Shown here in pieces: positions 1 through 64,000 of a DNA stretch of 64,000 nt. Each line of letters opens with the position of its first letter. Within the stretch, counting starts at the first letter, position 1. A program made the translations under genes and the position numbers. Source of the stretch: Gaetbulibacter saemankumensis DSM 17032 (GTDB lineage: Bacteria > Bacteroidota > Bacteroidia > Flavobacteriales > Flavobacteriaceae); NCBI RefSeq assembly GCF_000425645.1, contig NZ_KE384430.1, positions 917,492 to 981,491 on the forward strand, written 5' to 3'. The notes under the pieces were generated by a model, which worked only from the letters and a program-made list of their open reading frames with translations, was not told the origin of the DNA and did not search any database.

Positions 1-959
1 ATAAATTTTGAAAGCAAAATAGCTAAAAAGTAGAAGGTAGAAGTATAGTGAATCCATGTGAGGAGGAGCAAACTAATTACTAGTATATTCATTAATAATA
101 CTGCAATTCCCGTGAGTTTACCAAAGGCATTTTTATACCGACTTGTTTTGGCGGCCCATCTAATCCGTTGATTGATAAGTTGTCTCCAGGAAGGTTGTGT
201 CTTAGTGCTAACTATGGCATCTTCACATTTCAAATATGTTAAGGTTTTTGGGTAGTTTTTTGCAATTTTTTCTAATAAAAAAATATCGTCGCCACTCGCT
301 GTTTGATTGTTGCCTTCAAAACCATCTAATTCAATAAATAGGTATTTTTGATATGCGAAATTCGCTCCGTTACATAAAAATGGTTGGTTTATTCCAAAAC
401 CACCTATAGTTGCGCCCTGCAAACTATGTAAATCTAAAATCTGAAACTTGTGAAGAAATGAGGGGCGATTAAGGTAACTTACAGGGCCTGAAATACATTT
501 GGCGTTGGTTTTAATTATGATCTCATCAAAACTATTTAGCCAATATCTTGGAAATTCACAATCGGCATCCGTTGTAATAATCCAGTCATATTTTGATTTT
601 TTTACAGCCGTGCTAATAGCATCTTTTTTAGGAGATTTCGATTGTCGGTCGTTTTCGAGTACGGTAATGTTAAGTTTTGAATTCAGTATGAAGTTTGAAA
701 TAATGTCTAATGACTTGTCTTCAGAAGCATCGTTAACAAGGATAATTTCGAAAAGTTTTTTTGGGTAGGATAATTGCTCTAATGATTGTAATAGAAGCGG
801 TAAATTTTCGGCTTCATTTCTAAAAGGGATAACCACCGAGAAGTTTGTCTTGCTCTGGGTTAACTTCAGCTTATAAGGCGAAATTCTTTTAAAACCTATA
901 ATGAAACTGGTAATTAAAACAAGATACCCTATCGTGATAATTAAACCTATCCACACCAT
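1..959 (-). CDS. Family 2 glycosyltransferase, membrane-anchored (3' end cut by window edge)
   Basis: The frame is open from an ATG at 957-959 to the window start, giving about 319 residues without the C-terminus. An N-terminal membrane segment (about residues 3-22) precedes a GT-A domain: VVIPFRNEAEN near 42-52, VNDAS near 75, the metal-binding DAD at 131-133, the acceptor-side ASGDD at 221-225 and QRIRW at 264-268. A second hydrophobic stretch starts near 285. This order is that of a processive or lipid-linked GT2 acting at the cytoplasmic face of the inner membrane. The flippase-like gene upstream ends at 962, two bases before this start, so the two are almost certainly co-transcribed. Acceptor and sugar cannot be read from sequence. 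Family assignment is firm. Confidence 0.9.
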   Translation of the reverse strand, partial: MVWIGLIITIGYLVLITSFIIGFKRISPYKLKLTQSKTNFSVVIPFRNEAENLPLLLQSLEQLSYPKKLFEIILVNDASEDKSLDIISNFILNSKLNITVLENDRQSKSPKKDAISTAVKKSKYDWIITTDADCEFPRYWLNSFDEIIIKTNAKCISGPVSYLNRPSFLHKFQILDLHSLQGATIGGFGINQPFLCNGANFAYQKYLFIELDGFEGNNQTASGDDIFLLEKIAKNYPKTLTYLKCEDAIVSTKTQPSWRQLINQRIRWAAKTSRYKNAFGKLTGIAVLLMNILVISLLLLTWIHYTSTFYFLAILLSKF

Positions 960-961
960 AA

Positions 962-1924
962 TTAAATTGTACTGTTTGGGTATTTATAATTAAGAACGAA
1001 ATGACTACCTATTAGAGTTGGTAGTACAAAATTAAAAATCCACATGATGGTGGTAATGCTTAAAATTATTGTGGGGGAAATACTTAAGTATGAAAATAAA
1101 AACGCTGCTATACTGCCCTTAATTGCAACATCGAAAATGGCAATCGATGGAATAATGGAGCTTAGTAAATACATAGAGCTTATAATCACCATGGCATCAA
1201 AATAGTAGATATCCACATTAAAAAGATGTAATAAATAATAAAACTGAAACGAAAATATTAAATAGCGAATTAAGGATAATACGAGTATACGTAAAAGCCG
1301 TTGTTTGGTATTGTAATGCTTAAATAAATTATCCAATTTAATTAATTTAAATTTTGAATAATTCGTTCTTTTGAAGGTAATTATGATTAGCAATGCAATC
1401 ATAATTAAAAGGATAAACCCAACAATATGGTTGTGAAAGTTTAGTTGAATAGAATATTTCAAAGAAAAAAAGGAGAGACCAATAACACCCAAAATTAGGG
1501 TAATGCTCATTTGAGTTAAGTTCGAAATTAAATTTAAAATCAGAATTTGTTTTCTGTATTCACGACTAAAAAATAGTGCTTTGGCTCCGTATTCACCAAT
1601 TTTATTCGGTGTAAATATAGAAACTGTTAAAGATGCTAAGCATTGTTTACTTACTTCAGTTAGAGTCAAATGTTTTATCGAACTTACTAGGTGTTGCCAC
1701 TTTAATATGTCAAAGAACCAATTAAGACTGGTTAAAATTAAAAGTGATAACCCTATAAGAAAAAAAGATATAAGATGATTTTCTATTCTATTAAATAAAA
1801 ATGATAAGTCTAAATAGGATGTGTTTAGCTTCTCATAAATATAATAGAAGGCAGTAATAACTAGGCTTATTTTAATAAGCACTAAAAAGAATTGTTTAGT
1901 TTTGTATGGTAACGATTCGGTCAT
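962..1924 (-). CDS. Lysylphosphatidylglycerol-synthase TM-region / UPF0104 flippase-like membrane protein
   Basis: A 320-residue polytopic protein with about eight hydrophobic segments, starting with a helix at about 12-30 and a long one at 50-70. The pattern, including a KIGEYGAKA motif near residue 107, fits the flippase-like domain of the LPG-synthase / UPF0104 (YbhN-like) family, which is fused to MprF in other bacteria but stands alone here. The KxGE motif is typical of the family. It precedes a GT2 gene by two bases on the same strand, so it may move or present the lipid that the glycosyltransferase modifies; that is inference from context. It diverges from the barrel gene at 1960 with only 35 bases between the starts. 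Confidence 0.8.
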   Translation of the reverse strand: MTESLPYKTKQFFLVLIKISLVITAFYYIYEKLNTSYLDLSFLFNRIENHLISFFLIGLSLLILTSLNWFFDILKWQHLVSSIKHLTLTEVSKQCLASLTVSIFTPNKIGEYGAKALFFSREYRKQILILNLISNLTQMSITLILGVIGLSFFSLKYSIQLNFHNHIVGFILLIMIALLIIITFKRTNYSKFKLIKLDNLFKHYNTKQRLLRILVLSLIRYLIFSFQFYYLLHLFNVDIYYFDAMVIISSMYLLSSIIPSIAIFDVAIKGSIAAFLFSYLSISPTIILSITTIMWIFNFVLPTLIGSHFVLNYKYPNSTI

Positions 1925-1959
1925 TAACTTCCTTCTGCAAATTAAATCAATATTAGAGT

Positions 1960-2595
1960 ATGATAGCCAATTTAAAAATTAATAAATGTAAATTCCTTGC
2001 ATTAATTCTATTTTTTATTGGTTATAGCGGTTTTTCTCAGTGGGATACCAGTACATTAAAAGGACAGTTGTCTTTAGGAGTTAATAGTCCGTCTAGCGAT
2101 GGATTTGTAGCAGATTATGAAGGTAAGTCATTCAATTTTCCAACAGTAAATTTAGGAGTACAGTACATGTTTTGGTCTAAAATAGGAGTGAAACTAGATT
2201 ATGGATTTAATCGGATTTCGAATCAAGATCAGGCAAACTATTTTAAACTAAATTATTCGCGTATTAATCTGCAATTGGTATATGATGCTTCCAGTTTTAG
2301 ATTTGTACCAAACCGATTGGGAATATATTTACATACGGGTCCTGGGGTTTCTATGTTGCAGCCTTTAGCCGATTATAAGAATAATAAATCTACAAATTTT
2401 AATGTTATGGGAGGTCTGGAGTTACATTATGCGGTTTCAGATAAGTTATCACTTTTTGTTGATGGTTCCTATATTCTGGGGTTTGCAGATGATTTTAATC
2501 CTATTACCGAGGGTTACGGGAGTTTTAACGGAGATTTGTTAACCTTAACTTTAGGGGTATCCATTTCTATTAGTGGTTGTAATTATTGTTTTTAA
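1960..2595 (+). CDS. Small outer-membrane beta-barrel protein
   Basis: 211 residues with a signal peptide ending near SGFSQ (about 29), followed by alternating amphipathic strands such as FPTVNLGVQYMF and LLTLTLGVSISI. This is the signature of a small OmpW/OmpA-type or PF13568-like barrel in the outer membrane. The protein ends in GCNYCF, so two cysteines sit in or just after the last strand before the terminal aromatic residue. A second small barrel at 35428 also ends with a CxC-aromatic tail. The gene is followed after three bases by ruvC and heads a tightly packed plus-strand run that continues to 5048. No substrate or partner can be inferred. Confidence 0.75.
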   Translation: MIANLKINKCKFLALILFFIGYSGFSQWDTSTLKGQLSLGVNSPSSDGFVADYEGKSFNFPTVNLGVQYMFWSKIGVKLDYGFNRISNQDQANYFKLNYSRINLQLVYDASSFRFVPNRLGIYLHTGPGVSMLQPLADYKNNKSTNFNVMGGLELHYAVSDKLSLFVDGSYILGFADDFNPITEGYGSFNGDLLTLTLGVSISISGCNYCF

Positions 2596-2598
2596 AAA

Positions 2599-3153
2599 AT
2601 GGCGAAAGAAAAAATTATTTTAGGTATAGATCCAGGAACAACTATAATGGGTTTCGGACTCATAAAGGTGGTGGGGAAAACGATGTCGTTTCTACAGTTA
2701 AATGAGTTAGATTTAAAAAAATATGACGATCATTATTTAAAGTTAAAACTCATTTTTGAACGTACGGTTGAATTAATTGATACCCATCATCCCGATGAAA
2801 TTGCAATTGAAGCACCGTTTTTTGGAAAAAATGTACAAAGTATGCTAAAACTTGGTCGAGCACAAGGAGTCGCCATGGCAGCAGGTTTAAGTAGAGAAGT
2901 ACCTATTACCGAATATTCCCCTAAAAAAATTAAAATGGCCATTACCGGTAATGGTAATGCCAGTAAAGAACAGGTAGCTAAAATGCTTCAAAGTTTACTT
3001 AATTTGAAAACATTGCCTAAAAACCTGGATGCTACAGATGGATTGGCGGCTGCGGTTTGTCATTTTTATAATGAAGGTCGTGTTGATATTGGAAAAAGTT
3101 ATACCGGCTGGAGTGCTTTTGTGAATCAAAATGGCGATAGAGTAAAAAAATAA
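2599..3153 (+). CDS. ruvC: Crossover junction endodeoxyribonuclease RuvC
   Basis: RuvC resolves Holliday junctions during recombinational repair, working with RuvAB. The 184-residue product has the RNase H-like fold signature: GIDPGT with D11, IEAPFFGKN with E71, and [12 protein letters not shown] with D144 and D147, which together give the four acidic metal ligands of the family. Length is normal (E. coli RuvC has 173 residues). It begins three bases after the barrel gene, and its stop codon overlaps the hemW start in a TAATG, which implies translational coupling. The C-terminal tail after about residue 165 is a short extension seen in many flavobacterial homologues. Identification is secure. 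Confidence 0.96.
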
Positions 3154-4295
3154 TGGCAGGTATCTATATTCATATTCCCTTTTGCAAGCAAGCTTGTCAT
3201 TATTGTGATTTTCATTTTTCAACCTCACTAAAAAAGAAAGATGAATTAGTTCAGGCTTTGGTTTCAGAATTACAATTACGAGCTCATGAGTTTGAAACTA
3301 TTCCAGTGGAAACTATTTATTTTGGAGGCGGAACTCCTAGTTTGCTTCATGTTGATGAATTGAAGTTTTTAATAGATGCAGTTTATGAAAATTATCATGT
3401 GGTTTCTAATCCTGAAATTACACTAGAAGCCAATCCGGACGATTTAAATGTAAAATCTTCAAGTGAGAAGTCGGTATTTGAGTCTTATAGAGAAATAGGG
3501 ATTAATCGCCTTTCCATTGGAGTGCAATCTTTTTTTGAAAAAGATTTAAAATTAATGAATCGCGCTCACAACGCTGAAGAAGCAAAATGCTGTTTACAAG
3601 AGGCAACTAAATATTTTGATAATATATCAATCGATTTAATTTATGGAATTCCAGGTTTAACGAATGCCGAATGGGAAGCTAATATAGAAACGGTACTAGA
3701 ATTTAATATACCGCATATATCAAGTTATGCGCTTACAGTAGAACCCAAAACGGCTTTAGATAGTTTTATAAAAAAGGGCCTAGTTAAAAATGTAGACGAC
3801 GAACTGGCACAAGACCAATTTCATATGCTAATCGAGAAATTAAAGGCAAATGGGTACGTGCATTACGAACTATCTAATTTTGGTAAGCCTGCATATTTCA
3901 GTAAGAATAATTCGGCATATTGGCTAGGGAGACCTTATCTGGGTATTGGTCCATCAGCGCATTCATTTAATGGGCATCAACGTGGGTGGAATGTTAGAAA
4001 TAATTCAAAATACATTAAGGCGCTTCAGAATAAAGAATTGCCAATCGAGATAGAAACCCTAACCGTTACCGATAAATATAATGAGTATGTTATGACAGGA
4101 TTGCGTACTATTTGGGGGGTTTCTTTAGAAAAAGTGGCTGAGGATTTTGGTATGCACTTTAAAAATTATATTTTAAGGCAAGCTCAAAAGCATATAGAAC
4201 AGCAATTGTTGTATATTGAAAATGATACCCTTTTAGTAACTAATGAAGGTAAATTTTTGAGTGATGGTATCGCCTCCGATCTTTTTAAAATATAA
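3153..4295 (+). CDS. hemW: Radical SAM heme chaperone HemW
   Basis: HemW-like proteins are radical SAM relatives of coproporphyrinogen III oxidase that bind heme and hand it to respiratory enzymes. The 380-residue product starts [11 protein letters not shown] and carries the cluster motif C11-x3-C15-x2-C18, followed by the GGGTPS motif near 59-64 and SIGVQSF near 131. HemN proper has an extra N-terminal region and one more cysteine after the CxxxCxxC; here residue 20 is Phe in CDFH, the HemW pattern. The start overlaps the ruvC stop by one base and the next gene follows after three bases. Function is by family; older annotation would call it oxygen-independent coproporphyrinogen III oxidase. 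Confidence 0.92.
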   Translation: MAGIYIHIPFCKQACHYCDFHFSTSLKKKDELVQALVSELQLRAHEFETIPVETIYFGGGTPSLLHVDELKFLIDAVYENYHVVSNPEITLEANPDDLNVKSSSEKSVFESYREIGINRLSIGVQSFFEKDLKLMNRAHNAEEAKCCLQEATKYFDNISIDLIYGIPGLTNAEWEANIETVLEFNIPHISSYALTVEPKTALDSFIKKGLVKNVDDELAQDQFHMLIEKLKANGYVHYELSNFGKPAYFSKNNSAYWLGRPYLGIGPSAHSFNGHQRGWNVRNNSKYIKALQNKELPIEIETLTVTDKYNEYVMTGLRTIWGVSLEKVAEDFGMHFKNYILRQAQKHIEQQLLYIENDTLLVTNEGKFLSDGIASDLFKI

Positions 4296-4298
4296 TAT

Positions 4299-5048
4299 AT
4301 GCTCGCAACCATTCATTGCAATTCAAGAAAATATCAAATCGACTTAGCACAACCATTAGACATTTCCATTCCAATTAGTGGGTCCAAAAAAAATGTAAAT
4401 GCTTGGTATATTGGAGAGCCCAAGATCGAACCGGTTGCTATGGAAGACTGGATCGGGAGCGTTAAAGAGAATTCGGCTGTTAACTTTAATAATATTTATT
4501 TTAATCCACATTCACATGGCACGCACACAGAATGTGTTGGGCATATTACAGAAAAGGTACATTCTGTAAACAAGCATTTAAAACAGTTTTTCTTTTTAGC
4601 TGAGGTTATTACCATTCCGCCAGAGAAAACAAACGGCGATTTTGTAATTTCAAAAAAGCAATTGCAATATGCCTTGGGTAATAAAAAGCGTGATGCGGTT
4701 ATTATTAGAACCCTGCCCAATACCAGAAGTAAGCTTACCAGACAATATTCTAAAACCAATCCGCCATATATGTTGGAAGAAGCTGCTCTGTATTTAAAAG
4801 AAAAACATGTGAAGCATCTATTAATTGATTTACCAAGTATAGACAGGGAACAAGACGATGGTCTGTTGTTGGCTCACAATGCCTTTTGGAATACTAGTGG
4901 GGAAATGCGGATGGATGCTACCATAACGGAGTTTATTTATGTGTCAAATAAGGTTGATGATGGTACTTATTTTCTCAACCTTCAAATTGCTCCTTTCGAA
5001 AATGATGCTACACCGAGTAAACCCATATTGTATAAAATAATAGAATAG
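4299..5048 (+). CDS. Cyclase-family metal-dependent hydrolase (kynurenine formamidase-like)
   Basis: The 249-residue protein belongs to the Cyclase family (PF04199), which includes bacterial arylformamidase and related zinc or manganese hydrolases. The diagnostic metal motif HSHGTHTECVGH is at 71-82 and supplies the histidine ligands; IDLPSIDREQDDG near 177-189 corresponds to the second conserved block, where the family usually has a D-x-x-S-x-D. The substrate is not determined: no kynurenine pathway gene is nearby, so a formamidase label would be a guess. It ends the plus-strand run begun at 1960. Confidence 0.85.
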   Translation: MLATIHCNSRKYQIDLAQPLDISIPISGSKKNVNAWYIGEPKIEPVAMEDWIGSVKENSAVNFNNIYFNPHSHGTHTECVGHITEKVHSVNKHLKQFFFLAEVITIPPEKTNGDFVISKKQLQYALGNKKRDAVIIRTLPNTRSKLTRQYSKTNPPYMLEEAALYLKEKHVKHLLIDLPSIDREQDDGLLLAHNAFWNTSGEMRMDATITEFIYVSNKVDDGTYFLNLQIAPFENDATPSKPILYKIIE

Positions 5049-5156
5049 TAGGGTGTCTGTAACTTCGGTTTAATTACTTATATTTAAGTAGTTAAATGAG
5101 TTCAAGGGAGTTTTTGTTTTAACTAAAAACCCTGAATAAATAATGATACTCTTACT

Positions 5157-5765
5157 ATGGATATATTCTTCGTAATTATATTAACCATTCTGGTTACGCT
5201 TTTCTTTGTTGTTTTGTATAAGTATTATGCGGTAAATCAGAAAACCCAGTCGCAAGCGGTAGTACTCTTAGATAAAATAAAAAAGGTGTGTAAGTTTATT
5301 ACTATTGAAGGCGATTTTGCCGAAATATACCATTATGAAAATGTTAAAGAACGTTTTTTGAAATTAATTTCGAGTAGAAAAAAGGCTTTGATTGTTATAA
5401 ACGCTAAGGCACACGTTGGTTTCGACTTATCGAAAATTAAAATGGAAGCCAATGTAAAAACAAAAACCATTGTATTTAAAAGTTTTCCGGAACCCGAGGT
5501 GCTTAGTATTGAAAGTGATTTAAATTATTACGACAAAAAAGATGGTATGTTTAATAAGTTTGAAGCTTCCGATTTAACCGAATTACATAGCGAGGCTAAA
5601 CTTCATATTCGGAATAAGGTGCCCGAGAGTGGATTGTTTGAAGTTGCTAAGCGTGAAGCTTTGGAATCGATTCTGTTAATTGAAAGTATGGTTGAGACCA
5701 TTGGTTGGCGATTGAACTATTCAGAACTTAAAATTGATGAGAATACGATAAAAAATCTCAAATAA
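5157..5765 (+). CDS. DUF4230 membrane-anchored protein
   Basis: 202 residues with one N-terminal membrane helix (about 3-24) and a soluble domain on one side of the membrane. The body, with QAVVLLDKIKKVCKFITIEG followed by mixed alpha/beta segments and an acidic LPEPEV-like stretch, matches DUF4230, a family common in Bacteroidota and Firmicutes with no established function. The stop overlaps the start of the YjbR-type gene in a TAATG, so the two are translationally coupled. An upstream gap of 108 bases holds no recognisable promoter. The family call is from memory of its pattern and is moderately sure; the function is unknown. Confidence 0.65.
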   Translation: MDIFFVIILTILVTLFFVVLYKYYAVNQKTQSQAVVLLDKIKKVCKFITIEGDFAEIYHYENVKERFLKLISSRKKALIVINAKAHVGFDLSKIKMEANVKTKTIVFKSFPEPEVLSIESDLNYYDKKDGMFNKFEASDLTELHSEAKLHIRNKVPESGLFEVAKREALESILLIESMVETIGWRLNYSELKIDENTIKNLK

Positions 5766-6127
5766 TGGATATTGAACAGTTTCGAGATTATTGTTTGAAA
5801 AAGAAAGGGGTAACAGAGGAGTTTCCTTTTGATGCCGACACCTTAGTGTTTAAAGTTTTGGGTAAAATGTTTGCTTTAATACCTTTAGAGAGGTGGGAGC
5901 AGGGAGAAGCTTCCATTAGTTTAAAAGCCGATTCCGAATACAGTCAGGAATTACGTGCCGAATATCACAGCATTCGTCCTGCATTTCATATGAATAAGAC
6001 CCATTGGAACACACTTTATCTACATGAAGGCGAGTTGGAATTATCATTAATTTTGGATTTAATCAGTCATTCCTATGATATGGTAGTCTTGAATATGTCT
6101 AAGAAACTGAAAGAGAAATTATTATGA
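5765..6127 (+). CDS. MmcQ/YjbR family protein
   Basis: A 120-residue protein with the full YjbR/MmcQ pattern: the start MDIEQFRDYCLKKKGVTEEFPFD, the central VFKVLGKMFAL, the KADSEYSQELR block and the terminal HSYDMVVLNMSKK. The family has a CyaY-like fold and a double-wing DNA-binding surface has been proposed from structure, but its cellular role is not settled. The length is standard. It is coupled to the DUF4230 gene by a one-base overlap and is the last gene of that pair; a 173-base gap with its own promoter element separates it from the next gene. Confidence 0.9.
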   Translation: MDIEQFRDYCLKKKGVTEEFPFDADTLVFKVLGKMFALIPLERWEQGEASISLKADSEYSQELRAEYHSIRPAFHMNKTHWNTLYLHEGELELSLILDLISHSYDMVVLNMSKKLKEKLL

Positions 6128-6170
6128 ATTGAAAATACTTACGATTCTGTAAAACTAATCTCTTTTTTTG

Positions 6171-6178
6171 TATATTTG
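6171..6178 (+). promoter_or_regulatory. Putative -7 promoter element (TATATTTG) of the secreted protein gene
   Basis: TATATTTG matches the Bacteroidota -7 consensus TAnnTTTG exactly and lies in the only gap upstream of the gene at 6301. A good -33 TTG at the usual spacing is not obvious. It implies a 5' leader of about 115 bases. Confidence 0.45.
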
Positions 6179-6300
6179 ATAAAACACTCCTTAATAGCAT
6201 TTAGATTACATAGCAGTATTACCCCCAAATTCGATGTTAGCCCCATAATCTTGGATTAGTAACAGATTAACTCATATACTAACTTAAATTTTTACAGATT

Positions 6301-7095
6301 ATGAAAACAACCAATCGAATTATTACCAGTATCCTCATTGCAATTTTATTTTTATTAAATACCATGTCTTTTGCTCAGGAAAATGAGCGTCCCGCCTATG
6401 TAACAGTAACTACTATGTACTGGAATCAGGATAGTGACATGAACGCGAAAGAATGGAAGGCCATTGAAAAGGAATATATGGATAAAGTTACGAGTAAAAA
6501 TGAATATGTCAATTCTGCACGTTATTACATGCATTTAATGACAGATAATAGCAATGAAGTATTATATGTGCAGTCTTATAAGGATTGGGCTGCCATTGAA
6601 AAAGCTGCGGAAAGAAATTCAGAATTAGAAAAAGAGGCTTGGCCAGATGCCGACGCCAGAAAAGCCTTTTTGAAAAAAATGAATTCAGCATATGCTCCTA
6701 TGCATTCCGATGAGATTTATGCTACGTTGCCTGGAGCTAAAGTGTTAGAAAGTGAAGTGACAGATGGAATGATTCTTTATGTACGTAAAAATAAAAGAGC
6801 ATTTCCACAGGACGGATCTTGGGATGAACTAAAAGGGTTAGCCGAGCGCATGGAGCAAAATGTTATTCATAAAAACGAATTTATAAAAGCTTATTATCCT
6901 AATATGCATGCCTGGGGATCGGATAAACGAGATTTTATTCAGGCTTTTTATTTAGACTCTATGGACGATATGGAAAAAATGTTTGATAAAAATCAAGAAT
7001 TAATGAAAGAGGAATTTACCGAAGAAGAAGGCAAAACTATGGGTAAATATTTTGAGGGACATGGCGATTATGTATATAGTGTCGTTGTTCTTTAA
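6301..7095 (+). CDS. Secreted protein with two tandem ferredoxin-like (ABM-type) domains, unknown function
   Basis: 264 residues with a clear signal peptide (LIAILFLLNTMSFAQ, cleavage near 26). The mature part looks like two copies of a dimeric alpha/beta-barrel half: YVTVTTMYW ... VLYVQSYKDWAAIEKA (about 33-105) and GMILYVRKN ... QAFYLDSMDDMEKMF (about 152-230). In each, a strand is followed by a helix rich in Lys/Glu and another strand ending with a D-x-W/M-x-x-x-E/K-K motif. Such tandem modules often form an intramolecular barrel. No catalytic residues stand out. It is a single gene flanked by its own promoter element and terminator. I do not recognise a named family; the domain reading is inference from pattern. 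Confidence 0.6.
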   Translation: MKTTNRIITSILIAILFLLNTMSFAQENERPAYVTVTTMYWNQDSDMNAKEWKAIEKEYMDKVTSKNEYVNSARYYMHLMTDNSNEVLYVQSYKDWAAIEKAAERNSELEKEAWPDADARKAFLKKMNSAYAPMHSDEIYATLPGAKVLESEVTDGMILYVRKNKRAFPQDGSWDELKGLAERMEQNVIHKNEFIKAYYPNMHAWGSDKRDFIQAFYLDSMDDMEKMFDKNQELMKEEFTEEEGKTMGKYFEGHGDYVYSVVVL

Positions 7096-7114
7096 GTTTA
7101 ATTTTAATTGTTTT

Positions 7115-7145
7115 AAAAAGGATGCTTTTAAGCATCCTTTTTTAT
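7115..7145 (+). terminator. Intrinsic terminator after the secreted protein gene
   Basis: Inverted repeat AAAGGATGC ... GCATCCTTT with a short T-rich loop, followed by a run of T. It lies 20 bases after the stop at 7095. Confidence 0.9.
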
Positions 7146-7179
7146 TTCCTAATCTTTAGGGAAACATCTCGTTTTAATG

Positions 7180-7187
7180 TATTTTTG
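7180..7187 (+). promoter_or_regulatory. -7 element (TATTTTTG) of the PhnA-like gene; decides its start
   Basis: TATTTTTG matches TAnnTTTG. It lies inside the longer reading frame that would start at 7177, so that start would lie upstream of the transcript. The ATG at 7207 is therefore preferred. Confidence 0.6.
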
Positions 7188-7206
7188 CAGCATTAAAATA
7201 AATTCA

Positions 7207-7785
7207 ATGAGCGTTCTACATACATTACAAGAAAGAAGTAATAATACCTGCGAACTTTGTGGTTCTAATTCAAATTTAGCACAATACCTTATTCCGCCAT
7301 CTTTAAATGAAAATGTAGATAATAGTGTATTGATTTGTAGTACTTGTTTAAATCAAATAGAAGGTAATCAGGAAATGGATGCCAACCATTGGCGTTGTTT
7401 AAATGAGAGTATGTGGAGCGAGTTTATTCCTGTTCAAATTATGGCATGGCGTATGTTACAACGATTACGTAATGAAGGCTGGCCTAAAGATTTATTAGAT
7501 ATGATGTATCTGGATGATGAAGCTCTAGCTTTGGCGAGAGCCACTGGTGAGCATGAAGATGAAGCTAATAAAATTGTTCACCGTGATGTTAATGGTGTCA
7601 TACTAGAGACTGGAGATTCGGTAGTGTTAGTAAAAGACCTAAAAGTAAAAGGTAGTAGCATGGTAGCAAAACAAGGAACGGCCGTTCGAAATATTCGATT
7701 AGATAGAGAGAATGCCGAATATATTGAAGGAAAAGTAGACGGTCAGAACATCGTAATTATTACGAAATACGTAAAGAAAACCTAG
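7207..7785 (+). CDS. PhnA-like zinc-ribbon protein
   Basis: 192 residues from the ATG at 7207 (MSVLHTLQERSNNTCELCG). The N-terminal part has a zinc ribbon of two Cys pairs (CELCG and CSTCLNQ). The C-terminal part, from RDVNGVILETGDSVVLVKDL to the end, is the PhnA SH3-like domain with the KGSSMVAKQGT and VRNIRL blocks. PhnA was named from an E. coli phosphonate locus, but the family is not required for phosphonate use and its function is unknown. No phosphonate genes are nearby. The longer start at 7177 is rejected because it overlaps the promoter element and adds ten poorly conserved residues. It converges with the gene at 7792, six bases apart. Confidence 0.88.
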   Translation: MSVLHTLQERSNNTCELCGSNSNLAQYLIPPSLNENVDNSVLICSTCLNQIEGNQEMDANHWRCLNESMWSEFIPVQIMAWRMLQRLRNEGWPKDLLDMMYLDDEALALARATGEHEDEANKIVHRDVNGVILETGDSVVLVKDLKVKGSSMVAKQGTAVRNIRLDRENAEYIEGKVDGQNIVIITKYVKKT

Positions 7786-7791
7786 ATTATT

Positions 7792-8223
7792 TTAAGCTGA
7801 GGTATCAGCAATAATTTTCCATTCACCATGTATTCTTTTAAAGATAACCATAAAGAAACCACTGGCGTTTCCTACTTTGCGTTGTAAGTGATATTCACCT
7901 AAGACATAATAAGCACCTTTATTAATTTTTGAAATGGCATTCACCTTAAAGTTTAGTTTACCGGTGTGATTCTTATCAGGATACGTTTTTTTGTAGCGTT
8001 CTAATGTGTTTTTCCATCCGTAAGTAACGCCATTAGATCCATAAAATTTAAGTGAATCATGTTTCCAATAGCCACTCATAAATGCTTCAATGTCATTATT
8101 TGACCACGCTGTACTTTGGTTGTTTAAAACAGCTAATATGGCTTTTTTGTCTTTTTGAGAGCTATTTTGGGAAAAAACTGTAAAAGTTCCAAAAAGGAAA
8201 ATATAGAGAATAAATTTTTTCAT
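7792..8223 (-). CDS. Secreted NTF2-like (SnoaL/DUF4440) protein
   Basis: 143 residues with a signal peptide (ILYIFLFGTFTVFSQ, cleavage about 19). The mature chain has the cone-shaped NTF2-like pattern: a helix with AILAVLNNQSTAWSNNDIEAFMSGY, a W-H-D stretch, and strands ending GFFMVIFKRIHGEWKIIADTSA, which is the typical C-terminal sheet of DUF4440-type proteins. Members range from enzymes to binding proteins, so no activity is claimed. It is separated from the DUF4407 gene by 50 bases on the same strand and could be read from the same transcript. Confidence 0.8.
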   Translation of the reverse strand: MKKFILYIFLFGTFTVFSQNSSQKDKKAILAVLNNQSTAWSNNDIEAFMSGYWKHDSLKFYGSNGVTYGWKNTLERYKKTYPDKNHTGKLNFKVNAISKINKGAYYVLGEYHLQRKVGNASGFFMVIFKRIHGEWKIIADTSA

Positions 8224-8273
8224 AGTTTATTTAGTGTTTCTTTTATGAATTCGGTCTAAAAATAGATAAAATA

Positions 8274-9374
8274 CTAGAATATATTCTTTTGATTTTTTAA
8301 AAAAGTATCCGCTTGAAATTGTAAAAGCTCTTTTGCTTTGGCCTGTTTATCATTTATTAGCTCTTCGTCGTTTACAATTGTTTTATAAACATGATCATTT
8401 AGAGTAAACTCGGCCTTAAGTAATTTTTCTCTTTGATTTTTGTTCAGAAGTATTTGAGTTTTTATAATTGCTTCGTGGTCTTCCAGTTTAAGATCGTAGC
8501 TGCCTTTAGCTGCTAATAGTTTCGTGAATATTGGGGCTGTTTCAATAGCTAAAAACAGTAAAAAGATAAAGAAAGAGGGAAGCCAGGGTAATTTATCTAA
8601 AGCATTTATGCGAGCCAAAAAACCATCGAAATGATCAATTATGGGTTGCGAATTTGCAATTTGTTTTTCTTTTGAAGCTTCTGTAATAGCTATGGTTTTC
8701 TCTAAAGATTCAATTTTAGTACCGTTAGTTAATTTAAGTTGTTGTAAGTCAACTAAGGCTTCGTCGTGCTTTTCTCGTTTTTCTTTGTAAACAGGTCCTT
8801 TTCCTAATAATTTGGTGCCTGCCGTTCCTTCCGCTTCAGAGATATAAATGTCGTAAAGCGCATTTACTTCTTGTTCTTTTGTAGTTATTTCAGATTTTAG
8901 TTTTGAAATTTGCTGTTTCAAATTATCCGTTTTAGGTTGGAACTGTTCTGAAATTTGATGTTGATTTAAAAGGGTTAGCTGGTTCTTTTTTTCTAACAAT
9001 ACCCTATTAATTTCTTTTTCAAATATTTTTAATTCCAACGGTTTGGCAATAACGATGGCAATAATAATAGCTAGTATAATTCGTGGAGCTGCCTGAAGTA
9101 ATTCATTTAGAAAACCGTCTGACTTTTTTATGGTCGAAACAATATAGCGGTCTAAATTAAAAATGAGTAAACCCCATATTAGTCCAAAAAATATAGAAGT
9201 GAATAAATTATCAAAAACAGTGTATAGGGCATAACTTGCAGCAATAAAGGCCATAATAGCTGTGAAAAAGACGGTGGCACCAATGCCAGCATACTTATTT
9301 TGTTCACCTGAAGCACATGAGTTTAAAATTTGGGTGTCTGCACCCGAACAGATTATAAAGAATCGTTTTAACAT
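8274..9374 (-). CDS. DUF4407 membrane protein with long coiled coil
   Basis: 366 residues. The N-terminus (FFIICSGADTQILNSC) and a first block of membrane helices (about 28-52, 55-78 and 90-110) are followed by a long charged coiled coil (about 115-245, rich in Lys, Glu and Gln) and a fourth helix near 262-282 before a basic tail. This is the DUF4407 architecture, a family of Bacteroidota and Actinobacteria with unknown function. The coiled coil between helices would project from the membrane as a hairpin. It diverges from the flavoprotein gene at 9541 with a 166-base gap holding no clear consensus promoter. Confidence 0.8.
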   Translation of the reverse strand: MLKRFFIICSGADTQILNSCASGEQNKYAGIGATVFFTAIMAFIAASYALYTVFDNLFTSIFFGLIWGLLIFNLDRYIVSTIKKSDGFLNELLQAAPRIILAIIIAIVIAKPLELKIFEKEINRVLLEKKNQLTLLNQHQISEQFQPKTDNLKQQISKLKSEITTKEQEVNALYDIYISEAEGTAGTKLLGKGPVYKEKREKHDEALVDLQQLKLTNGTKIESLEKTIAITEASKEKQIANSQPIIDHFDGFLARINALDKLPWLPSFFIFLLFLAIETAPIFTKLLAAKGSYDLKLEDHEAIIKTQILLNKNQREKLLKAEFTLNDHVYKTIVNDEELINDKQAKAKELLQFQADTFLKNQKNIF

Positions 9375-9540
9375 GATTTGATTGATTTTGATTGATGATT
9401 GATTAATAGAACGATAATTATGATAATATGTTACATGTTTTACTAATTAATTTGGTTGAAATTCATAGTCGTATTGTAACATAAGTTGCTGTGGGTTATC
9501 TAAGTTAGAGTTAAATTTACATCTATAAATTAATAGAGTT

Positions 9541-10743
9541 ATGACAACCACAGTAGTAGTAGGAGGGAATTTTGCAGGGATGACTGCAGCCCTCGAAATT
9601 AAGCGTAAAGGTAAAGATAAACACAAGGTAATTATGATAGATAAATCACCTTTGTTTTTATTTATTCCATCTTTAATCTGGGTTCCTTTTAATAGACGTG
9701 AAATAAAAGATATTTCTTTTAGGAAGGATGAAATTCTTCATAAAAAAGGGGTGGAGTTTTTATTAGCTGAAGCTTTAAGGGTTGATACAGAAAGACAAGT
9801 TGTTGTTACCGATAAGGAGGAGGTAAGTTACAATCATTTAGTCATTGCCACTGGGCCAAAAGTAAAATACGACGTAGCTCCTGGGGTGCAGGAATATGCA
9901 CATTATGTAGGAACACCTAATGGAGCAATGAAAATTAGAACAGCCTTAGAAGAGTTTAAGAAAAATCCAGGGCCAATTGTTATTGGTGCGACTCAGAATG
10001 CTGGCTGTATGGGTGCTGCCTATGAATTCTTATTCAATATTGAAAAATGGCTGCGTGAACAAAATATAAGAAAGAAAGTTGATTTATATTGGATTACTCC
10101 TGAAACATTCTTGGGGCATTTTGGAATAGATGGTATGACTGGTGGCGAAACCATGCTTAAATCGTTTATGAAAATGTTCAATATACATTTTAGAACAGAA
10201 GTTGGTGTAAAAGAAGTTCAAGAAGATAAGGTTATATTAACATCAGATGAAGAGCTGCCAAGTAGTTTTACTATGTTAATGCCACCATTTATTGGGGTTG
10301 ATTTCGTGAAGAACTCACCTGGATTAGAAGCAACGGCTGCAGGTTATATACCTGTAACCGACGATTACCGCCATGTGACATTACCAAATGTTTGGGCAGC
10401 AGGTATAGCCGTTGATGTAAAGTTGCCTTTTACTCCCGGAAAAGTGCCTTTCTCAGGACCGAAAACGGGATATCCATCGGATGAGACTGGTAAAATTGTG
10501 GCAGAAAATATTATCAGAGTTTCTAAAGGTGAGACGGAACTTAAGAAAAAAGCGTGGGGTAAAATTCCTGGAGTCTGCATCATGGATGCTGGTAAAAAGG
10601 AAGTAATAATTTTAAGTGATAAACTATTTAAACCAAGAAATTTTGCGATTATGATTCCGAATATTTTTTATGACGTATTCAAAGTCATTTTCGAAAAATA
10701 TTTCCTTTGGAAAACACGAAAAGGGTATTCCTATCTACCCTAG
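9541..10743 (+). CDS. Sulfide:quinone-oxidoreductase-like FAD flavoprotein
   Basis: 400 residues with an N-terminal dinucleotide fold (VVVGGNFAG, 5-13), the second FAD block HLVIATGPK (99-107) and NVWAAGIAVDV (283-293). Cysteines at 156 (in TQNAGCMGAAYEF) and 346 (PGVCIMDAG) fit the two redox-active cysteines of SQR, which in the Aquifex enzyme form the sulfur bridge. No cysteine is found near 124, where several SQRs bind FAD covalently. The C-terminal amphipathic helices (about 367-392) fit monotopic membrane attachment. SQR oxidises sulfide to polysulfide and reduces quinone. Some relatives are NDH-2 or flavocytochrome c-like, so substrate is inferred. The stop is 14 bases from the convergent EamA gene. 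Confidence 0.82.
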   Translation: MTTTVVVGGNFAGMTAALEIKRKGKDKHKVIMIDKSPLFLFIPSLIWVPFNRREIKDISFRKDEILHKKGVEFLLAEALRVDTERQVVVTDKEEVSYNHLVIATGPKVKYDVAPGVQEYAHYVGTPNGAMKIRTALEEFKKNPGPIVIGATQNAGCMGAAYEFLFNIEKWLREQNIRKKVDLYWITPETFLGHFGIDGMTGGETMLKSFMKMFNIHFRTEVGVKEVQEDKVILTSDEELPSSFTMLMPPFIGVDFVKNSPGLEATAAGYIPVTDDYRHVTLPNVWAAGIAVDVKLPFTPGKVPFSGPKTGYPSDETGKIVAENIIRVSKGETELKKKAWGKIPGVCIMDAGKKEVIILSDKLFKPRNFAIMIPNIFYDVFKVIFEKYFLWKTRKGYSYLP

Positions 10744-10757
10744 GTTGTCACGATAGC

Positions 10758-11618
10758 TTATTTATTTCTCGACCTGATACTTTCAATAATAACGGTTGCT
10801 ATTATGAGTGACCCACCCAAAAAAGTATTTAATTGAGGTATCTCGTTCAGAAATAGGTAAGCTATTATTATTCCAAAAATAGGTTGTGTGCTGCTTATTA
10901 TACTGGCTGTGCTTACTGAAAAATGTCTCAGACTATTTACTAGTAGGGTATGGCCTATTGTAGTTGTTACTAATGCCAGAATTAATATGAATGGTATATT
11001 GGGGATTAATTTGGTATGGTCCATCGAAAATAAAACAGGTAATAATATTAGAGAAATAAGGCTTGCTTGATAAAACATGATGGTTGAAGCATTATAACTG
11101 TCGGTTAATTTCTTTGAAATAATATTTCGAAGAGCATAACATAATGCCGAAAATATACCCAAAAGGATGCCTAGAGCGTAAGTGTTTTTAAAACTAATTT
11201 CAGGAGCTAAAATATAAAGACCGGTAATAACCATAATTCCTAATAAAATATATACTGGGTCGAATTTTATTTTTATAAAAATAGGCTCTAAAAATGCCGT
11301 CCAAATAGGGTAGGTGAACAATGATAGCATCCCTATAGCTACATTGGATAGTTTTAAGGCATAGAAATAAGTAATCCAATGCAAACCAAGTAAGGCACCA
11401 CTAATAATAATTGGTTTATAATCGCTTTTTCTGTAAATTTTAAGTTTGTAGCCTTTATATCTGCAGAATAAGTATATAAATAAGCTCCCTAGAATGGATC
11501 GCCACCAAATGGTAACCGGAGGTGATAAGGAAATATGTTTTCCCAATGCGCCCGAAGTACTTATTAAAAAAGTAGCAAGAGTAATTAAAATGAGATTGGT
11601 AGCGTACTGGTTTTTCAT
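10758..11618 (-). CDS. EamA/DMT-family transporter
   Basis: 286 residues with about ten hydrophobic segments arranged as two five-helix repeats, the first beginning LILITLATFLISTSGALGK and the second around LGILLGIFSALCYALRN. This is the EamA arrangement of the drug/metabolite transporter superfamily in the inner membrane. The motif LHWITYFYAL near 80-90 is typical of the subgroup. Substrates in the family range from amino acids to purines and cannot be predicted. The gene converges with the SQR-like gene and lies downstream of the M20 dipeptidase on the same strand with a hairpin in between. Confidence 0.88.
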   Translation of the reverse strand: MKNQYATNLILITLATFLISTSGALGKHISLSPPVTIWWRSILGSLFIYLFCRYKGYKLKIYRKSDYKPIIISGALLGLHWITYFYALKLSNVAIGMLSLFTYPIWTAFLEPIFIKIKFDPVYILLGIMVITGLYILAPEISFKNTYALGILLGIFSALCYALRNIISKKLTDSYNASTIMFYQASLISLILLPVLFSMDHTKLIPNIPFILILALVTTTIGHTLLVNSLRHFSVSTASIISSTQPIFGIIIAYLFLNEIPQLNTFLGGSLIIATVIIESIRSRNK

Positions 11619-11687
11619 CAGAAGTTATGTGTTAGCGATTGGAGAGAAAATCCTTTTGTAATACCAAAGATTAAAAAGGAAAGTGCG

Positions 11688-11720
11688 ACCACCTATTGTC
11701 TTTTACTTGCAATAGGTGGT
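11688..11720 (-). terminator. Hairpin downstream of the M20 dipeptidase (possible terminator)
   Basis: A perfect 11-bp inverted repeat (ACCACCTATTG / CAATAGGTGGT, loop 11 bases) lies 15 bases after the dipeptidase stop. On the minus strand the T-run after the stem is interrupted, so it may be an imperfect terminator or an RNA-stability element between the dipeptidase and EamA genes. Confidence 0.55.
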
Positions 11721-11734
11721 AACATCCAAAAATA

Positions 11735-13123
11735 CTATTTAGATAATTCTGTAAAATACTTGTAAAATAAAGGAATGGTTTCGATTCCTTTTAAGTAGTT
11801 GAATACACCAAAATGCTCGTTTGGAGAGTGAATAGCATCACTATCTAAACCAAAGCCCATTAAAATACTTTTACTGTTTAATTCCTGTTCGAATAGGGAA
11901 ACAATTGGGATACTGCCACCACTTCGCTGAGGAATGGGTGTTTTACCAAAAGTATCCTGATATGCCTTTGAGGCGGCTTGGTAACCAATGTTGTCGATAG
12001 GTGTAACGTAGCCTTGACCTCCATGGTGAGGCGTTACTTTTATGCTAACTCCTTCAGGTGCAATGTTGTTAAAATGCGTGGTAAATAGTTCTGTAATCGT
12101 TTCCCAGTCTTGATGAGGTACTAAGCGCATGGATATTTTAGCAAATGCTTTACTAGGGATAACCGTTTTAGCGCCTTCACCCGTATAACCACCCCAAATG
12201 CCGTTAACATCCAGGGTTGGACGAATAGAGTTGCGTTCATTTGTGGTATAGCCTGCTTCACCGTAAACGGCATTTATATTAAGAGCTTTTTTATAAGCTT
12301 CTAAACTAAAGGGTGCTTTTGCCATTTGAGCACGTTCTTCGGTTGATAACTCTTCTACGTTATCATAAAATCCAGGAATGGTTATATGATTGTTTTCATC
12401 GTGGAGCGAAGCGATCATTTTGGTTAAAACATTTATAGGGTTTGCTACGGCACCACCATAAAGTCCGGAATGCAAGTCCCGGTTGGGGCCGGTAACTTCA
12501 ACTTCAACATAACTTAATCCACGAAGTCCAGTGGTTATAGAAGGTACATCGTTGGCAATCATTCCTGTGTCTGAAATTAAAATAACATCGTTCTTTAATT
12601 TTTCCTGATTGTTTTTTACAAAAATAGCCAGATTCGGACTTCCAACTTCTTCTTCTCCTTCAATCATGAATTTTACATTACACGGTAATTGATTGGTAGA
12701 TGTCATAAATTCCAGAGCCTTCACGTGCATATACATCTGTCCTTTATCATCGCAGGCTCCTCGGGCAAATATGGCTCCTTCAGGATGAGCATCTGTCGAT
12801 TTGATTATAGGTTCAAATGGAGGTGAATTCCATAAATTTATCGGGTCTGGTGGTTGTACATCGTAATGCCCGTAAACTAAAACGGTTGGTAAATTTGGGT
12901 CTATAATTTTTTCACCATAAACAATTGGGTATCCATCGGTATTACATACTTCAACCTGATCGCAGCCTGCTTTTTCTAAGCTTATTTTTACGGCTTCGGC
13001 GGTTTTTAAAACATCATCTTTATAGGCAGAGTCTGCGCTAATCGATGGAATTTTGAGTAAATCGATAAGTTCTGTTAAAAATCTTGGTTTGTTTTCTTTA
13101 ATGTAAAGTTGAATATTTTCCAT
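11735..13123 (-). CDS. M20-family dipeptidase (CNDP/carboxypeptidase G2-like)
   Basis: 462 residues, a di-zinc aminoacyl hydrolase. Metal and catalytic motifs are in order: VYGHYDVQPPDP near 82-93 (His and Asp), ARGACDDKGQMYMH near 119-132 (bridging Asp), EGEEEVGSPNL near 154-164 (general base Glu and metal Glu), and the histidine in SPNEHFGVF near the end. The lid or dimerisation domain lies between about 200 and 320 with the RPTLDVNGIWGGY block. Length and motif spelling match the M20A dipeptidases of Bacteroidota that hydrolyse a broad range of dipeptides in the cytoplasm. No signal peptide is seen. It is a single gene with a minus-strand -7 element at 13145-13152. Confidence 0.92.
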   Translation of the reverse strand: MENIQLYIKENKPRFLTELIDLLKIPSISADSAYKDDVLKTAEAVKISLEKAGCDQVEVCNTDGYPIVYGEKIIDPNLPTVLVYGHYDVQPPDPINLWNSPPFEPIIKSTDAHPEGAIFARGACDDKGQMYMHVKALEFMTSTNQLPCNVKFMIEGEEEVGSPNLAIFVKNNQEKLKNDVILISDTGMIANDVPSITTGLRGLSYVEVEVTGPNRDLHSGLYGGAVANPINVLTKMIASLHDENNHITIPGFYDNVEELSTEERAQMAKAPFSLEAYKKALNINAVYGEAGYTTNERNSIRPTLDVNGIWGGYTGEGAKTVIPSKAFAKISMRLVPHQDWETITELFTTHFNNIAPEGVSIKVTPHHGGQGYVTPIDNIGYQAASKAYQDTFGKTPIPQRSGGSIPIVSLFEQELNSKSILMGFGLDSDAIHSPNEHFGVFNYLKGIETIPLFYKYFTELSK

Positions 13124-13144
13124 TCAGCGTTTTAAATTTTTATT

Positions 13145-13152
13145 CAAAAGTA
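13145..13152 (-). promoter_or_regulatory. Putative -7 element (TACTTTTG on minus strand) of the dipeptidase gene
   Basis: CAAAAGTA on the plus strand reads TACTTTTG on the minus strand, a match to TAnnTTTG, 22 bases upstream of the start at 13123. Confidence 0.45.
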
Positions 13153-13182
13153 TAAAAAAAGAATCTTTTTTTGCTTTTAGCA

Positions 13183-13213
13183 TTTTGCGTTTTAAAAATC
13201 TTGTTTATATTTG
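13183..13213 (+). promoter_or_regulatory. Promoter of tRNA-Leu (TTTTG, 18 bases, TATATTTG)
   Basis: A -33 TTTTG (13183-13187) and a -7 TATATTTG (13206-13213) are separated by 18 bases, and the tRNA begins 10 bases later. The tRNA-Val promoter at 45533-45564 has the same layout and an identical TATATTTGCACACCT segment. Confidence 0.8.
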
Positions 13214-13223
13214 CACACCTTTA

Positions 13224-13305
13224 GCGGGCGTGGTGGAATTGGTAGACACGCTAGACTTAGGATCTAGTGCCGCGAGGTGTGGGAGTTCGAGTCTCCCCGC
13301 CCGCA
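13224..13305 (+). tRNA. tRNA-Leu (anticodon TAG)
   Basis: 82 bases folding into a class II cloverleaf. The acceptor stem GCGGGCG pairs with CGCCCGC, the anticodon stem CTAGA/TCTAG closes the loop CTTAGGA giving anticodon TAG, and a variable arm follows before the T arm GGGAGTTCGAGTCTCCC. The discriminator base is A at 13305 and CCA is not encoded. Confidence 0.96.
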
Positions 13306-13318
13306 CGAAATAAGGAGT

Positions 13319-13351
13319 AAAAAAGGCTTTGCATTTGTAAAGCCTTTTTTT
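13319..13351 (+). terminator. Intrinsic terminator after tRNA-Leu
   Basis: Stem AAAAAAGGCTTT / AAAGCCTTTTTT with an 8-base loop and a T-run, 13 bases after the tRNA. Confidence 0.92.
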
Positions 13352-13722
13352 ATGCCTTAATGTTTTCTTTAAACGCTTACTTAATTTAGTTAAAGAAGAC
13401 TTTATAAATTAATTATTAAACATTTTTTTATGAAATACTATTCAAACGATTGATTAGTAGTGTTATAATGTAAATTTTATCCTTTAGTTTATTTTTTATA
13501 TCTACGCATGTCTGTTCATTAAAAAATAAATTTCTTAAGTACACTTATTAAATAATTATTCTTTTTTTGTTTAAAATTGATTTTTGCATGTTAAATGTAT
13601 GCAAATCATATGTTTTGAGGAGTTGGTTTGCAGAAAATGTTTAGTTTTGCACATCGATTTAAAACATACTTAAAAATCAACCCCAAAAAGGTTGTAAATG
13701 ATTAAAATTAATCACAATTAAA
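13352..13722. other. Intergenic region before transketolase with one inverted repeat
   Basis: 371 AT-rich bases without a plausible gene. An imperfect inverted repeat (TTTGCAT at 13583-13589 and ATGCAAA at 13599-13605) lies about 40 bases upstream of the putative promoter at 13642 and could be an operator. The rest shows nothing I can assign. Confidence 0.5.
13642..13649 (+). promoter_or_regulatory. Putative -7 element (TAGTTTTG) of the transketolase operon
   Basis: TAGTTTTG matches TAnnTTTG and has a TTG at 13623-13625, 16 bases upstream. The start codon is at 13723, leaving a leader of about 70 bases. Confidence 0.55.
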
Positions 13723-15765
13723 ATGAACAAAAAATTAGATCAACAAGCAGCAGATAATATCAGAGCATTGGCTGTGGCGATGGTAGAAAAAGCAAATTCA
13801 GGACACCCCGGAGGACCCATGGGAGGAGCAGATTTTATGCATATCCTTTATTCAGAGTTCTTTAATTATGACCCTACAGATATGGAGTGGCCTTTTAGAG
13901 ACCGCTTTTTTATGGATGCAGGACATTTATCTACATTAATGTATGCTCAGTATTATCTCTTAGGAAATTATGAAAAGGATGATGTTGCTAATTTTAGACA
14001 ATGGGGTTCCATTACGCCTGGTCACCCTGAGGTAGATGTTAAACGAGGTATAGAAAACACCTCTGGCCCATTAGGTCAGGGACATACCATGGGTGTGGGA
14101 GCAGCGATTGCTGCTAAATTTTTACAAGCGCGTTTTGGAGACTGGATGAATCACAAGGTCTATGGATTCATTTCAGATGGAGGTATTCAGGAAGAGATTT
14201 CTCAAGGAGCAGGTCGTATTGCTGGTCATTTAGGATTAAGTAACTTCATCATGTTCTTCGATTCTAACGATATCCAGTTATCAACTTCTACCGATGAAGT
14301 AACTACTGAGGACACGGCAATGAAGTACGAAGCTTGGGGATGGAAAGTGGTAACGATTGATGGACATAATCATGAAGAAATTCGCCAAGCACTAAAAGAT
14401 GCCAATGCCGAAACTGAAAAACCAACCTTAATTATCGGTAAAACGATTATGGGTAAAGGTTGTGTTACTGCCGATGGAAGTATGTTCGAAGGGTATTGTG
14501 AATTACATGGTCAGCCAATTGGGGCTACAGGAGCCGATTACGCTAAAACCATGGAGAACTTAGGAGCAGATATTAACAATCCTTTTGATATTTATTCGGA
14601 AGTTGAAACATTTTACGCTGATATAATAAAAACAAAAACAGCTCAGGCTGCAGAGAAAAAAGCTGAAATCGACGTTTGGAAAGCTGCAAACCCTGCGTTA
14701 GCGGAAAAATTAGATTTCTTTTTATCTGGGCAATTACCAGAATTAGATTTTTCTGCCATAGAGCAAAAATCTGGTGTGGCTTCAAGAGTAGCATCTTCAA
14801 CAGTTTTAGGTTATTTGGCTGAAAATGTTGAGAATATGATTGTATCATCGGCCGATTTATCGAACTCCGATAAAACAGACGGCTTCTTGAAAAAATCACA
14901 CGCACTTAAAAAGGGTGATTTCTCAGGAGGGTTCTTACAAGCAGGTGTTGCCGAGTTAACCATGGCTGCTATTGCTAATGGTATTGCATTACACGGTGGA
15001 ATTATACCGGTGGTTGCAACTTTCTTCGTATTCTCAGATTATATGAAACCTGCGATTCGTTTAAGTGGTATCCAGGAATTACCAGTGAAGTATGTTTGGA
15101 CACACGATGCATTCCGCGTAGGGGAAGATGGACCAACACACCAACCAATCGAGCAGGAAGCTCAAATACGTTTATTAGAAAAGCTAAAAAACCATAGTGG
15201 AAAGTCAAGCTTCTTAGCGTTACGTCCTGCTGATGCTGCAGAAACATCTGTAGCCTGGAAAATGGCTTTAGAAAACACATCAACTCCTTCAGGATTAATC
15301 TTGTCTAGACAAGGTATTAAGGATGTTCCTGCGCAAGGTGATTCTAGATATAATGAAGCTTTAGGGGCAGAAAAAGGAGGGTATTTAGTAAAAGAAGTTG
15401 AAAATCCAGACGTGGTGTTAATCGCTAATGGATCGGAAGTGTCAACCTTGGTTGCTGCTGCTGAGATCTTAGAAAACGAAAACGGGTTAAAGGTAAATAT
15501 TGCTTCAGTAATTTCAGAAGGTGTATTCAGGCTTCAATCTAAAGCATACCAAAATAGCGTGATTCCTAAAGATAAACCATTATTTGGATTAACGGCAGGG
15601 TTGCCAGTAAACTTAGAAGGTTTAGTAGGAGATAATGGTAAAGTGTTTGGATTAGATCACTTCGGATATTCTGCGCCTGCAGGTGTTCTTGATGAGAAAT
15701 TCGGTTTCACTGGACCGCAAGTGAGTAACCAGGTTTTAGAGTATTTAAAAGCATATAACAATTAA
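13723..15765 (+). CDS. tkt: Transketolase
   Basis: 680 residues, a full-length fused transketolase. It exchanges two-carbon ketol units in the non-oxidative pentose phosphate pathway with thiamine diphosphate. The N-terminal pyrophosphate domain has SGHPGGPMGGADF near 27-39, GPLGQGHTMGVG near 115-126 and the GDG-like metal motif written SDGGIQEE near 152-159. The pyrimidine domain starts near 350 with ASRVASSTVLG, and the transketolase block VRVGEDGPTHQPIEQ-like (FRVGEDGPTHQPIEQ) is near 465-480. The C-terminal domain ends GPQVSNQVLEYL. The transaldolase gene follows after 12 bases, so the two pentose phosphate enzymes are co-transcribed. Confidence 0.95.
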   Translation: MNKKLDQQAADNIRALAVAMVEKANSGHPGGPMGGADFMHILYSEFFNYDPTDMEWPFRDRFFMDAGHLSTLMYAQYYLLGNYEKDDVANFRQWGSITPGHPEVDVKRGIENTSGPLGQGHTMGVGAAIAAKFLQARFGDWMNHKVYGFISDGGIQEEISQGAGRIAGHLGLSNFIMFFDSNDIQLSTSTDEVTTEDTAMKYEAWGWKVVTIDGHNHEEIRQALKDANAETEKPTLIIGKTIMGKGCVTADGSMFEGYCELHGQPIGATGADYAKTMENLGADINNPFDIYSEVETFYADIIKTKTAQAAEKKAEIDVWKAANPALAEKLDFFLSGQLPELDFSAIEQKSGVASRVASSTVLGYLAENVENMIVSSADLSNSDKTDGFLKKSHALKKGDFSGGFLQAGVAELTMAAIANGIALHGGIIPVVATFFVFSDYMKPAIRLSGIQELPVKYVWTHDAFRVGEDGPTHQPIEQEAQIRLLEKLKNHSGKSSFLALRPADAAETSVAWKMALENTSTPSGLILSRQGIKDVPAQGDSRYNEALGAEKGGYLVKEVENPDVVLIANGSEVSTLVAAAEILENENGLKVNIASVISEGVFRLQSKAYQNSVIPKDKPLFGLTAGLPVNLEGLVGDNGKVFGLDHFGYSAPAGVLDEKFGFTGPQVSNQVLEYLKAYNN

Positions 15766-15777
15766 TAAATTAGGAAG

Positions 15778-16434
15778 ATGAAATTTTTTATTGATACAGC
15801 TAACCTAGAAGAAATTGCAGAAGCACAGGCTTTAGGGGTATTAGATGGTGTTACAACAAACCCATCGTTAATGGCGAAAGAAGGTATTACGGGTGAAGCT
15901 AATATTTTAGCCCACTACAAAAAAATATGTGATATCGTTGAAGGAGATGTAAGTGCCGAGGTGATTTCTACAGACTTTGAAGGTATGGTAAAAGAAGGCG
16001 AGGCTTTAGCAGCGCTTCACCCACAAATCGTGGTAAAATTACCATTAATTGCCGATGGTATAAAAGCCTGTAAATATTTTTCAGATAAGGGTATCAGAAC
16101 AAATGTAACCTTAGTATTCTCAGCTGGTCAGGCGTTATTAGCGGCTAAGGCTGGAGCGACTTACGTGTCACCTTTCTTAGGACGTTTAGATGATATTTCT
16201 ACCGACGGTTTAAACTTAATTGCTGAAATCAGACAGATTTATGATAACTACGCTTTCGATACGCAAATCTTAGCAGCTTCAATTCGTCACACCATGCACG
16301 TTATCGACTGTGCTAAAATTGGAAGTGATGTTATGACCGGGCCTTTATCATCAATAACGGGATTGTTAAAACACCCTTTAACAGATATAGGATTAGCTAA
16401 GTTTTTAGCAGATTACAAAAAAGGAAACGAGTAA
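15778..16434 (+). CDS. tal: Transaldolase / fructose-6-phosphate aldolase-type (TalC/FSA family)
   Basis: 218 residues of the short class I aldolase family that covers bacterial TalC transaldolases and E. coli [16 protein letters not shown] and [13 protein letters not shown] form the start, and the Schiff-base lysine is K87 in [24 protein letters not shown] and [10 protein letters not shown] follow in the family order. Short transaldolases and FSA differ in a few active-site residues that I cannot judge reliably by eye, but the position directly behind transketolase makes transaldolase the better call. A strong terminator follows the gene. Confidence 0.92.
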
Positions 16435-16456
16435 TAAGTAATTCTAAAATTTGTAA

Positions 16457-16490
16457 CAAAAAAGCAACTTAATTTTAAGTTGCTTTTTTG
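16457..16490 (+). terminator. Intrinsic terminator of the transketolase-transaldolase operon
   Basis: Near-perfect stem CAAAAAAGCAACTTAA / TTAAGTTGCTTTTTTG with a two-base centre and a T-run in the right arm, 23 bases after the stop. Confidence 0.92.
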
Positions 16491-16518
16491 TTATATAGAT
16501 GTTTTAATATTTTGATGA

Positions 16519-16526
16519 TACCTTTG
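16519..16526 (+). promoter_or_regulatory. Putative -7 element (TACCTTTG) of the msrB-msrA-selO operon
   Basis: TACCTTTG matches TAnnTTTG between the preceding terminator and the msrB start at 16603. No convincing -33 element. Confidence 0.45.
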
Positions 16527-16602
16527 TATTGTAAGGTTTTTAAAAAATAAAGACTATTTTACATTCTGAATTGATTTGATCAATTGTTAAAAAAATACAG
16601 TT

Positions 16603-17064
16603 ATGCTTACATGGAAAGATGTTATTGGATTTGCAGTTAATGGAAATCCAGGACCAGATAATCGCGTGAATAAATCTGAAGCCGAATGGAAAGAAATTTT
16701 GTCTCCCGAACAATATAAAATTACGCGTAAAAAAGGTACGGAAGCACCTGGTACGGGTGCGCTTTGTAATGCTTTTGAGTCAGGGAAATATAAATGTGTA
16801 TGTTGCCATACACCACTTTTCGATTCTACGATAAAATTTAGTTCAGGTACTGGGTGGCCAAGTTTTACTCAGCCAATTTCAGAGAATGCGGTAAAATATG
16901 AAAAGGACGATTCATTTGGGATGGTACGCGTAGAAATTATGTGTAACACCTGCGATGCTCATTTGGGGCATGTATTTCCAGATGGACCCGAGCCCAGTGG
17001 ATTGCGTTATTGTGTGAATTCTGAATCTTTAATTTTGAAAAAGTCTAACAAGAATGATAACTAA
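16603..17064 (+). CDS. msrB: Peptide-methionine (R)-S-oxide reductase MsrB
   Basis: 153 residues that reduce the R epimer of methionine sulfoxide in proteins. The structural zinc is held by C65-x2-C68 and C114-x2-C117, and the catalytic cysteine is C137 in [17 protein letters not shown] (81-88) is the substrate pocket motif. There is no signal peptide, so it is cytoplasmic. The start [16 protein letters not shown] is an N-terminal extension common in flavobacterial MsrB. The msrA frame starts 11 bases before this stop, so translation is coupled and both sulfoxide epimers are handled by one transcript. Confidence 0.95.
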
Positions 17065-17593
17065 AAATATACAGAAAGCTACTTTTGGAGGTGGCTGTTT
17101 CTGGTGTACAGAGGCTATTTTCCAAGAAATAAGGGGTGTTGAAAAAGTCGTATCCGGATATTCAGGGGGTAATGCTCCAGGTAAACCAACCTATAGAGAA
17201 GTATGTTCGGGATTAACAGGGCATGCTGAAGTCATTCAGGTTACTTTTGATGCCAATGTCATTTCCTATATGGATATTTTAGTGGTGTTTATGACAACTC
17301 ATGATCCAACAACCTTAAATCGGCAGGGTGCTGATGTGGGGACGCAATACCGTTCTGTGATTTTTTATGAGAATATTGAGCAAAGATCGATAGCAGATGA
17401 AGTGATTGCGCAATTATCTGAAGTTTACGATAATCCTATTGTAACCGAAGTGTCACCTTTAAAAATATTTTATGAAGCGGAAGATTATCATCAGGACTAT
17501 TATAGAAATAATGAAAGTCAGGGCTATTGTAATTTTGTAATTACTCCGAAGCTTGCAAAACTTAGGGAATTGCATACCGATAAATTAAAATAA
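17054..17593 (+). CDS. msrA: Peptide-methionine (S)-S-oxide reductase MsrA
   Basis: 179 residues with the active-site motif GGGCFWCTE, where C15 is the nucleophile. The conserved blocks [19 protein letters not shown] and [20 protein letters not shown] are all present, and the C-terminal YHQDYYRNN segment is intact. No extra cysteine lies near the C-terminus, so resolution may use C18 or an external thiol. The gene overlaps msrB by 11 bases and its stop overlaps the selO start in TAATG, so all three are one operon. Confidence 0.95.
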
Positions 17594-19155
17594 TGAATTT
17601 TAAAATAAATAATCGATTTATAGAAGAATTGCCTGCCGATTCTGTTTTAGAGAATTCAAGAAGACAGGTTGAGGGCGCTTGCTTTTCCTATGTCAATCCT
17701 AAAAAAACATCTAATCCTGAGTTATTACATGTGTCTCCAGAAATGCTTCAAAATTTGGGCATAACGAAGCAGCAAGCAGATTCGAAGGAGTTTTTGAATG
17801 TATTTACAGGAAACGATATTTTACCCAATACACAACCATATGCTATGTGTTATGGAGGGCATCAGTTTGGTAATTGGGCGGGGCAATTAGGTGATGGACG
17901 TGCTATAAATTTGGTAGGAATTGATTATGAGAATAAACACTGGACGCTTCAGTTGAAAGGGGCTGGTGAAACGCCCTATTCTCGTTCTGCAGACGGACTT
18001 GCAGTATTGCGTTCATCCATCAGAGAATATCTTTGTAGTGAAGCTATGCATCATTTAGGAGTGCCAACAACAAGAGCTTTGTCGTTAGCTTTAACTGGTG
18101 ATAAAGTGCTTAGAGATGTCATGTATGATGGTAATCCTGCTTACGAGAAAGGTGCCGTAGTTTGTCGGGTTTCAACGTCATTTTTACGATTCGGAAATTA
18201 TGAAATTTTTGCCGCACGTCAGGACCATGATAATTTAAAAATATTAGTAGATTATACTATTAAGCATCATTTTAATCATTTAGGAGGTCCTTCAAAAGAA
18301 ACCTATGTGGCATTCTTTAATGAAGTAGCTCAGCGTACTTTAAAAATGATTGTTCATTGGCAGCGTGTTGGTTTTGTACATGGTGTAATGAATACGGATA
18401 ATATGTCTATTTTGGGGTTAACTATCGATTACGGACCATATGGTTGGTTGGAAGGCTTTGATTATGGCTGGACCCCTAATACTACCGATAGACAACATAA
18501 GCGATACCGTTACGGCAATCAGCCTAATATTGGATTATGGAATCTTTATCAATTGGCCAATGCATTATATCCTTTAATTAAAGATGCTAAGCCTTTAGAA
18601 AAAATATTAAATCAGTATAAAACAGATTTTGAAAGCGAATCTCTAGCAATGATGCGTTCAAAATTAGGATTAAAACAAGAGAATGAAGGAGATAAAGTTT
18701 TAATTCAAACTTTGGAGGACAACTTATTGCTTATTGAAACGGATATGAACATATTTTTTAGAAATTTAAGTAGCTTTAAAAAGCTATCTCGTAACTCTTG
18801 GGAGGATTTTATAAAAGATGCGTTCTATAATCAAGACGATTTTATTGAGACTATAAAGTTAAAATGGCAATCCTGGTTTGAGCAATATGCAGAACGATTA
18901 CAAACTGAAAGACTTTCAGATTCAGAACGAGCCATGGAAATGAATCGGGTAAATCCCAAATATGTTTTGAGAAATTATATGGCTCAGCTTGCTATTAATG
19001 AAGCGGATAAAGGAAATTACCATTTGATTGATGAGTTATTCCAGATGCTAAAAAAACCATACGATGAACAACCAGAATATGAAAAATGGTTTGCTAAACG
19101 CCCAGAATGGGCCAGACATAAGGTAGGCTGTTCTATGTTATCCTGTAGTTCTTAA
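17593..19155 (+). CDS. selO: Protein adenylyltransferase SelO (YdiU/UPF0061)
   Basis: 520 residues of the SelO pseudokinase family, which transfers AMP from ATP to Ser, Thr or Tyr of proteins and has been linked to redox control. Family motifs are visible: YAMCYGGHQFGNWAGQLGDGR (about 83-103), QLKGAGETPYSR (around 120-130), VHGVMNTDNMSILG (about 267-280) and DYGPYGW. The C-terminus reads CSMLSCSS, with the terminal Cys that in animal SelO is selenocysteine and in E. coli takes part in a regulatory disulfide. Being coupled to msrA and msrB supports a role in oxidative stress. No terminator is evident in the following gap. Confidence 0.94.
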   Translation: MNFKINNRFIEELPADSVLENSRRQVEGACFSYVNPKKTSNPELLHVSPEMLQNLGITKQQADSKEFLNVFTGNDILPNTQPYAMCYGGHQFGNWAGQLGDGRAINLVGIDYENKHWTLQLKGAGETPYSRSADGLAVLRSSIREYLCSEAMHHLGVPTTRALSLALTGDKVLRDVMYDGNPAYEKGAVVCRVSTSFLRFGNYEIFAARQDHDNLKILVDYTIKHHFNHLGGPSKETYVAFFNEVAQRTLKMIVHWQRVGFVHGVMNTDNMSILGLTIDYGPYGWLEGFDYGWTPNTTDRQHKRYRYGNQPNIGLWNLYQLANALYPLIKDAKPLEKILNQYKTDFESESLAMMRSKLGLKQENEGDKVLIQTLEDNLLLIETDMNIFFRNLSSFKKLSRNSWEDFIKDAFYNQDDFIETIKLKWQSWFEQYAERLQTERLSDSERAMEMNRVNPKYVLRNYMAQLAINEADKGNYHLIDELFQMLKKPYDEQPEYEKWFAKRPEWARHKVGCSMLSCSS

Positions 19156-19464
19156 ATCGTTATTTTTATGTGTCTATAAAGCTTAGATATTATTTAAAAT
19201 ATACGTTAAACTTTCAACTTAAGGGTAAGTTTTAACAAACTTATCTATAACTAGGAGTACTTATCAATAAGTGAAAATGATTTTATTCCTTCTAAACCAT
19301 CCAAAGTTTAAGCTTTAGCAATCGCATTTTTTTTGGCAAATTAGATAAAGAGTACTGGATGTTTGGGGCATAAATGTTTGTTTTTAATAAAATTATACAT
19401 TTAAAGATTATGGTTAGCTTATTATCATTTATTAGATTTATAGGTTCATTGTAAAAAGAAGCGT
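19156..19464. other. Intergenic region between selO and the thioesterase gene
   Basis: 309 AT-rich bases. I see no open frame worth calling, no tRNA, no strong hairpin and no exact TAnnTTTG element close to 19465. Confidence 0.5.
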
Positions 19465-20334
19465 ATGACAACGGTTAATCAGTTAGTAGACCTCATAACT
19501 TTAAAAAGAATAGATGATACTACTTTTATAGGGAATAGCATCACTATCGGCAGTCCCAACGTGTTTGGAGGACAGGTTTTGGCACAAGCTATTAATGCCG
19601 CGAGTAGGACGGATGTGAAGAATCGTATTTTACATTCTATGCATGCTTATTTTCTGGAATCCGGAGATTTAGAGACGCCTATTGAATATAAAGTGAGTAT
19701 TGTTCGTGATGGGGGGAGTTTTTCGGTGCGGCGTGTAACGGCTGCTCAAAACGGAACTACTATATTTATCTTGTCGGCTTCGTTTCATAAAGAGGAGCAA
19801 GGCTATAATCATCAAATTGACATGCCTAAGCATATTAAGCAACCAGAAGAATTGTTAAGCTGGACAGATATGCTAAGCGAGTTCGGAGATGCCATTCCAT
19901 CCCGAACTAAAAGTTTTATTGAGGTAGAGCGTCCTTTAGAATTTAAACCGGTAGAAGTGGTGAATCCATTTAATACAGAAGATTTACCGTCATTTACTCA
20001 TGTTTGGTTTAAACTTAAGGGGGAGGTTGAAACATTAGATCATGCAACCAAACAGCAAATCTTAACTTATATTTCGGATTATAATATTCTGGCAGCGGCT
20101 ATGAATCGACATGCGAGCAAAGCGCATTATGGAAATACACAAACGGCTAGCTTAGATCATTCAATGTGGTATTTTAGGGATTTCGATTTCGACGATTGGA
20201 TGCTTTATTCTATCGAGTCTCCTAATACATCTAATGCACGCGGTTTTGCTCGGGGCAATATTTTTACAAGGGATGGTAAGCTTATTGCTTCGGTAACCCA
20301 AGAAGGTTTAATGCGACCGATTAAAAAGAAATAA
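19465..20334 (+). CDS. tesB: Acyl-CoA thioesterase II (TesB-like)
   Basis: 289 residues forming a double hot-dog thioesterase that hydrolyses acyl-CoA to free fatty acid and CoA. N-terminal hot dog: FIGNSITIGSPNVFGGQVLAQAI and HSMHAYFLESGD. C-terminal hot dog: ISDYNILAAAMNRH, containing the conserved Asp, and SLDHSMWYFRDFDFDDW, then SPNTSNARGFARG and VTQEGLMRP at the end. The order and length match TesB (E. coli 286 residues). It is followed directly by the GDPD frame, without a gap, so it heads the run that continues to at least 22790. Confidence 0.93.
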   Translation: MTTVNQLVDLITLKRIDDTTFIGNSITIGSPNVFGGQVLAQAINAASRTDVKNRILHSMHAYFLESGDLETPIEYKVSIVRDGGSFSVRRVTAAQNGTTIFILSASFHKEEQGYNHQIDMPKHIKQPEELLSWTDMLSEFGDAIPSRTKSFIEVERPLEFKPVEVVNPFNTEDLPSFTHVWFKLKGEVETLDHATKQQILTYISDYNILAAAMNRHASKAHYGNTQTASLDHSMWYFRDFDFDDWMLYSIESPNTSNARGFARGNIFTRDGKLIASVTQEGLMRPIKKK

Positions 20335-21024
20335 GTGAATTATAAAGGGTTAAAAATGGGGCATCGAGGAGCAAAGGCGTATGTAGCAGAAAATACTATG
20401 GAATCAATTCAAGAAGCATTGCGTTTTAATGTGGATGGTATTGAAATTGATGTGCACGAATGTGCTTCCGGGGAGTTGGTAGTGTTTCATGATTTTACAT
20501 TGGATAGAATGACCAATGGAACAGGTGAAATTGGTAAGCATACTTTAAAAGAACTTAAAGCGCTTAAAGTGAATGAGCATTACCAAATTCCGATATTAGC
20601 GGAAGTTATGAATTTGATAGATAAAACCTGCCTATTGAATATTGAATTAAAAGGAAAGCATACAGCAGCAAAAACCTGTGAGATTATTGATAGGTATGTC
20701 AAAGAGAAGGGTTGGCGGTATACCGATTTTATTGTGTCTAGTTTTCAGCATCACGAATTGGAAGATGTTTATAAACTAAATAAAAACATTCCGCTGGCGG
20801 TATTAACTAAAGCCAATGTAGCTGAAGCCATAGAGTTTGCTGAAACGATTGATGCTAAAATTATTCATCCCAATTTTGCTTTATTAACCCGCGAGAACGT
20901 TAATTTCGCGCAACAACAAGGATATAAAGTAAATACGTGGACGGTGAACGATGAAGAAACCATAGCGAGAATGAAAAGCTATGGTGTAGATGGCATCATT
21001 TCGGACTATCCCGATAGAATATGA
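20335..21024 (+). CDS. Glycerophosphodiester phosphodiesterase
   Basis: 229 residues of the GDPD TIM-barrel family, which cleaves glycerophosphodiesters into glycerol 3-phosphate and an alcohol. GHRGAKAYVAENT holds the HR pair and the first metal Glu, and EIDVHECASGELVVFHDFTLDR gives the E-x-D and HD metal ligands. NTWTVNDEE and GVDGIISDYPD close the barrel. The start is uncertain: a GTG at 20335 abuts the tesB stop, while an ATG at 20356 just before GHRGA would give 222 residues. No signal peptide is present in either case, so it acts in the cytoplasm on deacylated phospholipids. The stop overlaps the next gene by four bases (ATGA). Confidence 0.9.
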   Translation: MNYKGLKMGHRGAKAYVAENTMESIQEALRFNVDGIEIDVHECASGELVVFHDFTLDRMTNGTGEIGKHTLKELKALKVNEHYQIPILAEVMNLIDKTCLLNIELKGKHTAAKTCEIIDRYVKEKGWRYTDFIVSSFQHHELEDVYKLNKNIPLAVLTKANVAEAIEFAETIDAKIIHPNFALLTRENVNFAQQQGYKVNTWTVNDEETIARMKSYGVDGIISDYPDRI

Positions 21025-22253
21025 AACAATACGATGTAATTATAGTTGGTGGAGGTGCTGCCGGATTTTTTGCAGCCATTAATATAGCGGAACAAAATCC
21101 TGATTTAAAAGTTGCTATTCTGGAAAAGGCAAAAGAAGGTCTGCAAAAAGTAAAGATTTCAGGTGGTGGTCGTTGCAATGTAACTCATGCTGAGTTTATT
21201 CCGCAGGAATTAGTTAAAAACTATCCTAGAGGGGAAAAGGAATTATTGGGGCCCTTTCACCAGTTTATGACAGGTGATACCATCCAATGGTTTGAAGATA
21301 GAGGAGTAGAATTAAAGATTGAAGAAGATGGGCGCATGTTTCCCGCATCTAATTCGTCTCAAACAATTATAGACTGTTTTTTAACTGAAGCTAACAAGTA
21401 TGGTGTTGAGGTTTTATACAATCAGGGTGTAAATGAAATTAAGGTGCTTTCAGAAGTAGGAGATGATTATTCTAATCATTTTGAGATATCTACTTCATCT
21501 AACCAGTATGCTTGCAATAAACTTATTATAGCAACAGGAAGCAGCCCTAAAATATGGAAGCTTATAGAGTCATTGGGGCATAAAGTTGAATCTCCGGTGC
21601 CGTCGTTGTTTACTTTCGATATAAAAGATGAACGTATTGCAGAAATTCCCGGGGTGGTTGCGCAAAATGTTGAAGTACGTGTGCTTGGTACGGATTTATT
21701 TAGTGAAGGGCCTTTGTTAATTACACATGTAGGTATGAGTGCACCTTCAATTTTAAAATTATCGGCTTTTGGTGCTTTGGAGTTGGCAGAGCGGAATTAT
21801 AACTTTGATATAGAAGTTAACTTTATTAAGCAGTCTACCAAAGATTGCCTAGAGCGGCTAAAGGTGTTTAAGCAAGATTTAGCTAAGAAATCTGTTTTTA
21901 AATCATCACAATTTGAAATGCCAAAACGTTTGTGGCAAAAATTGGTGTTGGCGTCCAATATGACTGAAACAACTCGCTGGGCGGATATGAATAAAAAGCA
22001 ATTAGAGGATCTGGCAAATCAACTTACGCAAGCTGTTTTTAAGGTAACCGGGAAGAGTACTTTTAAAGATGAGTTTGTAACAGCAGGTGGTGTTGATTTA
22101 AAAGAAATTCATTTTAAGACTTTCGAAAGTAAAATTATAAAAGATTTATACTTTGCCGGCGAAGTGATTAATGTCGATGCCATTACAGGAGGGTTTAATT
22201 TTCAAAATGCCTGGACAGGTGCTTATATTGTAGCCAAGGCTATTTCAAATTAA
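21021..22253 (+). CDS. HI0933/YhiN-family FAD flavoprotein (BaiN-like)
   Basis: 410 residues. The N-terminal FAD motif VGGGAAG and the family signature ISGGGRCNVTH (about 45-55) are followed by LIIATGSS and, near the end, LYFAGEVINVDAITGGFNFQNAWTGAY, the characteristic C-terminal FAD block. Members are annotated as NAD(P)/FAD-dependent oxidoreductases. One clostridial relative is BaiN of bile-acid metabolism, but most are of unknown role, so no substrate is given. It overlaps the GDPD stop by four bases and is followed with no gap by the DUF1697 gene, so the group is one operon. Confidence 0.9.
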   Translation: MKQYDVIIVGGGAAGFFAAINIAEQNPDLKVAILEKAKEGLQKVKISGGGRCNVTHAEFIPQELVKNYPRGEKELLGPFHQFMTGDTIQWFEDRGVELKIEEDGRMFPASNSSQTIIDCFLTEANKYGVEVLYNQGVNEIKVLSEVGDDYSNHFEISTSSNQYACNKLIIATGSSPKIWKLIESLGHKVESPVPSLFTFDIKDERIAEIPGVVAQNVEVRVLGTDLFSEGPLLITHVGMSAPSILKLSAFGALELAERNYNFDIEVNFIKQSTKDCLERLKVFKQDLAKKSVFKSSQFEMPKRLWQKLVLASNMTETTRWADMNKKQLEDLANQLTQAVFKVTGKSTFKDEFVTAGGVDLKEIHFKTFESKIIKDLYFAGEVINVDAITGGFNFQNAWTGAYIVAKAISN

Positions 22254-22790
22254 ATGATACGATATACAGCGTTTTTAAGAGGGATTAATGTTAGTGGACA
22301 GAAAAAAGTCCAGATGTTAGAGCTTAGAAATGTATTAAACCAATTAGGACTTAAAAACGTAACAACCTATATACAAAGTGGAAATGTTGTTTTCGAAACG
22401 CTAAAAACTGATGTTAAAAAACTATCAATAACAATTCAAAATACTATTGAAAGTCATTTCGGGTTTGAAATTCCGGTTCTTGTAAAAACTCAAGCCGAAA
22501 TAGAGCGTATAATTACAGATTGCCCGTTTTCAGAAGAACAAAAGGATTCGAGTTATTATGTGTTGTTTTATACAAAACCTGAAGAGGAAAAGCTGATTTC
22601 GCTTTCAAAAGAATCATATCCTAATGAAACATTTCATATCACCAGTTCTTGTGTGTATTTATTTTGTGAAAAAGGGTATGGTCGGGCCAAATGCACTAAT
22701 AACTTCTTTGAAAGAAAATTAAAAATAATCGCAACGACAAGAAACCATAAAACAATGCTAAAACTCTTATCTTTGTGCGCAGAAAATTAG
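22254..22790 (+). CDS. DUF1697 protein
   Basis: 178 residues that match DUF1697 throughout: the start MIRYTAFLRGINVSGQ, the conserved TYIQSGNVVFE near 36-46, FPVLVKT-like IPVLVKT, and FFERKLKIIATTRNHKTMLKL near the C-terminus. The structure of the family is a ferredoxin-like alpha/beta fold, and no biochemical role is established. The ATG directly follows the stop of the flavoprotein gene and mvaD begins three bases after its stop. The neighbours do not suggest a function. Confidence 0.9.
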   Translation: MIRYTAFLRGINVSGQKKVQMLELRNVLNQLGLKNVTTYIQSGNVVFETLKTDVKKLSITIQNTIESHFGFEIPVLVKTQAEIERIITDCPFSEEQKDSSYYVLFYTKPEEEKLISLSKESYPNETFHITSSCVYLFCEKGYGRAKCTNNFFERKLKIIATTRNHKTMLKLLSLCAEN

Positions 22791-22793
22791 TAA

Positions 22794-23876
22794 ATGACAG
22801 CGCAAGATTTTATACCAGCATCCTATTCAAAAACTGTTGAAAGTGGTCAGTTTACCTGGGAATCCCCCAGTAATATTGCATTAGTGAAATATTGGGGAAA
22901 AAAGAAAAATCAAATTCCTGAAAATCCGTCAATTAGTTTTACACTTAATAATTGCAAGACCATTACGGCCTTATCTTTTTCAAAGAAAGCTAGTAATAAA
23001 ACTTTTGAATTTGATGTGTTTTTAGACGGCGAAAAGAAAGATAGTTTTAAATCAAAAATTGAAACTTTCTTCGAACGAATCTATAGTTATTTTCCATTTT
23101 TAAAAGATTATTATTTTAAAATTGAAACAGAAAACACCTTTCCGCATAGTTCAGGGATCGCTTCATCGGCCTCAGGAATGAGTGCTTTAGCCCTTTGTTT
23201 AATGAGTATTGAGAAATTGTTAAATGATGGTATGGATGAGGTTTATTTTATTAAAAAAGCATCCTTTCTTGCACGATTAGGTTCAGGTAGTGCTTGTAGA
23301 AGTTTAGAGGGTGATTTGGTAGTTTGGGGAAATCACAGCGATGTGGTGGGAAGCTCCGATTTATTTGGAGTGAAATACCCTGGTGAGGTACATGAAAATT
23401 TCAAAAATTATCAGGATACGATTCTGTTGGTTGATAAAGGAGAGAAGCAGGTAAGTAGTACGCTGGGGCATAATTTAATGTATGGACATCCTTTTGCCGA
23501 ACAACGCTTTGAGCAGGCAAATACCAATATTTCAAAAATTAAAACCATTCTAGAAACTGGGAATCTTAATGAGTTTATTGCTTTGGTGGAAAGTGAGGCT
23601 CTTACGCTTCATGCTATGATGATGACTAGTATGCCATATTTTATACTTATGAAGCCGAACACGCTGGAAATTATTAATAAAATATGGGCTTACAGACAAA
23701 GTACAGGATCTAAAGTGTGTTTTACGCTCGACGCTGGGGCTAATGTACATGTGTTATACCCTGAAAACGAAACTACAAAAGTTTTGGAATTCATTAAGAA
23801 TGAATTAGTTGTATATTGTCAAAACGGGCAGTATATTTGCGATCAAATTGGCTTTGGAGCCATCCAAATTAATTAA
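22794..23876 (+). CDS. mvaD: Diphosphomevalonate decarboxylase
   Basis: 360 residues of the GHMP superfamily. The enzyme converts mevalonate 5-diphosphate to isopentenyl diphosphate with ATP. APSNIALVKYWGKK-like ESPSNIALVKYWGKKK near 23-38, NPSISFTLN, and the phosphate loop FPHSSGIASSASGMSALA near 113-130 are conserved, as are the RLGSGSACRS block and the LDAGANVHVLY block near the end. The adjacent GHMP kinase and UbiA genes make an isoprenoid cluster. The N-terminal extension of about 20 residues is usual in Bacteroidota homologues. Together this shows that the organism makes IPP by the mevalonate route. Confidence 0.94.
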   Translation: MTAQDFIPASYSKTVESGQFTWESPSNIALVKYWGKKKNQIPENPSISFTLNNCKTITALSFSKKASNKTFEFDVFLDGEKKDSFKSKIETFFERIYSYFPFLKDYYFKIETENTFPHSSGIASSASGMSALALCLMSIEKLLNDGMDEVYFIKKASFLARLGSGSACRSLEGDLVVWGNHSDVVGSSDLFGVKYPGEVHENFKNYQDTILLVDKGEKQVSSTLGHNLMYGHPFAEQRFEQANTNISKIKTILETGNLNEFIALVESEALTLHAMMMTSMPYFILMKPNTLEIINKIWAYRQSTGSKVCFTLDAGANVHVLYPENETTKVLEFIKNELVVYCQNGQYICDQIGFGAIQIN

Positions 23877-23913
23877 TAATACGTATATTTATAAAGCTAA
23901 GAGCTATAAATAC

Positions 23914-24843
23914 ATGAAAGGACCTTTATTTTACTCAAAAATTTTACTCTTCGGAGAATATGGAATTATTAAAGATTCCAAGGGTTTGTCGATACCATAC
24001 AGCTTTTATAATGGTGGTTTAAAACGAAGTGAGCATCCTTCGGATGAGGCTAAGGCTTCTAATGAAAGTTTGCAACGTTTTGCTTCCTATTTGGAAAATA
24101 TCGATCCTCAATTAGTGGTTTTTGATATTGATGCTTTAAAAAATGATGTGACATCTGGCATGTATTTCGACTCTTCTATACCACAAGGCTATGGAGTTGG
24201 GAGTAGCGGGGCTTTAGTAGCGGCTATTTACGATAAGTATGCTCAAGATAAAATAACAGTTTTAGAGAATTTAACCCGTGAAAAGCTTTTAAAGCTTAAA
24301 AGTATTTTTTCTGAAATGGAATCGTTTTTCCATGGAAAGTCCTCTGGCTTAGATCCTCTAAACAGCTATTTAAGTATTCCAATTTTAATCAATTCAAAAG
24401 ATAATATAGAAGCAACCGGGATTCCTTCTCAGAAGGCGGATGGAAAAGGGGCTGTATTTTTAATTGACAGTGGTATTATAGGGGAAACGGCTCCTATGGT
24501 GAGCTTGTTTATGGAAAACATGAAAAATGAAGGCTTCCGTAATATGCTTAAAAATCAGTTTATAAAACATACCGATGCCTGTGTTGAAGATTTTTTGAAA
24601 GGAGATATAAAATCACTATTCAAAAATACTAAAAGCCTATCTAAAGTGGTGTTAAATCATTTTAAACCCATGATTCCAAAACAATTTCATGAGCTGTGGC
24701 AAAATGGTCTTGAAACTAACGAGTATTATCTTAAACTTTGTGGTTCTGGCGGGGGCGGTTATATCTTAGGGTTTACTGAAGATTTTGATAAAGTTAAGCA
24801 ATCTCTTAAAGATTACAAGTTAGAGTTGGTATACAGTTTCTAA
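23914..24843 (+). CDS. mvk: Mevalonate kinase-like GHMP kinase
   Basis: 309 residues from the ATG at 23914 (MKGPLFYSKILLFGEYG). The KILLFGEYGIIKDSKGLSIPY start, the glycine-serine phosphate loop PQGYGVGSSGALVAAIYDKY near 98-117 and the C-terminal CGSGGGGYILGF are the three GHMP motifs, with the mevalonate kinase spelling. The frame is open further upstream to 23809, but that would overlap mvaD by 68 bases and add residues unlike the family; the 38-base spacing from mvaD is more plausible. Mevalonate or phosphomevalonate as substrate cannot be told apart by eye; mevalonate kinase is the usual annotation in this position. Confidence 0.85.
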   Translation: MKGPLFYSKILLFGEYGIIKDSKGLSIPYSFYNGGLKRSEHPSDEAKASNESLQRFASYLENIDPQLVVFDIDALKNDVTSGMYFDSSIPQGYGVGSSGALVAAIYDKYAQDKITVLENLTREKLLKLKSIFSEMESFFHGKSSGLDPLNSYLSIPILINSKDNIEATGIPSQKADGKGAVFLIDSGIIGETAPMVSLFMENMKNEGFRNMLKNQFIKHTDACVEDFLKGDIKSLFKNTKSLSKVVLNHFKPMIPKQFHELWQNGLETNEYYLKLCGSGGGGYILGFTEDFDKVKQSLKDYKLELVYSF

Positions 24844-24896
24844 GCTCTTTTTTTTCGCTTTCTTACCTTTAGGTATAAGCTGCCAAAATATTTTTC

Positions 24897-25802
24897 ATGA
24901 TATCCAGAAGACAAAAACATATTCTATTTAAGTTTTTAAGTATGTTTTCTGTGGTGCGTGGCTATAATATCATGGTCATTATTGTAGCCCAATATTTAAC
25001 CTCCATTTATATTCTGGCTCATGATAAAACAGTTAGGGAAGTGGTTTTCGATCCTAATTTACTTATGTTAGTACTAGCCTCGGCCGTTACCATAGCGGGT
25101 GGGTATATAATTAATAATTTTTACGATTCGGAAAAAGATTTAATTAACAGGCCTATAAAATCGAGGTTAGATCGATTGGTAAGCCAAAACACAAAATTGT
25201 CGCTTTATTTTGTGCTTAATTTTTTAGCCGTTGTTATGGCTAGCTATGTGTCGTTTAAGGCTGTGCTGTTCTTTTCATTATATATTTTTGGAATCTGGTT
25301 TTATTCTCATAAGCTTAAAAAACGTCCGTTTATTGGTAACCTGACTTCTGCGATTCTTACTATTACACCGTTCTTTGCCATTTTTATGTATTACAAGAAT
25401 TTCGAGCATGTTATTTTTGTTCATGCTATTTTCCTGTTTTTAATAATATCCATGCGAGAACTTACTAAAGATCTTGAAAATTTAAAAGGGGATTTGGTTT
25501 TGAATTATAAAACAATACCGGTGGTCTATGGAGAAAGAGTTTCGAAGGCTATGTTGTTAGTGCTGTCTCTATTAGCGCTAATTCCAATTTACTTACTGTT
25601 ATTTTATTTCGAACTGGGTTATATGTATTTATATTTTTATTTATGTGTAGCCTTACTAGCAGTATTTAATTTGGTATTGTATTGGTCTAAGTCGAAATTG
25701 CATTATATTGTTCTTCATAATATCTTAAAATTCATCATTGTTTGTGGTGTTTTTAGTATTTTACTGATAGATATTAATGTGGTAATGAACCGATTATTTT
25801 AG
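24897..25802 (+). CDS. UbiA-family prenyltransferase (geranylgeranylglycerol-phosphate geranylgeranyltransferase-like)
   Basis: 301 residues with about eight or nine membrane helices. The first Asp-rich motif reads INNFYDSEKDLINRP (about 77-91) and binds the prenyl diphosphate via magnesium; the second is RELTKDLENLKGD (about 185-197). Homologues next to mevalonate genes in flavobacteria are annotated as geranylgeranylglycerol-phosphate geranylgeranyltransferase, the archaeal-lipid UbiA enzyme, but the acceptor has not been read from sequence here and other UbiA activities (menaquinone, heme O, carotenoid-related) are possible. It lies 53 bases after the mevalonate kinase-like gene on the same strand. 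A local motif TACCTTTAG upstream is one base off the -7 consensus. Confidence 0.85.
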   Translation: MISRRQKHILFKFLSMFSVVRGYNIMVIIVAQYLTSIYILAHDKTVREVVFDPNLLMLVLASAVTIAGGYIINNFYDSEKDLINRPIKSRLDRLVSQNTKLSLYFVLNFLAVVMASYVSFKAVLFFSLYIFGIWFYSHKLKKRPFIGNLTSAILTITPFFAIFMYYKNFEHVIFVHAIFLFLIISMRELTKDLENLKGDLVLNYKTIPVVYGERVSKAMLLVLSLLALIPIYLLLFYFELGYMYLYFYLCVALLAVFNLVLYWSKSKLHYIVLHNILKFIIVCGVFSILLIDINVVMNRLF

Positions 25803-25837
25803 TTTATTAGAAAAGATAATAATCGTTATTTATAATA

Positions 25838-25845
25838 TATCTTTG
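25838..25845 (+). promoter_or_regulatory. -7 element (TATCTTTG) of the pseudouridine synthase gene; decides its start
   Basis: TATCTTTG is an exact TAnnTTTG match ending 15 bases before the ATG at 25861. An upstream TTG start at 25843 would lie within this element and is rejected. Confidence 0.65.
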
Positions 25846-25860
25846 CACAAAAATAAAGTA

Positions 25861-26739
25861 ATGAGCAGAAATCAAGGAACAAGCGGAAAAGGTAAGCCAT
25901 CGGGAAGAGGGCAGCAGGGAGGTAAAAACAAGAGCTATAGCAGAACGCATGGCACTGGGAAAACCAAAAGTTTTGCGAGAGGAAATGCGCCTGTTAAGAA
26001 AGTGAGTTCTGCGCCTCAAAAAGTATCTAATTCAAATGAAATTAGATTAAATAAATACGTGGCAAACGCGGGTGTTTGTTCACGTAGGGAGGCGGATGTG
26101 CATATTGCTACTGGATTAGTATCTGTAAATGGCAAAGTAATTACCGAAATGGGTTATAAGGTAAAACCCGACGATGAGGTACGTTATGATGGGGCACGTA
26201 TTAACCCAGAGCAGAAAGCTTATGTGTTATTGAATAAGCCTAAGGGGTTTGCTACCACAACAAGTGAGGGTAAAGGTAGAACGGTTATGGATTTAGTGGC
26301 TAATGCTACAAGTTCTAGAATTAAACCTATAGGGCGTTTAGGAAGAAACTCTAAAGGGCTATTACTTTTCACGAACGATGATAGTATCGTAGAGAAATTT
26401 ACCAATTCTAAAAATGGAGTGCCACGCTTATTTCATATAGAATTAGATAAAAATTTAAAACTGGAAGATTTAAAAAAGATTCAGGCTGGTTTTAAAATTG
26501 ATGATAAATTTATTGAGGTAGAAGAGATAAGCTATATTGACGGTGCTTCTAAAAAGGAAATAGGATTAAAAATTAAAAATACTGGAAATACCATTATTCG
26601 CAGCATTTTCGATTATTTAAAATACGATATTGTGAGTTTAGATTGTGTAGCAATTGCCCACCTAACTAAGAAAGATATTCCGCGCGGTCACTGGAAACAT
26701 CTTACAGAGCAGGAATTGAATAATTTAAAAATGTTATAG
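25861..26739 (+). CDS. RsuA/RluB-family rRNA pseudouridine synthase homologue lacking the catalytic Asp
   Basis: 292 residues. Residues 1-60 are a basic, Gly/Ser/Lys-rich tail likely to bind RNA; 61-107 form an S4 domain (IRLNKYVANAGVCSRREAD); 118 onwards is the synthase fold (YVLLNKPKGFATT, then GLLLFTND, then RGHWKHLTEQE). In RsuA, RluB, RluE and RluF the catalytic Asp sits in GRLDxxTxGLL. Here that segment is GRLGRNSKGLLLF with Gly at 161, and the codon is clearly gga. The protein should therefore bind RNA but may not isomerise uridine, unless another residue replaces the Asp. The gene is monocistronic with a close promoter and a terminator. Confidence 0.85.
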   Translation: MSRNQGTSGKGKPSGRGQQGGKNKSYSRTHGTGKTKSFARGNAPVKKVSSAPQKVSNSNEIRLNKYVANAGVCSRREADVHIATGLVSVNGKVITEMGYKVKPDDEVRYDGARINPEQKAYVLLNKPKGFATTTSEGKGRTVMDLVANATSSRIKPIGRLGRNSKGLLLFTNDDSIVEKFTNSKNGVPRLFHIELDKNLKLEDLKKIQAGFKIDDKFIEVEEISYIDGASKKEIGLKIKNTGNTIIRSIFDYLKYDIVSLDCVAIAHLTKKDIPRGHWKHLTEQELNNLKML

Positions 26740-26771
26740 TCCATATAAACGGATCATTTATATACTAAAAG

Positions 26772-26797
26772 AAGTCGACTAATAAGTTGACTTTTTT
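26772..26797 (+). terminator. Intrinsic terminator after the pseudouridine synthase gene
   Basis: Stem AAGTCGACT / AGTTGACTT (one G-U pair), loop AATA, then a T-run, 32 bases after the stop. Confidence 0.8.
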
Positions 26798-26945
26798 GTA
26801 TTTGGAACAGACGTGAAACGTTTAAAATGAGGTGTCAACAGGACCTGTAATATATGGCCTGGCCCTTGTGGTGACAGTCGTTTTAGAGCTTATAAATTTT
26901 TATTAAAAAAAAGATCAAAACACATTACTGTGTTTAAAAATAAAT
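26798..26945. other. Unassigned intergenic patch with a hairpin-forming core
   Basis: Between the terminator and the next promoter lies a locally GC-richer patch (about 26831-26880). TGTCA at 26833-26837 can pair with TGACA at 26872-26876, and GGCCTGGCC sits inside. No reading frame is credible. It could be a small RNA or a remnant. Confidence 0.3.
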
Positions 26946-27215
26946 TACATTTGCTTCTCTTTTTAGCTGAACAAATTGAACTCTGTTTATACGTTCGGGC
27001 TTTTGAAAAATAGGAAGTCATATTCAAAAGCAACTTATAAGATAAGTAACCGAATTTTAAAGCTAACTTCCGTTTTACCCATCTATGCTAGTCAGCATCA
27101 GTATGGATTTGTGCCTACAACTCAAAGTCAGATACAGATTTGATATTCTTTATTTTTTATTACCTTAACCTGTAGTTAAACTATAAATTGCTTTTTTAAC
27201 ATTTTTAAAAAATAA
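26946..27215 (+). promoter_or_regulatory. Putative promoter and structured 5' leader of the polyamine operon
   Basis: A -7 match TACATTTG (26946-26953) would start a transcript about 255 bases before the decarboxylase ATG. The leader contains a 9-bp stem GCTTTTGAA (26999-27007) / TTCAAAAGC (27023-27031), flanked by TTCGG (26994-26998) and CCGAA (27050-27054), which can close an outer helix. A 25-codon frame at 27086 is present but not supported. I cannot match the structure to a known riboswitch. Confidence 0.4.
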
Positions 27216-28613
27216 ATGAATACTAAATATATTGATTTAATTAATCAGACTTTTGATTTTCCTCAAGAGGAATTTAACTTAGAAAATAAGACATTAGAGT
27301 TTCATGGTATTAACCTTATGGAATTGGTTGAAACCTATGGGGCACCATTGAAATTTACATATTTACCACAAATATCTAATAATATTAAGCGTGCTAAAAA
27401 ATGGTTTACAGACGCTATTGAGAAGCACGATTATCAAGGCGAATACAATTATTGTTATTGTACTAAAAGCTCACATTTTAATCATGTATTAAACGAAGCT
27501 TTAAAGAACGATATACATATAGAAACCTCGTCGGCATTCGATATTGATATTGTTGAAAATTTAAAAAAACAAGGTAAAATTACCGATGAGACTTTTGTAT
27601 TAAGTAATGGGTTTAAGCGGGCTCAGTACGTTACTAATATAGCCCGTTTAATTAATGAAGGTCATAAAAATGCCATACCCATTATAGATAATTACGAGGA
27701 GATTGACCTGTTATCGGCAGAAATTAAAGGCGAATTTAATGTAGGGATACGCATTGCTTCGGAAGAAGAACCCAAATTTGAATTTTATACTTCACGATTA
27801 GGTATTGGTTATAAAAACATTGTGCCATTTTATAAAAATCAGATTAAAGAAAATAAAAAGGTAAATCTTAAAATGCTACACTTTTTCATTAATACAGGCA
27901 TTCGTGATAATGCCTATTATTGGAATGAACTGCACAAGTGTTTAAAGGTGTATACCAATCTGAAAAAAATATGTCCGAGTCTTGATAGTTTAAATATTGG
28001 TGGTGGTTTTCCAATAAAAAATTCGTTGGCTTTTGAATTCGATTATGAATATATGGTCGATGAGATTATTAATCAAATTAAAGTAACCTGTGAAGAAGAA
28101 GGTGTCGATGTGCCTAATATTTTTACAGAATTCGGTAGTTTCACAGTTGGAGAAAGTGGTGGTGCAGTTTATGAAGTATTGTATCAAAAGCAACAAAACG
28201 ATCGTGAAAAGTGGAATATGATTAATTCATCATTCATAACTACATTACCGGATACTTGGGCGATTAATAAGCGATTTATTTTGTTGCCAATAAACCGTTG
28301 GCATGAAGGTTACGAGCGTGTTTTATTGGGCGGTTTAACCTGTGATAGTGACGATTATTATAATAGTGAACAGCATATGAATGCCATTTACTTACCAAAA
28401 TATAACAAAGAAAAACCTTTATATATTGGCTTTTTTAATACAGGTGCTTATCAGGAAACCATTGGCGGTTTTGGAGGCTTGCAACACTGTTTAATACCCA
28501 GTCCGAAGCATATTTTAATAGATAAAGATGCCGAAGGAACTTTTACAACAAAATTATTTAGTGAACAACAAAAAAGTGAAGACTTACTTAAAATTTTAGG
28601 TTATGAAAACTAA
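27216..28613 (+). CDS. Biosynthetic arginine decarboxylase (alanine-racemase-fold, PLP)
   Basis: 465 residues of the fold III PLP decarboxylases. The PLP-binding lysine is K84 in YCTKSSHF, the glycine-rich phosphate loop is NIGGGFP near 262-268, and the catalytic Cys lies in GLTCDSDDYY near 370. The length and the flavobacterial start (NTKYIDLINQTFDFPQEEF) match the group annotated as arginine decarboxylase in Bacteroidota, distinct from the larger E. coli SpeA. The next gene encodes agmatinase, which consumes agmatine, the product of arginine decarboxylation; this context supports arginine over ornithine or diaminopimelate as substrate. It overlaps the agmatinase start by 11 bases. Confidence 0.87.
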   Translation: MNTKYIDLINQTFDFPQEEFNLENKTLEFHGINLMELVETYGAPLKFTYLPQISNNIKRAKKWFTDAIEKHDYQGEYNYCYCTKSSHFNHVLNEALKNDIHIETSSAFDIDIVENLKKQGKITDETFVLSNGFKRAQYVTNIARLINEGHKNAIPIIDNYEEIDLLSAEIKGEFNVGIRIASEEEPKFEFYTSRLGIGYKNIVPFYKNQIKENKKVNLKMLHFFINTGIRDNAYYWNELHKCLKVYTNLKKICPSLDSLNIGGGFPIKNSLAFEFDYEYMVDEIINQIKVTCEEEGVDVPNIFTEFGSFTVGESGGAVYEVLYQKQQNDREKWNMINSSFITTLPDTWAINKRFILLPINRWHEGYERVLLGGLTCDSDDYYNSEQHMNAIYLPKYNKEKPLYIGFFNTGAYQETIGGFGGLQHCLIPSPKHILIDKDAEGTFTTKLFSEQQKSEDLLKILGYEN

Positions 28614-29541
28614 TACCTATGCTGGTATTCCAGAAGAATTTGGGAAACTAGAACGTGCAAAAATTGTATTAATTCCTGTGCCTTACGATGGCACAAGTAC
28701 ATGGCAAAAAGGAGCCGATAAAGGACCTGATGCGTTTTTGGATGCATCCGCTAATATGGAGCTTTATGATATAGAAACCGGAACAGAGGTATATCAACAA
28801 GGTGTATATTTAGCTGATGCTGTAACGGAAAACGAATCACCGGAAAGTATGGTTGAAGCCGTGCATCAGGCAACAAAGAAGTATATTAAGAAAAACAAAT
28901 TCGTAACAATCTTTGGTGGTGAACACTCTATCTCAATTGGAACCATTCGTGCTTTTAATGAAATGTATCCAAGCTTAACGGTATTGCATATTGATGCACA
29001 TGCCGATTTGCGTAAAATTTACGAAGGAACTTCTTGTAATCATGCCTGCGCTGTGTATGAAGCAAGTCAGACAACCAATTTGATTCAAGTAGGTATTCGT
29101 TCTATGGACATTATGGAGAAAACCGTAATGGATGAGGATAAAACGTATTTTGCGCATGATATGGCGGTTGATGATACTTGGATGGATTCAGCTATCGATC
29201 AAATGACCGATAATGTATTTATTACTTTCGATTTAGATGCCTTCGATCCTTCAATTATGCCGAGTACAGGAACACCTGAACCTGGTGGCTTGTTATGGTA
29301 CGAAACCCTTGAGTTTTTAAAACAGGTATTTGCTGAGAGAAATGTTGTAGGCTTCGATATTGTAGAGCTTTGTCCTAATAGTCAAGAAAAATCTTCAGAT
29401 TTTTTAGCAGCAAAATTGTATTATAAAATGTTAAGTTATAAATTTATGGATGAAGCCGTAGATGACGAATACGATAATACATACGACAATTCAAAACAAA
29501 AAAATAACGCTTCAAAATTTAATGACGACGATGAGTACTAA
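28603..29541 (+). CDS. speB: Agmatinase (ureohydrolase family)
   Basis: 312 residues of the arginase/agmatinase family, which hydrolyse agmatine to putrescine and urea at a binuclear manganese centre. The ligands are visible: H108 in GGEHSISIG, D131, H133 and D135 in DAHAD, and D210 and D212 in FDLDAFDP. The C-terminal 25 residues (after DEAVDDEY) are acidic and Asn/Lys-rich, an unusual tail beyond the barrel. The start overlaps the decarboxylase stop by 11 bases and its stop overlaps the next gene by 11 bases, so all three are coupled. The sequence does not separate agmatinase from other ureohydrolases by itself; context does. Confidence 0.92.
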   Translation: MKTNTYAGIPEEFGKLERAKIVLIPVPYDGTSTWQKGADKGPDAFLDASANMELYDIETGTEVYQQGVYLADAVTENESPESMVEAVHQATKKYIKKNKFVTIFGGEHSISIGTIRAFNEMYPSLTVLHIDAHADLRKIYEGTSCNHACAVYEASQTTNLIQVGIRSMDIMEKTVMDEDKTYFAHDMAVDDTWMDSAIDQMTDNVFITFDLDAFDPSIMPSTGTPEPGGLLWYETLEFLKQVFAERNVVGFDIVELCPNSQEKSSDFLAAKLYYKMLSYKFMDEAVDDEYDNTYDNSKQKNNASKFNDDDEY

Positions 29542-30505
29542 AGGACCAATATCACAATTTATAGAAAAACACTACTTGCATTTTAACGCTGCTGCATTGG
29601 TTGATGCTGCAAAAGGTTACGAAGCACAATTAGCTTCTGGCGCTAAAATGTTGGTGTCGTTAGCGGGAGCTATGAGTACTGCGGAGTTAGGGAAAAGTTT
29701 TGCTGAAATGATTCGTCAGGATAAAGTACAAATCATTTCATGTACAGGAGCGAATTTGGAAGAAGATATCATGAATTTAGTAGCGCATTCGCATTATAAG
29801 CGCGTGCCTAATTATCGCGATTTAACTCCTAAAGAAGAGTGGGATTTACTTGAAAAGGGATTAAATCGAGTAACAGATACTTGTATTCCAGAAGAAGAAG
29901 CTTTCAGACGCTTACAAGCGCATATATTTCAAATATGGAAGGAAGCTGACAATAAAGGAGAGCGCTATTTACCGCACGAGTATATGTATAAAATGTTGCT
30001 TTCTGGAGTGTTAGAGCAATACTATGAAATCGATTTAAAAGATTCCTGGATGTATGCTGCTGCCGAAAAGAATTTACCTATTGTGTGTCCGGGATGGGAA
30101 GATAGTACCATGGGGAATATCTTTGCTAGCTATGTTTTAAAAGGAGAGCTTAAGGCTAGTACTATGAAATCTGGAATTGAATATATGACCTTCTTAGCTG
30201 ACTGGTATACCGACAATTCAGAAAACGGTATCGGATTTTTTCAAATAGGAGGAGGAATTGCTGGTGATTTTCCAATATGTGTGGTGCCTATGTTATATCA
30301 GGATATGGAACGCACAGATACGCCATTTTGGAGTTATTTTTGTCAAATTAGCGACTCAACAACCAGTTACGGTTCGTATTCAGGAGCCGTTCCAAACGAA
30401 AAAATTACCTGGGGTAAATTAGATATCGATACACCTAAGTTCATTATTGAAAGTGATGCTACTATTGTGGCTCCTTTGATTTTTGCTTATCTTTTGGATA
30501 TGTAA
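29531..30505 (+). CDS. Deoxyhypusine-synthase-family enzyme, probable polyamine biosynthesis
   Basis: 324 residues from the ATG at 29531 (29522 is the alternative). The fold is that of deoxyhypusine synthase: SGAKMLVSLAGAMST (36-50), CTGANLEEDIMN (71-82), CPGWEDSTMGN (186-196), and the active-site lysine K296 in KITWGKL, equal to the human WGKI lysine. DHS modifies eIF5A, which bacteria lack, so bacterial members must act on small substrates, such as forming homospermidine or another polyamine by aminobutyl transfer from spermidine or a related amine via the same lysine imine. Its place behind arginine decarboxylase and agmatinase supports this. The exact substrate is inference. Confidence 0.85.
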   Translation: MSTKGPISQFIEKHYLHFNAAALVDAAKGYEAQLASGAKMLVSLAGAMSTAELGKSFAEMIRQDKVQIISCTGANLEEDIMNLVAHSHYKRVPNYRDLTPKEEWDLLEKGLNRVTDTCIPEEEAFRRLQAHIFQIWKEADNKGERYLPHEYMYKMLLSGVLEQYYEIDLKDSWMYAAAEKNLPIVCPGWEDSTMGNIFASYVLKGELKASTMKSGIEYMTFLADWYTDNSENGIGFFQIGGGIAGDFPICVVPMLYQDMERTDTPFWSYFCQISDSTTSYGSYSGAVPNEKITWGKLDIDTPKFIIESDATIVAPLIFAYLLDM

Positions 30506-30535
30506 CCATTAACCAATCAAAAAAAAGAACCCTAT

Positions 30536-30862
30536 ATGAAAAGTAGAAAAGATAATTTAAAGCGTGTTATAGTAGATTTCAAAAAACTAACACCCGAAAT
30601 TTTAGCGCTTTTAGTTGAGAAATATCCAGATGGTTATGATGATGATCAAATCATATCATTTAGAAATAGTCATAATGAAATTATAGAAGCCGTAGAGGTA
30701 ACTACAGAAGATACTAAATACCTTGTAAAGGTAAGCTCTAAATTAGCCATAACCATGGAGAATTACGACGAGGACGATTATGAGAATTTTGAAGGCAATG
30801 ATCCCGAGGCGATTCAAGAACCGGATATGGTTGATGAAGATTCAGACGACGATAACGACTAA
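30536..30862 (+). CDS. Small acidic protein of the polyamine operon, unknown function
   Basis: 108 residues. The N-terminal part (MKSRKDNLKRVIVDFKKLTPEILALL) is basic and helical; the last 40 residues contain about 20 Asp/Glu (YDEDDYENFEG ... DEDSDDDND). Such proteins are found in many flavobacteria, but I do not recognise a domain. It starts 30 bases after the DHS-like gene and 11 bases before the next small gene, so it is likely in the same transcript. An acidic tail might interact with a cationic partner such as polyamines or RNA-associated proteins, but that is speculation. Confidence 0.6.
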   Translation: MKSRKDNLKRVIVDFKKLTPEILALLVEKYPDGYDDDQIISFRNSHNEIIEAVEVTTEDTKYLVKVSSKLAITMENYDEDDYENFEGNDPEAIQEPDMVDEDSDDDND

Positions 30863-30873
30863 CAAATATTACC

Positions 30874-31095
30874 ATGAGAACTGCTGTTTTTAAGTCCTAC
30901 AAAAACGGTTATTACAATTTTTGGTTTGAAAATGGGGAGGAATTAGCTTTTGAAGAAGTGCATCCCCGTGTTTTAAAGCAATTTGATTTAAAAAATGATA
31001 AGAGTCTTATTGATAAAGACTTTAGAATCACCTTTGTCGAAGATGAAGACGAAGATGATGTTATCTATAGAGTAGAAAGTTTAAAACCACTTTAG
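30874..31095 (+). CDS. Small acidic protein, unknown function
   Basis: 73 residues with beta-strand-like alternation in MRTAVFKSYKNGYYNFWFENGEELAF and RITFVEDEDEDDVIYRVESLKPL. It resembles a small OB-like or SH3-like domain with an acidic loop (EDEDEDD). It lies 11 bases after the other acidic gene and is the last of the operon, with a hairpin beginning at 31118. No family is recognised. Coding is supported by its length, spacing and codon use like the neighbours. Confidence 0.55.
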   Translation: MRTAVFKSYKNGYYNFWFENGEELAFEEVHPRVLKQFDLKNDKSLIDKDFRITFVEDEDEDDVIYRVESLKPL

Positions 31096-31117
31096 GGCAA
31101 TAGAGTGATTTTTATAG

Positions 31118-31158
31118 CTAAAATAACCTTGCCTAATTATAGGGTGAGGTTGTTTTAG
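31118..31158 (+). terminator. Putative terminator of the polyamine operon
   Basis: Stem CTAAAATAACCT (31118-31129) / AGGTTGTTTTAG (31147-31158) with one U-G pair and a 17-base loop, 23 bases after the last stop. Confidence 0.6.
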
Positions 31159-31263
31159 TTGTCTTTTTGTGAAGGAGAAAAGTCTGTTTTATTTACAAAA
31201 TAGGATTAAACAGTTTTTAGTAACTCCTAGAATTTATAGTTTTACAAAGTGAAAATTAATTGT

Positions 31264-31303
31264 AAAAAAATAACCTGTGTTGATCAACACAGGTTATTTT
31301 TTT
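31264..31303. terminator. Bidirectional terminator, perfect palindrome
   Basis: A 40-base perfect palindrome built from A7-TAACCTGTGTTGA and its complement. A- and T-runs flank the stem, so it can terminate transcription from both sides, mainly of the minus-strand glycosyltransferase gene at 31320. Confidence 0.9.
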
Positions 31304-31319
31304 AATTCATCTTTATAAT

Positions 31320-32810
31320 TTAGGCTTTAGATCGGATAGATTTAAAAAATACATAACCAAACCCTAAACACAGCATGAGGTGAAAAGGAAATAACCCAAA
31401 ATCACCACCTTGGTTGCCTACTATGAAAGCGCTAAACATTCCAAAAGCAAAATACAGCATTAATAAGCCTTCAAAAATAACGTGAATTGAAATAGATTTG
31501 CTTAAGTATTTGTTTTTCTTCCAGCTGTCTTTTAAGTTATTAATATTGAATTTTGGGGTTCTCACAAATTCACTTTTCTTGCCAAGGTGGCCTTCTAATA
31601 CAGCAATAGAATTATGTAAGGAAAAGCCCATTGCGATACTAAAGAACATGAAGAACATACCAATATATCTAATGAAGTTTTTAAGTCCGCTACCATAAAT
31701 ATTTTTATACATATACCAGTAGCAAATAAAGAATATAACCGTACTAACCACAAAGAAGCTCATCACATAAAAGTATGGTTTCAAATGGGTGTATTCGTTT
31801 TTGATGTACAACATAGGAATACTCAATATACCTACGATTAATACATTTAGGAACATGGTACTATTTAAAAGATGTAGTAAGCCATGTACTTTTGTTTTGG
31901 CAGAAATGTTTTCGTTTTTTAAAACGCGCCACATCATTTTTCTGAAGTTCTCGGCACCACCTTTATTCCATCTAAATTGTTGAGATCGCGCCGCGCTAAT
32001 TACAACTGGTAATTCTGCAGGTGTTTCAACATCTTCTAAGTATTTAAATTTCCAGTTTTTTAATTGGGCACGGTAACTTAAATCTAAATCTTCGGTGAGT
32101 GTATCACCTTCCCAGTTACCGGCATCTAAAATGCAAGCTTTACGCCAAACACCAGCCGTTCCATTAAAATTTATGAAGTGCCCTTTGCTATTTCTTCCTA
32201 CCTGTTCTAAAGTAAAATGGGCATCTAAAGCAAATGCTTGAATTCTGGTTAAAAGAGAGTAGTTTCGGTTTATATGTCCCCAACGAGTCTGTACAACCCC
32301 AATATTATCATCTGTGAAATGTGGGATGGTGCGTTTAAGCCAATCCTTTTCTGGTAAAAAGTCCGAATCGAAAATGGCAATAAAATCCCCTTTGGCAATT
32401 TTTAATCCTTCTTTTAGAGCTCCAGCTTTATAGCCTTTTCTATCAGTTCTTGTAATATGTTGTATGTTTAAACCGTCTATTTTTAACGCTTCAATATGTG
32501 CTTTGGTAGATTTTACGGTCTCATCGGTAGAGTCGTCTAGAACTTGAATTTCTAATTTATCTTTCGGATAATCTATTTGAGAGATATTGTTTAATAAACG
32601 TTCCATTACATACATTTCATTATAAACAGGTAGCTGTATGGTAACGAATGGTACCTCCTCTGGATTTGAAAACTCTAAGGGCTCACAATCGTCATTTTTT
32701 CTTTTTGAAGATAAATAATTCAAAAGTAGATTTAATTGAGCAAGCGCATACATGAATATAAGTAGTAGCGCAATGGTGTAAATAACAATAATTGCTGTTT
32801 GTAATATCAT
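31320..32810 (-). CDS. CESA-type family 2 glycosyltransferase (cellulose synthase/CslA-like)
   Basis: 496 residues. One helix at about 5-27 precedes the GT-A domain: LPVYNE near 60, LDDSTDET near 91-98, the DSD metal motif near 148-150, TEDLD near 240-244 and QQFRW near 277-281, the D, DxD, D, QxxRW set of processive beta-glycan synthases. Four or five helices follow (from about 310). It resembles plant CslA and bacterial GT2s that make cellulose- or mannan-like chains. No BcsB, PilZ or cyclic-di-GMP gene is nearby, so the polymer is unknown. The gene upstream is a degenerate GT2 that overlaps by four bases. Confidence 0.9.
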   Translation of the reverse strand: MILQTAIIVIYTIALLLIFMYALAQLNLLLNYLSSKRKNDDCEPLEFSNPEEVPFVTIQLPVYNEMYVMERLLNNISQIDYPKDKLEIQVLDDSTDETVKSTKAHIEALKIDGLNIQHITRTDRKGYKAGALKEGLKIAKGDFIAIFDSDFLPEKDWLKRTIPHFTDDNIGVVQTRWGHINRNYSLLTRIQAFALDAHFTLEQVGRNSKGHFINFNGTAGVWRKACILDAGNWEGDTLTEDLDLSYRAQLKNWKFKYLEDVETPAELPVVISAARSQQFRWNKGGAENFRKMMWRVLKNENISAKTKVHGLLHLLNSTMFLNVLIVGILSIPMLYIKNEYTHLKPYFYVMSFFVVSTVIFFICYWYMYKNIYGSGLKNFIRYIGMFFMFFSIAMGFSLHNSIAVLEGHLGKKSEFVRTPKFNINNLKDSWKKNKYLSKSISIHVIFEGLLMLYFAFGMFSAFIVGNQGGDFGLFPFHLMLCLGFGYVFFKSIRSKA

Positions 32811-33412
32811 TTTTTAATACTGTATTTAAAAATCGAACTTAAGATTTTAACCTCTGCTAAAAAACTCCATTTAATGGTATTGGATACTTTCGAAACTCCA
32901 ATGCGATTTCTGTAAATCACAGGGGTTTCGGGATATGATAATGTGTTTTTTATATATGGAAAAGAACCTAAACTTATATGTTTCACTTGAAAAAGAAAAG
33001 GCCTAAGTCGGATTGCGGACAAGTTTTTAAAATTTTTCTGAGGAGTTATATTTTTAGGTTCACGTAATTTAGGTATACGTGTACTGATAACCATATCGAT
33101 ATTATTTGAAATTAGATGATTCACAATGTTGGTTGATTCTTTGGGGTAATCACTATGGTCTTTATCTAAAAATACGATAATATTTGGATTTTGGTTCGAA
33201 TGGGTGATGCAATCTGAAGCTTTTAAATATGCTTTACCATATTTTTTGAATAATGTAGTGGGCTCAATTTTTTTTGTGCTTTCCACAATAATTTCTATGA
33301 AATTGTAAAGAAAAAATCCAGCCTCGTTAATAATAACCCATATTGCTTCAACTACTTTAGAGATAGTGTTGGATTCAAAAAAAGCAGGTATTGTTACCTT
33401 GTTTGTTGACAT
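32807..33412 (-). CDS. Degenerate DPM1-like family 2 glycosyltransferase
   Basis: 201 residues. Landmarks of polyprenol-phosphate GT2s are recognisable but damaged: VTIPAFFESNTISKVVE for the start (usually IPAxNE), KKYGKAYLKASDCI for GYGKA, IIVFLDKDHSDYPKE for VFLDGDxSDYPEE, ITPQKNFKNL for TPQQRFGN, and an intact tail YRNRIGVSKVSNTIK. The NNxSxD nucleotide segment is gone and about 30 residues are missing where the family has the GWTxEMQ block. The reading frame is still open and overlaps the CESA-type gene by four bases (ATGA). It may be a pseudoenzyme or a gene in decay. Usual homologues have about 230 residues. Confidence 0.7.
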   Translation of the reverse strand: MSTNKVTIPAFFESNTISKVVEAIWVIINEAGFFLYNFIEIIVESTKKIEPTTLFKKYGKAYLKASDCITHSNQNPNIIVFLDKDHSDYPKESTNIVNHLISNNIDMVISTRIPKLREPKNITPQKNFKNLSAIRLRPFLFQVKHISLGSFPYIKNTLSYPETPVIYRNRIGVSKVSNTIKWSFLAEVKILSSIFKYSIKK

Positions 33413-33749
33413 TTATTTGGGTTAAATTAAAGACGCGAAGGTAAGGTATTTTTTAATTCATTTTGAAAAATTATTTTTAGTTATTTTTAAGTGTTATGTA
33501 CTGTAAATCAATGATGTTGATGTGGTTTTTTTCTTGTAGGAATTGTTGTTGTGATTCATTAAATTGATCGTGTTACTAAGTAAAATGTCTTTTGAATTAA
33601 TACAACTTATATTTGTGATGTACTTTCAATTAAGAATAGGGTAGACAGACAAATCAATATAATCAAAGGAATTACTTTTGAAGATAACGTATTTTATGTA
33701 TTTAAGTAAAATTAAAATCTCTTCCTTAGTTTTGTTATAAAATAGTTGT
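33413..33749. other. Intergenic region with a putative promoter for the phosphoesterase gene
   Basis: 337 AT-rich bases separating divergent genes. An exact TATATTTG lies at 33608-33615, about 135 bases before the start at 33750. No frame, tRNA or strong hairpin is seen. Confidence 0.45.
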
Positions 33750-34481
33750 ATGAAGACATTTGTAATAGGAGACATTCACGGCGGACTAAAGGCGCTGGTT
33801 CAGTTGCTCAATAAAATAGAAATAAAACAGGGAGATAAACTTATTTTTTTAGGTGATTATGTTGACGGTTGGAGTGAATCTGCTCAGTTAGTGCAATTTT
33901 TAATAGAGCTTTCGGAAACATTCAATTGTGTCTTTATAAAAGGAAATCATGATGTATGGTGTGAAGCGTGGTTAAAAAATAATTATGTTGATCCCATATG
34001 GTACATGCATGGTGGTAAGGAAACCATACAGAGTTACGAGAATGTTTCTACAGACGATAAATTACGACATTTTGAATTTTTTCATAGTATGAGCCTATAT
34101 CATATTGACGTTAATAATAGGCTGTTTTTACATGCAGGGTTTACTTCAATGCACGGGGTTGAAAAGGAAGTGTCTGCAGTAACATTTTATTATGATAGAA
34201 CCTTGTGGGAAATGGCCTTGGCTTTAGATAAAGATATGGAAGAAACCTCAGAGTTATATCCAAACCGATTGAAGCATTACAATGAAATTTTTATTGGGCA
34301 TACGCCTACCATTAATTACAATTGTTATGAGCCTATGAACGCGGCTAATGTTTGGAATATAGATACCGGGGCAGCATTTTTTGGTCCTCTTTCAGGAATG
34401 AATGTGGAAACTAAAGAAATATTTCAAAGTAATGTGGTTAGAACTTTCTACCCTGATGAAACAGGACGAAATAAAAGTTAA
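33750..34481 (+). CDS. PPP-family metallophosphoesterase
   Basis: 243 residues of the calcineurin-like phosphoesterase fold in its serine/threonine-phosphatase (PPP) form. The metal motifs are GDIHG (7-11), FLGDYVDGW (34-42), GNHD (about 70-73) and the histidines in LFLHAGF and GHTPT. Bacterial members act as protein phosphatases or on Ap4A (ApaH-like); the sequence does not decide. It has no signal peptide. It stands 70 bases ahead of the Mpo1-like gene, which may be in the same transcript. Confidence 0.9.
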   Translation: MKTFVIGDIHGGLKALVQLLNKIEIKQGDKLIFLGDYVDGWSESAQLVQFLIELSETFNCVFIKGNHDVWCEAWLKNNYVDPIWYMHGGKETIQSYENVSTDDKLRHFEFFHSMSLYHIDVNNRLFLHAGFTSMHGVEKEVSAVTFYYDRTLWEMALALDKDMEETSELYPNRLKHYNEIFIGHTPTINYNCYEPMNAANVWNIDTGAAFFGPLSGMNVETKEIFQSNVVRTFYPDETGRNKS

Positions 34482-34551
34482 TCTCAGAGTTTTATTTGGT
34501 GTAGCTCTAATATTGAAAGTTAAAAAGTATTACTAATATAAAAGATGAACT

Positions 34552-35037
34552 ATGCGAAAAATTGATAAATTATTAAATGAATATGCTGAAAGTCATCAAA
34601 CAATAATTAATATTAGGATACATTACATATGTGTGCCTGCTATATTTTTTAGTTTGATAGGATTGCTTTCTCAAGTTTCTTTGGTGGGTGTTTTCGGTGG
34701 TGTTTTGCCATCGGTTTTGTATCCTTATCTCAATTTGGGTGTTATAGTGTTATTTTTTGGTTTATTATATTATTTACGATTATCGTATGTGTTGTTTTTT
34801 GGTATGCTGATTTTTTCCATAATGATTTTATATGGTGTCCATTTTATTAACGGTTTAACTAAGGTGTCATCTTGGAAATTTATGCTTGGTATTTTTGTGG
34901 TTGCATGGATTGGACAATTTATTGGGCATAACCATGAAGGTAAAAAACCATCATTTTTAAAAGATTTACAATTTTTACTTATTGGTCCAGCTTGGACGTT
35001 GAGTCATTTACTAGCTTATTTTAAAATTAAATATTAA
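34552..35037 (+). CDS. Mpo1-like (DUF962/YGL010w) membrane protein
   Basis: 161 residues with four hydrophobic helices and the conserved histidine motifs ESHQTIINIRIHYICVP (about 13-29) and GQFIGHNHEGKKP (about 122-134), close to LLIGPAWTLSHLL at the end. In yeast Mpo1 is a non-heme iron dioxygenase that shortens 2-hydroxy fatty acids; the histidines are the probable iron ligands. Bacterial function is not shown, and a 2-hydroxy-lipid role would fit Bacteroidota that make hydroxylated sphingolipids, but that is inference. The reading is firm for the family. Confidence 0.87.
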   Translation: MRKIDKLLNEYAESHQTIINIRIHYICVPAIFFSLIGLLSQVSLVGVFGGVLPSVLYPYLNLGVIVLFFGLLYYLRLSYVLFFGMLIFSIMILYGVHFINGLTKVSSWKFMLGIFVVAWIGQFIGHNHEGKKPSFLKDLQFLLIGPAWTLSHLLAYFKIKY

Positions 35038-35427
35038 TAACGTCAACCTTGATAACTTCATTTTTATATGATTGAAGTATGTAAATTGTAATCGTTGCAT
35101 GCTGCCTTCAAAACCAACAACATTTATTTTTAGGTTGGTTAGGTATATCGGAGACATGAAGGAAACTCTTCAGCTAGAATCTGTATTTCACATGCTTTTT
35201 GGAATTTTTAATCCTGGTAATCCAAATTGAATAGGGAGGCAATATTACATGGTCCATTTGACTTCGTTAATTCACATTTTGCTTATGAAACATCTTTTTT
35301 GAGAAACAATTCGTAAATAATGAGTCGACATTAATTTTTAGGAATTGAATGGAGTTATAAAATCAATTTAATTTTTTAAAGACATGTTCGATTAGCCCTG
35401 AATTTATTAATATTTAACCGAAAAAGT
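35038..35427. other. Intergenic region with no supported gene
   Basis: 390 bases. Two very short frames (24 codons at 35156 and 17 codons near 35251) are present but have no support beyond being open. No clear promoter match or strong hairpin stands out before the barrel gene. It may be decayed sequence. Confidence 0.4.
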
Positions 35428-36066
35428 ATGAAAAAAGTTTTAGTGAGTTTATTTTCCATTCTAGTTGGATTACCTATGATTGCTCAAAGTATTGGTGAGA
35501 GCCCATGGGTGTTTGAAGCTGGAATTAATGCAGTAAACGTTTATTCTGTTGGGGAAGATGCTCCTCAAGGTCCATTTTTTGATGAATTTTTTAATGCAAG
35601 CGATCATTGGAATATAGGACTTCCAACCTTAAAAGTGGCGAGGTATTTAAATGAAGATATGTTCTTAAGTGTAAGAGCATCTTTTAATAAGATATCAAAA
35701 TGGGGAGAATTTCCCGATGTACCTCGAGTAAAAGTAGATAAGCTTACATATCTTGGTTTTGATGCTATGATTAACACAAATATTAATAACTTATTTAAAT
35801 CGGAAAAGGCAGAACCATTTGCCGGAGTGGGTTTAGGATATACTTGGATTGAGGAGGGAACTTACAATACGCTTTCCGAAACTGGCGGTGAACTAGTGGG
35901 AGCTGCCACCGTGAATGCGGCTATCGGATTAAAATACTGGTTATCCGAAACTATTGGCGTTAGTTGGGAAACAACATATAAGCATTCCTTTGAGGCTTAT
36001 TTAACAAAGCATTGGCAGCACAGTCTTGGCGTTGTCTTTAAAATAGAACAATGTCTTTGTTATTAA
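35428..36066 (+). CDS. Small outer-membrane beta-barrel protein
   Basis: 212 residues with a signal peptide (LVSLFSILVGLPMIAQS, cleavage about 20) and an amphipathic-strand pattern (EPFAGVGLGYTW, NAAIGLKYWLS, QHSLGVVFKIEQ). The protein ends EQCLCY, so two cysteines precede a terminal Tyr. The barrel at 1960 has the same size, the GLGY/GPGV-type turns and a similar cysteine tail (GCNYCF); they are probably distant paralogues. It is monocistronic, ended by the hairpin at 36088. Role unknown; small barrels of this kind are often annotated as porin-family or OmpA-like. Confidence 0.72.
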   Translation: MKKVLVSLFSILVGLPMIAQSIGESPWVFEAGINAVNVYSVGEDAPQGPFFDEFFNASDHWNIGLPTLKVARYLNEDMFLSVRASFNKISKWGEFPDVPRVKVDKLTYLGFDAMINTNINNLFKSEKAEPFAGVGLGYTWIEEGTYNTLSETGGELVGAATVNAAIGLKYWLSETIGVSWETTYKHSFEAYLTKHWQHSLGVVFKIEQCLCY

Positions 36067-36087
36067 ATTATATAGTATAGATAGAAC

Positions 36088-36118
36088 AAGGCTTAGATTA
36101 ATATTCTAAGCCTTTTTA
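36088..36118. terminator. Terminator between convergent genes
   Basis: Stem AAGGCTTAGA (36088-36097) / TCTAAGCCTT (36105-36114) with a 7-base loop and T-run on the plus strand, in the 55-base gap between the barrel gene and the purine nucleoside phosphorylase gene. Confidence 0.88.
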
Positions 36119-36121
36119 ATA

Positions 36122-36934
36122 CTAAAGAACTTTAATGAGTTCTTTAAATAGAGTAATCATATAAGGTTCAGCTTTAGAGGCCATATCGATAATTTCAGTA
36201 ATATCTACTGGCTTTAGATTATCGGGATCGCACTCATCTGTTAAAACTGAAATGGCAGCCGCTTTCAAATTAAGGTGATTGGCAACAATAATTTCAGGAA
36301 CTGTACTCATGCCCACCGCATCAGCGCCTATGGTTCGAAGCATACGGTATTCAGCTCGGGTTTCCAATTGAGGTCCAACTACGCTCGCGTAAACACCTTC
36401 ATGGAGCACTATGTTATTAGTTTTAGCAATTGCCTTAAATGTTGAATTAATGTCGGCATTATAAGGGGCGCTCATATCTGTGAATCGTGTTCCTAATTGT
36501 TCAACACCTTTAAATGCCAATGGCGAGCTGCCCTGTAAATTAATATGGTCCTCAATAAGCATAAGTTCCCCTTTTTTAAAGTTCAGGTTGATGGCGCCTG
36601 CAGCATTTGATACCAGTAGGGTTTTAATACCTAATTTTTGCATGATGCGTACAGGGTAAGTAACATCTTGTAGGCTGTAGCCTTCATAGAGGTGAAAACG
36701 TCCTTGCATAATGATGACCTTTTTACCTTCAAGTAAACCATAAATTAATTTACCTCTATGAAATTCAACTGTGGCTGTTGGGAAATTAGGAATGTGATTG
36801 TAGCTTACTTCGTGAATAATTTCAATTTCATTAAGGAACAGACCAAGTCCTGTTCCTAAAATAATGCCAATTTCTGGTTTGTCGAATCCTTTATCTTGTA
36901 AGTAAGATGTGGTTTGTTCTATATATTTAATCAT
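36122..36934 (-). CDS. Purine nucleoside phosphorylase (trimeric type)
   Basis: 270 residues of the PNP/MTAP class II family. The phosphate motif ILGTGLG (25-31), the GRFHLYEGY motif (about 79-87) and the base-binding VGPQLETRAEYRMLRTIGADAVGMSTVPE segment (about 182-210) fit PNP, which splits purine nucleosides with phosphate into base and ribose 1-phosphate. The Glu in QLETRAE and the Asn in VLTDECDPDNL are the usual base-contact residues; here the Asn region reads TDECDP, so substrate specificity may differ slightly from inosine/guanosine PNP. Monocistronic, minus strand. Confidence 0.9.
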   Translation of the reverse strand: MIKYIEQTTSYLQDKGFDKPEIGIILGTGLGLFLNEIEIIHEVSYNHIPNFPTATVEFHRGKLIYGLLEGKKVIIMQGRFHLYEGYSLQDVTYPVRIMQKLGIKTLLVSNAAGAINLNFKKGELMLIEDHINLQGSSPLAFKGVEQLGTRFTDMSAPYNADINSTFKAIAKTNNIVLHEGVYASVVGPQLETRAEYRMLRTIGADAVGMSTVPEIIVANHLNLKAAAISVLTDECDPDNLKPVDITEIIDMASKAEPYMITLFKELIKVL

Positions 36935-37092
36935 GATATTGTCTTACGATTTGTTTTATAACAATGTTGTGCCTATTAGAAATATGAAGTTCTTTAGCTC
37001 AAAGTTAAACATCATTAATTAACATAAGTAGGCTGAAAGATACATGTTTTTAGCAGCGTGTTTATTTTTTGTAAAGATAAAATATAGATTAA

Positions 37093-37122
37093 ATAAAGTC
37101 GCAAAGAAGCTTGCGACTTTAT
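37093..37122 (-). terminator. Terminator of the acyl-CoA dehydrogenase gene
   Basis: Perfect 12-bp stem ATAAAGTCGCAA / TTGCGACTTTAT with a 6-base loop, 42 bases after the stop on the minus strand, followed by T-rich sequence. Confidence 0.8.
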
Positions 37123-37163
37123 AACTAGACTGAATATGTTTATGTCTTAATTGGTAGAAAAAA

Positions 37164-38306
37164 TTAATCTCGAGTTAGAGTTCTGGAAATGACTATTTTT
37201 TGAATTTCTGAAGTACCTTCATAAATCTGAGTTATTTTGGCATCTCTCATCAGTCGCTCTACATGATATTCTTTAACAAAACCATTACCACCATGAATTT
37301 GTACGGCTTCGGTTGTGTGTCTCATGGCTACAGTAGAAGCAAAAAGTTTAGCAGTAGCACTGGATACGTTGTAGTCGTTTCCTTGATCTTTATCCCAAGC
37401 GGCTTTCATTACTAAATGTCGGGCAGCTTCAATTTCGGTATGCATATCGGCTAGTTTGAAAGCAATAGCCTGATGATTGCAAATTTCGGTGCCAAAGGCT
37501 TTACGCTCTTTAGAGTATTTGAGAGCTAATTCATAGGCTCCAGATGCGATACCAAGAGCTTGAGCAGCAATACCGATGCGTCCACCAGCAAGGGTTTTCA
37601 TAGCAAATCGGAAACCTGAGCCATCATCGCCTATACGGTTTTCTTTTGGAACCTTTACGTCATTAAATTGTAGAGTATGTGTATCGCTTCCCCTAATACC
37701 AAGTTTATTTTCTTTGGGACCTATATGGAATCCTTCCATGCCTTTTTCAATAATAAAAGCGTTAATCCCGTGTGAGCCTTTATCTCTATCGGTTTGTGCA
37801 ATAACTAAATATACATCGGCACGTCCACCATTGGTAATCCAGTTTTTTGTGCCATTTAATAAGTAATAATCGCCTTTATCGATGGCGGTAGTTTTTTGTG
37901 AAGTGGCATCGCTGCCTGCTTCGGGTTCGCTTAGACAAAAAGCGCCTATATATTCTCCTGTTGCTAATTTTGTGAGGTATTTTTCTTTTTGAGCTTCAGA
38001 TCCAAAGGCTTCCATACCATAGCAAACCAAGGAGTTATTTACAGAAACAATAACTGATGCTGATGCGTCGATTTTAGATAATTCTTCCATGATTATAACA
38101 TAGGATATGGCATCCATGCCGCTACCACCGTATTTGGGATCGACCATTACCCCTAGGAATCCTAGTTCTCCCATTTTTTTTACTAGGGTATCTGGAAATT
38201 GTTGTTTTTCATCACGTTCTATAACTCCGGGCAGCAATTCTGTTTGAGCAAAATTGCGAGCAGCTTCACGAATCATGATATGCTCTTCTGAAAGATTAAA
38301 ATCCAT
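37164..38306 (-). CDS. Acyl-CoA dehydrogenase (short-chain type)
   Basis: 380 residues of the FAD acyl-CoA dehydrogenase fold. Signature 1 reads GAFCLSEPEAGSDA (about 125-138) and signature 2 QIHGGNGFVKEYHVERLMRDAKI (about 335-357). The catalytic Glu is in YEGTSEIQ near residue 367, where short- and medium-chain enzymes have it. It performs the first oxidation of beta-oxidation, moving electrons to ETF. Chain length is inferred from the pattern only. The gene is monocistronic with its own promoter element, divergent from anmK. Confidence 0.93.
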   Translation of the reverse strand: MDFNLSEEHIMIREAARNFAQTELLPGVIERDEKQQFPDTLVKKMGELGFLGVMVDPKYGGSGMDAISYVIIMEELSKIDASASVIVSVNNSLVCYGMEAFGSEAQKEKYLTKLATGEYIGAFCLSEPEAGSDATSQKTTAIDKGDYYLLNGTKNWITNGGRADVYLVIAQTDRDKGSHGINAFIIEKGMEGFHIGPKENKLGIRGSDTHTLQFNDVKVPKENRIGDDGSGFRFAMKTLAGGRIGIAAQALGIASGAYELALKYSKERKAFGTEICNHQAIAFKLADMHTEIEAARHLVMKAAWDKDQGNDYNVSSATAKLFASTVAMRHTTEAVQIHGGNGFVKEYHVERLMRDAKITQIYEGTSEIQKIVISRTLTRD

Positions 38307-38346
38307 AGCAATGATGTTAAAATATTGATTTAATAAAAATTGTCAT

Positions 38347-38354
38347 CAAATATA
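38347..38354 (-). promoter_or_regulatory. -7 element (TATATTTG on minus strand) of the acyl-CoA dehydrogenase gene
   Basis: CAAATATA on the plus strand; reads TATATTTG on the minus strand with a TTG (38375-38377) 20 bases upstream. It faces the anmK promoter at 38388-38395. Confidence 0.55.
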
Positions 38355-38387
38355 GTGTTTTAATGATAAATTTTCAATGGTTATTGT

Positions 38388-38395
38388 TATTTTTG
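38388..38395 (+). promoter_or_regulatory. -7 element (TATTTTTG) of anmK; decides the start
   Basis: The exact match ends six bases before the ATG at 38402, so the transcript would be leaderless or nearly so. A start at 38363 would lie upstream of the promoter and is rejected. Confidence 0.6.
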
Positions 38396-38401
38396 CACAA
38401 T

Positions 38402-39466
38402 ATGATAAAATCAAGATATAAGGTTATAGGTGTTATGTCTGGGACCTCTTTGGATGGTGTCGACATAGTTTATGTGGACTTTAGCCTTAAATCTGAATGG
38501 GGATTTGAAATTTTGTATGCTGAAACGTTTGCTTATAATTCTGATTGGATTATAATTTTAAAAGACCTTGTATCATGTTCGATTCAGGAATTGAAAGAGA
38601 TTGATAAATCATATACTTTATATTTATCCAAAGTCATACAGGATTTTATCGATAAATATAATATTGTTGAAATTGATGCAATCTGCACACATGGGCATAC
38701 AGCTATGCATCAACCTGAGAATGGATTTACTTATCAAATAGGAAATTTACCTGTTTTGGCGAAATTATTAAAACAAAAAGTCGTTTGTGATTTTAGAGTT
38801 CAGGATGTTGCTTTAGGGGGGCAGGGGGCGCCATTGGTTCCGATAGGTGACAGGCTGTTGTTTTCTGATTATCAGTACTGTTTAAATCTTGGAGGTTTTG
38901 CTAATATTTCTTATGAGATAGATAATGAGCGCATCGCATATGATATTTGTCCGGTAAATGTTGTTTTGAATCATTATGTGAGGACAATTGGATTTGATTT
39001 TGATGATGGAGGTAGTGTAGCTGCGGCAGGCGTGATAAATAAATCCTTACTCGAAAAATTAAATGCGTTAAGGTTTTATTGTGAGGAGCCTCCAAAATCA
39101 CTGGGTCTAGAATGGGTTAAGAAAGAGGTGTTGCCTTTAATAGATTCGTATCATCTTGAAGTGAAAGATGTTTTAAGAACATTTGTAGAGCATATTGCTA
39201 TTCAAATAAGTTCAGAAATTAATAAAACTGAAATTAGTACCGTGTTAGTAACAGGTGGAGGCGCTTATAATAAGTTTCTTATAAATCTGTTAAAAAAATA
39301 TGCTATTCATAATATAATTACTCCCTCAGAGCAGATTGTCGAATTTAAAGAGGCTTTAATTTTTGCTTTCTTAGGTGTCTTAAAAATTGAAAATCAGGTA
39401 AATTGTTTAAAGAGTGTTACTGGAGCTACAAAAAACCATAGTTCTGGAGAAATATATCTTCCTTAA
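38402..39466 (+). CDS. anmK: Anhydro-N-acetylmuramic acid kinase
   Basis: 354 residues from the ATG at 38402 (MIKSRYKVIGVMSGTSLDG). AnmK phosphorylates and hydrolyses anhydro-MurNAc released from peptidoglycan, yielding MurNAc 6-phosphate. Conserved ATPase-fold motifs are VMSGTSLDGVD (9-19), HGHTAMHQP, CDFRVQDVALGGQGAPLVP (about 132-150), NLGGFANIS and VTGGGAYN near the C-terminus. The length fits the family. An upstream in-frame ATG at 38363 would add 13 hydrophobic residues that the promoter position argues against. No other murein-recycling gene is adjacent. Confidence 0.93.
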   Translation: MIKSRYKVIGVMSGTSLDGVDIVYVDFSLKSEWGFEILYAETFAYNSDWIIILKDLVSCSIQELKEIDKSYTLYLSKVIQDFIDKYNIVEIDAICTHGHTAMHQPENGFTYQIGNLPVLAKLLKQKVVCDFRVQDVALGGQGAPLVPIGDRLLFSDYQYCLNLGGFANISYEIDNERIAYDICPVNVVLNHYVRTIGFDFDDGGSVAAAGVINKSLLEKLNALRFYCEEPPKSLGLEWVKKEVLPLIDSYHLEVKDVLRTFVEHIAIQISSEINKTEISTVLVTGGGAYNKFLINLLKKYAIHNIITPSEQIVEFKEALIFAFLGVLKIENQVNCLKSVTGATKNHSSGEIYLP

Positions 39467-39634
39467 AAGTATCATAATTTTAATCATTTATAATATAATT
39501 TTTTAGATTTGTTGAATTAATAATTTAATCACTTTTATAATCATGACACAGTTATAGCTACGCTTAATAACCATTACTAACAAACATTAAGATTATTACC
39601 AATAAGCTACAACTAACATTTTTAAAAAAGAACA

Positions 39635-40861
39635 ATGAAAGAATTATTAAAGAAGTATGAAAACAAAGCACCTGAAATAGTATTTAACTGGAAAGATTCT
39701 GATACAGAAGCCGAAGGTTGGGTAGTTATTAACTCCTTAAGAGGGGGTGCTGCTGGTGGAGGAACGCGTATGCGTAAAGGGTTAGATGTCAATGAGGTGT
39801 TGTCATTAGCAAAAACGATGGAGATTAAGTTTACTGTGTCAGGTCCTGCCATAGGAGGCGCGAAGTCAGGAATTAATTTTGATCCGAAAGATCCAAGAAA
39901 AAAAGGCGTTTTAGAACGTTGGTATAAAGCGGTTTCTCCTTTATTAAAAAGTTACTATGGTACGGGAGGTGATTTAAATGTTGATGAAATTCATGAAGTT
40001 ATTCCAATTACTGAAGAAAGTGGTGTTTGGCATCCTCAGGAAGGCGTTTTTAACGGACATTTTAAACCTACAGAAGCCGATAAAATTAATCGAATTGGTC
40101 AATTAAGACAAGGGGTTATAAAAGTTCTTGAAAATCCGATTTACTCGCCAAGTGTGCAGAGAAAATATACCGTAGCCGATATGATTACTGGGTTTGGTGT
40201 GGCAGAAGCAGTAAAACATTTTTATGACATTTATGATGGTTCAGTAGTAGGGAAAAGAGCCGTGGTACAAGGGTTTGGAAATGTTGGGGCAGCGGCAGCT
40301 TATTACTTAGCTCAAATGGGAGCGAAAGTAGTTGGAATTATTGATATTGCCGGCGGCTTAATAAAAGAAGAGGGCTTTAGTTTTGAAGAAATAAAAGCAT
40401 TATTCTTAGCAAAAAAAGGAAATACTTTAGAAAGTGATAATTTAATTCCTTTTGATGAAATAAATGAAAAAATTTGGTCTATTAATACAGAGATTTTTGC
40501 ACCTTGCGCGGCATCAAGATTAATAACTGATAATCAAATAAATCAGATGATAAATAATGGTTTAGAAGTAATTTCATGTGGTGCAAATGTTCCGTTTGCA
40601 GACAAAGAAATATTTTTCGGACCTATCATGGAAGCTACTGATAGTAGAGTGAGTTTAATTCCAGATTTTATCTCAAATTGTGGTATGGCACGTGTTTTTG
40701 CTTATTTCATGGAGCGACGTGTGCAGATGACTGATGAAGCTATTTTTAATGATACATCTAATAAAATAAAGGAAGCAATAATAAACGTACATAATAAAAA
40801 CCAACAAAAAACGGGTTTAAGTGCAACAGCATTCGAAATAGCACTGAATCAACTTATTTAA
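39635..40861 (+). CDS. Glu/Leu/Phe/Val dehydrogenase
   Basis: 408 residues of the amino-acid dehydrogenase superfamily that reversibly deaminates an amino acid with NAD(P). The catalytic lysine is in GGAKSGINFDPKD (about 75-87), with the GGGTRMR substrate block just before. The Rossmann motif is VQGFGNVGAAAAYYLAQMGAKVVGI (about 213-237). Overall spelling is nearer the bacterial leucine/glutamate-like clade than E. coli GdhA, and the exact amino acid is not resolved. NhaD starts nine bases after its stop, so the genes are probably one transcript. Confidence 0.9.
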   Translation: MKELLKKYENKAPEIVFNWKDSDTEAEGWVVINSLRGGAAGGGTRMRKGLDVNEVLSLAKTMEIKFTVSGPAIGGAKSGINFDPKDPRKKGVLERWYKAVSPLLKSYYGTGGDLNVDEIHEVIPITEESGVWHPQEGVFNGHFKPTEADKINRIGQLRQGVIKVLENPIYSPSVQRKYTVADMITGFGVAEAVKHFYDIYDGSVVGKRAVVQGFGNVGAAAAYYLAQMGAKVVGIIDIAGGLIKEEGFSFEEIKALFLAKKGNTLESDNLIPFDEINEKIWSINTEIFAPCAASRLITDNQINQMINNGLEVISCGANVPFADKEIFFGPIMEATDSRVSLIPDFISNCGMARVFAYFMERRVQMTDEAIFNDTSNKIKEAIINVHNKNQQKTGLSATAFEIALNQLI

Positions 40862-40870
40862 TTTTAATTT

Positions 40871-42262
40871 ATGGAAACAGCAATCATCTTAGTATTTATA
40901 ATTGGCTATTTAGCCATAACACTCGAGCATAACTTAAAAATTGATAAGCTCGTCCCGGCGTTGGTTATGATGGCTATTAGTTGGGCATTAATATCTTTTG
41001 GGATTGATAGTTTTCCAAATTGGTTTGATTCGGCCAATCATAATTTATTAGAAAGTTTTGGTCTGTTAGAGCATGAAGAAAAAATGCATATAATGGAAGA
41101 AACCTTATTGCATCACTTAGGAAAGACCGCTGAAATTTTAGTGTTCCTGTTAGGAGCTATGACCATCGTTGAAATCATTGATTACTTCGATGGTTTTTCC
41201 ACTATAAAGGATTTCGTGAAAACAAAAAAGAAGACCAAAATTCTATGGATTTTTTCAATTTTGGCTTTTATTCTTTCAGCTATTATCGATAACCTAACCG
41301 CCACTATCGTACTGATTTCTATTTTACAGAAAATTGTGAAAGATAGAAATATGCGTATCTGGTACGCAGGTTTAATTATTATTGCCGCTAATGCGGGTGG
41401 AGCTTGGTCTCCAATAGGTGATGTTACCACAACGATGCTTTGGATAGGTAAAAAAGTTTCTTCTGAGAAATTATTTCTTTATTTATTTATTCCTTCTTTA
41501 ATCTGTATGGCTCTTCCTTCTTTTATAGCATCCTTTTTACCAATATTTAAAGGAAACCTGGACATTGAAGAAACTGTAGATAAAAAGAAATCTAAATTTG
41601 GTTCAACCATGTTGTATTTAGGGTTAGGGGCTATTGTATTTGTACCAGTATTTAAAATGGTAACGCATTTGCCTCCTTATGTCGGAATGATGTTATCTTT
41701 AGGGGTAGTTGCAATTTTTGCTGAAATTTATAGTAGCTCTAAGTTTAGTTTGACGGTTTATGATGCGGAAGAAAGTGATGCACATGCACACCATAGCCCA
41801 GTACATTATTCGTTATCTAAAATAGAATTACCTAGTATTTTATTCTTCTTAGGAATATTAATGGCTGTAGCAGGTTTAGAGTCGTTAGGTATATTATTTG
41901 GTTTTGCCAACTCTCTTCAGGATTCAATGCCGCTATTAGGAACAGAATTACATCATGCAGGTGTTTCAGATTTAGTGGTACTATTATTGGGTGTAGGCTC
42001 TGCTGTTATTGATAATGTTCCCTTAGTTGCAGCAAGTTTAGGAATGTTCTCAGAACCTTTAGATAATGAACTTTGGCATTTTATTGCCTTTTCTGCTGGA
42101 ACAGGAGGAAGTATGTTAATCATTGGGTCTGCTGCTGGAGTTGTTGCAATGGGAATGGAGAAAATAGATTTCTTTTGGTATTTAAAAAAGATTTCATGGC
42201 TAGCATTATTAGGCTTTTTGGCGGGTTCAGCCGCATTTATGGTTACAAGAACTTTATTTTAA
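40871..42262 (+). CDS. nhaD: NhaD-type sodium:proton antiporter
   Basis: 463 residues with about 12 hydrophobic helices, of the ion transporter superfamily (PF03600-like). Landmarks are FLLGAMTIVEIIDYFDGF near 92-108, IIDNLTATIVLISIL near 138-152 and GGAWSPIGDVTTTMLW near 176-192, with VIDNVPLVAASLGMF near 377; the duplicated IDN motifs lie in the two halves. A His-rich loop (DAHAHHSPVHYS) sits near 306-317 between them. NhaD exchanges sodium for protons and fits a marine or sodium-exposed life style. It sits 53 bases upstream of exbB. Confidence 0.92.
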   Translation: METAIILVFIIGYLAITLEHNLKIDKLVPALVMMAISWALISFGIDSFPNWFDSANHNLLESFGLLEHEEKMHIMEETLLHHLGKTAEILVFLLGAMTIVEIIDYFDGFSTIKDFVKTKKKTKILWIFSILAFILSAIIDNLTATIVLISILQKIVKDRNMRIWYAGLIIIAANAGGAWSPIGDVTTTMLWIGKKVSSEKLFLYLFIPSLICMALPSFIASFLPIFKGNLDIEETVDKKKSKFGSTMLYLGLGAIVFVPVFKMVTHLPPYVGMMLSLGVVAIFAEIYSSSKFSLTVYDAEESDAHAHHSPVHYSLSKIELPSILFFLGILMAVAGLESLGILFGFANSLQDSMPLLGTELHHAGVSDLVVLLLGVGSAVIDNVPLVAASLGMFSEPLDNELWHFIAFSAGTGGSMLIIGSAAGVVAMGMEKIDFFWYLKKISWLALLGFLAGSAAFMVTRTLF

Positions 42263-42314
42263 AATACTTTAGTAAAGAAAGAAACGTTATACAACGGTAA
42301 GAGAAATTATTTAT

Positions 42315-43013
42315 ATGTTAAGCACAGTTTTACAAGATACACTAGAACAAGCAGAATTACCCGATGGTGAGTCTGTTGAAAAAACACTCTCAATTATAGA
42401 ACTTATAAGTAGTGGTGGGGTAGCCGGTCAGGTGATCATAATTTTGTTATTCGTATTACTTATGGGGGCTATTTATATTTATTTTGAGCGATTGTTTGCT
42501 ATTAAGGCCGCATCCCAAATCGATGCTAATTTTATGAATCAAATTAAAGATCATGTGTCTCATGGTAAAATTGATTCAGCGCAATTATTATGTGCTCAGG
42601 TAAATTCTCCGGTATCCCGTTTAATAACAAAGGGGTTATCTCGTATAGGTAAACCATTGGCAGATATAAATACCGCCATTGAAAATGCAGGTAGACTAGA
42701 AGTGTATGGACTAGAGAAAAATGTGAGTATTCTTGCAACCATTTCTGGGGCGGCTCCTATGATTGGGTTTCTTGGTACGGTTATTGGAATGATCTTATCG
42801 ATATTTGAAATAGCGAATTCTGGTGGACAAATCGATATAAAATTATTGGCTGATGGCTTGTATACCGCAATGACAACTACGGTTGCCGGATTAATAGTAG
42901 GTATTGTAGCTTATATGGCGTATAATCACTTGGTTGTAAAAACAGATAAAGTGGTTTATCAAATGGAGGCGAATTCTGTTGAATTCCTAGATCATTTAAA
43001 CGAGCCGACATAA
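42315..43013 (+). CDS. exbB: ExbB/TolQ/MotA-family proton channel subunit
   Basis: 232 residues with three membrane helices: one at about 36-56 (IIILLFVLLMGAIYIYFERL) and two near the end (ISGAAPMIGFLGTVIGMILSIFEI and ADGLYTAMTTTVAGLIVGIVAYMAY). The proton-channel threonines and the G-F-LGTV-G-M motif are conserved. Together with ExbD and TonB it uses the proton motive force to power outer-membrane transport or, in other cases, Tol-type envelope maintenance. The two following genes encode ExbD/TolR and a TonB-like protein, so the ExbB-ExbD-TonB system is the better call. Confidence 0.9.
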   Translation: MLSTVLQDTLEQAELPDGESVEKTLSIIELISSGGVAGQVIIILLFVLLMGAIYIYFERLFAIKAASQIDANFMNQIKDHVSHGKIDSAQLLCAQVNSPVSRLITKGLSRIGKPLADINTAIENAGRLEVYGLEKNVSILATISGAAPMIGFLGTVIGMILSIFEIANSGGQIDIKLLADGLYTAMTTTVAGLIVGIVAYMAYNHLVVKTDKVVYQMEANSVEFLDHLNEPT

Positions 43014-43015
43014 GG

Positions 43016-43411
43016 ATGAATTTAAAAGGAAGAAATAAGATTACCCCCGAATTTAGCATGGCATCGATGACAGATATTGTATTTCTGTTATTGATATTTT
43101 TCATGTTGGCTTCAACTTTAGTGACAACAAATGCCATAGATATTTTGTTGCCTAAAGCAAGTGGTAAAACAGAAAATAAAAAATCGGTATCTGTAAGTAT
43201 CAAGAAAAACTTAACGTATTATATCGATCAAAAGCGCGTGGTAGAGAGTGTTTTAGAAAACGAATTACTGGCGGCATTGTCTTCTCACGATAAGCCAACT
43301 ATTGTGTTGCGAGCGGAAAAGTCCGTGCCTGTGGAGAATGTTGTAAAAGTAATGGATATCGCTAATAGAAATAAGTTTAAGGTCATTCTTGCAGTAAGGC
43401 CTAATAATTAG
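43016..43411 (+). CDS. exbD: ExbD/TolR-family protein
   Basis: 131 residues: a short cytoplasmic start (GRNKITPEFSMASMTDIVF), one helix at about 20-40 (LLLIFFMLASTLV), and a periplasmic domain with the strand-rich VSVSIKKNLTYYIDQKRV block. The Asp in TDIVFLLLIFF is the conserved proton-carrying residue. The start is two bases after exbB, so they are translated together. Confidence 0.92.
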   Translation: MNLKGRNKITPEFSMASMTDIVFLLLIFFMLASTLVTTNAIDILLPKASGKTENKKSVSVSIKKNLTYYIDQKRVVESVLENELLAALSSHDKPTIVLRAEKSVPVENVVKVMDIANRNKFKVILAVRPNN

Positions 43412-43444
43412 CATAATAAAATAAAATACATCATTAATTTTATA

Positions 43445-44293
43445 ATGAAATATTTCAAAACAAAGCATGAAAGAAATTCAGCAAAATTAACGGCTTTAAT
43501 AGCTGTAATCTTGCTGCTTTTGTTGTTTGTTGTTGGAACCACTTATATGGATCCTCCTGTGGAATATGGTGTAGCTGTTAATTTTGGAACTTCAAATTTT
43601 GGAAGTGGTGATGTACAGCCAATGAAACCTATAAAATCTGAACCGCGAGACATCGAAAAACCTACCGAACCTGAAGTAACAAAGGTTGAACCTACAAAGG
43701 CGGTAGAGGCTAAAGAGGAAGTGTTGACGGAGGACAATTCTGAAGCAATTGCGATTAAAAAGCAAAAGGAAGCTGAGGCAAAAGCAAAGGCTATTGCGGA
43801 AGCCAAAGCTAAAGCAGAAGCAGACCGCATTGCTAAAGAACAGCGTGAACTTGAGGAAAAGAAGCGTAAATTAGATGCTCTAATAGGTGGTGTGAGCAAA
43901 TCTGAAGGAGACCAAACGGGGGGTGAAGGTGATGATACTCGTGCAGGAGACAAAGGTCAGTTAGATGGAAATCCTTATGCTCCTAGCTATTTTGGATCTG
44001 GTGGTTCAGGAAGCGGAGGTGTAGGCTACGGACTAAACGGTAGAGGTAAAGCTAAATTCACTACTTATACTCAAGAATGTAATGAATATGGAATGGTCAT
44101 CGTTGAAATTGTTGTAAACCAAAATGGCAATGTTATTGAAGCGACACCAGGAGTAAAATATACTACAAATAAGGCTTTATGTTTGTTAGATACAGCAAAA
44201 AAAATAGCTTTATCTCATAAATGGCGGGCAGACCCAAATGCACCAGCTAGACAAAAAGGATTTGTAAGAGTAAACTTTGAATTAGGTCAGTAA
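43445..44293 (+). CDS. tonB: TonB-like energy transducer with a TolA-like coiled coil
   Basis: 282 residues: one helix at about 14-35, a proline/lysine-rich stretch (about 58-95), a charged Ala/Lys/Glu coiled coil (about 99-145), a glycine-rich linker (about 150-200), and a C-terminal domain with YTQECNEYGMVIVEIVVNQNGNVIEA and SHKWRADP, which is the TonB C-terminal type. The coiled coil resembles TolA, so the protein lies between TonB and TolA in layout. With ExbB and ExbD it should span the periplasm and contact outer-membrane receptors. A frame antisense to it is a shadow of its repetitive composition. Confidence 0.85.
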   Translation: MKYFKTKHERNSAKLTALIAVILLLLLFVVGTTYMDPPVEYGVAVNFGTSNFGSGDVQPMKPIKSEPRDIEKPTEPEVTKVEPTKAVEAKEEVLTEDNSEAIAIKKQKEAEAKAKAIAEAKAKAEADRIAKEQRELEEKKRKLDALIGGVSKSEGDQTGGEGDDTRAGDKGQLDGNPYAPSYFGSGGSGSGGVGYGLNGRGKAKFTTYTQECNEYGMVIVEIVVNQNGNVIEATPGVKYTTNKALCLLDTAKKIALSHKWRADPNAPARQKGFVRVNFELGQ

Positions 44294-44297
44294 CATT

Positions 44298-45515
44298 ATG
44301 ACATATAAGGATACGCTCGATTGGATGTTTTCTCAACTACCAATGTATCAACGCCAAGGAAATACAGCATTTAAGTCAGATTTATCCAATACTATAAAGC
44401 TTGTCGAGCATTTAAAATTTCCGCATCTCCAATTTAAGTCAATACACGTAGCTGGCACCAATGGTAAAGGATCTACAAGTCATATGCTCGCATCGATTTT
44501 ACAGGAGGCTGGGTATAAAGTAGGATTGTACACCTCGCCTCACTTGAAAGATTTTAGGGAGCGCATAAAAATTAATGGTAAGGAAGTTTCAGAAGATTTT
44601 GTTGTCGATTTTATTGAAAAGAACAAATTATTCTTTGAGACTCATGCATTATCATTTTTTGAAATGACAGTTGGCATGGCTTTCGAATACTTCTCAAAAG
44701 AACAAGTAGATATCGCGGTTATCGAAGTAGGTTTAGGTGGTCGTTTAGACTCAACGAATGTTATTACGCCTGAAGTTTCGGTAATTACTAATATAGGATT
44801 AGATCATACACAGTTTTTGGGAACAACATTAGAAGCTGTGGCTCGTGAAAAGGCAGGCATTATTAAACCAAATATTCCTGTAATTATTGGTGAAACTCAA
44901 AATGAAACTAAAGAGGTTTTTAATAGTATTGCTAATCAGAATAACTCTAGGATAATTTTTGCAGATCAAGAAGAAACACAGGTATATAGATCCGATTTAA
45001 TTGGTAGTTACCAAAAGAAAAACATCGTTACTGTTGTTCAAGCAATAAAACAATTGAGTGCTTTAGGATATAAAATAGTAGCAAATCATATAGAACAAGG
45101 ATTGCTACACGTTATTCAAAATACTGGTTTATTGGGCAGGTGGCAAGTTTTAAATGCCAAACCGAAGGTAGTTTGTGATACTGGACATAATAGAGAAGGA
45201 CTTCTATATGTTATAAATCAAATTCAAAATGAAAATTTTGATAGATTGCATGTGGTATTTGGTGTTGTTAATGACAAAGATTTAAGTAGTATAGCAGACC
45301 TACTACCAAAAAATGCAACTTATTATTTCTGTAAACCGGATATACCTCGAGGCTTAGAAGCAGATGTTTTACAGACGAATTTATTGCCGTATGGATTGGT
45401 GGGTATGGTTTATGATTCTGTTTATGAGGCGTATAAATCGGCTTTAGTCGAGGCCTCCGAAAATGATTTTGTATTTGTAGGAGGAAGTACGTTTGTGGTG
45501 GCAGAAATAATTTAA
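44298..45515 (+). CDS. folC: Folylpolyglutamate synthase / dihydrofolate synthase
   Basis: 405 residues of the Mur ligase-like family. The P-loop is HVAGTNGKGSTSHMLASIL (about 50-68), with YTSPHLKDFRERI following, the family motif for folate binding, and the magnesium-binding EVGLGGRLDSTNV (about 146-158). It adds glutamate to dihydropteroate or folates. The C-terminal ligase domain has CDTGHNREG and VFGVVNDKD. It begins four bases after the TonB-like gene, so it shares the transcript, but there is no functional link. The gene end is followed by the tRNA-Val promoter. Confidence 0.93.
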   Translation: MTYKDTLDWMFSQLPMYQRQGNTAFKSDLSNTIKLVEHLKFPHLQFKSIHVAGTNGKGSTSHMLASILQEAGYKVGLYTSPHLKDFRERIKINGKEVSEDFVVDFIEKNKLFFETHALSFFEMTVGMAFEYFSKEQVDIAVIEVGLGGRLDSTNVITPEVSVITNIGLDHTQFLGTTLEAVAREKAGIIKPNIPVIIGETQNETKEVFNSIANQNNSRIIFADQEETQVYRSDLIGSYQKKNIVTVVQAIKQLSALGYKIVANHIEQGLLHVIQNTGLLGRWQVLNAKPKVVCDTGHNREGLLYVINQIQNENFDRLHVVFGVVNDKDLSSIADLLPKNATYYFCKPDIPRGLEADVLQTNLLPYGLVGMVYDSVYEAYKSALVEASENDFVFVGGSTFVVAEII

Positions 45516-45532
45516 ATTTTTTACAAAAAATG

Positions 45533-45564
45533 TTTTTGTAGAATGAAAAACTAGCTTATATTTG
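45533..45564 (+). promoter_or_regulatory. Promoter of the tRNA-Val genes (TTTTTG, 18 bases, TATATTTG)
   Basis: The -33 TTTTTG at 45533-45538 and the -7 TATATTTG at 45557-45564 are spaced by 18 bases, as for tRNA-Leu. Both promoters continue CACACCT. Confidence 0.8.
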
Positions 45565-45578
45565 CACACCTAATTGCA

Positions 45579-45653
45579 GGGCGCGTAGCTCAGTTGGTTC
45601 AGAGCACTTGGTTTACACCCAAGGGGTCAGGGGTTCGAATCCCTTCGCGCCCA
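45579..45653 (+). tRNA. tRNA-Val (anticodon TAC), copy 1
   Basis: 75 bases. Acceptor GGGCGCG / CGCGCCC, anticodon stem CTTGG/CCAAG with loop TTTACAC giving TAC, and T arm GGGGTTCGAATCCC. CCA is not encoded. A hairpin with a T-run follows at 45667-45689. Confidence 0.96.
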
Positions 45654-45666
45654 CAACAATTTAGAG

Positions 45667-45689
45667 CCTGATTAAAAATCAGGTTTTTT
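45667..45689 (+). terminator. Terminator between the two tRNA-Val genes
   Basis: Stem CCTGATT / AATCAGG, loop AAA, then six T. It may limit read-through into copy 2. Confidence 0.75.
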
Positions 45690-45734
45690 AGTGACATGTT
45701 GTGAGGCTTATTTCAATTAGAAATTAGGCACAAT

Positions 45735-45750
45735 CCCGAAAATTTTCGGG
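45735..45750. repeat. Perfect palindrome overlapping the 5' end of tRNA-Val copy 2
   Basis: CCCGAAAATTTTCGGG is a 16-base perfect palindrome whose last three bases are the first three of tRNA copy 2. Confidence 0.7.
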
Positions 45751-45822
45751 CGCGTAGCTCAGTTGGTTCAGAGCACTTGGTTTACACCCAAGGGGTCAGG
45801 GGTTCGAATCCCTTCGCGCCCA
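45748..45822 (+). tRNA. tRNA-Val (anticodon TAC), copy 2
   Basis: The 75 bases are identical to copy 1 at 45579, and the identity extends three bases past the 3' end. No strong promoter of its own is seen; it may depend on read-through from the first copy. Confidence 0.96.
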
Positions 45823-45830
45823 CAGAGAAA

Positions 45831-45857
45831 ACCTGATAGATACTATCGGGTTTTTTT
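45831..45857 (+). terminator. Terminator after tRNA-Val copy 2
   Basis: Stem ACCTGATAG / CTATCGGGT (one G-U pair), three-base loop, then a run of seven T. Confidence 0.85.
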
Positions 45858-45997
45858 ATTTCCAGACTTTTATATTAAAATTCAAATTTGCTCTATTTTT
45901 TTTGCTTTTTAACTAAATATTCATCAATTGAATATTATTAGCTGTAAATTGTAAGTTCTTATTATTTAAGTAGTTTGATTAATTGTTGCTTTTGAAT

Positions 45998-46771
45998 ATG
46001 AATATAAGTGAAATTAGAGATGTTTATAAGGATGTGTTCCAGTCATATAATCATCCATCACTGGAAGAACATGTGCGGAAGATTATTGAACTAGATGTTT
46101 ACTTGCCTTATAGTTCTACTTTTTTTTGTGTAACCAATACTCAGGATCTGAAATTCGAATATATCAGTAAGAATATGTTTGCTTGTTTGGGTTTAAAAAA
46201 GGAAGATTTTGAAAAAGATGGTATGCGTTATTTTTGGAGTAGAATGCATCCTGACGATGTTGAGTTATGGCTGCAAGCATTAAATGAGTTAATGGTTTTT
46301 ACTTTAAATGAGATTGATTTAGAACATCGGGATCGAATGAGTTATACCTGGAATTACAGGCTGAAGAATGCTGCTGGTGATTATGTTAATATTATTCAAA
46401 ATACCACTCCCCTTGTTTTTGATGATTGCGATAAGCCAATTATTGGTCTTGCCCATTATACGGTGCTAAGTCCTGAAATAGAGCTTCAAGTTTGTGCTTC
46501 GGCTAAATTATTGAAAGATAACAATGAATATGAAACGGTTTATTTTAATAATTTTTCTCAAAAGTTGCTTGCCGATGGTATAACCAATAGAGAACGAGAT
46601 ATTATACGCTTGTTGTTATTAAATAATTCGAGTAAAGACATTGCTGATAAACTTAATATCAGTGCTAATACGGTCGATACACATAGGCGAAATATTTTAA
46701 AAAAGCTGAATATATCTTCAACTGGAGAGCTTATAGGTATGTTAAGGTCTAATAAATACTTAATTGTTTAA
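45998..46771 (+). CDS. PAS-LuxR-type transcriptional regulator
   Basis: 257 residues from the ATG at 45998; an upstream in-frame TTG at 45983 is less likely. The N-terminal part (about 33-155) is a PAS-like sensor (YSSTFFCVTNTQDLKFEYIS and RMHPDDVELW; then WNYRLKNAAGDYVNI). The C-terminal part (about 195-250) is a LuxR helix-turn-helix: TNRERDIIRLLLLNNSSKDIADKLNISANTVDTHRRNILKKL. There is no receiver domain. The ligand sensed by the PAS fold is unknown. It stands alone; the downstream hairpin belongs to it. Similar PAS-LuxR proteins are frequent orphan regulators in flavobacteria. Confidence 0.85.
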   Translation: MNISEIRDVYKDVFQSYNHPSLEEHVRKIIELDVYLPYSSTFFCVTNTQDLKFEYISKNMFACLGLKKEDFEKDGMRYFWSRMHPDDVELWLQALNELMVFTLNEIDLEHRDRMSYTWNYRLKNAAGDYVNIIQNTTPLVFDDCDKPIIGLAHYTVLSPEIELQVCASAKLLKDNNEYETVYFNNFSQKLLADGITNRERDIIRLLLLNNSSKDIADKLNISANTVDTHRRNILKKLNISSTGELIGMLRSNKYLIV

Positions 46772-46932
46772 TTTTAAACAAAAAATAATTAGAGTTATGT
46801 AATTAATTATGAATGTATTACGTATTCTATATAATGAAACTATTAAAAATACTCAAAATGAGTATTGCATACAAACTAATTATGTTGCAATTTTACACTG
46901 CTATTAATTAGTTCTTAGGGAGAATTTACATC

Positions 46933-46970
46933 AAGTGTCTGTTTTATTTTTTAGAACAGGCACTTTTTGG
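46933..46970 (+). terminator. Terminator after the LuxR-type gene
   Basis: Stem AAGTGTCTGTTTT / AGAACAGGCACTT with G-U pairs and a T-run. It also borders the end of murF from the opposite strand. A further inverted repeat AATACTCA / TGAGTATT is at 46848-46866. Confidence 0.65.
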
Positions 46971-46983
46971 TTATATAGGTTTG

Positions 46984-48255
46984 TCAGTTGTCTAAAATTC
47001 GTTCTAATGCCATCCCTCTTGAGCCTTTAATAAGTAGGGTAGTATTATTAATTTCGTGTATATTAAAATTCGCCTGAAAATCGGAAAAGGTCTTGTAGCG
47101 TTTGATTTTGTCATCATTAATTTTAGTTTTATAGAAGTTCTCACCAACTAAATAAACCTTATTTATGTTCAGGTTATTACATAAATCGTGAATAATTTGA
47201 TGCTCTTCTTTAGCGGCAGCCCCTAATTCAAACATATCTCCTAAGATTGCAATTTTATTGCCACCTTGGTTTTCAAAATTTTGTAGAGCAGCCTGCATGC
47301 TTGTGGGGTTGGCATTGTAAGCATCTAAAATAACTTTATTTGTGCCTATATTTAGTATTTGCGATCGGTTATTTGAAGGAATATAATTTTCAATGGCCGC
47401 TTTAATATCAGTTGCTTTTACTTTAAAGTAATGTCCTATGGCTATGGCTGCACTAATATTGTTAAAGTTGTATTCACCAATTAAATGACTTTCTATTTTT
47501 TGTGATTGATATTGACAGCTAACAAAAGGTTGTGCACTTATGAATTTAATAGATATATCTCCTGCTTTTGAATTAAAGATAGAAGGATTTGTATTCTGTG
47601 TTTTTTCTAGCTGAATGGCATCATTACCATTTACAAAAATGGTCTTATTGTTCTTAATAAGGTAATCATACATTTCGCTTTTACCTTTTATAACACCTTC
47701 AACACCTCCAAATCCTTCTAAATGTGCCTTTCCAAAATTAGTGATATAGCCAAAATCAGGCTGAGCAATTTTACATAGAAATTCAATTTCTTTTAAATGA
47801 TTTGCACCCATTTCTACAATGCCTATTTCGGTAGATTTTGTCATGGATAGCAAGGTTAAAGGTACACCAATGTGATTGTTTAAATTACCAATAGTGGCTG
47901 TGGTATTGTATTTCTTAGCAAGGACTGTGTTTATGAGTTCTTTTGTGGTTGTCTTTCCATTACTACCAGTTAAAGCGATTATCGGGAGGTTTAAATAGTT
48001 TCTGTGATAAGAAGCTAAGTTTTGAAGCGTCTCGAGTACATTGTTAACTAATATGGTATTCGATGATATGTTGTATTCAGGTTCATCAATAATGGCATAC
48101 TTTGCTCCAGTGTTTAATGCTTGTTCTGCATATGTGTTTCCGTTAAAAGTATCGCCTTTAAGAGCGAAAAAAATATCATTTTTATTCAGTTTTCTGGTGT
48201 CGGTACAAACTGAATTGCATTCTAAAAAAACGGTGTGAAGTTCGGCTATAGTCAA
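46984..48255 (-). CDS. murF: UDP-N-acetylmuramoyl-tripeptide--D-alanyl-D-alanine ligase
   Basis: 423 residues, the last cytoplasmic peptidoglycan ligase. The ATP motif is LTGSNGKTTTKELI (about 95-108); the Mur-family block NHIGVPLTLLSM follows, then the magnesium Glu-His segment EMGANHLKEIEFL and ITNFGKAHLEGFG. The C-terminal LDAYNANPTSMQAAL is typical MurF. Length is normal. It is downstream of gldJ on the same strand behind a terminator, so it is probably independent. Confidence 0.94.
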   Translation of the reverse strand: MTIAELHTVFLECNSVCTDTRKLNKNDIFFALKGDTFNGNTYAEQALNTGAKYAIIDEPEYNISSNTILVNNVLETLQNLASYHRNYLNLPIIALTGSNGKTTTKELINTVLAKKYNTTATIGNLNNHIGVPLTLLSMTKSTEIGIVEMGANHLKEIEFLCKIAQPDFGYITNFGKAHLEGFGGVEGVIKGKSEMYDYLIKNNKTIFVNGNDAIQLEKTQNTNPSIFNSKAGDISIKFISAQPFVSCQYQSQKIESHLIGEYNFNNISAAIAIGHYFKVKATDIKAAIENYIPSNNRSQILNIGTNKVILDAYNANPTSMQAALQNFENQGGNKIAILGDMFELGAAAKEEHQIIHDLCNNLNINKVYLVGENFYKTKINDDKIKRYKTFSDFQANFNIHEINNTTLLIKGSRGMALERILDN

Positions 48256-48293
48256 AAGAAATGAATATTAATTTTGGAATTAAAAGTAACAAA

Positions 48294-48323
48294 AAAAGTC
48301 CTAACGTAGTTGTTAGGACTTTT
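48294..48323 (-). terminator. Terminator of gldJ
   Basis: Stem AAAAGTCCTAAC / GTTAGGACTTTT with a six-base loop; on the minus strand it is followed by a T-run. It sits between gldJ and murF. Confidence 0.88.
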
Positions 48324-48345
48324 GCTTTTTTATTAAATGTTCTAT

Positions 48346-50040
48346 TTAATTTTTTGTTTTATGCTTTGCTTTAGTTTTTGAGCCTACACGAGACATGGCG
48401 CATCTAAATCCGATATAATCTGTTGCCATATCTTGTGGGAAGTAACGACGTTGAGCTGGATCTAACCAGTACTCTCTGTCTTTCCAAGATCCTCCTTTAT
48501 ATACGCGAACTTCATCGTTAATTAGAGAAGTTCTATTATTAGACTTGTCATATTCTCTAATGATATTACCTAATGAGTCCCTAGATATAGAATGTTTAGG
48601 AGAGTTATACATTTTTCTCGTTTCAGCTTCTGCTGTCGTTGTTGCATTGTCTTCATCACCAAAATTATCAAAGTAACGAGATGAACGTCTGTCGCCATCA
48701 CGGAAATTTATTTCATTACTTTTGTCAAAGTTTGTACGTAAGTATGTTTCATTTTCATCCACAGGAACCTGTAAAATTTCTCCAGGAAGATTACGTGCTA
48801 TTACTTTTCCGTTAGATAAGGTGTCGTATACAATATCGTCTATGGTAACAACTTTTACATTACCGTCTTCATCGATAGCGTTTTTAGTGTAAACGTTACC
48901 ACGGTAGTAGTTAAAGTCGTTAAATTGATCATCGATGATTGGTCTGTATACATCAGCAACCCATTCGGCAACATTTCCTGCCATATCGTAGAGTCCGTAG
49001 TCGTTCGGTTCGTATGATTTTACGGCATTAGTAATGTCAGCTCCATCATCAGACCATCCAGCAATTCCGCCGTAATCACCTTTTCCTTGTTTAAAGTTAG
49101 CTAATTGATCTCCTCTGTACTTACGTTTACCATTACGGGTGTATTGTCCATCCCATGGATATTTTTTACGACCACGATACAGGTTATAACTTCTAATTTC
49201 ACTTAAGCCTAAGGCTGCATATTCCCATTCAGTTTCTGTAGGGAGTCTGTATTTTGGAGAAATAAGTCCTGTTTCTCTAGTAGCATAGATGTTAGTTTCA
49301 TTACCATCGGCATCAGTTCTAACATTTCTGCGGTTACGTCCGTCACCATTAATTATTTCTTCGTTACCACCGTAGGTTAAAGTAGGAGCATTAATATAAG
49401 TGTCTGTATTAAAGGTAGCATCGGCATTAACGTCAGTGATTTTTGCATCACGCTTTAAATATCCAGCTTGTTCCAATTTATATTCGTTAACACGATCTGT
49501 TCTCCAGTTAGCAAATTCAACTGCCTGAATCCAGCTAACACCAACAACTGGATATTCACCATATCCCGGGTGACGTAAATAATTTTCTGTCATGACTTCA
49601 TTGTAGCCTAAACGATTTCTCCAAACTAAAGTGTCTGGTAAAGCACCATTATAAATAGCTCTAAAATTTTCGTCCGACGGCGGATATACACGTTTAATCC
49701 AATCTAAGTATTCCATATACATAGCATTGGTAACTTCGGTTTCGTCCATATAGAACGATTGTACGTGTTGTTGGTTCGGGGTATTATTCCAATCGTGCAT
49801 CACGTCATCCTGAACACGACCTTTAGTAAAGGTTCCTCCTTCAATGAATACTAAACCAGGAGCAGTTTCCTGTTCTTTAAAATCTGTATTGTATTGGAAC
49901 CCACCTTCTCGCGAGTTAATTTGCCAGCCTGTAGCTCGAGAACTGTTCTTTGAACTCGAAGATTTTTTACAACTAGTTATAGCCATGGAGACTGCTAAAA
50001 CTAATAAAACCTTGAATGCTAATACTTTTTTCATATCCAT
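48346..50040 (-). CDS. gldJ: Gliding motility lipoprotein GldJ
   Basis: 564 residues. A lipoprotein signal peptide ends at C24 (AITSCKK). The body is a formylglycine-generating-enzyme/sulfatase-modifying fold: FIEGGTFTKG (about 64-73), YMDETEVTNAMYMEYL (about 97-112), PVVGVSWIQAVEFANWR, SPKYRLPTETEWEYAALG, YDMAGNVAEWVADVY and GGSWKDREYW ... FRCAMS. GldJ is required for gliding and for stability of GldK and the type IX system in Flavobacterium; the enzyme fold has no known catalysis there. It diverges from porU, with a 263-base shared region. Start choice is MDMKK or the second ATG two codons later. Confidence 0.93.
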   Translation of the reverse strand: MDMKKVLAFKVLLVLAVSMAITSCKKSSSSKNSSRATGWQINSREGGFQYNTDFKEQETAPGLVFIEGGTFTKGRVQDDVMHDWNNTPNQQHVQSFYMDETEVTNAMYMEYLDWIKRVYPPSDENFRAIYNGALPDTLVWRNRLGYNEVMTENYLRHPGYGEYPVVGVSWIQAVEFANWRTDRVNEYKLEQAGYLKRDAKITDVNADATFNTDTYINAPTLTYGGNEEIINGDGRNRRNVRTDADGNETNIYATRETGLISPKYRLPTETEWEYAALGLSEIRSYNLYRGRKKYPWDGQYTRNGKRKYRGDQLANFKQGKGDYGGIAGWSDDGADITNAVKSYEPNDYGLYDMAGNVAEWVADVYRPIIDDQFNDFNYYRGNVYTKNAIDEDGNVKVVTIDDIVYDTLSNGKVIARNLPGEILQVPVDENETYLRTNFDKSNEINFRDGDRRSSRYFDNFGDEDNATTTAEAETRKMYNSPKHSISRDSLGNIIREYDKSNNRTSLINDEVRVYKGGSWKDREYWLDPAQRRYFPQDMATDYIGFRCAMSRVGSKTKAKHKTKN

Positions 50041-50232
50041 ACGTTTAAGTAAGCTAATAATATTTTTGGTCCTGCAATATAAGAATTAAACCCAACATCG
50101 CAAGCTAAATTGTTAATTTTGACTAAAAAATCGAGCGTTTCACCCTATTTATTGTGCATTTCGTCGATGATTTTAGCTTTTTCTGACTCTCTTTTGTGTT
50201 GTAATAACGTGTCTTTTACTAATTTATTATTG

Positions 50233-50240
50233 TATTTTTG
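50233..50240 (+). promoter_or_regulatory. -7 element (TATTTTTG) of porU-porV
   Basis: TATTTTTG matches TAnnTTTG, 63 bases upstream of porU. The same 263-base gap must hold the gldJ promoter; a near match CAATATAA lies at about 50079-50087. Confidence 0.45.
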
Positions 50241-50303
50241 ACTCAGTTTTTAAAATTGTTCGATATTTGATAATATCAGCTGGTTAAAACCGTTTATTAA
50301 GCG

Positions 50304-53300
50304 ATGAAAGAAAAATTACTACTTATTACCTTGTTTGTTTTTAGCGTATTAGGTTTTTCTCAACAAAAAGATTTTAGTCTTATTTGGGAATCAGAAAAGC
50401 ATATTACAGTTGCAAATGAAACAATCGTTTTACCTGGATTTAATAAAATAAACTATAGTTTTAGCTTTGAAGAAGGAATTAGTTTTGTGAGTCAATGGGG
50501 TGTAAATCAGGAGGTGAATGAAAATTCTATACAAGTTACCAATGTAGTATACGAGGGTGTTTCTACTCGCGAATTACATGATTTAAATGTGACCACTATT
50601 CCAAGTGAGCTGAAATATGTTTTAAGAAATTCTATCGCTCGAGAGAATAAATATGCCTATTTTCAAATATCACCAATTGTAAAAGATGCTAATGGAAGTT
50701 ATAAGAAGGTGATTTCTTTTAGAATCAATTATACTTTTGAAACTATTGCCAGTAAAGCAAATCGTTTAAATAAAGTTGTCGGAGCAAAAAGTATTTCAAA
50801 TTCAGTTTTAAGTTCTGGTCAGTGGTATCGTTTTTATGTTGACACCACCGGAGTTTACAAATTAACGAAGAGTTTTTTGCAGCGTTTGGGGGTAGATGTT
50901 AATAATGTAGATCCAAGAACTATAAAACTCTATGGGAATGGCGGTGAAATGATTCCTTATGCTAATAGTGCATCACAAGCTTATGATGTTCAAGAAAATG
51001 CCATAAAATTTGTAGGGGAATCTGATGGGCAATTTAATAATGATGACCATATATTATTTTATGCTGTGGGGCCAAAGGGGTACAATGCCGAAAGTAATAC
51101 CAACATAAATTGTTATACAGATAAAACGTATTATTATATTAATGTGAGTGCAGGTCAGGGTAAACGCATACAAACTATGACGCAGCCAACGGGCCCTGTA
51201 GATTTATCTATAAATACGTTTGAAGATTATCAGTTTCATGAAAACGACGACTATAATATTGCCTCTTTAGGAAGGCGATGGTTTGGTGACCGGTTTAATA
51301 TTCAGAATTCAAAAACTTTTCAATTTGAGTTTCCAGATTTAGTCGTTTCGGAACCCATTAAACTGAAAGTATATGCAGCTGCAAGCGCTTCGAATACAAC
51401 AAATATGGAAGTGTCGGTAAATAATGCCGTAGTTGCTAATTTATCAATATCAGGAACATCAGGAAGTACACTTGCTAGTGAAGCAAGTTATAATAATACG
51501 GTTAATGTGAATTCGTCAAACATTGCTGTGAAATTAAAATATAGTAATCAAGGTAATCCGAGTGCTATAGGCTATTTAGATTATATATCGATTGAGGCCG
51601 TTCGAGCATTGAAATTTAATGGTAGACAATTTCAATTTAAAAATAATGCTGTAGCGATAAACTCAGGTGTGGCAGAATACATAATTCAGAATGCATCAAA
51701 TTTACAGGAGATTTGGGATGTTACAGATAAGTATAACGTGTTTTCTTATATTAATGAAACGGAGATTCCAAATTTCAGTTTTAAAACAAACATGGGTAGT
51801 CTTAAGAACTATCAAGCGGTTACTTCAGCAGATTATTATGAACCCAAATTTGATGGTGTAACTATAGTTGTAAATCAAAACATAAAAGGTACTGTTTTTA
51901 AGAATAATCAAGGTGAATTTCAAGATGTCGATTATTTAATTGTAACACCTACGAATATGTTAAATCAAGCCGAACGTATGGCACAAATAAACAGGAATCA
52001 ATATGGCTATAATGTCAAAGTTTATAGTTTAGGTGAGATATATAATGAATTTAGTACGGGCAATAAGGATGTGGCAGCCATAAGAAATTTGGTGAAATAT
52101 GTTTATGACAATGCCAGTGCTCCAGATAAAAGATTAAAATATTTGTGTCTTTTTGGAGATACTTCATTCGATTATAAGAATAGAATACCTAATAATACTA
52201 ATGTGGTTCCTTCATGGTATTCTTATGCAAGTTTTAACTTAACCAGTTCTTATGTGTCCGATGATTTTTATGGAATGATGGATGATAATGAAGGAACCAT
52301 GGTGACAAGCGACATGCTTGATGTGGCAGTAGGACGAATTTTGGCAGATACGCCACAGCGGGCAAAAGAAATGGTGGATAAAATAGAATCCTACTATAAT
52401 AAGGAATCGCATGGAGCCTGGCGTAATAAATTTGTTGTAGTCTCTGATGATGTCGATAAGGACTGGGAGGGGATTTTACAGGAAACCACTGATAATATTG
52501 GGAATTTAGTGACCGATTCGAAACATTTTATGAATGTCGTAAAAATACATTCTGATGCTTATAAGCAAGAAGTGTCGGCAGGTGGAGAAAGATATCCCCA
52601 GGTAAATACGCAATTTGTAAATGCTATTGATAAAGGAGCTATAGTGATTAATTATTTTGGTCATGGTGGCGAGGATGGTTTGGCAGAAGAACGTATTTTG
52701 TCTAAGCCGGACATAGAAAGTTTTAGAAATTATAATAAGCTCAGTTGTTTTGTGACAGTAACTTGTGAGTTTACAAAATTCGATAACCCATTTAGGGTAA
52801 CAGCTGGTGAATTTATGTTTTGGAATAAGCAAGCAGGAGCCATTGGATTAATTACAACAACGAGACAAATTTTTGTTAATTTTGCTATCTCATTTAATAA
52901 TTTACTAGGGCAGTATTTGTTTTCGTATAGTGATGACGATAATTTTTCCGATTATGAATATCCGTCTATGGCAGAAGCACTTCGCCTTACAAAAAATACG
53001 TCCCCTATTTCTTTTCAGAGTCAACGAAGATTGATATTTTTTATTGGTGATCCGGCTATGAAATTGGCTTTTGCAAAACCTAATATTCGGTTAACAAAAA
53101 TAAATGATGTGCCTATTGGACAATCTACAGATACTTTAAAAGCACTGAGTTATGTTAAGTTAGCTGGTGAAGTGACCGATGTAAATGGTAATTTGTTGAC
53201 TGATTATAAAGGGACACTTACTACAACGATTTATGATAAGGAGATTGAAAGACAAACCTTAGCCAATGATGGAACCCGGCTCAATGGTGAATTGGTGAAA

Positions 53301-54191
53301 TTAGATTTTAAAACATTAGGGGAAATTATTTTTAGAGGCCAGGCATCTATAGAAAATGGGCAGTTCGAATTCGATTTTGTAGTACCAAAAGATATTGGTA
53401 TTCCCGTTGGTTTTGGTAAAGTTAGTTTTTATGCTAATGATACCAATTTAACTCAGGATCAAACAGGTGCTAATATCAATACTGTGAAAATTGGAGGAGT
53501 GAATGAGGATGCTGCAGAGGATAACATAGGTCCTGTTATCACGTTATATATGAATGATGAAAATTTTGTTTCAGGTGGCATTACTAATGAATCACCCACA
53601 CTTTTAGCTAAGTTAGAAGATGCTAATGGAATAAATACGGCTAGTGGAATAGGTCATGATATAGTGGCTATATTGGATGGTGATGAGACTAATCCGTATA
53701 TTTTAAATGACTATTATCAAACAGAAGTAGACGATTACCAAAAAGGCGTTTTAAGTTTTCCGTTTAGAGATTTGGAACCAGGATTACATACATTAACTCT
53801 TAAAGCCTGGGATGTATATAACAATTCATCCATTGCTGAAATACAGTTTATAGTTTACGATCAGGACCAAGAACTCGTTATTAATAATGTGCTTAACTAT
53901 CCGAATCCCTTTGTTAATTATACAGAATTTTGGTTCAATCACAATAGTTCGGAACCTTTAAACGTTTCTATACAGATATTCACCGTTTCTGGTAAATTAG
54001 TACGAACCCTAAATGGTGAAACCTTAGGCGGAGGAGTTGAAACTAGTTCTTTGTCTAGAGATATTATTTGGGACGGACGCGATGATTTCGGAGATAAAAT
54101 AGGTAAAGGAGTTTACGTTTATAAACTAATAGTAGAGTCCACTCGTCTAAATAAAAAGGTTGAAAAAATAGAAAAACTTGTAATCCTTTAA
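50304..54191 (+). CDS. porU: Type IX secretion system sortase PorU
   Basis: 1295 residues with a signal peptide (LLLITLFVFSVLGFSQ). The C25 (gingipain-like) peptidase domain carries the catalytic H787 in NYFGHGGEDG and C821 in VTVTCEFTKFD. PorU removes the C-terminal signal of secreted cargo and attaches it to lipopolysaccharide at the cell surface. The last about 90 residues (YPNPFVN ... GKGVYVYKLIVES) form a T9SS C-terminal domain, as PorU itself carries. Length is usual for flavobacteria. porV follows after 34 bases and encodes its shuttle partner. Identity is secure. Confidence 0.94.
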   Translation: MKEKLLLITLFVFSVLGFSQQKDFSLIWESEKHITVANETIVLPGFNKINYSFSFEEGISFVSQWGVNQEVNENSIQVTNVVYEGVSTRELHDLNVTTIPSELKYVLRNSIARENKYAYFQISPIVKDANGSYKKVISFRINYTFETIASKANRLNKVVGAKSISNSVLSSGQWYRFYVDTTGVYKLTKSFLQRLGVDVNNVDPRTIKLYGNGGEMIPYANSASQAYDVQENAIKFVGESDGQFNNDDHILFYAVGPKGYNAESNTNINCYTDKTYYYINVSAGQGKRIQTMTQPTGPVDLSINTFEDYQFHENDDYNIASLGRRWFGDRFNIQNSKTFQFEFPDLVVSEPIKLKVYAAASASNTTNMEVSVNNAVVANLSISGTSGSTLASEASYNNTVNVNSSNIAVKLKYSNQGNPSAIGYLDYISIEAVRALKFNGRQFQFKNNAVAINSGVAEYIIQNASNLQEIWDVTDKYNVFSYINETEIPNFSFKTNMGSLKNYQAVTSADYYEPKFDGVTIVVNQNIKGTVFKNNQGEFQDVDYLIVTPTNMLNQAERMAQINRNQYGYNVKVYSLGEIYNEFSTGNKDVAAIRNLVKYVYDNASAPDKRLKYLCLFGDTSFDYKNRIPNNTNVVPSWYSYASFNLTSSYVSDDFYGMMDDNEGTMVTSDMLDVAVGRILADTPQRAKEMVDKIESYYNKESHGAWRNKFVVVSDDVDKDWEGILQETTDNIGNLVTDSKHFMNVVKIHSDAYKQEVSAGGERYPQVNTQFVNAIDKGAIVINYFGHGGEDGLAEERILSKPDIESFRNYNKLSCFVTVTCEFTKFDNPFRVTAGEFMFWNKQAGAIGLITTTRQIFVNFAISFNNLLGQYLFSYSDDDNFSDYEYPSMAEALRLTKNTSPISFQSQRRLIFFIGDPAMKLAFAKPNIRLTKINDVPIGQSTDTLKALSYVKLAGEVTDVNGNLLTDYKGTLTTTIYDKEIERQTLANDGTRLNGELVKLDFKTLGEIIFRGQASIENGQFEFDFVVPKDIGIPVGFGKVSFYANDTNLTQDQTGANINTVKIGGVNEDAAEDNIGPVITLYMNDENFVSGGITNESPTLLAKLEDANGINTASGIGHDIVAILDGDETNPYILNDYYQTEVDDYQKGVLSFPFRDLEPGLHTLTLKAWDVYNNSSIAEIQFIVYDQDQELVINNVLNYPNPFVNYTEFWFNHNSSEPLNVSIQIFTVSGKLVRTLNGETLGGGVETSSLSRDIIWDGRDDFGDKIGKGVYVYKLIVESTRLNKKVEKIEKLVIL

Positions 54192-54225
54192 TTAAAAATT
54201 ATATTTGCTAACTAAAAATTAATAC

Positions 54226-55428
54226 ATGAAAAACCAGCTATTGCTATTATTAGCGCTTGCTTTTGTTTGTAAACTAAGTGCTCAAGAAACTATAATATTT
54301 CCAAATCAGGAGAGGCGTGTTATTACAACAGGAGTGCCTTTCGTTTTAATTGCTTCTGATGCACGTGCTGCTTCAATGGGAGACATGGGGGTTGCAACGT
54401 CGGTAGATGCCTTCTCACAACAATGGAATTCTTCAAAATATGTGTTTTCAGAAACTAAATCAGGTATTGGAGTAAGTTACACTCCGTATTTAAGTAAATT
54501 AGTTAATGATATTTTTCTTGGGAATGTAACCTATTTCAATCGTCTGGATGAACGTAGTTCTTTTGCAGCCAGTTTCAGATACTTTTCTTTAGGTGATATT
54601 GAATTTGTGAATGATGAATTTTCTGAAGCATTAATTCAACGACCTAACGAATTAACTATTGATGCCTCTTATGCTTTGAGATTATCAGATCAGTTCGCCA
54701 TGTCGGTAGGTATGCGTTATTTGCGTTCCGATTTGCGTTTAGACGGTGTTGATGGTGATGCTACGCCTGCTAATACTTTTGGTGTGGATATTTCAGGGTA
54801 TTATCAAAGTGAAGAAGAAGCATATGCCGATTTTAACGGTCGTTGGAGAGGTGGATTTGCTATTCAAAATATAGGACCTAAATTTAAGTATGATCAAGGA
54901 GGACAAGATAATTTTCAGCCTACTAATTTGCGCTTAGGGGGAGGGTTCGATTTTATTCTTGATAATTATAACACGGTATCTTTAACGGCCGAAGTAACAA
55001 AATTATTAGTGCCAACACCACCTATTTATGGTTTTGTAGATACTGATGGAGATGGTGAACAAGGTAGTGAGGAGCCAACAATTATTGTAAAAGGTAAAGA
55101 TCCGGATGTTAGTTTTTTAACAGGTATGTTTCAGTCTTGGGCCGATGCTCCGGATGGATTTAGCGAAGAAATGAAAGAGTTTACATGGGCGTTAGGAGCA
55201 GAGTATTCTTATCAAGATTCATTTGCATTTAGAATGGGGTATTTTAATGAGAGTGAAGAAAAAGGTGCTAGAAAATTTTTGGCATTGGGAGCAGGATTTA
55301 AAGCTAATATTGTAAATATTGACTTGTCTTATCTATTTTCAGCATCGAAGGTGCAAAGTCCTTTAGAGAATACATTACGTTTTTCGCTTACCTTCAATAT
55401 TGGAGAAGGAACCTATTACGAGTATTAG
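54226..55428 (+). CDS. porV: Type IX secretion outer-membrane protein PorV
   Basis: 400 residues with a signal peptide (LLLLALAFVCKLSAQ) and a FadL-like 14-strand barrel pattern. The family start is PFVLIASDARAASMGDMGVATSVDAFSQQWN (about 38-68), which is the PorV/LptO signature. PorV picks up cargo C-terminal domains from the translocon and passes them to PorU. It is coupled in position to porU, and a terminator follows its stop. Confidence 0.94.
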   Translation: MKNQLLLLLALAFVCKLSAQETIIFPNQERRVITTGVPFVLIASDARAASMGDMGVATSVDAFSQQWNSSKYVFSETKSGIGVSYTPYLSKLVNDIFLGNVTYFNRLDERSSFAASFRYFSLGDIEFVNDEFSEALIQRPNELTIDASYALRLSDQFAMSVGMRYLRSDLRLDGVDGDATPANTFGVDISGYYQSEEEAYADFNGRWRGGFAIQNIGPKFKYDQGGQDNFQPTNLRLGGGFDFILDNYNTVSLTAEVTKLLVPTPPIYGFVDTDGDGEQGSEEPTIIVKGKDPDVSFLTGMFQSWADAPDGFSEEMKEFTWALGAEYSYQDSFAFRMGYFNESEEKGARKFLALGAGFKANIVNIDLSYLFSASKVQSPLENTLRFSLTFNIGEGTYYEY

Positions 55429-55453
55429 AAAAATTTATTCACAATGATAGATT

Positions 55454-55487
55454 AAAAAAACTATTGCCAAATGCAATAGTTTTTTTT
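55454..55487 (+). terminator. Terminator of porU-porV
   Basis: Perfect stem AAAAAAACTATTGC / GCAATAGTTTTTTT with a 5-base loop, 25 bases after porV. Confidence 0.93.
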
Positions 55488-55533
55488 GTTTAATATTTTC
55501 TTACTTTTAATAACATAAGATTATTTCGTAAGA

Positions 55534-56016
55534 ATGAAGGAGTTAAAAAAAGTATTAGTACTGTATGAGTATGAAGCCTTAAGTGAGCTTCCTAAGGCAG
55601 TTCAAGACTTAATGGAAAAGGCTATTGAAGCAAGAAAACAGGCTTACGCTCCATATTCTAATTTTCAAGTTGGTGCAGCTTGCTTATTAGATAATGGTGA
55701 AGTAATAATAGGTAGTAACCAGGAAAATGCCTCCTATCCATCGGGCTTATGTGCCGAACGTACTGCAATTTATTATGCAGGCGCTAAATTTCCAGAAGCT
55801 AAAATTATTCAAATAGTTATTTCGGCTGCTTCAAATAAAAAGAAAACGATAGAGCCCATTCCACCTTGTGGTGCCTGCCGACAAGCGATTTCTGAATATG
55901 AAATTCGTCAGAATTACGATATTGAAATATATTTTATGGGCGACAGTGGTAAGGTGATGAAATCGAATTCTTTAAGTAATTTGTTACCTTGGACATTTAA
56001 TAATTCACTGTTGTAA
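55534..56016 (+). CDS. cdd: Cytidine deaminase
   Basis: 160 residues of the small tetrameric class. Zinc ligands and the catalytic Glu are in NASYPSGLCAERTAIYYAG (CAE) and PCGACRQAI (PCxxC), and FQVGAACLLDNG is the substrate block. It deaminates cytidine and deoxycytidine for pyrimidine salvage. The N-terminal 25 residues extend beyond E. coli-like short forms. Alternatives within the deaminase family are unlikely. The gene has its own gap on both sides. Confidence 0.94.
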   Translation: MKELKKVLVLYEYEALSELPKAVQDLMEKAIEARKQAYAPYSNFQVGAACLLDNGEVIIGSNQENASYPSGLCAERTAIYYAGAKFPEAKIIQIVISAASNKKKTIEPIPPCGACRQAISEYEIRQNYDIEIYFMGDSGKVMKSNSLSNLLPWTFNNSLL

Positions 56017-56194
56017 CTTATCGTTTCAATTTTTAGATAATAAAGTATAATCTTTAATCAGTAAGTTTATTTCAAATATTGAAACGTGTATTGTGGTTTG
56101 ATAAAATATTGTTAGATTTATCAAATTCAAACCAAATTTTTAATATTTTTTTTACTTTCATTAATTTAGGTTTTCCCAATAGCTTTCAATGTAT

Positions 56195-56202
56195 TACTTT
56201 TG
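56195..56202 (+). promoter_or_regulatory. Putative -7 element (TACTTTTG) of pdhA-pdhC
   Basis: TACTTTTG matches TAnnTTTG, 32 bases before the pdhA start. Confidence 0.5.
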
Positions 56203-56234
56203 TATTTCGCTTAAGTAAAACCTAATTATAGTCG

Positions 56235-57233
56235 ATGCAAAAAATCACAAAAGAGGTTTACCTCAAATGGTATGAAGATATGTTGTTCTGGAGAAAGTTT
56301 GAAGATAAACTAGCTGCAGTTTACATACAGCAAAAAGTAAGAGGATTTCTTCACTTATATAATGGTCAAGAAGCAGTGTTAGCAGGAGCGCTGCACGCTA
56401 TGGACTTGACAAAAGATAAAATGATTACTGCGTATAGAAATCACGTTCAGCCAATAGGTATGGGTGTTGATCCAAAACGTGTTATGGCAGAATTATATGG
56501 AAAAGGTACAGGAACCTCTCAAGGTTTAGGTGGTTCTATGCATATCTTTTCTAAGGAGCACCGTTTTTATGGTGGTCACGGTATTGTAGGAGGGCAGATT
56601 CCTTTAGGAGCAGGTATTGCCTTTGGGGATAAATATCATGGTAGTGATGCAGTAACTTTATGCTGTTTTGGTGATGGTGCTGCCCGTCAGGGATCTTTGC
56701 ATGAGACTTTTAACTTAGCCATGTTATGGAATCTTCCGGTAGTTTTTGTGTGTGAGAATAATGGTTATGCTATGGGAACGTCTGTAGAGCGTACTGCAAA
56801 TCACACTGAAATCTGGAAATTAGGTTTAGGTTATGATATGCCATGTGGGCCAGTAGACGGAATGAATCCGGTTAAAGTGGCCGAAGCGTTCGATGAAGCT
56901 ATTCAGCGCGCGCGTAAAGGTGGAGGTCCAACGTTCTTAGAGCTAAAGACCTATAGGTATAGAGGACATTCTATGAGTGATGCGCAACATTACAGAACAA
57001 AGGACGAAGTAGAAGAATACAAGAAAATTGACCCTATTACTCAAGTAAAGGATGTTATTCTTGAAAATAATTATGCTTCAGAGGAAGATATTAAAGTTAT
57101 TGATAAACGCGTGAAGGATCTTGTTTCTGAATGTGAGAAGTTTGCTGAAGAGTCTCCATGGCCAGAAAAGAATGTTATGTACGATGTCGTATATGAACAA
57201 GAAGATTATCCATTTATCCAACACAAATTATAA
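56235..57233 (+). CDS. pdhA: Pyruvate dehydrogenase E1 component, alpha subunit
   Basis: 332 residues of the heterotetrameric E1 type. The TPP motif GDGAARQGSLHETFNLA (about 138-154) is followed by ENNGYAMGT (about 165-173), with YRGHSMSDAQHYR and the serine loop at about 235-247. It decarboxylates pyruvate and passes acetyl to lipoyl-E2. The beta subunit gene is not in the window and must lie elsewhere; in many flavobacteria pdhA and the E2 gene are adjacent without pdhB. The E2 gene begins three bases after this stop. Confidence 0.95.
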   Translation: MQKITKEVYLKWYEDMLFWRKFEDKLAAVYIQQKVRGFLHLYNGQEAVLAGALHAMDLTKDKMITAYRNHVQPIGMGVDPKRVMAELYGKGTGTSQGLGGSMHIFSKEHRFYGGHGIVGGQIPLGAGIAFGDKYHGSDAVTLCCFGDGAARQGSLHETFNLAMLWNLPVVFVCENNGYAMGTSVERTANHTEIWKLGLGYDMPCGPVDGMNPVKVAEAFDEAIQRARKGGGPTFLELKTYRYRGHSMSDAQHYRTKDEVEEYKKIDPITQVKDVILENNYASEEDIKVIDKRVKDLVSECEKFAEESPWPEKNVMYDVVYEQEDYPFIQHKL

Positions 57234-57236
57234 AAT

Positions 57237-58859
57237 ATGGCAATAGTAGTAAATATGCCGCGTTTAAGCGATACTATGGAAGAAGGTACCGTAGCAACGT
57301 GGTTGAAAAAAGTAGGAGATAAGATAGAAGAAGGTGATATTTTAGCAGAAATTGAAACTGATAAAGCCACCATGGAGTTCGAATCTTTTAATGAAGGAAC
57401 TTTGCTTCATATTGGTGTTCAGGAAGGTGAAACAACAAAAGTTGATGAGCTTTTAGCTATAATAGGAGACGAAGGAGAAGATATTTCTGCTCTACTAAGT
57501 GGGGGGAGCTCGGCTTCAGTTAATGAAGAAGTGCCTGCAGCTACTGAAGAAGTGGCAAATGAAGTAACAGAAACTACTTCTGAAGCCGTTTCATTGCCTG
57601 AGGGAGTTATCGTAGTAACGATGCCTCGTTTAAGTGATACTATGGAAGAGGGTACGGTTGCTACCTGGTTGAAAAAAGTTGGAGATACTGTTGAAGAAGG
57701 TGATATCTTGGCAGAGATTGAAACAGATAAGGCCACCATGGAATTTGAATCATTCCAGTCAGGAACACTTTTAGAAATAGGATTACAAGAAGGAGAGTCG
57801 GCAAAAGTGGATTCATTATTAGCTATTATAGGCCCAGCGGGAACAGATGTTTCTGGTGTGGCAGCTAATTTTAATGCGTCATCAACGGTAGCCACAGTAA
57901 AAGAGGAATCTGTACCGAAGTCAGTAGCTTCAAAAGCAACTGAGGCTCCAAAGACGGAGGCTCCTAAACAAGAAACTCCAAAGAGAAAACCTGTCAAAAA
58001 TGAAAGTGGAAGAATATTTGTTTCGCCTCTAGCAAAGAAATTAGCTGAAGAGAAGGGTATTAACTTAGCTAAAATTCAAGGTACAGGTGAGAATGGACGT
58101 ATTGTAAAATACGACGTTGAGAATTATGAGCCGGCTCAAGGTGCTGCTTCAGTTGGTAAGTTTGTGCCAGCTGGACAGGAAGATTTTGAAGATGTGCCTA
58201 ACTCACAAATGCGTAAAGCGATAGCTAAGGCATTAACAAATTCTAAGTTCTCCGCGCCACATTATTACTTAAATGTTGAGTTCGATATGGAGAATGCTAT
58301 AGCATTCCGTGCACAGTTTAACTCGATTCCAGATACGAAAATCTCGTATAACGACATGGTGGTGAAGGCTTGTGCGTTGGCTTTAAAGCAGCATCCACAA
58401 GTAAACTCACAATGGTTTGCAGATAAAATGCGTTTAAATAACCATGTGCATATTGGTGTTGCTGTAGCAGTACCGGATGGATTGGTAGTGCCTGTAGTTA
58501 AGTTTGCTAACGAACAATCTTTACCGCAGATAGGGGCAGAAGTTAAAGAATTGGCTGGAAAAGCACGTAACAAAAAATTAACGCCAGCCGATATGGAAGG
58601 CAGTACGTTTACCGTGTCTAATTTAGGTATGTTTGGTATAGATACATTTACATCGATCATTAATCAACCAAATTCGGCAATTTTATCAGTTGGGAATATT
58701 GTGCAAAAACCTGTTGTGAAAAATGGGCAGATTGTCGTTGGAAATACAATGAAAGTATCTTTGGCTTGTGACCATAGAACTATTGATGGGGCAACTGGAG
58801 CGCAATTCCTTCAAACCTTAAAAGGATATATTGAAAATCCTTTAACAATGGTTGTATAA
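57237..58859 (+). CDS. pdhC: Pyruvate dehydrogenase E2, dihydrolipoyl acetyltransferase with two lipoyl domains
   Basis: 540 residues. Two near-identical lipoyl domains (about 2-78 and 125-200) each contain MPRLSDTMEEGTVATWLKK and TDKATMEF, with lipoyl lysines K43 and K165. A Pro/Ala/Lys/Glu linker leads to the peripheral subunit-binding domain (FVSPLAKKLAEEKGINLAKI, about 260-280), another linker, and the catalytic core with DHRTIDGATG (about 510-519), whose His and Asp are the acetyltransferase residues. The acetyl-CoA-forming core closes the complex. The duplication of lipoyl domains is common in E2. The gene is coupled to pdhA and ends at a terminator. Confidence 0.95.
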   Translation: MAIVVNMPRLSDTMEEGTVATWLKKVGDKIEEGDILAEIETDKATMEFESFNEGTLLHIGVQEGETTKVDELLAIIGDEGEDISALLSGGSSASVNEEVPAATEEVANEVTETTSEAVSLPEGVIVVTMPRLSDTMEEGTVATWLKKVGDTVEEGDILAEIETDKATMEFESFQSGTLLEIGLQEGESAKVDSLLAIIGPAGTDVSGVAANFNASSTVATVKEESVPKSVASKATEAPKTEAPKQETPKRKPVKNESGRIFVSPLAKKLAEEKGINLAKIQGTGENGRIVKYDVENYEPAQGAASVGKFVPAGQEDFEDVPNSQMRKAIAKALTNSKFSAPHYYLNVEFDMENAIAFRAQFNSIPDTKISYNDMVVKACALALKQHPQVNSQWFADKMRLNNHVHIGVAVAVPDGLVVPVVKFANEQSLPQIGAEVKELAGKARNKKLTPADMEGSTFTVSNLGMFGIDTFTSIINQPNSAILSVGNIVQKPVVKNGQIVVGNTMKVSLACDHRTIDGATGAQFLQTLKGYIENPLTMVV

Positions 58860-58903
58860 TATTTAGTCTGAATAGGTAATTCAGACTTATATATAAATTT
58901 TAT

Positions 58904-58940
58904 AAGCCGCAATTATTTACAAATAATTGCGGCTTTTTTT
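58904..58940 (+). terminator. Terminator of pdhA-pdhC
   Basis: Perfect 15-bp stem AAGCCGCAATTATTT / AAATAATTGCGGCTT with a T-run. A first hairpin, AGTCTGAAT / ATTCAGACT, sits just upstream (about 58865-58887). The T-run overlaps the end of the minus-strand gene at 58939. Confidence 0.93.
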
Positions 58941-59211
58941 ATTCTGAGGTAACAGGGTCTATAATTGCTGATACTTCTGTTACTAAATTAGCTGGAAAGC
59001 CACCTTGTTTGGCATGCTCCAGTACCATTTCTTTGTTAGGCGCTATGTAAACACAATATATTTTATTGTCGGTTACATAACTGTGTACCCAATTTATTTC
59101 GGGGCCTAAATTTTTTAACACATCACATGATGTTATAGAGATCGATTTTAATTCCTCGGGAGAAAGTTCTCCTGCTCCAGGAATCTCCCTTTCAATAACA
59201 TATTTTGGCAT
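58939..59211 (-). CDS. Cytoplasmic DUF4242 protein
   Basis: 90 residues without signal peptide: MPKYVIEREIPG, ELSPEELKSISITSC, LGPEINWVHSYVTDNKIYCVYIAPNKE, FPANLVTEV. This is the DUF4242 (PF14026) pattern, a ferredoxin-like dimeric fold; a related actinobacterial protein (SCO4226) is reported to bind nickel. The Cys pair C29 and C53 is shared with the exported paralogue at 59720, and C53 aligns with C51 of the regulator at 60226. Ligands of a metal are not proven for this subgroup, which has few histidines (H43, H66). It lies 19 bases after the truncated hemoglobin gene, which suggests joint expression. Confidence 0.82.
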   Translation of the reverse strand: MPKYVIEREIPGAGELSPEELKSISITSCDVLKNLGPEINWVHSYVTDNKIYCVYIAPNKEMVLEHAKQGGFPANLVTEVSAIIDPVTSE

Positions 59212-59230
59212 GATTTTAAAGTTTAATTAT

Positions 59231-59605
59231 TTATTTAGCAATGATCATTCCTTTAAGTGACCATAAAATGGCCAGGACGTCTTTTTTAGTGTTTTCATCA
59301 ATAGCATTTTCATCCAATGCTATGAAAATATCATCTATCACATGCATATATTCTTCAGGATTAATATTCATACCCCTGTGAGTGGTTTCCATATCTCTTC
59401 CTGAGTAAACAGCAGGACCTCCGCTACCTGAATTAAAGAAATTAATACTATGCTGTATTACCGTGTTGAAATATTCAGGCCTTTCTTTGTATGGAAGGAA
59501 TCGTGCGTTGATATGTGGGTTTTCCATGTGAAGACTAATAGCTCTTTTTACAATGGTTGAGATGCCTTCGTCTCCACCTAATCTTTCAAAAAGTGATTTT
59601 TCCAT
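59231..59605 (-). CDS. Group I truncated hemoglobin
   Basis: 124 residues of the 2-over-2 globin family. The start SLFERLGGDEGISTIVKR, the PHINARFL segment, the TTHRGMNI block with the proximal histidine at H76, and the final helix (DVLAILWSLKGMI) fit group I (GlbN-type). Truncated hemoglobins bind heme and act in oxygen, nitric oxide or peroxide handling. No electron-donor domain is fused. It sits between two DUF4242 genes, an arrangement that I have not seen described. Heme type and partner cannot be told from sequence. Confidence 0.87.
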   Translation of the reverse strand: MEKSLFERLGGDEGISTIVKRAISLHMENPHINARFLPYKERPEYFNTVIQHSINFFNSGSGGPAVYSGRDMETTHRGMNINPEEYMHVIDDIFIALDENAIDENTKKDVLAILWSLKGMIIAK

Positions 59606-59719
59606 ATGTTAATTGTTTTAAATTTCACGTAAATATCTCCAAGAGTAGGTGGACTTAGGCTAATAAGATGTTAAATTCAATTTTATTTAATCTTAATATT
59701 GGGGCTGGGTATAGATTAT

Positions 59720-60109
59720 TTACATTTCAGCTGTGCTTGGGTCTATAATATTGACCACCTCAGATACAGAATTAGCAGGAATACCGGCATCCTTAGCATG
59801 TTTAATTACTAAATCTTTATTAGCTGCTAGATATACACAGTAAATTTTATTGCCAGTAATAAAGCTGTTTACCCATTTAATATCAGGTCCTAAATTATGC
59901 AATACTTTACAAGAATTAAGACTAGCTTGTTTTAATTCTATTTTCGTTAATTTACCGACTTCTGGCATTTCACGTTCTATAACATACATATGTTGGTTTG
60001 GTGTGGCCGCCTCATCTCGTAATAAGTCGGCAATAGATTTGTCTTGACCAAATGTAATTGCTGAAATATTGATTAAGATTAAAATTAAGAATGATTTTAA
60101 AGTTTTCAT
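59720..60109 (-). CDS. Exported DUF4242 protein
   Basis: 129 residues. A signal peptide (LKSFLILILINISAITFGQ, cleavage near 22) precedes a DUF4242 domain (about 40-125): MYVIEREMPE, SLNSCKVLHNLGPDIKWV, NKIYCVYLAANKD, VIKHAKDAGIPAN, IIDPSTAE. It aligns along its length with the 90-residue cytoplasmic protein at 58939, so the two are recent paralogues, one cytoplasmic and one exported. Shared cysteines are C67 and C91. It lies 116 bases downstream of the regulator and 114 upstream of the hemoglobin gene on the same strand. Confidence 0.82.
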   Translation of the reverse strand: MKTLKSFLILILINISAITFGQDKSIADLLRDEAATPNQHMYVIEREMPEVGKLTKIELKQASLNSCKVLHNLGPDIKWVNSFITGNKIYCVYLAANKDLVIKHAKDAGIPANSVSEVVNIIDPSTAEM

Positions 60110-60225
60110 ACTGTTTGATTTTAGTGATTAAAAAATTTAATAGCACTTTAAAATTATATTCTAATTTCTGATTGAAGTTACACAAATAATTCAAATATTA
60201 TAAGTTTTAATGCATTGAAAATAAA

Positions 60226-61329
60226 TTAGTTAGTGTGTTTGTGCTTAGAAATGTAATCTGAAGGAAGTATTTTAAATTTATTTTTAAAGCATTTAGAAAA
60301 ATATGCTAAACTATTAAATCCAGTTTCAAAGGCAATTTCGGATATATTGCCTTTTTCAAGGTTTAGTAAATTTAAAGCTTGAGTTAAACGGTAATCTCTA
60401 ATAAAAGCGTTGGGAGATTTTCCTGTTAAAGTTGTAAGTTTTCTGTAGAGCTGGGATTTGCTATAACCAAGATTTTCACTAAAATTATCGATATTAAATT
60501 CTGAATTTTGCCAGGAGATTTCAACTTCATCCATTAACTGAATAAGGAATGTTTCTTCGGAAGGAGATAGCACCCGAATTTGACTATTATCAGAAATCAG
60601 ACTTCTCTGTTCACTTTTAAAGAGAGTTTTCACCTCGTATGAAATAGTTATATCGGCATCCACTATTTCACACATTCGAGAAATTAAAGAAATAGTATCT
60701 TCAAAAATTTGAGGTTTATTCGTTACAGGTTCTCCTGAGGCAATCGCTATTTTAATGTGGGTTGATGGGGTTGAATATTTAGGCTTTAAGTCCGATTCTA
60801 TTTTTAAAGCGGTCTTAATGGCGTTTACAGCAGATTTAAATGAAATTAAATAAAAGCTCGTGTTTCTTTTGACAATATTACCGTGATGTTTTTCAATTAA
60901 TTTTACAATTTCGGTATCAAAGTTTTTTGAAATCGATTTAGAAACGGTAGAATTTTGCTTGTATATTATTCGATTAGAGTTAATGGCCATTAAAATGCGA
61001 TAAGCCGAGTCGTTAATAATATTGAGTTCTTTACTTTGGTCTTTCTCAGGATCTGAAATTCTGCCCAAAAAAGATTCTACAATGGTAGGTTCTACCTCTA
61101 TAATAGTGTTTGGTACATCGCCATGAGCGTGTTTGTGCATGCGTGTAATAGCTTCTTTGTTTGGAGCTTCAATAAGGCAAAACACATTTTTACGCTTTTG
61201 GTCGAACCAATAGGTAAAACCACGGCAACCATACTCGTGTTCAATTTTTAAGTCTTCTTGATGTATCTCTGCCAACACTTCAGCCGAAACACCTTCCGAG
61301 ACATCGTGACGATCCATAAATATAGGCAT
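60226..61329 (-). CDS. AraC-type regulator with N-terminal DUF4242 and degenerate cyclase-like domain
   Basis: 367 residues. Residues 1-85 are a DUF4242 domain of the nickel-protein (SCO4226-like) spelling: MPIFMDRHDV, WFDQKRKNVFCLIEAPNKEA, MHKHAHGDVPNTIIEVEP, with histidines at 8, 23, 65, 67 and 69. Residues about 135-240 resemble a class III nucleotide cyclase: FDTEIVKLIEKHHGNIVKR, AIASGEP, FEDTISLISRMCEIVDADITIS; but the metal Asp motif (KxxGDG) is replaced by KRNTSFY, so catalysis is unlikely. Residues 265-362 are an AraC/XylS helix-turn-helix pair (NIDNFSENLGYSKSQLYRKL and ISEIAFETGFNSLAYFSKCFK). It should sense via DUF4242 and bind DNA, and the genes downstream are likely targets. The ligand is unknown. 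Confidence 0.85.
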   Translation of the reverse strand: MPIFMDRHDVSEGVSAEVLAEIHQEDLKIEHEYGCRGFTYWFDQKRKNVFCLIEAPNKEAITRMHKHAHGDVPNTIIEVEPTIVESFLGRISDPEKDQSKELNIINDSAYRILMAINSNRIIYKQNSTVSKSISKNFDTEIVKLIEKHHGNIVKRNTSFYLISFKSAVNAIKTALKIESDLKPKYSTPSTHIKIAIASGEPVTNKPQIFEDTISLISRMCEIVDADITISYEVKTLFKSEQRSLISDNSQIRVLSPSEETFLIQLMDEVEISWQNSEFNIDNFSENLGYSKSQLYRKLTTLTGKSPNAFIRDYRLTQALNLLNLEKGNISEIAFETGFNSLAYFSKCFKNKFKILPSDYISKHKHTN

Positions 61330-61467
61330 GATTCAAAATTTTCATACAAATTAATGATTTATAGCGGTTTACGCAATTTTAATCGGTGACCGACTTCATT
61401 TTAAATTATCTGTTAATAGTTTTACTAGGGTATTGAACTTTTTTATCTTTAGCACAAATAAAAACCC

Positions 61468-62151
61468 ATGCAGAAAAATATAATCATTACCGGAACAAGT
61501 CGAGGAATAGGTTTTGAATTAGTACAATTATTTGCAAAGGCAGGGCATCGAATTCTGGCGCTTTCCAGAAATGAGCGGCCTATTAATGATTTAAATTTAA
61601 GTAATGTAACCACATTTTCTTTCGATTTAAGTGATGAGAATGCCTATTCTAAAGTTGAGGATTTTATAAATGCAAATTGGGAGCAGGTAGATGTGTTGAT
61701 AAACAATGCCGGTATGTTGGTTAACAAACCATTCTCTGAAATTACTATGGCCGATTTTGAAGCCGTATATAAAACCAATGTATTTGGAGTAGCAGAACTT
61801 ACGCGAGTAGTTTTACCTTTTATGAAACAAAATAGTCATGTAGTAACTATAAGCTCTATGGGTGGTGTACAGGGTAGTATGAAATTTCCAGGCCTAGCCG
61901 CTTATAGCTCTAGTAAAGGCGCTGTTATAACTTTAACCGAGTTATGGGCTGAAGAATATAAAGAAAGTGGCATTTCATTTAATGTGCTCGCGTTAGGGGC
62001 TGTTCAAACAGAGATGTTAGAGGAAGCTTTTCCCGGCTACCAGGCACCAACTACTGCATTGGAAATGGCAGAATATATTTCTGATTTTGCTTTAAACGGG
62101 AATAAATATTACAACGGCAAATTGTTACAGGTTTCTAATTCTACGCCTTAA
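61468..62151 (+). CDS. Short-chain dehydrogenase/reductase (SDR)
   Basis: 227 residues of the classical SDR fold. TGTSRGIG (8-15) is the NAD(P) motif, NNAG (about 78-81) the fold motif, and the catalytic Tyr-Lys are in YSSSK near 151-155, with the Ser before them in SSMGG. It reduces or oxidises a carbonyl or alcohol; the substrate is not predictable. The next gene (HAD) begins two bases after its stop. The initial TATCTTTAG before the start is one base off the -7 consensus. Confidence 0.9.
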   Translation: MQKNIIITGTSRGIGFELVQLFAKAGHRILALSRNERPINDLNLSNVTTFSFDLSDENAYSKVEDFINANWEQVDVLINNAGMLVNKPFSEITMADFEAVYKTNVFGVAELTRVVLPFMKQNSHVVTISSMGGVQGSMKFPGLAAYSSSKGAVITLTELWAEEYKESGISFNVLALGAVQTEMLEEAFPGYQAPTTALEMAEYISDFALNGNKYYNGKLLQVSNSTP

Positions 62152-62153
62152 TT

Positions 62154-62789
62154 ATGAAGAAATACAAGTGTATTATATTCGATTGTGATGGTGTATTGGT
62201 AGATACCGAAGTTACAAGTAATCAGTTGTTAGTAGAAATGGCGAATGACTACGGGGCTAACATCGATCTTGATTATGCTATGAAGCATTTTAAAGGTAGT
62301 CATTTTAGAGATTGTTTGAAATTAATAAAGACCTTAGTCACTAAGTCAGTTTCAGAAACGTTTGAACAAGATTATAGAACTGAATTGGATAAGCGGTTTA
62401 AAGACACTGTGAAACCAATAAAAGGTATTAAGAATGTTATTGAAAAGTTGGATGTATCTTTTTGTGTGGCTTCTAGTGGTACTGATGAAAAAATTCGACT
62501 TAATTTAGGACTGGTAGGTCTCTTAGATGCTTTTGAAGGTAAGATATTCAGTTGTTATACTATTCAGAAATGGAAACCTGATCCAGACATTTTTTTATTG
62601 GCTGCAAAAACCATGGGCTATAGTCCTGAGAATTGTTTGGTTGTAGAGGATAGTAAACTTGGAGTTCAAGGTGCTTTAAATGGAGGGTTTGATGTATATG
62701 GTTATACCGAACACGATTATTACAATGAATTGGAAGGCCTGGCAACAAAAACGTTTTCGAAAATGGAAGATTTAATTGAAATACTTTAG
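62154..62789 (+). CDS. HAD-superfamily hydrolase (beta-phosphoglucomutase/phosphatase-like)
   Basis: 211 residues of the HAD subfamily IA. FDCDGVLVDTE (8-18) is motif I, ASSGTDEK (about 106-113) motif II, KWKPDPDIFLLAA motif III and VVEDSKLGVQGAL motif IV. Subfamily IA includes phosphatases such as 2-deoxyglucose-6-phosphatase and beta-phosphoglucomutase. The cap is helical (about 15-90). Its substrate is open. It follows the SDR gene by two bases, so both may act in one small pathway. Confidence 0.9.
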   Translation: MKKYKCIIFDCDGVLVDTEVTSNQLLVEMANDYGANIDLDYAMKHFKGSHFRDCLKLIKTLVTKSVSETFEQDYRTELDKRFKDTVKPIKGIKNVIEKLDVSFCVASSGTDEKIRLNLGLVGLLDAFEGKIFSCYTIQKWKPDPDIFLLAAKTMGYSPENCLVVEDSKLGVQGALNGGFDVYGYTEHDYYNELEGLATKTFSKMEDLIEIL

Positions 62790-62877
62790 ATTTTCTAAAA
62801 AAGAACAAAAATAGTTTCGAGAATGTAATTATTGTGGTTTTCTATGTCGAAAGCTTTTAATAATCGGGTAATTCTTT

Positions 62878-62885
62878 TAAATTTG
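62878..62885 (+). promoter_or_regulatory. Putative -7 element (TAAATTTG) of the SprT-like gene
   Basis: TAAATTTG matches TAnnTTTG and ends six bases before the ATG at 62891, so a leaderless or nearly leaderless transcript is implied. No clear -33 element. Confidence 0.35.
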
Positions 62886-62890
62886 AGTAT

Positions 62891-63499
62891 ATGCATCAAA
62901 AACTGCAGGGATATATTTCTGATAATGCCATTCCAAAGGTTTTAAAATTATTAGAACACGATCGTTTACTGGTAAAAGTAAAAAAGGAGCGCAAAACTAG
63001 GCATGGTGATTATATGCGTTTATCTAATGGAAATCATCAGATAACTGTTAATTCTAATCTCAATCAGTATCGTTTTTTAATTACCTTAATTCATGAGATT
63101 GCTCATTTTGAAGCCTATCGAACTTATGGGAAGTTAATTAAGCCACATGGTATAGAGTGGAAGCATACGTTTCAGCATTTAATGTTACCATTTTTAAATC
63201 CTGACATTTTTCCAGAAACACTTTTGCCGCTGTTAGCTAGGCATTTTAAAAATCCTAGGGCTTCGAGTGATACCGATATTGAATTGGCCTTTGCTTTAAA
63301 ACAGTATGATCCTCCGAGCGATAAATCTTATATTTTTGAAGTACCTTTAGGGGCAACTTTTAAATTATACAATAATAAAACCTTTATAAAAGGACATAAA
63401 AGAAGAACGCGTTTTGAGTGTGTTGAAGAGAATACCGGTAGGATATATCTTTTTAACCCGAATGCAGAAGTTGAATTATTAAAAATAACCAATGAATAA
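62891..63499 (+). CDS. SprT-like zinc metalloprotease-fold protein
   Basis: 202 residues with the zinc motif HEIAH (about 71-75) in LITLIHEIAHFEAYRTYGK, and a third histidine candidate in KPHGIEWKHTFQ. This is SprT-like (PF10263); the C-terminal zinc-ribbon of full SprT (KKCxxC) is absent, while a strand-rich tail is seen (FEVPLGATFKLYNNKTFIKGHK and RTRFECVEENTGR). Eukaryotic relatives (Spartan) degrade DNA-protein crosslinks, but bacterial members are not well characterised. It overlaps the next gene by eight bases. Confidence 0.86.
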   Translation: MHQKLQGYISDNAIPKVLKLLEHDRLLVKVKKERKTRHGDYMRLSNGNHQITVNSNLNQYRFLITLIHEIAHFEAYRTYGKLIKPHGIEWKHTFQHLMLPFLNPDIFPETLLPLLARHFKNPRASSDTDIELAFALKQYDPPSDKSYIFEVPLGATFKLYNNKTFIKGHKRRTRFECVEENTGRIYLFNPNAEVELLKITNE

Positions 63500-64000
63500 A
63501 AATTATTACGCCATATTGATGGCAGGAGGAGTAGGATCGAGATTTTGGCCAGTAAGTACAGAGGAATTTCCTAAGCAATTTCACGATATGTTGGGGACTG
63601 GAGATACTTTAATACAAAAAACATTTCAACGTTTATCACATGTAATTCCAAAGGAAAATATCTTTATTTTAACTAACGAACGTTATAATGATTTGGTATT
63701 TGAGCAATTACCTGAATTAACAGAACGCCAAGTGGTTTTAGAACCAGCTATGCGAAATACAGCACCTTGTATTTTATATGCTTCGTTAAAAATTCAGAAG
63801 GAAAATCCGGATGCCGTAATGATTGTAGCTCCTAGTGATCACTGGATTGAAGATGAAAAAACATTCTCAAAGAATGTACAACAAGCCTTTAATTTTTGCG
63901 AAAACAATAATGCCCTGATGACTTTAGGTGTTCAACCTACATTTCCTAATACAGGCTATGGGTATATTGAGTTTGATAAGACATCAACTCAAGACATTAA
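63492..64000 (+). CDS. manC: Mannose-1-phosphate guanylyltransferase (C-terminus beyond window)
   Basis: The frame is open from the ATG at 63492 to the window end, 169 residues so far. It shows the nucleotidyltransferase motifs MAGGVGSRFWPVS (10-22), the KQF signature of the family, LEPAMRNTAPC (about 80-90) and VAPSDHWI (about 106-113), with GVQPTFPNTGYGYIE later. This is the mannose-1-phosphate guanylyltransferase form (GDP-mannose synthesis for polysaccharides). The start is eight bases before the SprT-like stop, so the genes are coupled. The end and any isomerase fusion lie outside the window. Confidence 0.92.
   Translation, partial: MNKNYYAILMAGGVGSRFWPVSTEEFPKQFHDMLGTGDTLIQKTFQRLSHVIPKENIFILTNERYNDLVFEQLPELTERQVVLEPAMRNTAPCILYASLKIQKENPDAVMIVAPSDHWIEDEKTFSKNVQQAFNFCENNNALMTLGVQPTFPNTGYGYIEFDKTSTQDI

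Follow-up and report, generated by a model that had tools for sequence, protein, structure and literature searches.

Among the described systems closest to the locus considered here, SCO4226 from Streptomyces coelicolor (PDB 4oi3 and 4oi6) is a stand-alone nickel protein with a ferredoxin-like fold, and belongs to the same Pfam family (PF14026, or DUF4242) as three of the proteins encoded at that locus, although the regulator among them (termed 'REG') lacks five of the seven alignable nickel ligands. The closest solved relative of the accompanying globin (1.6e-24) is TrHbN-2 from Shewanella benthica (7tt9 and 8ugz); both proteins display hydrophobic residues at B10 and E7 and a histidine at B13, but the globin studied here carries His rather than Met at E10, and Phe rather than Tyr at CD1. 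In the paper on TrHbN-2 the terms operon, cluster, gene neighborhood and AraC are absent, and 'duf' occurs only in an author name. More generally, none of the papers listed by literature searches, as judged from titles and the beginnings of abstracts, describes a DUF4242-AraC/globin module.

One-component activators of the AraC/XylS family, which are known for a direct-repeat operator that adjoins the promoter, have in common with REG both this geometry and a double helix-turn-helix, and differ from it in their sensor, which in REG is a DUF4242 domain joined to a degenerate cyclase-homology domain. An order of domains similar to that of REG, in which an N-terminal ferredoxin-like sensor (there, the BLUF domain) precedes a class III cyclase domain, is found in the photoactivated adenylyl cyclases OaPAC and bPAC. 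While these enzymes were the top Foldseek rows for REG, the superposition is poor (rmsd about 15-17), their sensor belongs to another family, the metal-binding aspartates are not kept in REG, and an AraC head has been added. Finally, the GyrI-like proteins (such as YgiV and Rob) offer an analogy, from a different family, for a single small domain that is used both in regulators and as a free effector, as DUF4242 may be here. They include hydrolases (PMC5684135), and one regulator among them traps albicidin (PMC10414762).

The locus was examined within a window of 64,000 nucleotides from Gaetbulibacter saemankumensis (that is, the whole stretch of DNA that was analysed), in which the list of open reading frames contains four consecutive minus-strand genes (Table 1). 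Those frames and their Pfam domains, together with a leader judged by eye, bear out the original prediction of a cluster encoding an AraC-DUF4242 regulator, an exported DUF4242 protein, a truncated hemoglobin and a cytoplasmic DUF4242 protein; that description did not include the central cyclase-homology domain of REG, the operator or the -7 box. The three DUF4242 proteins match PF14026 with E-values of 4.5e-20, 6e-20 and 6.7e-26 (72.0, 71.7 and 90.7 bits, against a gathering cut-off of 28.5 bits), and the whole 3.09-Mb genome contains exactly three such matches, all inside the cluster. The 90-residue protein is without a Sec-type leader. The stem-loop beyond it (one found, against a mean of 1.0 in shuffled sequence) has its T tail on the plus strand, and so fits the pyruvate dehydrogenase E2 gene, which is convergent, better than it fits the operon.

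Table 1. Coordinates of the predicted features, as positions in the window
Feature	Position	Strand	Basis
Stem-loop separating the operon from the convergent E2 gene of pyruvate dehydrogenase	58904..58935	.	T tail on + strand
Cytoplasmic small DUF4242 protein, 90 aa	58939..59211	-	PF14026; model best matches SCO4226
Group-N (group 1) truncated haemoglobin, 124 aa	59231..59605	-	PF01152; F8 His76, E10 His52, B13 His26, no B10 Tyr
Exported small DUF4242 protein, 129 aa	59720..60109	-	Pfam; Sec-type hydrophobic leader judged by eye
Predicted -7 element TAATTTTA (TAnnTTTG with one mismatch)	60149..60156	-	Exactly 21 bp after operator
Predicted operator of REG, a direct repeat of two half-sites at 21-bp spacing	60178..60215	-	PWM score 14.4
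REG, one-component regulator, 367 aa	60226..61329	-	DUF4242 (PF14026) + class III cyclase-homology domain + AraC HTH
AraC-type double helix-turn-helix of REG, residues 285-360	60250..60477	-	HTH_18 8e-19; 3lsg Z 16.5
REG domain of degenerate class III nucleotidyl-cyclase homology, approximately residues 109-247	60589..61005	-	Profile and structure matches
DUF4242 (PF14026) domain of REG, residues 4-79	61093..61320	-	Pfam; column conservation

The association of these genes was followed across several samples of genomes, of which the genus sample comprised the organism's own genome only. In the family sample (149 genomes, one per genus), a DUF4242-AraC regulator occurs within one gene of every globin that reaches 60% identity (eight of eight), as compared with none of the 27 other truncated globins near a DUF4242 gene; the co-occurrence, on which the original prediction had turned, is thus not random. 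A scan seeded with the eight close globins, from which the best 80 of 81 confirmed stretches were kept, placed REG in 63 of the 80 loci (on the same strand in 62); the two genes are directly adjacent in 54, in one case divergently. Among the 17 loci without REG, three (L116, L157 and L169) have less than 1 kb of upstream sequence, and nine encode globins with Leu at E11. The phylum sample consisted of 395 evenly drawn genomes; globins were matched at 14 places in 13 of them, and the module was found in the organism's own genome only; besides its own, a single globin (G298) adjoins a DUF4242 gene, and REG is absent there. The adjacency of REG and globin in 54 of 80 loci, and an operator common to both, agree with the earlier suggestion of a shared module, and these results support the conclusion that the cluster genes constitute a real, conserved module rather than chance neighbours.

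The regulator itself combines three domains. Matches to HTH_18 and HTH_AraC (for the former, 68.2 bits against a Pfam cut-off of 33.6) assign it by sequence to the AraC-type double helix-turn-helix regulators. Its central region adopts a class III cyclase-homology fold, as indicated by profile matches to 3mr7 (3.9e-14) and Ma1120 (1.5e-13) and by structural comparison with Ma1120 4wpa (VIA Z 15.6, rmsd 3.2, 141 residues aligned). The columns of the two metal-binding aspartates are occupied by Asn117 and Ser158 in the window protein, and by Asp in one and ten of 45 aligned REG sequences, respectively, with both together in none; the possibility that REG is a catalytic class III nucleotidyl cyclase was rejected on that basis. 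Degenerate cyclase-like domains usually work as pairs. Within the N-terminal DUF4242 domain, the columns D6, H8, D26, C35, W41, D43, C51, H65 and H69 are conserved in all 45 sequences, and H23 in 44.

The promoter of the target genes displays a conserved geometry, in which a direct repeat of 21-bp spacing ends 21 bp before a TAnnTTTG box. The operator motif, obtained by expectation maximization (EM), accounted for 1744 bits in total over 54 gaps (40 restarts), as compared with 475-495 bits after shuffling (five sets, with 12 restarts per set). No PWM match above 18 was obtained in 1.87 Mb of sequence shuffled once by mononucleotide, although shared ancestry is not removed by shuffles of this kind. 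The -7 box, which had been left out of the training of the operator PWM, lies at 21 or 22 bp from 46 of the 81 sites scoring at least 20 (36/58 in the globin set, 10/23 in the family set), and solely elsewhere in two. In the window, the site holds the top PWM score of the entire 64 kb (the next being 10.8), and is found at the expected place and at the expected offset to the -7 box; it is nonetheless weak by comparison with relatives, in which scores reach 36. With duplicates dropped, 26 of the 31 family-set sites scoring at least 14 adjoin REG, small DUF4242 or FAD genes; the figure of 60/63 in globin loci is partly circular, because the PWM was trained on those loci. A site directly downstream was present for only 15 of 36 family-set REG genes, or 23 if sites up to 950 bp upstream were allowed; its presence was not significantly related to similarity of the REG helix-turn-helix (p 0.13; 23 with, 13 without). 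The operator pattern occurs 20 times genome-wide, against 17 times in a reversed control, and in the lack of any excess no wider regulon backs the operator. PWM scoring at those 20 loci alone gave 14.4 (the window site), 13.7, 12.5 and 11.0 as its four highest values, the last within a coding frame, and a wider regulon in the same genome was discarded for want of a clear further target among them.

Taken from gene content, conservation, domain architecture and the geometry of operator and promoter, as these can be read from the sequences, the best explanation for the locus, and one in which we have good confidence, is a local one-component activation circuit controlling the globin and two DUF4242 proteins. 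The N-terminal DUF4242 domain of REG would sense a cue, the degenerate cyclase-like domain would relay the resulting change, and the AraC head would bind the direct repeat. Because the operator sits just upstream of the -7 box, in the position of an activator, REG most likely activates, rather than represses, transcription of the genes for the exported DUF4242 protein, the globin and the cytoplasmic DUF4242 protein. The products of the operon would then act on the cue or on its consequences: the globin as a redox haem protein, probably bis-His and six-coordinate, and the two small DUF4242 proteins, one on each side of the inner membrane, in binding or catalysis. We infer that sensor and effectors share a common ligand.

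Candidates for that ligand are suggested in part by the genes that accompany REG elsewhere. The commoner set in other genomes consists of REG, the globin and a BBE-type FAD oxidoreductase; the latter is present in 35 of the 80 globin-scan loci, as compared with 13 for small DUF4242 genes, which are the variable part of the module, and 19 of 43 REG genes are followed downstream by a same-strand run that includes it. No orthologue of this oxidoreductase was found in the organism's own genome, the best being a 26% partial match. Exported cupins and SnoaL-like proteins are further partners. These small-molecule enzymes, and the presence of sensor and free copies of DUF4242 in one operon, are consistent with defence against a small organic compound. 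In that case DUF4242 would act in the manner of the GyrI-like domain (with its hydrolase and albicidin-trapping precedents), which is found in transcription regulators as well as in free proteins that detoxify or trap. That reading, which draws on analogy, is a serious candidate that we hold only tentatively. The original prediction was correct in assigning the 'same small domain' to three proteins insofar as all belong to PF14026, but conserved residues divide these domains into two types: the small proteins are without most of D6, H8, H23, H65 and H69 of REG, and a profile alignment of sensor-type with free small DUF4242 domains is weak (hhalign probability 14), which counts against a shared function of the GyrI-like kind.

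The globin, in turn, might suggest a circuit responsive to NO, O2 or haem, in which it would serve as sensor partner or NO scavenger. It is classed from its sequence as a group-N truncated haemoglobin, on the basis of a match to Bac_globin PF01152 (1.7e-9, 38.4 bits against a Pfam cut-off of 21), a proximal F8 histidine (His76) and group 1 solved relatives (the fifteen best of the 21 PDB sequences matched with E up to 0.1 are named group 1 or HbN). Across 64 REG-linked globins, histidine is found at F8 and B13 in all and at E10 in 62, with Val or Ile at B10 in 62, Ile or Val at E7 in 63, and Thr or Ser at E11 in 64. One account of truncated haemoglobins (PMC11904497) states that an E10 side chain may ligate the iron, and that Tyr(B10), Gln(E7) and Gln(E11) go with high oxygen affinity and enzymatic use. 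The latter set is absent from the window globin, which instead carries Ile23, Val49 and Ser53, and the protein is probably bis-histidyl, with six-coordination suggested by its residue pattern. A haem protein that is linked to REG as consistently as the scan and the eight close family cases indicate argues for a cue of this kind; the absence of the enzymatic residue set, and the frequency with which REG heads operons without a globin, argue against it, and we consider it unlikely. In Maribacter-type loci an NnrU-family membrane protein sits between REG and the globin, which would favour NO, but NnrU is rare at these loci and is related to NO by family name only. A sensing circuit, as in the original prediction, is likely; nothing in the window itself points to NO, one of the cues it proposed.

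A role in homeostasis of nickel or another divalent metal, in which REG would sense nickel and the metal would be sequestered by the small DUF4242 proteins, as proposed for SCO4226, appears improbable. The DUF4242 domain of REG matches 4oi3 (6.9e-8), and its residues D6, H8, H23, D43 and H65, with H69, C35 and C51 in addition, would form a plausible metal pocket; however, of the seven nickel ligands of SCO4226 that the alignment covers (H3, H12, H20, H23, E38, D43 and S46), only H23 and D43 are kept, so that the nickel suggestion made earlier is weakly supported. With regard to the Ni-1 ligands of SCO4226 (Asp43, Ser46 and His76), Asp43 is present in 45/45 REG, position 46 is Arg in 41, Lys in two, Gln in one, His in one and Ser in none, and position 76 falls outside the REG-aligned stretch. 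The nickel equivalog NF033706, with a curated cut-off of 125, was matched by REG at 56.1 and by the small cytoplasmic protein at 12.3 bits, and gave no match to the exported protein; none of the three reaches the cut-off. The model of the small cytoplasmic protein finds its best PDB match in nickel-bound SCO4226 (Foldseek 8.7e-5; Z 9.1, rmsd 2.6, 78 residues aligned), a relation reached by fold comparison though not by sequence profile, since the latter gave no convincing match among solved structures (one row, E 0.28). SCO4226 is reported to be induced by nickel, up to about 3-fold, and to bind the metal weakly, with a Kd of 10 uM (PMC4186839). No nickel transporter or enzyme was found among the annotated part of the neighbours, and a nickel sensor was set aside as the leading answer, given the SCO4226 ligands and the curated family cut-off.

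That the genes are merely chance neighbours, or share a common chromosomal site (the interval from pyruvate dehydrogenase to SDR) without any functional link, is highly improbable: the interval is indeed conserved, with a full-length (over 530 aa) E2 homologue in 10/50 family-set and 11/80 globin loci and the SDR in 11 and 17 (some records being in both sets), but REG-globin adjacency persists in many loci outside it and with other partner genes, extends to two MAGs labelled Ectothiorhodospiraceae and Ignavibacteria, and is accompanied by conserved operator and -7 spacing.

Returning to the activation circuit, a broader possibility, to which we assign somewhat less than even weight, is that the DUF4242-cyclase-homology-AraC proteins represent an undescribed family of one-component sensors that extends over Bacteroidota and the two MAGs with other labels. 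In these sensors a ferredoxin-like domain that binds a metal or a ligand would drive DNA binding via a degenerate cyclase domain; they would switch on, along with free copies of the sensor domain, a dedicated clade of bis-histidyl haemoglobins (exported in some cases), such that sensor and effectors handle the same molecule. DUF4242, a term that occurs in three papers of the literature searched, one of them on the function of a member, gains here a defined genetic context: the architecture of a regulator, an operator that is conserved, and a dedicated clade of globins with an E10 histidine. In that clade, truncated haemoglobins are associated with a one-component regulator. The recurrence of the operator beside REG and the globin makes the trigger testable, and the conserved operator could serve as a reporter in a direct screen for what DUF4242 senses.

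The four consecutive minus-strand genes of the original prediction were found as claimed, with the order and positions collected in the table below and with intergenic gaps, in transcription order, of 116, 114 and 19 bp. The 3.09-Mb genome contains three PF14026 (DUF4242) domains in all, every one of them inside this cluster. The stem-loop beyond the cluster is poor evidence for an operon end, because the number of stem-loops at that point equals the shuffle mean and because its T tail lies on the strand opposite to the genes.

Features of the cluster (window coordinates) and loci of relatives with apparently exported globins
Feature	Position or loci	Strand	Remark
DUF4242-cyclase-AraC regulator	61329-60226	minus	first in transcription order
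Exported small DUF4242 protein	60109-59720	minus	second in transcription order
Truncated globin	59605-59231	minus	third in transcription order
Cytoplasmic small DUF4242 protein	59211-58939	minus	fourth in transcription order
Stem-loop	58904-58935	T tail on plus	just past last stop codon of cluster
Predicted regulator operator, window copy	60178-60215		matrix score 14.4, best in 64 kb, next 10.8
Globins with predicted leader, apparently exported beside the regulator	L122, L145, L149, L151, L153, L162, L163, L167, L168		crude leader rule

The module is conserved among relatives, and its co-occurrence proved to be non-random. In a family sample of 149 genomes (one per genus), of which 39 contain PF14026, a search with the window globin gave matches in 11 genomes; at all eight places with 60-100% identity a DUF4242 regulator lies no more than one gene away, and the three remaining places (41, 28 and 25% identity) are not within one gene of such a regulator. 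As a control, the whole truncated-globin family was searched in the same 149 genomes, giving 34 places in 31 genomes; seven were the regulator-linked ones (the eighth, in genome G115, was recovered only with the window globin as query), whereas none of the other 27, compared by eye, lay near a PF14026 place.

A wider scan of named genomes, queried with an alignment of the eight linked globins, yielded 80 loci (the best 80 of 81 confirmed stretches), which by their titles derive mostly from several orders of Bacteroidota, together with MAGs labelled Ectothiorhodospiraceae and Ignavibacteria. Among these best 80 of 81, the regulator is present in 63 (on the same strand in 62) and directly adjoins the globin in 54 (divergently in one), with gaps of 46-212 bp and a single exception of 443 bp. 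Oxidoreductases of the FAD_binding_4+BBE type occur in 35 of the same 80 loci and small DUF4242 genes in 13, and in the family set, window included, such an FAD gene lies within the downstream same-strand run of 19 of 43 regulators, so that regulator, globin and FAD oxidoreductase form the commoner set. Aestuariibaculum marinum and A. suncheonense (L094, L095) have exactly the order regulator, small DUF4242 protein, globin, small DUF4242 protein, and an FAD orthologue sought in the window genome was absent (best match 26%).

Other arrangements were also observed. Genome G129 carries four tandem regulator paralogues (L066:6511-10926) and six PF14026 matches genome-wide. Between regulator and globin lie a transporter-like protein (L112:6114-7304, by eye), TonB_C-like exported proteins (L113:5849-7673, the first gene by Pfam; L111:4761-6593; all others by eye) or, in Maribacter-type loci, an NnrU-family membrane protein (L077:5315-6076, L106:7239-7988). 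The interval from pyruvate dehydrogenase E1/E2 to an SDR gene (window 56235-58859 and 61468-62151) holds some form of the module in several genera, with partner genes exchanged; ten loci of the family set and 11 of the globin set include a full-length E2, some records being shared between the sets.

A 38-bp element recurs in the regulator-globin gaps of 54 loci. It consists of two half-sites in direct repeat with 21-bp spacing, approximately TGAAYYAAAATT and TTTGAAYYAAATGT, and its EM score is 1744 bits (40 restarts), compared with 475-495 in five shuffled controls, each with 12 restarts. Both strands of 131 loci (1.87 Mb) were then scanned with a matrix derived from 30 non-redundant sites; one mononucleotide shuffle of this sequence gave no matches above 18, two above 15 and six above 13. 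Predicted sites lie downstream of 60 of the 63 regulators in the globin set, some of whose sites also served for training. Once six loci present in both sets had been dropped from the family set, 15 of its sites lie downstream of the regulator, five upstream of a small DUF4242 gene, two upstream of an FAD gene, four upstream of the regulator and five elsewhere. The Bacteroidota -7 element, TAnnTTTG, was not part of matrix training; among 81 strong sites it follows 46, at a distance of 21 bp (42 sites) or 22 bp (four). Of these 46, 36 belong to the 58 strong sites of the globin set and 10 to the 23 of the family set. At two more of the 81 it stands elsewhere within the next 60 bp. In the window, TAATTTTA sits exactly 21 bp beyond the element. 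AraC-type activators commonly bind directly next to the core promoter, and since the predicted site is so placed, the regulator, which would bind this operator, probably activates the downstream genes. In the part of the window genome to which the matrix was applied, no clear further target was seen.

The regulator itself comprises a DUF4242 domain (residues 4-79), a class III nucleotidyl-cyclase-homology domain and an AraC double HTH (residues 285-360), the middle domain being matched by 3mr7 (3.9e-14) and Ma1120 (1.5e-13) when a profile of 45 regulators was compared with PDB sequences. The AlphaFold model (mean pLDDT 85.8) agrees with this reading, superposing on Ma1120 (4wpa; Z 15.6, 141 residues, rmsd 3.2) and on the yesN HTH (Z 16.5). 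Its top Foldseek matches are BLUF-cyclases, which share the order of sensor followed by cyclase domain but superpose poorly over the whole chain. At the columns that we take, from the Ma1120 alignment, to be those of the metal aspartates, the window regulator has Asn117 and Ser158, and Asp occurs in 1 and 10 of the 45 regulators and at both together in none; a catalytic role of the domain is therefore improbable.

The 90-aa DUF4242 protein has a predicted ferredoxin-like fold (pLDDT 79), with SCO4226 as its best PDB match. Invariant residues in 17 small DUF4242 sequences include Y4, E7, R8, S28, C29, W41, C53 and H66, whereas the regulator domain conserves a different set (D6, H8, D26, C35, W41, D43, C51, H65, H69); a weak profile comparison (probability 14) would pair C29/C35, C53/C51 and H66/H65. 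Exported small relatives in L103, L104, L109 and L110 appear lipoprotein-like by eye (leader ending in Cys). One distant genome, G298, which belongs to a different family within the phylum, has a gene for an exported, divergent truncated globin immediately preceded, on the same strand, by a small DUF4242 gene; no regulator match was found at that locus. This single case suggests a link between small DUF4242 proteins and globins that is independent of the regulator. The G298 pair (L218:5077-5998) lies near methyltransferase-like genes, by eye. Apparent tandem DUF4242 proteins, with two PF14026 matches each in apparently one open frame, were seen at G262:C1:4047543-4048046 (221 aa) and G532:C38:18107-18610 (251 aa).

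The window globin belongs to group N, its closest solved relative being Shewanella benthica TrHbN-2 (1.6e-24), and positions assigned from the alignment to it, with the numbering of PMC11904497, place His76 at F8, His52 at E10 and His26 at B13, with Ile23 at B10, Val49 at E7, Ser53 at E11 and Phe36 at CD1. His is found at F8 and B13 in 64 of 64 regulator-linked globins (63 loci plus the window) and at E10 in 62. According to PMC11904497, the E10 residue may coordinate iron, and the six-coordinate form so produced aids electron transfer; high O2 affinity accompanies Tyr(B10), Gln(E7) and Gln(E11), and low affinity is expected for TrHbN-2 globins as a set. These statements and the pocket residues together predict a redox-type haem protein with bis-His, six-coordinate iron rather than an NO-dioxygenase. 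The E10 His is not specific to regulator linkage, since 16 of 17 globin loci lacking the regulator also have it; nine of these 17 have Leu at E11, against none of the 64 linked globins. By a crude leader rule, 9 of the 80 globins (best 80 of 81 stretches) carry a Sec-type leader and are apparently exported.

Sensor and effectors would share a ligand. Our first choice for the cue is an organic or redox-active small molecule, which is preferred because the regulator's partners elsewhere include the BBE FAD oxidoreductase, cupins and SnoaL-like proteins. A cue of NO, O2 or haem comes second, and nickel, for which PMC4186839 gives data on SCO4226, is placed third.

In the literature covered by titles and abstracts (most subscription papers and bioRxiv lie outside that coverage), no description was found of the DUF4242-cyclase-AraC architecture, its operator or its globin link. 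Operons under one-component AraC regulators are already familiar; what sets this one apart is the chain of the sensor and the set of partners that accompanies it.
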